Below, piece after piece: positions 1 to 11,559 of a stretch of 11,559 nt of DNA (position 1 is the stretch's first letter; each line of letters begins with the position of its first letter). The notes beneath the pieces were generated by a model. The model made no database searches. It had not been told where the DNA came from and worked only from the letters and a program-made list of their open reading frames with translations. Source of the stretch: Cellvibrionaceae bacterium (GTDB lineage Bacteria; Pseudomonadota; Gammaproteobacteria; Pseudomonadales; Cellvibrionaceae); contig JALUYN010000392.1 in the NCBI GenBank assembly GCA_027012915.1, positions 1 through 11,559 on the forward strand, given 5' to 3'. The translations under genes were made by a program, and so were the position numbers.

Positions 1-301
1 CTACCAGTCCAATCGACTATTGTTGGCGTTATCCGGCGCGCTGTTGATGGGTCTGCCGGTGTTGGATGCTCTTGTGCTGGAGCAACATCTGTTTAACAGT
101 GGCAGCGGTACCCATACGCATCTGGCGATTATCGAGGCTACGTTGATGGGGTGTGGTGCTTTGTTACTGCATGTCGCGAGATTGCTGCCATCACAGCGGC
201 CCACACAGAAGCAGAAAACTTCGGGTTCACGAGCAGCTTCTCAGGGAGAGAGTGTTGATAGTGCTGATCCGTCAGTGGATCGTTTAAGCAAAGTGTCTTG
301 A
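1..301 (+). CDS. C-terminal end of a PepSY-type membrane protein (5' end outside window)
   Basis: The frame is open from base 2 and stops at TGA 299-301, so this is the tail of a gene that starts before the window. What remains has two hydrophobic stretches. The first starts around LLLALSGALL and ends at LDALVL. The second starts at HLAIIEAT and runs through GALLLHVARLL. A polar, probably cytoplasmic, tail of about 30 residues follows. Two late membrane helices with a charged tail, followed at once by a DUF3325-like gene, is the arrangement known from iron-regulated operons (TonB-dependent receptor, PepSY-associated TM protein, DUF3325). The family call rests mainly on that context and on the helix pattern. 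The diagnostic N-terminal part is missing, so another polytopic membrane protein is possible. The TTG at 20 is an internal codon, not a convincing start. Confidence 0.55.
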   Translation, partial: YQSNRLLLALSGALLMGLPVLDALVLEQHLFNSGSGTHTHLAIIEATLMGCGALLLHVARLLPSQRPTQKQKTSGSRAASQGESVDSADPSVDRLSKVS

Positions 302-323
302 GCTGAACAACCAGGGTGAAATT

Positions 324-587
324 ATGATGGGTATTGTACTGTTGATCACCGCTTTGATTGCTGCGGGAGCTGCTATTTTCCTGCTGGCATCCGCCAAGCA
401 GACTGGCAACGGTCAGCGCCAGGGTTGGAGTCAGCGATTCTCTGCGGTGTTGTTACTCGCCGCCAGTGGTTATCTGATGTACGGACAGTTTGATGCGCTT
501 CAGGCGTTCTTTGTCTGGTTGGGTGTGATTTCCGTTGCCGCTACTATCGCGGTTTTTCTAACTCCTTTTATCCAGTCGCGCACTTAA
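324..587 (+). CDS. small membrane protein, DUF3325-like
   Basis: An 87-residue protein made almost entirely of three hydrophobic segments: residues about 3-24 (IVLLITALIAAGAAIFLLAS), 38-52 (SAVLLLAASGYLMYG) and 59-81 (AFFVWLGVISVAATIAVFL). The polar linker QTGNGQRQGWSQR lies after the first. The W-L-G segment near the C-terminus and the size resemble DUF3325 proteins, which usually follow PepSY-associated membrane genes in siderophore and iron-uptake operons. It starts 22 bases after the upstream stop, with AGGGTG at 313-318 five bases before the ATG, so the two genes are probably co-transcribed. A second ATG follows directly at 327 and could also be used. The molecular function is unknown. 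A role in iron acquisition is inferred from context only, and no Fur box is visible because the promoter lies outside the window. Confidence 0.6.
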   Translation: MMGIVLLITALIAAGAAIFLLASAKQTGNGQRQGWSQRFSAVLLLAASGYLMYGQFDALQAFFVWLGVISVAATIAVFLTPFIQSRT

Positions 588-688
588 CGCGTGATCTGCT
601 GGGAGCGATTGTTTTATTTGTCTTGAAATTGATGAATCAGAGAGAAAGCACTTACTGAGATTAGGCCTGAGCTCTACTCAATAGAGAA

Positions 689-716
689 TTGACGATTTTG
701 CTGTACACGTTAGAGT
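689..716 (+). promoter_or_regulatory. candidate sigma-70 promoter for the metallopeptidase gene
   Basis: TTGACG (689-694, 5 of 6 to TTGACA) and TAGAGT (711-716, 4 of 6 to TATAAT) are separated by 16 bases, about 60 bases before the ATG at 776. The -10 box overlaps the left arm of the inverted repeat at 712-739. This is inferred from consensus matching only. Confidence 0.4.
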
Positions 717-739
717 TGTGATTCTGTAATCATAACTCT
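712..739. repeat. 28-bp inverted repeat (12-bp arms, CTGT loop) upstream of the metallopeptidase gene
   Basis: AGAGTTGTGATT (712-723) and AATCATAACTCT (728-739) pair over all 12 positions with one G-T wobble (718/733) around the loop CTGT. It lies over the candidate -10 box and 36 bases before the start codon. It could be an operator, a 5'-UTR hairpin or a weak terminator for the upstream operon. A short T-rich stretch (TTGTTT) follows, but the stem is AT-rich, so terminator function is doubtful. Confidence 0.6.
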
Positions 740-775
740 TGTTTCAGGTGATCGGATTAAAAGGATTTAGTCGCT

Positions 776-1708
776 ATGGATACGTTCAGATGTGGTGTGC
801 TCTTAGGCCTCCTTTTGCTTTACCTGCCTCTCGCCAGCGCCGAAATATACAAGTGGGTGGATGAAAAAGGCCGCGTCCACTTTGGCGACCGCAAAGACAA
901 GAAGTTGGCTCAAGAAGTCGTCAAACCCCAGATTCATGCCTCCCAGTGGTCCCGCTACAATATTGATGTTAAAGCCGAAGATGTTGCTATCTCCCCGGAG
1001 GAGATTCAGTCGATCCGCGACGGCGTCAATCATGTCTATGAGTTCTACGACAGAATCCTGCATTTCGATTTCTACAAAACCGTGCCGGTCAATATTCTGA
1101 TATTGAAAGACCAGGCCACTTATTATCAATACCTCACGAAAAAATACGGCAGGCGGCCGACGCCTTCGTACGATGTTTACTACCCGAAAGACAATCAAAT
1201 CATTGTCTATATGCGCGAAGATCGCGCCGGCACATTCCGGACCATTCGACACGAAGCCAGCCATGCCATCGTCGATACCATAACCCCTTATGCTCCGGCC
1301 TGGCTCAACGAAGGCCTGGCCGAGCAAATGGAGACACTGAAGAAATCCGGCAGTCAGTTGAAAATTGACAAGCACGCCATTAATCACCGCCAGGTGCGCC
1401 CTCAACTGCAAAGCAATAGCGTAATGGGAATCGGCGCTTTCCTGCGGCTGCCGAGCAAGAAGTGGCGCCATACCCTGGCCAATCGCAATGGTGGGTTGCA
1501 GGCTTACGCTGGAGAGTTCGTCAATTTTCTACTGAGCACTTCGCCAGATCGCAGTTTTGTCATGCGCCTGATGCACAAGTTTGAACGCGGCGATCGCACC
1601 ATTTCCTATTACCTGGTGGATCAAAATTATATCGGCGGGATTCGCACGCTGGAGGTTAAGTGGAATAGCTGGCTGGCGGCTTCGCGACAGGACACGATAG
1701 AGTTGTAG
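776..1708 (+). CDS. secreted DUF4124-domain protein with zinc-metallopeptidase (HExxH) motif
   Basis: A 310-residue protein with an N-terminal signal peptide (hydrophobic core about 7-20, likely cleavage after LASA near residue 22). It has a short DUF4124 module (IYKWVDEKGRVHFGD, residues 24-38), then a peptidase-like region. The zinc site is seen directly: H159-E160-A-S-H163, followed 16 residues later by E179 in the NEGLAE motif. This is the gluzincin arrangement, found in DUF1570 and peptidase-MA-like proteins. It probably acts in the periplasm or outer envelope as an endopeptidase. The substrate is not indicated. AAGGA at 761-765 precedes the ATG by 10 bases. The gene stands alone: a promoter-like element and an inverted repeat lie upstream, and 332 non-coding bases follow. 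The putative catalytic residues are intact, so it is probably active. The DUF4124 module is known in envelope proteins but has no settled function. Confidence 0.8.
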   Translation: MDTFRCGVLLGLLLLYLPLASAEIYKWVDEKGRVHFGDRKDKKLAQEVVKPQIHASQWSRYNIDVKAEDVAISPEEIQSIRDGVNHVYEFYDRILHFDFYKTVPVNILILKDQATYYQYLTKKYGRRPTPSYDVYYPKDNQIIVYMREDRAGTFRTIRHEASHAIVDTITPYAPAWLNEGLAEQMETLKKSGSQLKIDKHAINHRQVRPQLQSNSVMGIGAFLRLPSKKWRHTLANRNGGLQAYAGEFVNFLLSTSPDRSFVMRLMHKFERGDRTISYYLVDQNYIGGIRTLEVKWNSWLAASRQDTIEL

Positions 1709-1898
1709 CTTCTATCGATACTAAGATTCAATCTATGTAGTGCTTAGATCAGCCATCGTGATTTGAAAGAAGACTGAAGGGTTTTGATGCCAAAGTTGAT
1801 GCTTCAACAGCATTATCCATTTGGGTGGTTCGATAGCTGTCTGCATGACTCAAATTAACCCTTAGCAGACATAATGCGGGCGATTGCTGCTCTGCCTT

Positions 1899-1930
1899 AG
1901 TGGTATATGGGAAAAATTCCATATATCACT
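1899..1930. repeat. inverted repeat with 12-bp arms and AT-rich loop
   Basis: AGTGGTATATGG (1899-1910) pairs with CCATATATCACT (1919-1930) at all 12 positions with one G-T wobble (1903/1926). The 8-base loop is GAAAAATT. No T-run follows on either strand, so it does not look like a standard intrinsic terminator. It may be a regulator-binding site or a stem-loop in the 3' end of the metallopeptidase transcript. Confidence 0.6.
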
Positions 1931-2015
1931 GAAAAGTGGCATTCTTTAACTCTATAACATGCTGTTTTTGAAGAGAATACAGTGGAAGTGTATTTATACA
2001 GGAAGTGATATACGG

Positions 2016-2029
2016 ACCGACGGGTCGGT
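2016..2029. promoter_or_regulatory. palindrome resembling a TetR-family operator
   Basis: ACCGAC (2016-2021), GG, GTCGGT (2024-2029) is a perfect 6+6 palindrome with a 2-bp centre. The ACCGAC/GTCGGT pattern is typical of many TetR/AcrR operators. It lies just downstream of the AT-rich promoter-like sequence at 1968-2000 and ends 11 bases before the cassette boundary. It differs clearly from the palindrome beside the TetR gene in this window (6893-6915), so another regulator would be its partner. Function is inferred. Confidence 0.45.
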
Positions 2030-2039
2030 TTAACACACT

Positions 2040-2046
2040 GTTAAGT
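2040..2046 (+). other. upstream cassette boundary core GTTAAGT
   Basis: GTTAAGT fits the integron core GTTRRRY, with recombination expected between G2040 and T2041. It is the exact reverse complement of the R'' box ACTTAAC (4054-4060) of the attC downstream. This is expected if bases 2041-4173 once formed a circular cassette whose R' box was G plus TTAAGT. The 7-bp agreement across about 2 kb is the main evidence for the left boundary. Confidence 0.7.
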
Positions 2047-2058
2047 CTATTGATAGAC
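2045..2058. repeat. short inverted repeat in the cassette leader
   Basis: GTCTAT (2045-2050), TG, ATAGAC (2053-2058): a perfect 6-bp palindrome 13 bases before the start codon. It overlaps the last bases of the boundary core and lies ahead of the likely Shine-Dalgarno GAG at 2063-2065. It could be an operator or a small leader hairpin. It may also be chance. Confidence 0.35.
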
Positions 2059-2071
2059 AGACGAGTTTAGG

Positions 2072-2524
2072 ATGAACGAAGTAAAACAAAAGATAGCCCT
2101 TTTCATTGATGCCGATAACGCACCAGCCAGCAGGTTCGAAGATGTCCTTAGTGAAGTTGCAAAGTATGGTGTGGTGACAATCCGCAAGGCTTATGGAAAC
2201 TGGAAATCACCAACCTTAAGGCAATGGGAAGAATTGCTTCATGAGTATGCAATCCAGCCAATTCAGCAGTACGATCTAACCAAAGGTAAAAATGCATCTG
2301 ACATTGCACTCGTCATTGACGCTATGGACGTCATGTACACCAAAGAAATCGACGTAATGTGCTTTGTTTCATCGGATAGTGATTTCACTCCAATGGTCAC
2401 AAGAGCATTAGCAGAGGGAAAAGTTGTGTTGGGGTTCGGTGAGCGGAAGACGCCTTCACCTTTTGTGAATGCATGCTCAAAGTTTCTCTTGAGGTGGTCT
2501 AATAGATCTGTACAACCCAGTTAA
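2072..2524 (+). CDS. NYN-domain (LabA-like, PIN-fold RNase) protein, truncated by an IS3-family insertion
   Basis: Residues 1-139 are native and form a full NYN domain of the LabA/DUF88 type. Seen directly: FIDADN (11-16) with D13 and D15, the K-AYGNW segment (39-44), KNASD (73-77) with D77, and SSDSDF (100-105) with D102 and D104. These are the acidic residues expected to bind metal in this RNase fold. From base 2490 the frame runs into the insertion sequence and adds 11 foreign residues (LRWSNRSVQPS) before a TAA in the left terminal repeat. The rest of the gene, the LOTUS domain, continues after the element at 3761. Joining 2072-2489 to 3761-4059 gives 717 bases, an intact 238-codon frame reading KFLFLDQPEA across the junction. 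The truncated product could still fold, but it lacks its predicted RNA-binding partner domain. GAG at 2063-2065 precedes the ATG by 6 bases. The target RNA is unknown. Confidence 0.85.
   Translation: MNEVKQKIALFIDADNAPASRFEDVLSEVAKYGVVTIRKAYGNWKSPTLRQWEELLHEYAIQPIQQYDLTKGKNASDIALVIDAMDVMYTKEIDVMCFVSSDSDFTPMVTRALAEGKVVLGFGERKTPSPFVNACSKFLLRWSNRSVQPS
2487..2489 (+). repeat. left target-site duplication TCT
   Basis: TCT directly before the left end of the insertion sequence matches TCT at 3758-3760 directly after its right end. Three base pairs is the usual target duplication for the IS3 family, and removing one copy restores the NYN-LOTUS frame. Confidence 0.85.
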
Positions 2525-2525
2525 G
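2490..2525 (+). repeat. IS left terminal inverted repeat
   Basis: It matches the reverse complement of 3722-3757 at 30 of 36 positions. It also supplies the premature stop (TAA 2522-2524) for the interrupted NYN gene. Confidence 0.9.
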
Positions 2526-2554
2526 AGATAATGACCTTAACTGGAGTACAAAGA

Positions 2555-2851
2555 ATGACCAAAAGAAAGAAATATTCGAAAGAGTTCAAGCTTGATGCGA
2601 TCAGCTTGGTTCTGGATCAGAGTTATACCCGAATTGAGGCTGCCAGAAGCCTGGAAATCAATGCCACTATGCTGGGGCGCTGGATTAAAGAGCATCAAGC
2701 CGATGACGACGGTCAGGCATTTAGAGGTAATGGAAAGCTGACTCCAGAGCAGGAAGAAATACGCCGACTGAAAGAAGAAAATCGGCAGCTCAAACTGGAG
2801 AGACAAATTTTAAAGGAAGCGACGGTCTTCTTCGCAAAAGAAACGAAGTAA
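2555..2851 (+). CDS. IS3-family transposase OrfA
   Basis: A 98-residue protein. An HTH_Tnp_1-type helix-turn-helix covers about residues 5-45 (from YSKEFKLDAISLV to GRWIKEHQ) and binds the terminal repeats. A leucine-zipper-like coiled coil follows at about 70-92 (EEIRRLKEENRQLKLERQIL) for oligomerisation. The ATG at 2555 is preferred over the in-frame ATG at 2531 because GGAG lies 8 bases upstream of it, and because 2531 would begin close inside the left terminal repeat. The frame ends at TAA 2849-2851 and overlaps the orfB frame. Alone, OrfA usually acts as a regulator of transposition. Fused to OrfB by a -1 frameshift it gives the full transposase. Confidence 0.93.
   Translation: MTKRKKYSKEFKLDAISLVLDQSYTRIEAARSLEINATMLGRWIKEHQADDDGQAFRGNGKLTPEQEEIRRLKEENRQLKLERQILKEATVFFAKETK
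2836..2840 (+). other. candidate programmed -1 frameshift site AAAAG
   Basis: AAAAG lies 9 bases before the orfA stop, in the codon context GCA AAA GAA. Slipping back by one base on AAA continues as AGA AAC GAA into the orfB frame without a stop, giving a 390-residue OrfAB fusion through residues FFAKRNEVKYSFIAQ. A-rich slip sites at the orfA/orfB overlap are a known IS3-family feature. The exact slip position is inferred. Confidence 0.65.
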
Positions 2852-3726
2852 AGTACTCGTTTATTGCCCAAATGAAGAAGACCTACCCTGTCGGTCTAAT
2901 GTGCCGATTACTGGGTGTTACCCGCAGTGGATATTACGGGTACCAGCAGCGCCAAAGCACTCGGCCACCGGATTTCTACCATCAGGAAATGATTGAGGCG
3001 GTCAAAGACATCGCGAAGGCGAGCGATGACAGTTATGGCAGTCGCCGGATGAAAAAGGCGCTCAATGTATTGAGCTACCCGGTAAGCCGGAACAAGGCTA
3101 GGCAGCTGATGAAAGAAGCGGGCGTGGCGGTTAAATACCGCAAGAAATACAAGGTGACGACAAACAGTAATCACAAGCAGCCCATTTTTGAGAATGTTCT
3201 CAATCGGGAGTTTGATGTTAACAAGCCAAACCAGGCTTACGCTGGTGACATCACCTACTTGTGGACACAGGAAGGCTGGCTCTATCTAGCCGTTGTTATC
3301 GACCTGTTCTCAAGGCGGGTCGTTGGCTGGAGCATGGGCAGCAGAATGAAGAGCAGCTTAGTCTGTGACGCATTGAAGATGGCGGTATGGCAAAGACGTC
3401 CTGAGGCTGGCTTGATCGTCCATTCTGATCGGGGCTCCCAGTACGCCAGCAAGAACTATCGGCGATTGCTCAAAGCTCACGGCTTCACTGGCAGCATGAG
3501 CAGAAAAGGTGATTGCTGGGACAATGCGGTTGTTGAAAGTTTCTTTGGAAGCCTGAAGCAAGAACGGGTGCAGTGGCGGAACTACCAGACTCGCTACGAA
3601 GCCCAACAGGATGTACTGCACTACATATCGATGTGGTACAACAAGGATCGGCTTCATTCATACTTGGGATACAGAAGTCCGTCCCAGTATGAAAGTGAAA
3701 TGATGGCGATGAAAAAAGTTGCTTAA
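2839..3726 (+). CDS. IS3-family transposase OrfB (DDE integrase catalytic part)
   Basis: This is the catalytic half of the transposase, read mainly as an OrfAB fusion after a -1 frameshift. An internal ATG at 2872 would give 284 residues alone. Numbered from that ATG, an HTH_21-like segment (residues about 38-95, with SYGSRRMKKAL) precedes the rve core. The catalytic triad is intact: D126 in YAGDITYLW, D186 in HSDRGSQY and E222 in VVESFFGSLK. D and E are separated by exactly 35 residues, the DD(35)E spacing of the family. The C-terminal LHSYLGYRSP motif, typical of IS3 OrfB proteins, is present. The stop TAA (3724-3726) lies inside the right terminal repeat. No frameshift or missing key residue is seen, so the enzyme should be functional. 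Confidence 0.95.
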   Translation, partial: RNEVKYSFIAQMKKTYPVGLMCRLLGVTRSGYYGYQQRQSTRPPDFYHQEMIEAVKDIAKASDDSYGSRRMKKALNVLSYPVSRNKARQLMKEAGVAVKYRKKYKVTTNSNHKQPIFENVLNREFDVNKPNQAYAGDITYLWTQEGWLYLAVVIDLFSRRVVGWSMGSRMKSSLVCDALKMAVWQRRPEAGLIVHSDRGSQYASKNYRRLLKAHGFTGSMSRKGDCWDNAVVESFFGSLKQERVQWRNYQTRYEAQQDVLHYISMWYNKDRLHSYLGYRSPSQYESEMMAMKKVA

Positions 3727-3757
3727 CTGGGGTGTACAGGTTTGCTTGACCACCTCA
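3722..3757 (-). repeat. IS right terminal inverted repeat
   Basis: Reverse complement of the left end with 30 of 36 identical positions. It ends CACCTCA at 3757, directly before the TCT duplication. Confidence 0.9.
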
Positions 3758-4059
3758 TCTTTCTTGATCAACCTGAAGCAAGAGAAGCAGAGAAAAACTC
3801 AAACCCCAAAAACATCAAATCGGACACTAAGCTAATTAATCTGTTACGACAGGCAATTGAAGCAACTGAAGATGATGACGGCTGGGCTCCTCTTGGCCCT
3901 GTCGGTGCAAACATTTCTAATAGAACGTCTTTCGACTGTAGAAACTACGGTTTCAAAAACCTGAGTAGTTTGTTTAAAGCAATTGATCTATTTGAGCTAA
4001 AGCGTGGGCAAGGCAAATCTTTCTTAGTTCGAGACATTAGAAAGAGCAAAAAGACTTAA
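3742..4059 (+). pseudogene. 3' part of the NYN gene: OST-HTH/LOTUS domain, cut off by the IS
   Basis: Native sequence resumes at 3761. Upstream bases of this frame, including the possible TTG start at 3742, belong to the insertion sequence. The segment encodes about 98 residues: an acidic/polar linker (EAREAEKNSNPKNIKSD), then a winged-helix OST-HTH/LOTUS-like domain. It runs from TKLINLLRQAIEA through DGWAPLGPVGANI and RNYGFKNLSSLFKAIDLFEL to SFLVRDIRKS. LOTUS domains bind RNA (G-rich or G-quadruplex RNA in studied cases) and are often fused to NYN nucleases in bacteria. I see no good ribosome-binding site, so expression of this piece alone is doubtful unless the insertion sequence drives it. 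The TAA lies in the attC R'' box (4054-4060), as is common for cassette genes. Confidence 0.85.
3758..3760 (+). repeat. right target-site duplication TCT
   Basis: Second copy of the 3-bp IS target duplication. See the left copy at 2487-2489. Confidence 0.85.
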
Positions 4060-4179
4060 CAAGCGGCTGTAGGCGCCATGCAAGCATGGCTGGGACGGTT
4101 TTTCTGTTGTTTATGCGCTCTCCGCTACGCTAGCGCAATACAAATAACTCCAAGTCCGCCCCTAAGTCAGGCGTTGAAT
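4054..4179 (+). other. attC: integron attC recombination site
   Basis: All parts of an attC can be placed. R'' is ACTTAAC (4054-4060, fits RYYYAAC) and R' is GTTGAAT (4173-4179, fits GTTRRRY), with cleavage expected after G4173. Between them are 4-base unpaired spacers on each side (4061-4064 and 4169-4172). An L pair follows: 4065-4073 against 4161-4168, 8 pairs including one G-T, with one bulged G at 4069 like an extrahelical base. Further pairing inside: GGC/GCC, GGAC/GTCC (4093-4096 with 4154-4157), a 7-bp stem 4106-4112 with 4142-4148, and TGCGCT/AGCGCA (4114-4119 with 4132-4137). An alternative perfect hairpin, GCCATGC AA GCATGGC, lies at 4075-4090. R' as integrated differs from a perfect R'' complement because its last six bases come from the downstream flank. 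Confidence 0.82.
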
Positions 4180-4267
4180 GTCCGTAATTGGCACAGACAG
4201 GACCAACAACGCCCACCACAATTGCTGCAGCAGGCGTGGTCAATACAAGGTGATCTACGCAGCTATA
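4174..4267. other. 94-bp gap between the cassette end and the convergent amidohydrolase stop
   Basis: No gene is seen. It starts with the recipient-side TTGAAT of the cassette junction. ACCAC and GTGGT flank a TGCTGCAGCA palindrome here, but no stem with a T-run is visible, so I cannot point to a terminator for the amidohydrolase. Confidence 0.5.
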
Positions 4268-6184
4268 TCACGCGGTATTTTTCAGATCCGCTTGTTGTGG
4301 TGTGGCAGCCTTTCGGTTTCTCAGTAAGCGACCCATTGCTCGCTTGCCGAAGTCCTTGCCGAATTGATCTTTTTCCCAGGCTACCTTGCCGCCAATCATT
4401 ACCAGAGGTACGACTCCGTCGGAGCGGTTCACCAGTTGATGGTGGTTGTATTCTTCGCGGTGAATTCGTTGAATATTGGCCTCGCCGTTGTAATTGTTCA
4501 GAGCTTGTGGGTCGATCAGAACCAGGTCCGCTTTGTCGCCAATGTTAATGCTGCCGCCTTCCAGGTCGAACAAATCAGCTGCATCCTTGGTCAGGCGCTT
4601 CACCATATAGCTGACATCGTTGTCGCCGCCTTGGGCCGCCAGTTTCAGGCAGCGCAAGTTGACGTCGTAGAATGCCATGTTGGTCAAATGCGCGCCGCTG
4701 TCGTTAAAGCCGGGCAGCAGCAGCGGATGCATAATCAATTCGCGGGTGACTTTGGGGTCGCGGTTGGCGGTGGTGGTGCTCCAGCTTAAATTCAGATCAA
4801 AGCTGCGCAGCATTTGTAACATGAAGTCTGCTTCGTCACTGATCCAGAAGAATTCTTTTTCCAGTAGCACGGACTCTTCTTCGGTGAGATTGGCCGGTTT
4901 GTTGCCCTTCTTAATTTCCAGAACGCGTTCGAAAGCACTTTGGAAATCCATGCCCTGCCAGTGTTGTAGCGGGCAGACATCGATAAACATATCCTCGAAG
5001 GTGCGGTTGAAAGCGTAGTCCTCTACATTCAGTAAACGCTTAAGTCGCGCAACGCTCACGCCTTGTTTGCCCTTTAGCCACATATTGCGGAAGGTCTGAA
5101 TATACTCTGGATCGTTCAATATTCTTTGTCGAGCTGCGCGATCTTCCAGGTCGGTTTCGTTCAAACGACGCAGTTCCGGGATTTCTTCGGCCAGCGGTGT
5201 CACGGCGCCATCGGACCAGATCTTAAAGGGTGCACCCAGGGCCTGCATATGAAAGTCGCCCTTAAGCAGTTTGGAGTTGAGCAGGCGCGCCAATACTTTA
5301 CCAAGGCGGGAGATCTTCCAGTTGTTGGTGACATCCAGCGCAGCGACGACGGTGGTTTTCAATGCCTTGCCGTGAAACAGCCCGCTGGACAGCATAAAGG
5401 TTTTCAGTGTGCCGATAACGCTGTCTTTAGGTGGCGTTGCCTGCCACACCGCATCGCGTTCGCGTAGTACTTGAGTCAGCTGTTTGATCTCATCGTACTT
5501 GGCGAACTGGGTGGGAATGGTCTTGTCACAGTGGGCGGCACTGGCCAGGTAGTGGAAGGGCAGTGCGTCGGTGGACATGCCGACATAACCACTGTCGAGG
5601 GCATCTGACAGGGTTTGCTTCATGGCGTTGACTTCCACTTGGGTGGGGTCGCGGCTGATGCTTTCCTCAAAGCCCATGGCATCGATACGCAGCATTGAGT
5701 GGGGTAACAACGAGGCAACGTTTGGTCCCAGATTCAGGGTTTCCAAGTGTGAAAAGTACTCCTGAGGCGTGTTCCAGCTGACTCCGTCAGCACCACTGCG
5801 CAGAACATGTTTGGGTAGATTTTCAACCCGGGCAAAACAATCGACGATGGGATCGTTTTTACCATCGCGCTGGTTGCCGAACGCCAGGCCCAAGCTGCAG
5901 TTGGCGATGACGACGGTAGTGGTGCCATGTCGAACCGACTCGGGAAGACCCGGCGCCACTTCCAATTCCAGGTCGTAGTGGGTATGGATATCGAACAGGC
6001 CCGGAGTCAGCCACAGTCCCTGGGCATCAACTTCGCGTTTGGCGCTGGCAATATTGAGGTTGGTTCCTCGCGCGACAATATGGCCGTCGCGAATAGCGAT
6101 GTCTTCAACGATTGGAGTCTTGCCCTCGTTAAAAATCTTGGCACCTTTGATCCAGGTGTCGACTTTCAATGCCGAGTTTGTCAT
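4268..6184 (-). CDS. amidohydrolase-family protein, N-acyl-D-amino-acid deacylase-like (COG3653)
   Basis: A 638-residue protein with the composite amidohydrolase layout. An N-terminal beta part (WIKGAKIFNEGKTP, IRDGHIVARG) leads to the metal motif FDIHTHYD, H67 and H69. HGTTTVVIANCSLGLAFG follows with C96, the position of the metal-ligand cysteine in D-aminoacylases. GMSTDALPF lies at 202-210, GFNDSGAH near residues 492-499 with D495, and the closing beta part is INIGDKADLVLIDP. These point to hydrolysis of an amide bond in an N-acyl amino acid or similar compound, in the cytoplasm (no signal peptide). It is longer than typical D-aminoacylases (about 480-500 residues), with a long insert around 255-450. 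Where the classical enzymes have a metal-binding histidine in an ISH-type motif, I read AVWQATPP here, so the metal site may differ. It lies 58 bp downstream of the TetR gene on the same strand. AGGAATAGAG precedes the ATG. Confidence 0.82.
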   Translation of the reverse strand: MTNSALKVDTWIKGAKIFNEGKTPIVEDIAIRDGHIVARGTNLNIASAKREVDAQGLWLTPGLFDIHTHYDLELEVAPGLPESVRHGTTTVVIANCSLGLAFGNQRDGKNDPIVDCFARVENLPKHVLRSGADGVSWNTPQEYFSHLETLNLGPNVASLLPHSMLRIDAMGFEESISRDPTQVEVNAMKQTLSDALDSGYVGMSTDALPFHYLASAAHCDKTIPTQFAKYDEIKQLTQVLRERDAVWQATPPKDSVIGTLKTFMLSSGLFHGKALKTTVVAALDVTNNWKISRLGKVLARLLNSKLLKGDFHMQALGAPFKIWSDGAVTPLAEEIPELRRLNETDLEDRAARQRILNDPEYIQTFRNMWLKGKQGVSVARLKRLLNVEDYAFNRTFEDMFIDVCPLQHWQGMDFQSAFERVLEIKKGNKPANLTEEESVLLEKEFFWISDEADFMLQMLRSFDLNLSWSTTTANRDPKVTRELIMHPLLLPGFNDSGAHLTNMAFYDVNLRCLKLAAQGGDNDVSYMVKRLTKDAADLFDLEGGSINIGDKADLVLIDPQALNNYNGEANIQRIHREEYNHHQLVNRSDGVVPLVMIGGKVAWEKDQFGKDFGKRAMGRLLRNRKAATPQQADLKNTA

Positions 6185-6242
6185 CTCTCTATTCCTTTGT
6201 TGTTATGTTTGTTGAGGTTGCAAAGTTGTTACTTGGAAGTTG

Positions 6243-6845
6243 TTATTTGGAATGGCTGCAATCGAAGTAGCAGGCCAGCATTCGCGCGCCCAGGTCCAAG
6301 GCGTCTTTCTTGGAACTGGTGGGATTGCCAAATACATGGCGGTGCACCAGACCCTCGGCCATGGCAAACAGGTTGTAGGAAACGGCTTCCGGGTTGTTCG
6401 GGTTAAAGGCCTGCACATAAAGGCGTACCTTGCCTTCGATAATGGCTTCGGCGCGTAACAGAATAGTGTCCAGCTCGGCATCGATAATGCGACGTTGTTC
6501 CAACACTTGGTGCAGCGCCGCTTCGGCCTGGTGATAGTCGTAGATCATTTCCAGCACTTCCCGGAACAGGGCTTCGGCGTTTGCCTTGGCGTGTTGAATA
6601 TCCTGAAGTTGCAGTTCAGGCAGGGTCTGATAGATCTCATCCCGCTGTTTCTGGGCGATGACCCGCAGCATGTCGTCCTTGTTGTCGAAGTACTGATAAA
6701 AGGTTCCCGTAGCGACCCCTGCGGTAGTGGCGATGGTTTTGGCAGTAGTCTGCTCGTAACCGTGCTCAGCGAAGCTGATTTCTGCGGCGGCGATCAGTGC
6801 AGAGCGTTTTTCCAGGGCTCGCTTTTGGGTGGGCAGCTGTTTCAT
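6243..6845 (-). CDS. TetR/AcrR-family transcriptional regulator
   Basis: A 200-residue protein with an N-terminal TetR DNA-binding domain. It runs from ALIAAAEISFAEHGYEQTT to the diagnostic recognition stretch IATTAGVATGTFYQYFDNKDDML (residues about 38-60). A roughly 140-residue helical ligand-binding and dimerisation domain follows. It is first in a minus-strand pair with the amidohydrolase (58-bp gap) and is divergent from the MEST-like hydrolase. The 118-bp region between the start codons holds a near-perfect palindrome (6893-6915) that overlaps the candidate -35 of this gene. The simplest model is autorepression plus repression of the hydrolase, lifted by a small ligand related to their substrates. 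No clear Shine-Dalgarno precedes the ATG at 6845. Alternative starts inside the gene would cut the DNA-binding domain, so 6845 is kept. The ligand cannot be predicted. Confidence 0.93.
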   Translation of the reverse strand: MKQLPTQKRALEKRSALIAAAEISFAEHGYEQTTAKTIATTAGVATGTFYQYFDNKDDMLRVIAQKQRDEIYQTLPELQLQDIQHAKANAEALFREVLEMIYDYHQAEAALHQVLEQRRIIDAELDTILLRAEAIIEGKVRLYVQAFNPNNPEAVSYNLFAMAEGLVHRHVFGNPTSSKKDALDLGARMLACYFDCSHSK

Positions 6846-6883
6846 AGGGCTTTGGTCGCTTGTATGTGGCTGATGTGGTGAAA

Positions 6884-6911
6884 TTTAGATCAAACTTGAA
6901 CTAGACGTCAA
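6884..6911 (-). promoter_or_regulatory. candidate promoter of the TetR-amidohydrolase transcript
   Basis: On the minus strand TTGACG (plus 6906-6911) and TCTAAA (plus 6884-6889) are 16 bases apart, 39 bases before the TetR ATG. The -35 lies inside the palindrome 6893-6915, which fits repression by steric block. Consensus match only (5 of 6 and 4 of 6). Confidence 0.45.
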
Positions 6912-6915
6912 GTTC
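6893..6915. promoter_or_regulatory. likely TetR operator between TetR and the hydrolase gene
   Basis: GAACT A GACGTC A AGTTC (6898-6915) is an 18-bp palindrome with a single mismatched pair (A6903/A6910). A second symmetry, AACTTGA (6893-6899) and TCAAGTT (6908-6914), overlaps it. Position in a TetR divergent promoter and overlap with the candidate -35 make it the best operator candidate. Binding is inferred. Confidence 0.65.
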
Positions 6916-6962
6916 TATTTTGGCTATTGTTTGCCCAAACAAAAATAGTTCGGGAGAGAGAA

Positions 6963-7883
6963 ATGCAGAATCAGAGCGAAATACACACCTACCCCATGAC
7001 ACTGGAAGGCGTCGAAAAGTGGCGCAGCGCCGGCACGCTAATACCATTATGTGGTCGCAATATCTTTGTGGTTGACGAGGGAGATAAGTCGCTACCAGTG
7101 ATCCTGTTGATTCACGGTTTTCCCACCTCCAGCTTTGACTGGCAGGGCATTTGGGATCGTCTGCGAGAGAGTTATCGATTGGTTACGCTGGATATGCTGG
7201 GGTTCGGTTTTTCCGATAAACCCAATGAGCGTACCTATACAATTCACGGGCAGGCGGATATTTTTGAAGCGGCGATCAAAGCGCTGGGGTTAACGGAATA
7301 TCACGTTTTGGCTCACGATTATGGTGATACCGTGGCGCAGGAATTACTGGCTCGGCAATTGGAAGGTACAGGTGCAGGCCAATGGTTATCGGGGTGTTTT
7401 CTCAATGGCGGTCTGTTTCCCGAAACCCACCGGGCGCTGCTGACTCAAAAGCTCTTGCTGTCACCACTGGGCCCGCTTATCAATCGCTTCAACGGGTTTT
7501 CGTCGTTCAAAAAGAATTTCAGCCATGTATTTGGCCCCAATACCAAACCCAGTGAGCTGGAACTTGAGATCTTCTGGTCGATCATCAACGAGAACGATGG
7601 CAAGCATCTGTTTCACAATCTGATCACCTACATTCGGGACAGACGCCAGCACCGGGAACGCTGGGTTGAAGCACTGCAGCAGTCGAAGGTGCCGTTGGCA
7701 TTAATTAACGGCTCCAAAGATCCGGTATCCGGCGAGCATATGGTGGTGCGCTATCAGCAGTTGAATTGTCGTCTAGACTATCTGGGAGAGTTGTCCGAGA
7801 TAGGGCACTATCCGCAGGTAGAAGCGCCCGAGCCCGTGGCGGACCATTTCATGACGTTCTTGCAACAGGTGTCCGCAAGCTGA
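6963..7883 (+). CDS. alpha/beta hydrolase of the MEST/epoxide-hydrolase-like type
   Basis: A 306-residue alpha/beta-fold hydrolase. Seen directly: oxyanion-hole motif HGFPTSS (51-57), LDMLGFGFSDKP (76-87), nucleophile elbow HVLAHDYGDTVAQELL (114-129) with D119 at the nucleophile place, a lid region, NGSKDP (249-254) with D253 as a possible acid, and H282 in EIGHYPQVEAPE. An aspartate nucleophile places it with epoxide hydrolases and haloalkane dehalogenases. From memory, the segments HDYGDTVAQELL, FLNGGLFPETHR and HVFGPNTKPSE closely parallel mammalian MEST/PEG1. No signal peptide, so cytoplasmic. The ATG at 6963 is chosen over an in-frame upstream ATG at 6927 because GGGAG (6952-6956) lies 6 bases before it and conserved sequence starts later. 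It is divergent from TetR and likely under its control. The substrate is unknown. Confidence 0.88.
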   Translation: MQNQSEIHTYPMTLEGVEKWRSAGTLIPLCGRNIFVVDEGDKSLPVILLIHGFPTSSFDWQGIWDRLRESYRLVTLDMLGFGFSDKPNERTYTIHGQADIFEAAIKALGLTEYHVLAHDYGDTVAQELLARQLEGTGAGQWLSGCFLNGGLFPETHRALLTQKLLLSPLGPLINRFNGFSSFKKNFSHVFGPNTKPSELELEIFWSIINENDGKHLFHNLITYIRDRRQHRERWVEALQQSKVPLALINGSKDPVSGEHMVVRYQQLNCRLDYLGELSEIGHYPQVEAPEPVADHFMTFLQQVSAS

Positions 7884-7887
7884 TTTA

Positions 7888-7916
7888 TGGCAAAAAGTGA
7901 CTGTTTTTTATTGCCA
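7888..7916. repeat. short inverted repeat after the hydrolase gene
   Basis: TGGCAA (7888-7893) and TTGCCA (7911-7916) are perfect 6-bp arms around a 17-base loop with internal A- and T-runs that could extend the stem. It lies 5 bases after the hydrolase stop. No T-run follows the second arm on either strand, so terminator function is only weakly supported. Confidence 0.35.
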
Positions 7917-7973
7917 CTGGGTTATCTACGATAGACGGTTGGTCTTAGACAATAATGAGAAGAGGAAAGAGTT

Positions 7974-8402
7974 ATGAAATCCCATATCGCCGCTGCGGTG
8001 CTGTTTGCACTGTCGACTTCCGCTATGGCCAGTCCGATTGAGGGCAAGTGGTACAGCTTTGATGATCGCACCGGTGCCCCCGACAGCGAGGTGACCATCA
8101 AACTGGTGGACGGTGAGCTCCAGGGACATATTACCAAAGTGATGGACCCAGAAGCCGAGCCCAATGCTGTCTGTACAGAATGTGAGGGCGAACAGGAAAA
8201 TGCGCCAATTCTGAATCTGCAGATTATGAGCGGCTATAGCTGTGAGGGAGACGAGTGCACCGACGGTGAAATTCTCGATCCGCGCACTGGAATGGTCTAT
8301 TCCTCAGAATTGAAGCTGGTGGATGCTGAGACGCTGAATGTCCGCGGCTATATAGGTTCACCGATGTTTGGTCAAAGTAAAACCTGGAAGCGTAACCCCT
8401 GA
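7974..8402 (+). CDS. secreted DUF2147-domain protein
   Basis: A 142-residue protein with a signal peptide (likely cleaved after AMA at residue 19), so periplasmic. DUF2147 landmarks in order: GKWYSFDDRTGAPDSEVTI (24-42), GELQGHI (47-53), NAVCTECEGEQENAPIL (64-80), GEILDPRTGMVY (98-109) and LNVRGYIGSPMFGQSKTWKR (121-140). The mature part has four cysteines, C67/C70 in a CxxC and C90/C95, which could form two disulfides or a metal site. DUF2147 has no settled function. It is a small lipocalin-like beta domain common in proteobacterial envelopes. AGAGGAAAG lies just before the ATG. It follows the MEST-like gene by 90 bp on the same strand, possibly with its own promoter, and converges with the AraC gene (18-bp gap). 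Confidence 0.88.
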   Translation: MKSHIAAAVLFALSTSAMASPIEGKWYSFDDRTGAPDSEVTIKLVDGELQGHITKVMDPEAEPNAVCTECEGEQENAPILNLQIMSGYSCEGDECTDGEILDPRTGMVYSSELKLVDAETLNVRGYIGSPMFGQSKTWKRNP

Positions 8403-8420
8403 TGCGAAAACCACAGCAGG

Positions 8421-9422
8421 TCAGCGCAATAGTCGTCTGGCCTGTTGCGGTGTAATTCCAGCCCAGCGCTTATAACTTCTCGAGAATGCGCTCAGATGTT
8501 TGTAGCCCAGCAAATGGGCAATGTCTGCCAGGTTGTAATAGGGAATTTCCAGATACTGGTTTGCCAGCTCTAATCGTGACGCACTCAGCAGGGCATTGAA
8601 CGAGGTATTGCTCGATTCCAAACGCCGATGCAGGGTTCGTTCTGAATATCCCAGTGCTTTAGCCACAATGGATAGCTTCGCGTTACCACTGATCAGGCAC
8701 TGTTGAATTACTTCACTGACTTGCCGGGAGATATCTGCCCGGGCTTCCAGCTGTGTATGCAGTTTTCGTTTAATCCTCTGCGAAATTTCATCGGCGGAAA
8801 AATCCAAAAACTCCTTACCCATCGTCAGAGAAATCTTTGGTGCCCTCAGTGCTATCGGGCATTTGAAGTAGTGGCTCAAGTGCTCGGCGTAGATATTTTT
8901 CGAATCTTCAAACGTGAAAAAGCAGCCTCTAAGGGGGGCTTTGTTTTCGGTGAGTTCTCGATACACGAGTGTTGAACTTGCCAGAAGATAGATTTGAAAC
9001 TGCGGCCGAAATTGAAGCTCCGGCAATTGTGGAATAAATCGCATTTCCAGATTGCTATGGTTCTCGTGGAATTCCATAGAGATATTGGAAACTATCAGTT
9101 GAAGGGCGTCGCGGATTTTCTCAAAGGCATCGTGGGCGGAATTGCAGTTGAGCAAATGGGCACTAAGAGGCCCCAAGACGTTGATGTCCTGCCGCGAGCA
9201 AAGTGCCAGTGAAATATCCGGAAAGTTCAATTCACTGGCGGCAATTTCAAGCAGCTGGATAAACTTTTTGAACGATATAAGCCGGGGCTTTCCGAGAATG
9301 AGGTCTTCCTGTAGGCCCGCCAAGTTGCACAGATCGGTGAGGTTTCCACCATGGCATAGTACAAGCTCGGGAAACTGTTGAAGGAAGCTACTGCTGGTAT
9401 AGGCTTGCGAGTGTATGGTCAT
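8421..9422 (-). CDS. AraC-family regulator with OruR/ArgR-type N-terminal domain
   Basis: A 333-residue protein. The N-terminal about 200 residues fit the Arabinose_bd (PF12625-type) sensory domain of the OruR/QhpR group (LGPLSAHLLNCNSAHDAFEKI, LRGCFFTFED). The C-terminal about 90 residues are a double helix-turn-helix AraC domain: LSIVAKALGYSERTLHRRL for the first, and LADIAHLLGYKHLSAFSRSY with the closing WAGITPQQARR for the second. It probably senses a small organic ligand and activates the divergent molybdopterin oxidoreductase gene 146 bp away. Two GGTAAAT repeats 21 bp apart in that gap are a possible binding site. No clear Shine-Dalgarno precedes the ATG, where the sequence is a run of C on the coding strand, so translation may be weak or the start slightly different. 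Confidence 0.92.
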   Translation of the reverse strand: MTIHSQAYTSSSFLQQFPELVLCHGGNLTDLCNLAGLQEDLILGKPRLISFKKFIQLLEIAASELNFPDISLALCSRQDINVLGPLSAHLLNCNSAHDAFEKIRDALQLIVSNISMEFHENHSNLEMRFIPQLPELQFRPQFQIYLLASSTLVYRELTENKAPLRGCFFTFEDSKNIYAEHLSHYFKCPIALRAPKISLTMGKEFLDFSADEISQRIKRKLHTQLEARADISRQVSEVIQQCLISGNAKLSIVAKALGYSERTLHRRLESSNTSFNALLSASRLELANQYLEIPYYNLADIAHLLGYKHLSAFSRSYKRWAGITPQQARRLLR

Positions 9423-9482
9423 GGGGGTGTTTAATTCTGGAGCGAAATGGGTGGATTCAGTGTAAAGCGTGCGGCGAGTAAA

Positions 9483-9510
9483 GGTAAATTTTTGGCGAAA
9501 ATTGGTAAAT
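9483..9510 (+). promoter_or_regulatory. direct repeats GGTAAAT, candidate AraC-type binding site
   Basis: GGTAAAT occurs at 9483-9489 and 9504-9510, 21 bp apart start to start (two helical turns), in the 146-bp gap between the AraC gene and the molybdoenzyme gene. Tandem half-sites at about 21 bp are the usual AraC-family geometry. They lie 59 bases before the GTG start, suitable for activation. Binding is inferred. Confidence 0.5.
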
Positions 9511-9568
9511 CTGATTATTCGATACTTCTACCATGAAGCTCTAGCAAGAAACACGTCGGAGAGGGCTT

Positions 9569-11559
9569 GTGGATACCAAATACGTTAATTGTGCGACCTG
9601 CGACATTGCCTGCCAGTTGGTGGCAACTCGTGAACATCAAGACCAACGCTATACCCTGGATGGCGATATGGATAATCCTCTGGCTCCCGGTGCAATTTGC
9701 GCCAAAGGACGTTTGTCTCACGACATATTCGACCATCCCAACAGAGTGACAAAGCCGCTCAAGCGTATTGGCGAGCGAGGGGAAGGTCAGTGGCAGGAGA
9801 TTTCCTGGGATCAGGCCATGGATGAAATCGCGGAGAAGTTAAAAGACGTTGTTGATCAACACGGTCCCGAAGCACTGGGCGTATCCAGTGGCCCCTGGAA
9901 TTCCTCGACGGAATCGGGAATGACACGACGTTTTATGAATCTGCTCGGTTCGCCAAATTACATTTCCCCCGTAGCGCTGTGTATGGGCAATACAGCCGCA
10001 GTCAATAAGCTGACTTACGGCTGGTTCCCGTTTCCGGATTTTGAGAATACTGAGTGCGTGGTGCTGTTTGGCCATAACCCCCACAACCAATCCTGGGTAA
10101 TGGAGTATATTAGACTGCGCTTGGCCGAGCAGCGCGGTGCCAAATTGATCGTGTTGGACCCCCGACGCAGTCAGAGCGCAGACCGGGCCGACATCTATCT
10201 GCCTCTGAAGCCCGGCACCGATGCCGCCATGTGCCTTGGTTGGTTAAACGTCATTATTGGAGAAGAGCTCTACGACAAGGCGTTTGTGGAAGAATGGACC
10301 ACTGGCTTTGAGCAGCTGAAACAGCGCGTACTCAATGAGTATCCATTGGCGAAGGTGGCGTCGATCACCGGCGTTGATGAGGCATTGATTCGCAAAGCTG
10401 CCAGAATCTACGCCGGCGCCAAGGGGGCCATTATTCCATGGACAGCCATTACCGATCAGCAAAACAGCAGTACCTCGGCAATTCGCTTGCAGTCCATCCT
10501 CAGAGCTCTCACTGGAAATCTGGACGCCCCCGGTGGTGAAATGATGATGGCACCGGACTCGGGGGTGATTTCGGAATCCGAGTTGGAGTTGCATCACCTA
10601 CTGCCTTTGGAGCAAAAGCAAAAACCGCTGGGCTTCAATGAACACCCGGTATTCACCTATAACAGCATGGAAAAACTGAGGGAGCCGGCAAAGCGGGTTT
10701 GGGGCATGGAGTACCCAAATCAGGTGAAAGGCACCTGTATGGCGGTGCCTTCCAATGTTTTCAGAGCCATGGCCCACGGCGACCCGTATCCGGTAAAAGC
10801 GTTCTTCAGTATCGCCAACAATACGTTAATGGGGTATGCCAATCAGCGGCTGATCTATGATGCCTTGATGAATCAGGATTTGCTGGTGAGCTTTGAACAA
10901 TTTGTGACGCCTACCGCCAACCTCTCCGATTATATTCTGCCTGGCGACAGCTGGCTGGAGCGCCCGAATTTGCACGGCGCTTTTGAGTGGGGCGGAATTA
11001 TTCAGGTGTCGGATCAGTTGTACCCGCCAGCCGGAGAGTGTCGAAATGTGTATGACTTCTGGAAAGGGCTGGCCAAGCGCATGGGTATGGATAAACACTT
11101 CCCCTGGCCGGATTTGGAAGCTCTGTTTGATTATCGCGTATCGCGCAGCGAAGCGTCTTTCTCGAATTTTAAAGACAAATACAAAACAAAAATTGCGGAC
11201 TACGAATTTTACAAGTATCGCAAAACCGGTTTTGCTACGCCCAGCGGCAAGGTTGAATTGTTTTCATCAATGCTGGACGAGTGGGGCTTTGACCCACTGC
11301 CGTATCACAGAGATCCGCCCAGTACATCGCAGGAGTTTCCGTTGCAGTTGTTTGTCGGCGTTCGCGAGCCGCAGTTCTTTCAGTCCGGTCAGCGCCATGT
11401 GGAAGCGCTGCGAAAATCCAACCGGGAGCCCAGAATATTCTTGCACAAAGACGATGCCGCTCGTTTTGGTTTGCAAGACGGTGATTGGGCCAACATTGAG
11501 AGTATCAATGGCGTAATTAAGATGAAGGTTCTGATTCGCGACGATATGCCCAAGGGTTT
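9569..11559 (+). CDS. molybdopterin (bis-MGD) oxidoreductase, 3' end outside window
   Basis: An open frame from GTG 9569 to the window edge (663 residues). GGAG (9558-9561) lies 7 bases before the GTG. The in-frame TAG at 9542-9544 excludes an upstream start and no ATG fits. Residues 8-44 hold a 4Fe-4S site, C8-x2-C11-x3-C15-x28-C44 (CATCDIAC, then GAICAKG). The molybdopterin domain follows: VALCMGNTA with C138 as probable Mo ligand, GHNPHNQSW, VLDPRRSQSADRAD and PLKPGTDAA. The segment from ALTGNLDAPGGEMM to FSIANNTLMGYANQ continues this domain. The dinucleotide-binding domain starts near residue 590 (FPLQLFVGVREPQFFQSGQRH). No Tat signal precedes the iron-sulfur motif, so the enzyme is probably cytoplasmic, unlike most PsrA/PhsA-type enzymes it resembles. 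The substrate is not evident. The divergent AraC gene is the probable regulator. No frame break is seen. Confidence 0.88.
   Translation, partial: MDTKYVNCATCDIACQLVATREHQDQRYTLDGDMDNPLAPGAICAKGRLSHDIFDHPNRVTKPLKRIGERGEGQWQEISWDQAMDEIAEKLKDVVDQHGPEALGVSSGPWNSSTESGMTRRFMNLLGSPNYISPVALCMGNTAAVNKLTYGWFPFPDFENTECVVLFGHNPHNQSWVMEYIRLRLAEQRGAKLIVLDPRRSQSADRADIYLPLKPGTDAAMCLGWLNVIIGEELYDKAFVEEWTTGFEQLKQRVLNEYPLAKVASITGVDEALIRKAARIYAGAKGAIIPWTAITDQQNSSTSAIRLQSILRALTGNLDAPGGEMMMAPDSGVISESELELHHLLPLEQKQKPLGFNEHPVFTYNSMEKLREPAKRVWGMEYPNQVKGTCMAVPSNVFRAMAHGDPYPVKAFFSIANNTLMGYANQRLIYDALMNQDLLVSFEQFVTPTANLSDYILPGDSWLERPNLHGAFEWGGIIQVSDQLYPPAGECRNVYDFWKGLAKRMGMDKHFPWPDLEALFDYRVSRSEASFSNFKDKYKTKIADYEFYKYRKTGFATPSGKVELFSSMLDEWGFDPLPYHRDPPSTSQEFPLQLFVGVREPQFFQSGQRHVEALRKSNREPRIFLHKDDAARFGLQDGDWANIESINGVIKMKVLIRDDMPKG

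Follow-up and report, generated by a model that had tools for sequence, protein, structure and literature searches.

The unit at positions 2041-4173 of the stretch of DNA analysed here (the window, 11,559 nt in full, to which all coordinates refer) is almost certainly an integron gene cassette. It was probably put in place as a solitary cassette by a distant integron integrase, at an attI-like site between two unrelated genes. This may plausibly have been an IntI insertion of the secondary-site (attG) type. The window carries, in order, a DUF4124 protein gene, a 332-bp gap, an NYN-LOTUS gene split by an insertion sequence (IS), the attC site and a convergent amidohydrolase gene (Table 1), beyond which lie TetR, alpha/beta-hydrolase, DUF2147, AraC and molybdopterin oxidoreductase genes. 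PF13485 is also carried by two homologues of the DUF4124 protein, which recurs on six contigs, the longest of 12,968 bp, suggesting a metagenomic source. No match was returned by Rfam at gathering scores or by PADLOC for two proteins, and no promoter consensus was found in 1690-4290, against 3.8 expected.

Table 1. Coordinates of the cassette, its parts and its neighbours in the window.
Feature	Position	Strand	Evidence or detail
DUF4124 protein gene, upstream neighbour	776-1708	+	HEASH (HExxH) motif read by eye
5′ recipient half, attI-like in appearance	2015-2040	+	ACCGAC (2016-2021) / GTCGGT (2024-2029), then TTAACACACTG
Core site GTTAAGT, 5′ cassette boundary G|TTAAGT	2040-2046	+	Nucleotide homology with G008 begins here
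Cassette including IS	2041-4173	+	Bounded on each side by a G|TT crossover; attC found by two covariance models
NYN-domain half of split gene	2072-2489	+	PF01936, E = 5.3e-39; frame continues into IS, to 2524
IS3-family insertion sequence, 1,268 bp	2490-3757	+	Matching terminal repeats; NF033516, E = 1.2e-106
IS target duplication TCT	2487-2489 and 3758-3760		One copy on either side of the IS
IS transposase frames	2531-2851 and 2872-3726	+	IS3 family
OST-HTH/LOTUS half of split gene	3758-4059	+	PF12872, E = 4.7e-17 on frame 3742-4059; TAA inside R″
attC	4054-4179 (126 bp)	+	Models R1 and R2; sequence from 4174 on is recipient
attC arms	R″ 4054-4060; L″ about 4065-4072; L′ about 4162-4168; R′ 4173-4179		Bulged G at 4069 in L″
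3′ recipient side, TTGAATG...	4174-4267		Holds GTCCGTAATTGGCAC at 4180-4194
Amidohydrolase, downstream convergent neighbour	4268-6184	-	PF07969, E = 3.2e-12

The cassette unit and its relatives

The original prediction of a cassette had been drawn from two core sites, GTTAAGT on the + strand and ACTTAAC, both of which are present and are exact reverse complements (7/7), and from a stop codon inside R″, which is the TAA at 4057-4059. The GTTRRRY motif alone is uninformative, occurring 25 times in the window against 20.7 expected. Like an integron cassette, however, the unit has a 5′ end complementary to its own R″ and a 3′ attC with paired R and L arms, and a unit with the same borders occurs in another setting, both in the genome G008 and as sister genes in the loci L192, L184, and L084. 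An integron cassette also carries one intact gene per unit, whereas here an IS3-family element, 1,268 of the 2,133 bp, splits the gene, with NYN before it and LOTUS after. This split is a later event, and the unit without the IS has the expected form.

The intact gene of G008 is 96% identical to that of the window over the NYN protein and 87-88% identical in nucleotides. Homology at the 5′ side starts exactly at GTTAAGT, with 23/31 nucleotides identical after the crossover and 7/30 before it, and at the 3′ side ends at ACTTAAC, with 5/40 identical beyond; the flanks are unrelated. The 5′ border carries more weight as evidence, since the homology at the 3′ side ends where the stop codon lies. 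Recent lateral transfer, considered in view of the 96% protein identity, was dropped because the NYN-LOTUS protein is highly conserved.

Sister genes stand beside attC sites in 3 of 36 NYN-LOTUS loci outside the window. In L192, from genome G086, an attC ending ...GGCG|TTAAGTCTGACC... lies immediately 5′ of the gene; in L184 the attC in this position ends GGCG|TTAAGTTG..., and in L084 an attC spans the stop codon. The cassette start TTAAGTCT is common to the window, L192, and G008. In the other 33 loci no attC abuts the gene, with attCs located elsewhere in L189, L193, L195, L201, and L205; that of L189 is a single site two small frames upstream (R2 E = 0.0058; the site is in the R1 training set). 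The cassette form is thus a minority among the NYN-LOTUS loci examined. Together with the two attC models described below, the exact borders shared with G008 and the sister genes support the earlier claim of a solitary cassette between two chromosomal genes, which had nevertheless missed the splitting of its gene.

The IS3-family element was absent from that first account. Intact NYN-LOTUS copies are present in relatives, where the protein is predicted from its domains to be an RNA-binding endoribonuclease; because the IS separates NYN from LOTUS, the two-domain protein is predicted not to be made here. The same pairing of an NYN nuclease domain with a LOTUS domain is described in the eukaryotic RNase MARF1. 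By comparison, the NYN-LOTUS proteins are of about 238 aa, have one copy of each domain and are encoded beside attCs in some genomes, the window's gene being split.

The attC site

An attC is present at 4054-4179 beyond chance. The check proposed with the original prediction was made with two covariance models, both of which exclude the window and both of which find this site. Model R1 was built from 20 attCs, of which seven are from the family integron L158, 12 from the Vibrio sp. HDW18 array L250 and one from L189; its sole match in the window at E ≤ 10 is 4054-4179 (22.4 bits, E = 2.3e-4). Over 81 sources (1.39 Mb) the site scores E = 0.028, with one other match, in L054. Model R2 comprises 70 attCs, the R1 matches in 25 of 26 integron loci (L246 being left out), and includes 19 of R1's own training sites. 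R2 recovers the site at 36.0 bits (E = 3.4e-7), and when run on the window together with 80 related loci (1.39 Mb) gives six matches, the window's (E = 4.1e-5) and five from the single array in L054. In the R2 training alignment, itself fitted to the model, 7/7 L-arm pairs show changes on both sides, and 89.2% of the pairing cells pair in this model-fitted alignment, compared with 69.9% when shuffled and 33-46% when slid. With filters off over 1650-4500 no second attC appears, the next match reaching 10.8 bits (E = 0.11), and tblastn with six IntI proteins detects no integrase in the window (best E = 1.0), so that the absence of both, as stated in the original prediction, holds.

A weight-matrix scan separate from the covariance models was run over 2.75 Mb on both strands. 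A matrix from Vibrio sites gives the window 44.6, L054 47.1 and the next control 29.1, and one from all sites gives the window 46.1 against 31.1 outside L054; the matrix from L158 alone separates poorly (36.3 against 32.6 outside L054). A hand-made attC scanner was over-strict on R″ and missed the Vibrio sites, and was replaced by the covariance models. The window's attC resembles VCR-type sites, which have GCCT, a bulge and AAG, in having GGCT, a bulged G and TAG against CTA and AGTC. It is of the same class as the attCs of the Cellvibrionaceae-type chromosomal integron arrays L146, L147, L158, and L192; these are rows of cassettes, whereas the window holds one.

The fold proposed at the outset, with R, spacer, L and a bulge, agrees in layout with the model alignment, although unconstrained minimum-energy folds are non-canonical and no stabler than those of shuffled sequences (z = -0.16 for the bottom strand and -1.09 for the top). 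For the bottom (recombining) strand, the attC fold has a predicted probability of 8e-6 in its present place and 2e-4 in the circle; the 14 other sites compared all score higher (6e-4 to 0.52). Judged by these folding predictions, the present-day site appears to be a poor substrate.

It is very improbable that an ordinary chromosomal NYN-LOTUS gene merely precedes a chance attC-like hairpin, with no cassette at all. Such genes are common (at least 7,920 homologues) and mostly without an abutting attC in the other loci; the non-canonical free fold and the poor separation by the L158 matrix also fit a chance hairpin. The E-values of R1 and R2 over 1.39 Mb, the exact core-site border against G008 and the sister genes beside attCs argue against it.

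The 5′ junction and the origin of the insertion

At the junction, the repeat ACCGAC-GG-GTCGGT ends 10 nt before the G of G|TT and is followed by TTAACACACTG|TT. These last 25 nt ahead of G|TT were set against the beginnings of other cassette rows, each located through the R″ of its own first cassette. For attI, 11 of 20 integrase loci were used, in which the cassette begins 230-419 nt from the integrase match; the other nine candidates were absent, ambiguous or like attC ends. For dispersed leaders, 21 non-window elements yielded 19 candidates (none from L278 and the second L273 element); for L262 and L270 the better-looking of two candidates was taken, and L279 and L266 were dropped as unlike the others, their scores falling at 45% and 86% of the controls.

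Because the attI pattern was noticed before scoring and these two misfits were dropped, the frequencies are descriptive rather than clean p-values: an inverted repeat of at least 5 bp ending 10-11 nt before the G occurs in 5/11 attI sites compared with 985/20,023 control GTTR sites, one of at least 6 bp in 230/20,023 controls, and the window's sequence score is reached by 301/20,023 (1.5%). The window joins attI-like 12 nt to an inverted repeat before G|TT, a combination, defined post hoc, that 5/20,023 controls attain with a repeat of at least 6 bp and 23/20,023 with at least 5. When the matrix is built instead on 16 distinct dispersed leaders, the window stands at 89/20,034 (12 nt) or 241/20,034 (14 nt). 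With an attI-only matrix, 10/17 dispersed leaders exceed the 1% level and 7/17 do not, and the window falls below it; four of the 17 have their last 12 nt in common with a training attI. On these sequence comparisons, the 5′ recipient half resembles an attI more than an arbitrary site. There is no integrase gene or trace upstream, and the site is therefore called attI-like, not attI. An inverted RYYYAAC/GTTRRRY pair, present at 2028-2046 (15/2,313 controls), was discarded as a mark of attI because it is absent from the 17 integrase loci scanned.

An attI-like junction also allows for a decayed integron without intI. The unit and its junction might be all that survives of a small local integron, with the attI-like site and one cassette kept after deletion of intI and any other cassettes, which is possible but distinctly less likely than insertion from a distance. 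Such decay does occur in family genomes, since L264 and L265 have broken integrase pieces next to their cassette rows, and some clusters are accordingly decayed integrons. Against a local remnant, the window shows no integrase trace by tblastn, and the 332 bp upstream (1709-2040) have no homology to 27 attI or leader upstream regions. Furthermore, the other 12 of 14 dispersed-leader loci checked contain no integrase piece at E ≤ 1e-3, so rows without intI need not be decayed integrons.

Under insertion by a distant integrase, an excised circle would carry the GTTAAGT/ACTTAAC attC, and its folded bottom strand would recombine with G|TT of the attI-like site between the two convergent genes. No integrase would stay with the cassette, the enzyme being encoded elsewhere in the genome. 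An IS3-family element then entered the gene and parted NYN from LOTUS, as its ends and target duplication show.

In a search for an empty insertion site, with the DUF4124 protein as query, a relative with both neighbour genes together was found neither among 80 amidohydrolase loci nor in 144 family genomes and 390 order genomes. The 80 loci, kept of 95 and many of them short contigs, contain no DUF4124 match at E ≤ 1e-8; the nearest amidohydrolase among them is from Pseudoteredinibacter (74%), which suggests an origin in Cellvibrionaceae or a sister family. The best DUF4124 identity is 58%, which means that no close relative is represented.

Family setting and known systems

An integron integrase over the cut-off is encoded in 111/144 family genomes. 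Genome-wide R2 matches at E ≤ 0.01, with 150 candidates scored per genome, number 104 in G008, 32 in G086, 25 in G002, and 8 in G001. In G008 a single integrase exceeds the cut-off, and other clusters are headed by attI copies, which lie at 0.57 Mb (84%) and 2.24 Mb (79%). Family genomes thus contain many integrase-less cassette clusters, some of them behind attI copies. Of 20 regions fetched for attC counts, several picked since one attC stood alone, four (L262, L266, L267, and L268) have a single attC (E ≤ 0.1, within about 4 kb), so that a lone attC is not unusual in the family. A more speculative reading, and a rather doubtful one at present, is that the family's integrons are distributed machines, with one integrase and many scattered attI-like platforms bearing short or single cassette lists, the window being one platform with a lone RNase cassette.

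In 2024, Loot et al. reportedly described attG insertion as the joining of a cassette at G|TT outside the integron platform. Insertion at attG is already described (PMC12901181; reference entry in PMC11023631), and off-target integrase recombination occurs at GTT or GTTRRRY-like sites (PMC10127599). As described there, the extra-platform cassette joined at G|TT matches the window, which differs in that its recipient half has an attI-type inverted repeat. A single attC or an attC cluster without integrase is termed SALIN or CALIN, respectively (PMC12690207, PMC9024848). The window likewise has a single attC and its cassette, and over the 2.0 kb upstream and 7.4 kb downstream that it covers there is no integrase; it departs from these portrayals in its IS-interrupted gene and attI-like 5′ junction. 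Solitary cassettes and attG insertion are therefore already known, and the window adds another case. A literature covered in part showed no description of NYN-LOTUS cassettes, nor of attI copies that lack an integrase and head dispersed clusters, which does not prove that none exists.

Cassettes outside integrons show how a genome is seeded with genes by integrase activity. Should the landing sites prove to be attI-like platforms and not random, their positions would be predictable from sequence, and clusters that lack an integrase would be outposts, not debris. The present case adds an NYN-LOTUS nuclease to the pool of cassette genes and is an example of a stranded cassette gene split by an IS.

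A minor observation concerns GTCCGTAATTGGCAC, which directly follows R′ in the window and, on three Pseudoalteromonas plasmids, also lies behind a short attC-like remnant after NYN-LOTUS. The two cassettes either each encountered a sequence of this kind or once had a neighbour in common. As a dispersed repeat GTCCGTAATTGGCAC was rejected, its 19-mer being found in 0/144 family genomes and no viral contig. A wider pattern likewise hit no viral contig, and a looser 17-nt pattern occurs in 96/144 family genomes, with reversed-pattern controls similar by eye but not summed. By eye, a GTCCGTAATTGGCAC-like motif lies beside the left end of the IS1182-family copies in L085, L212, L213, and L214, though not in L211.

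Inverted repeats at the 5′ junction and in attI sites

At the 5′ junction of the window (2028-2046), core-like sites stand as an inverted pair, GTTTAAC-ACACT-GTTAAGT, an arrangement that is also present at 15 of the 2,313 control GTTRRRY sites. The attI sites of four Pseudoalteromonas integrons (L249, 17546-17646; L245; L247; L248) have the same kind of inverted repeat as ACCGAC/GTCGGT of the window, with an AT-rich stretch, preceding G|TT, the repeat of L247 being, for example, CGACCCA-T-TGGGTCG.

Dispersed attC and attI sites in Cellvibrionaceae genomes

The chromosome of one family genome, G008, carries more than 100 attC matches spread over at least 10 separate places, and a second, G086, has 32 matches; solitary attCs were found in the survey of these genomes at L262, L266, L267, and L268. 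A single integrase in G008 exceeded the cut-off, and its attI region occurs in three copies (Table), with cassette clusters lacking an integrase beginning at both distant copies. At L264 and L265 of G086, broken integron-integrase fragments adjoin the cassette rows, and these loci are decayed integrons. In an Alcanivoracaceae MAG, five or more attCs form an array (L054, 15735-17566) 3′ of the amidohydrolase relative.

A 15-mer behind the NYN-LOTUS attC

Immediately 3′ of the NYN-LOTUS attC or attC remnant, the window and Pseudoalteromonas plasmids share the 15-mer GTCCGTAATTGGCAC (Table). Motifs resembling this 15-mer also flank IS1182-family copies.

Table. Positions of the shared 15-mer and of the attI region copies in G008
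Feature	Locus	Position	Identity
15-mer	Window	4180-4194	
15-mer	L085	4732-4746	
15-mer	L209	4702-4716	
15-mer	L210	4720-4734	
attI region copy	L146	24 kb of G008 chromosome	100%
attI region copy	L272	0.57 Mb of G008 chromosome	84%
attI region copy	L273	2.24 Mb of G008 chromosome	79%
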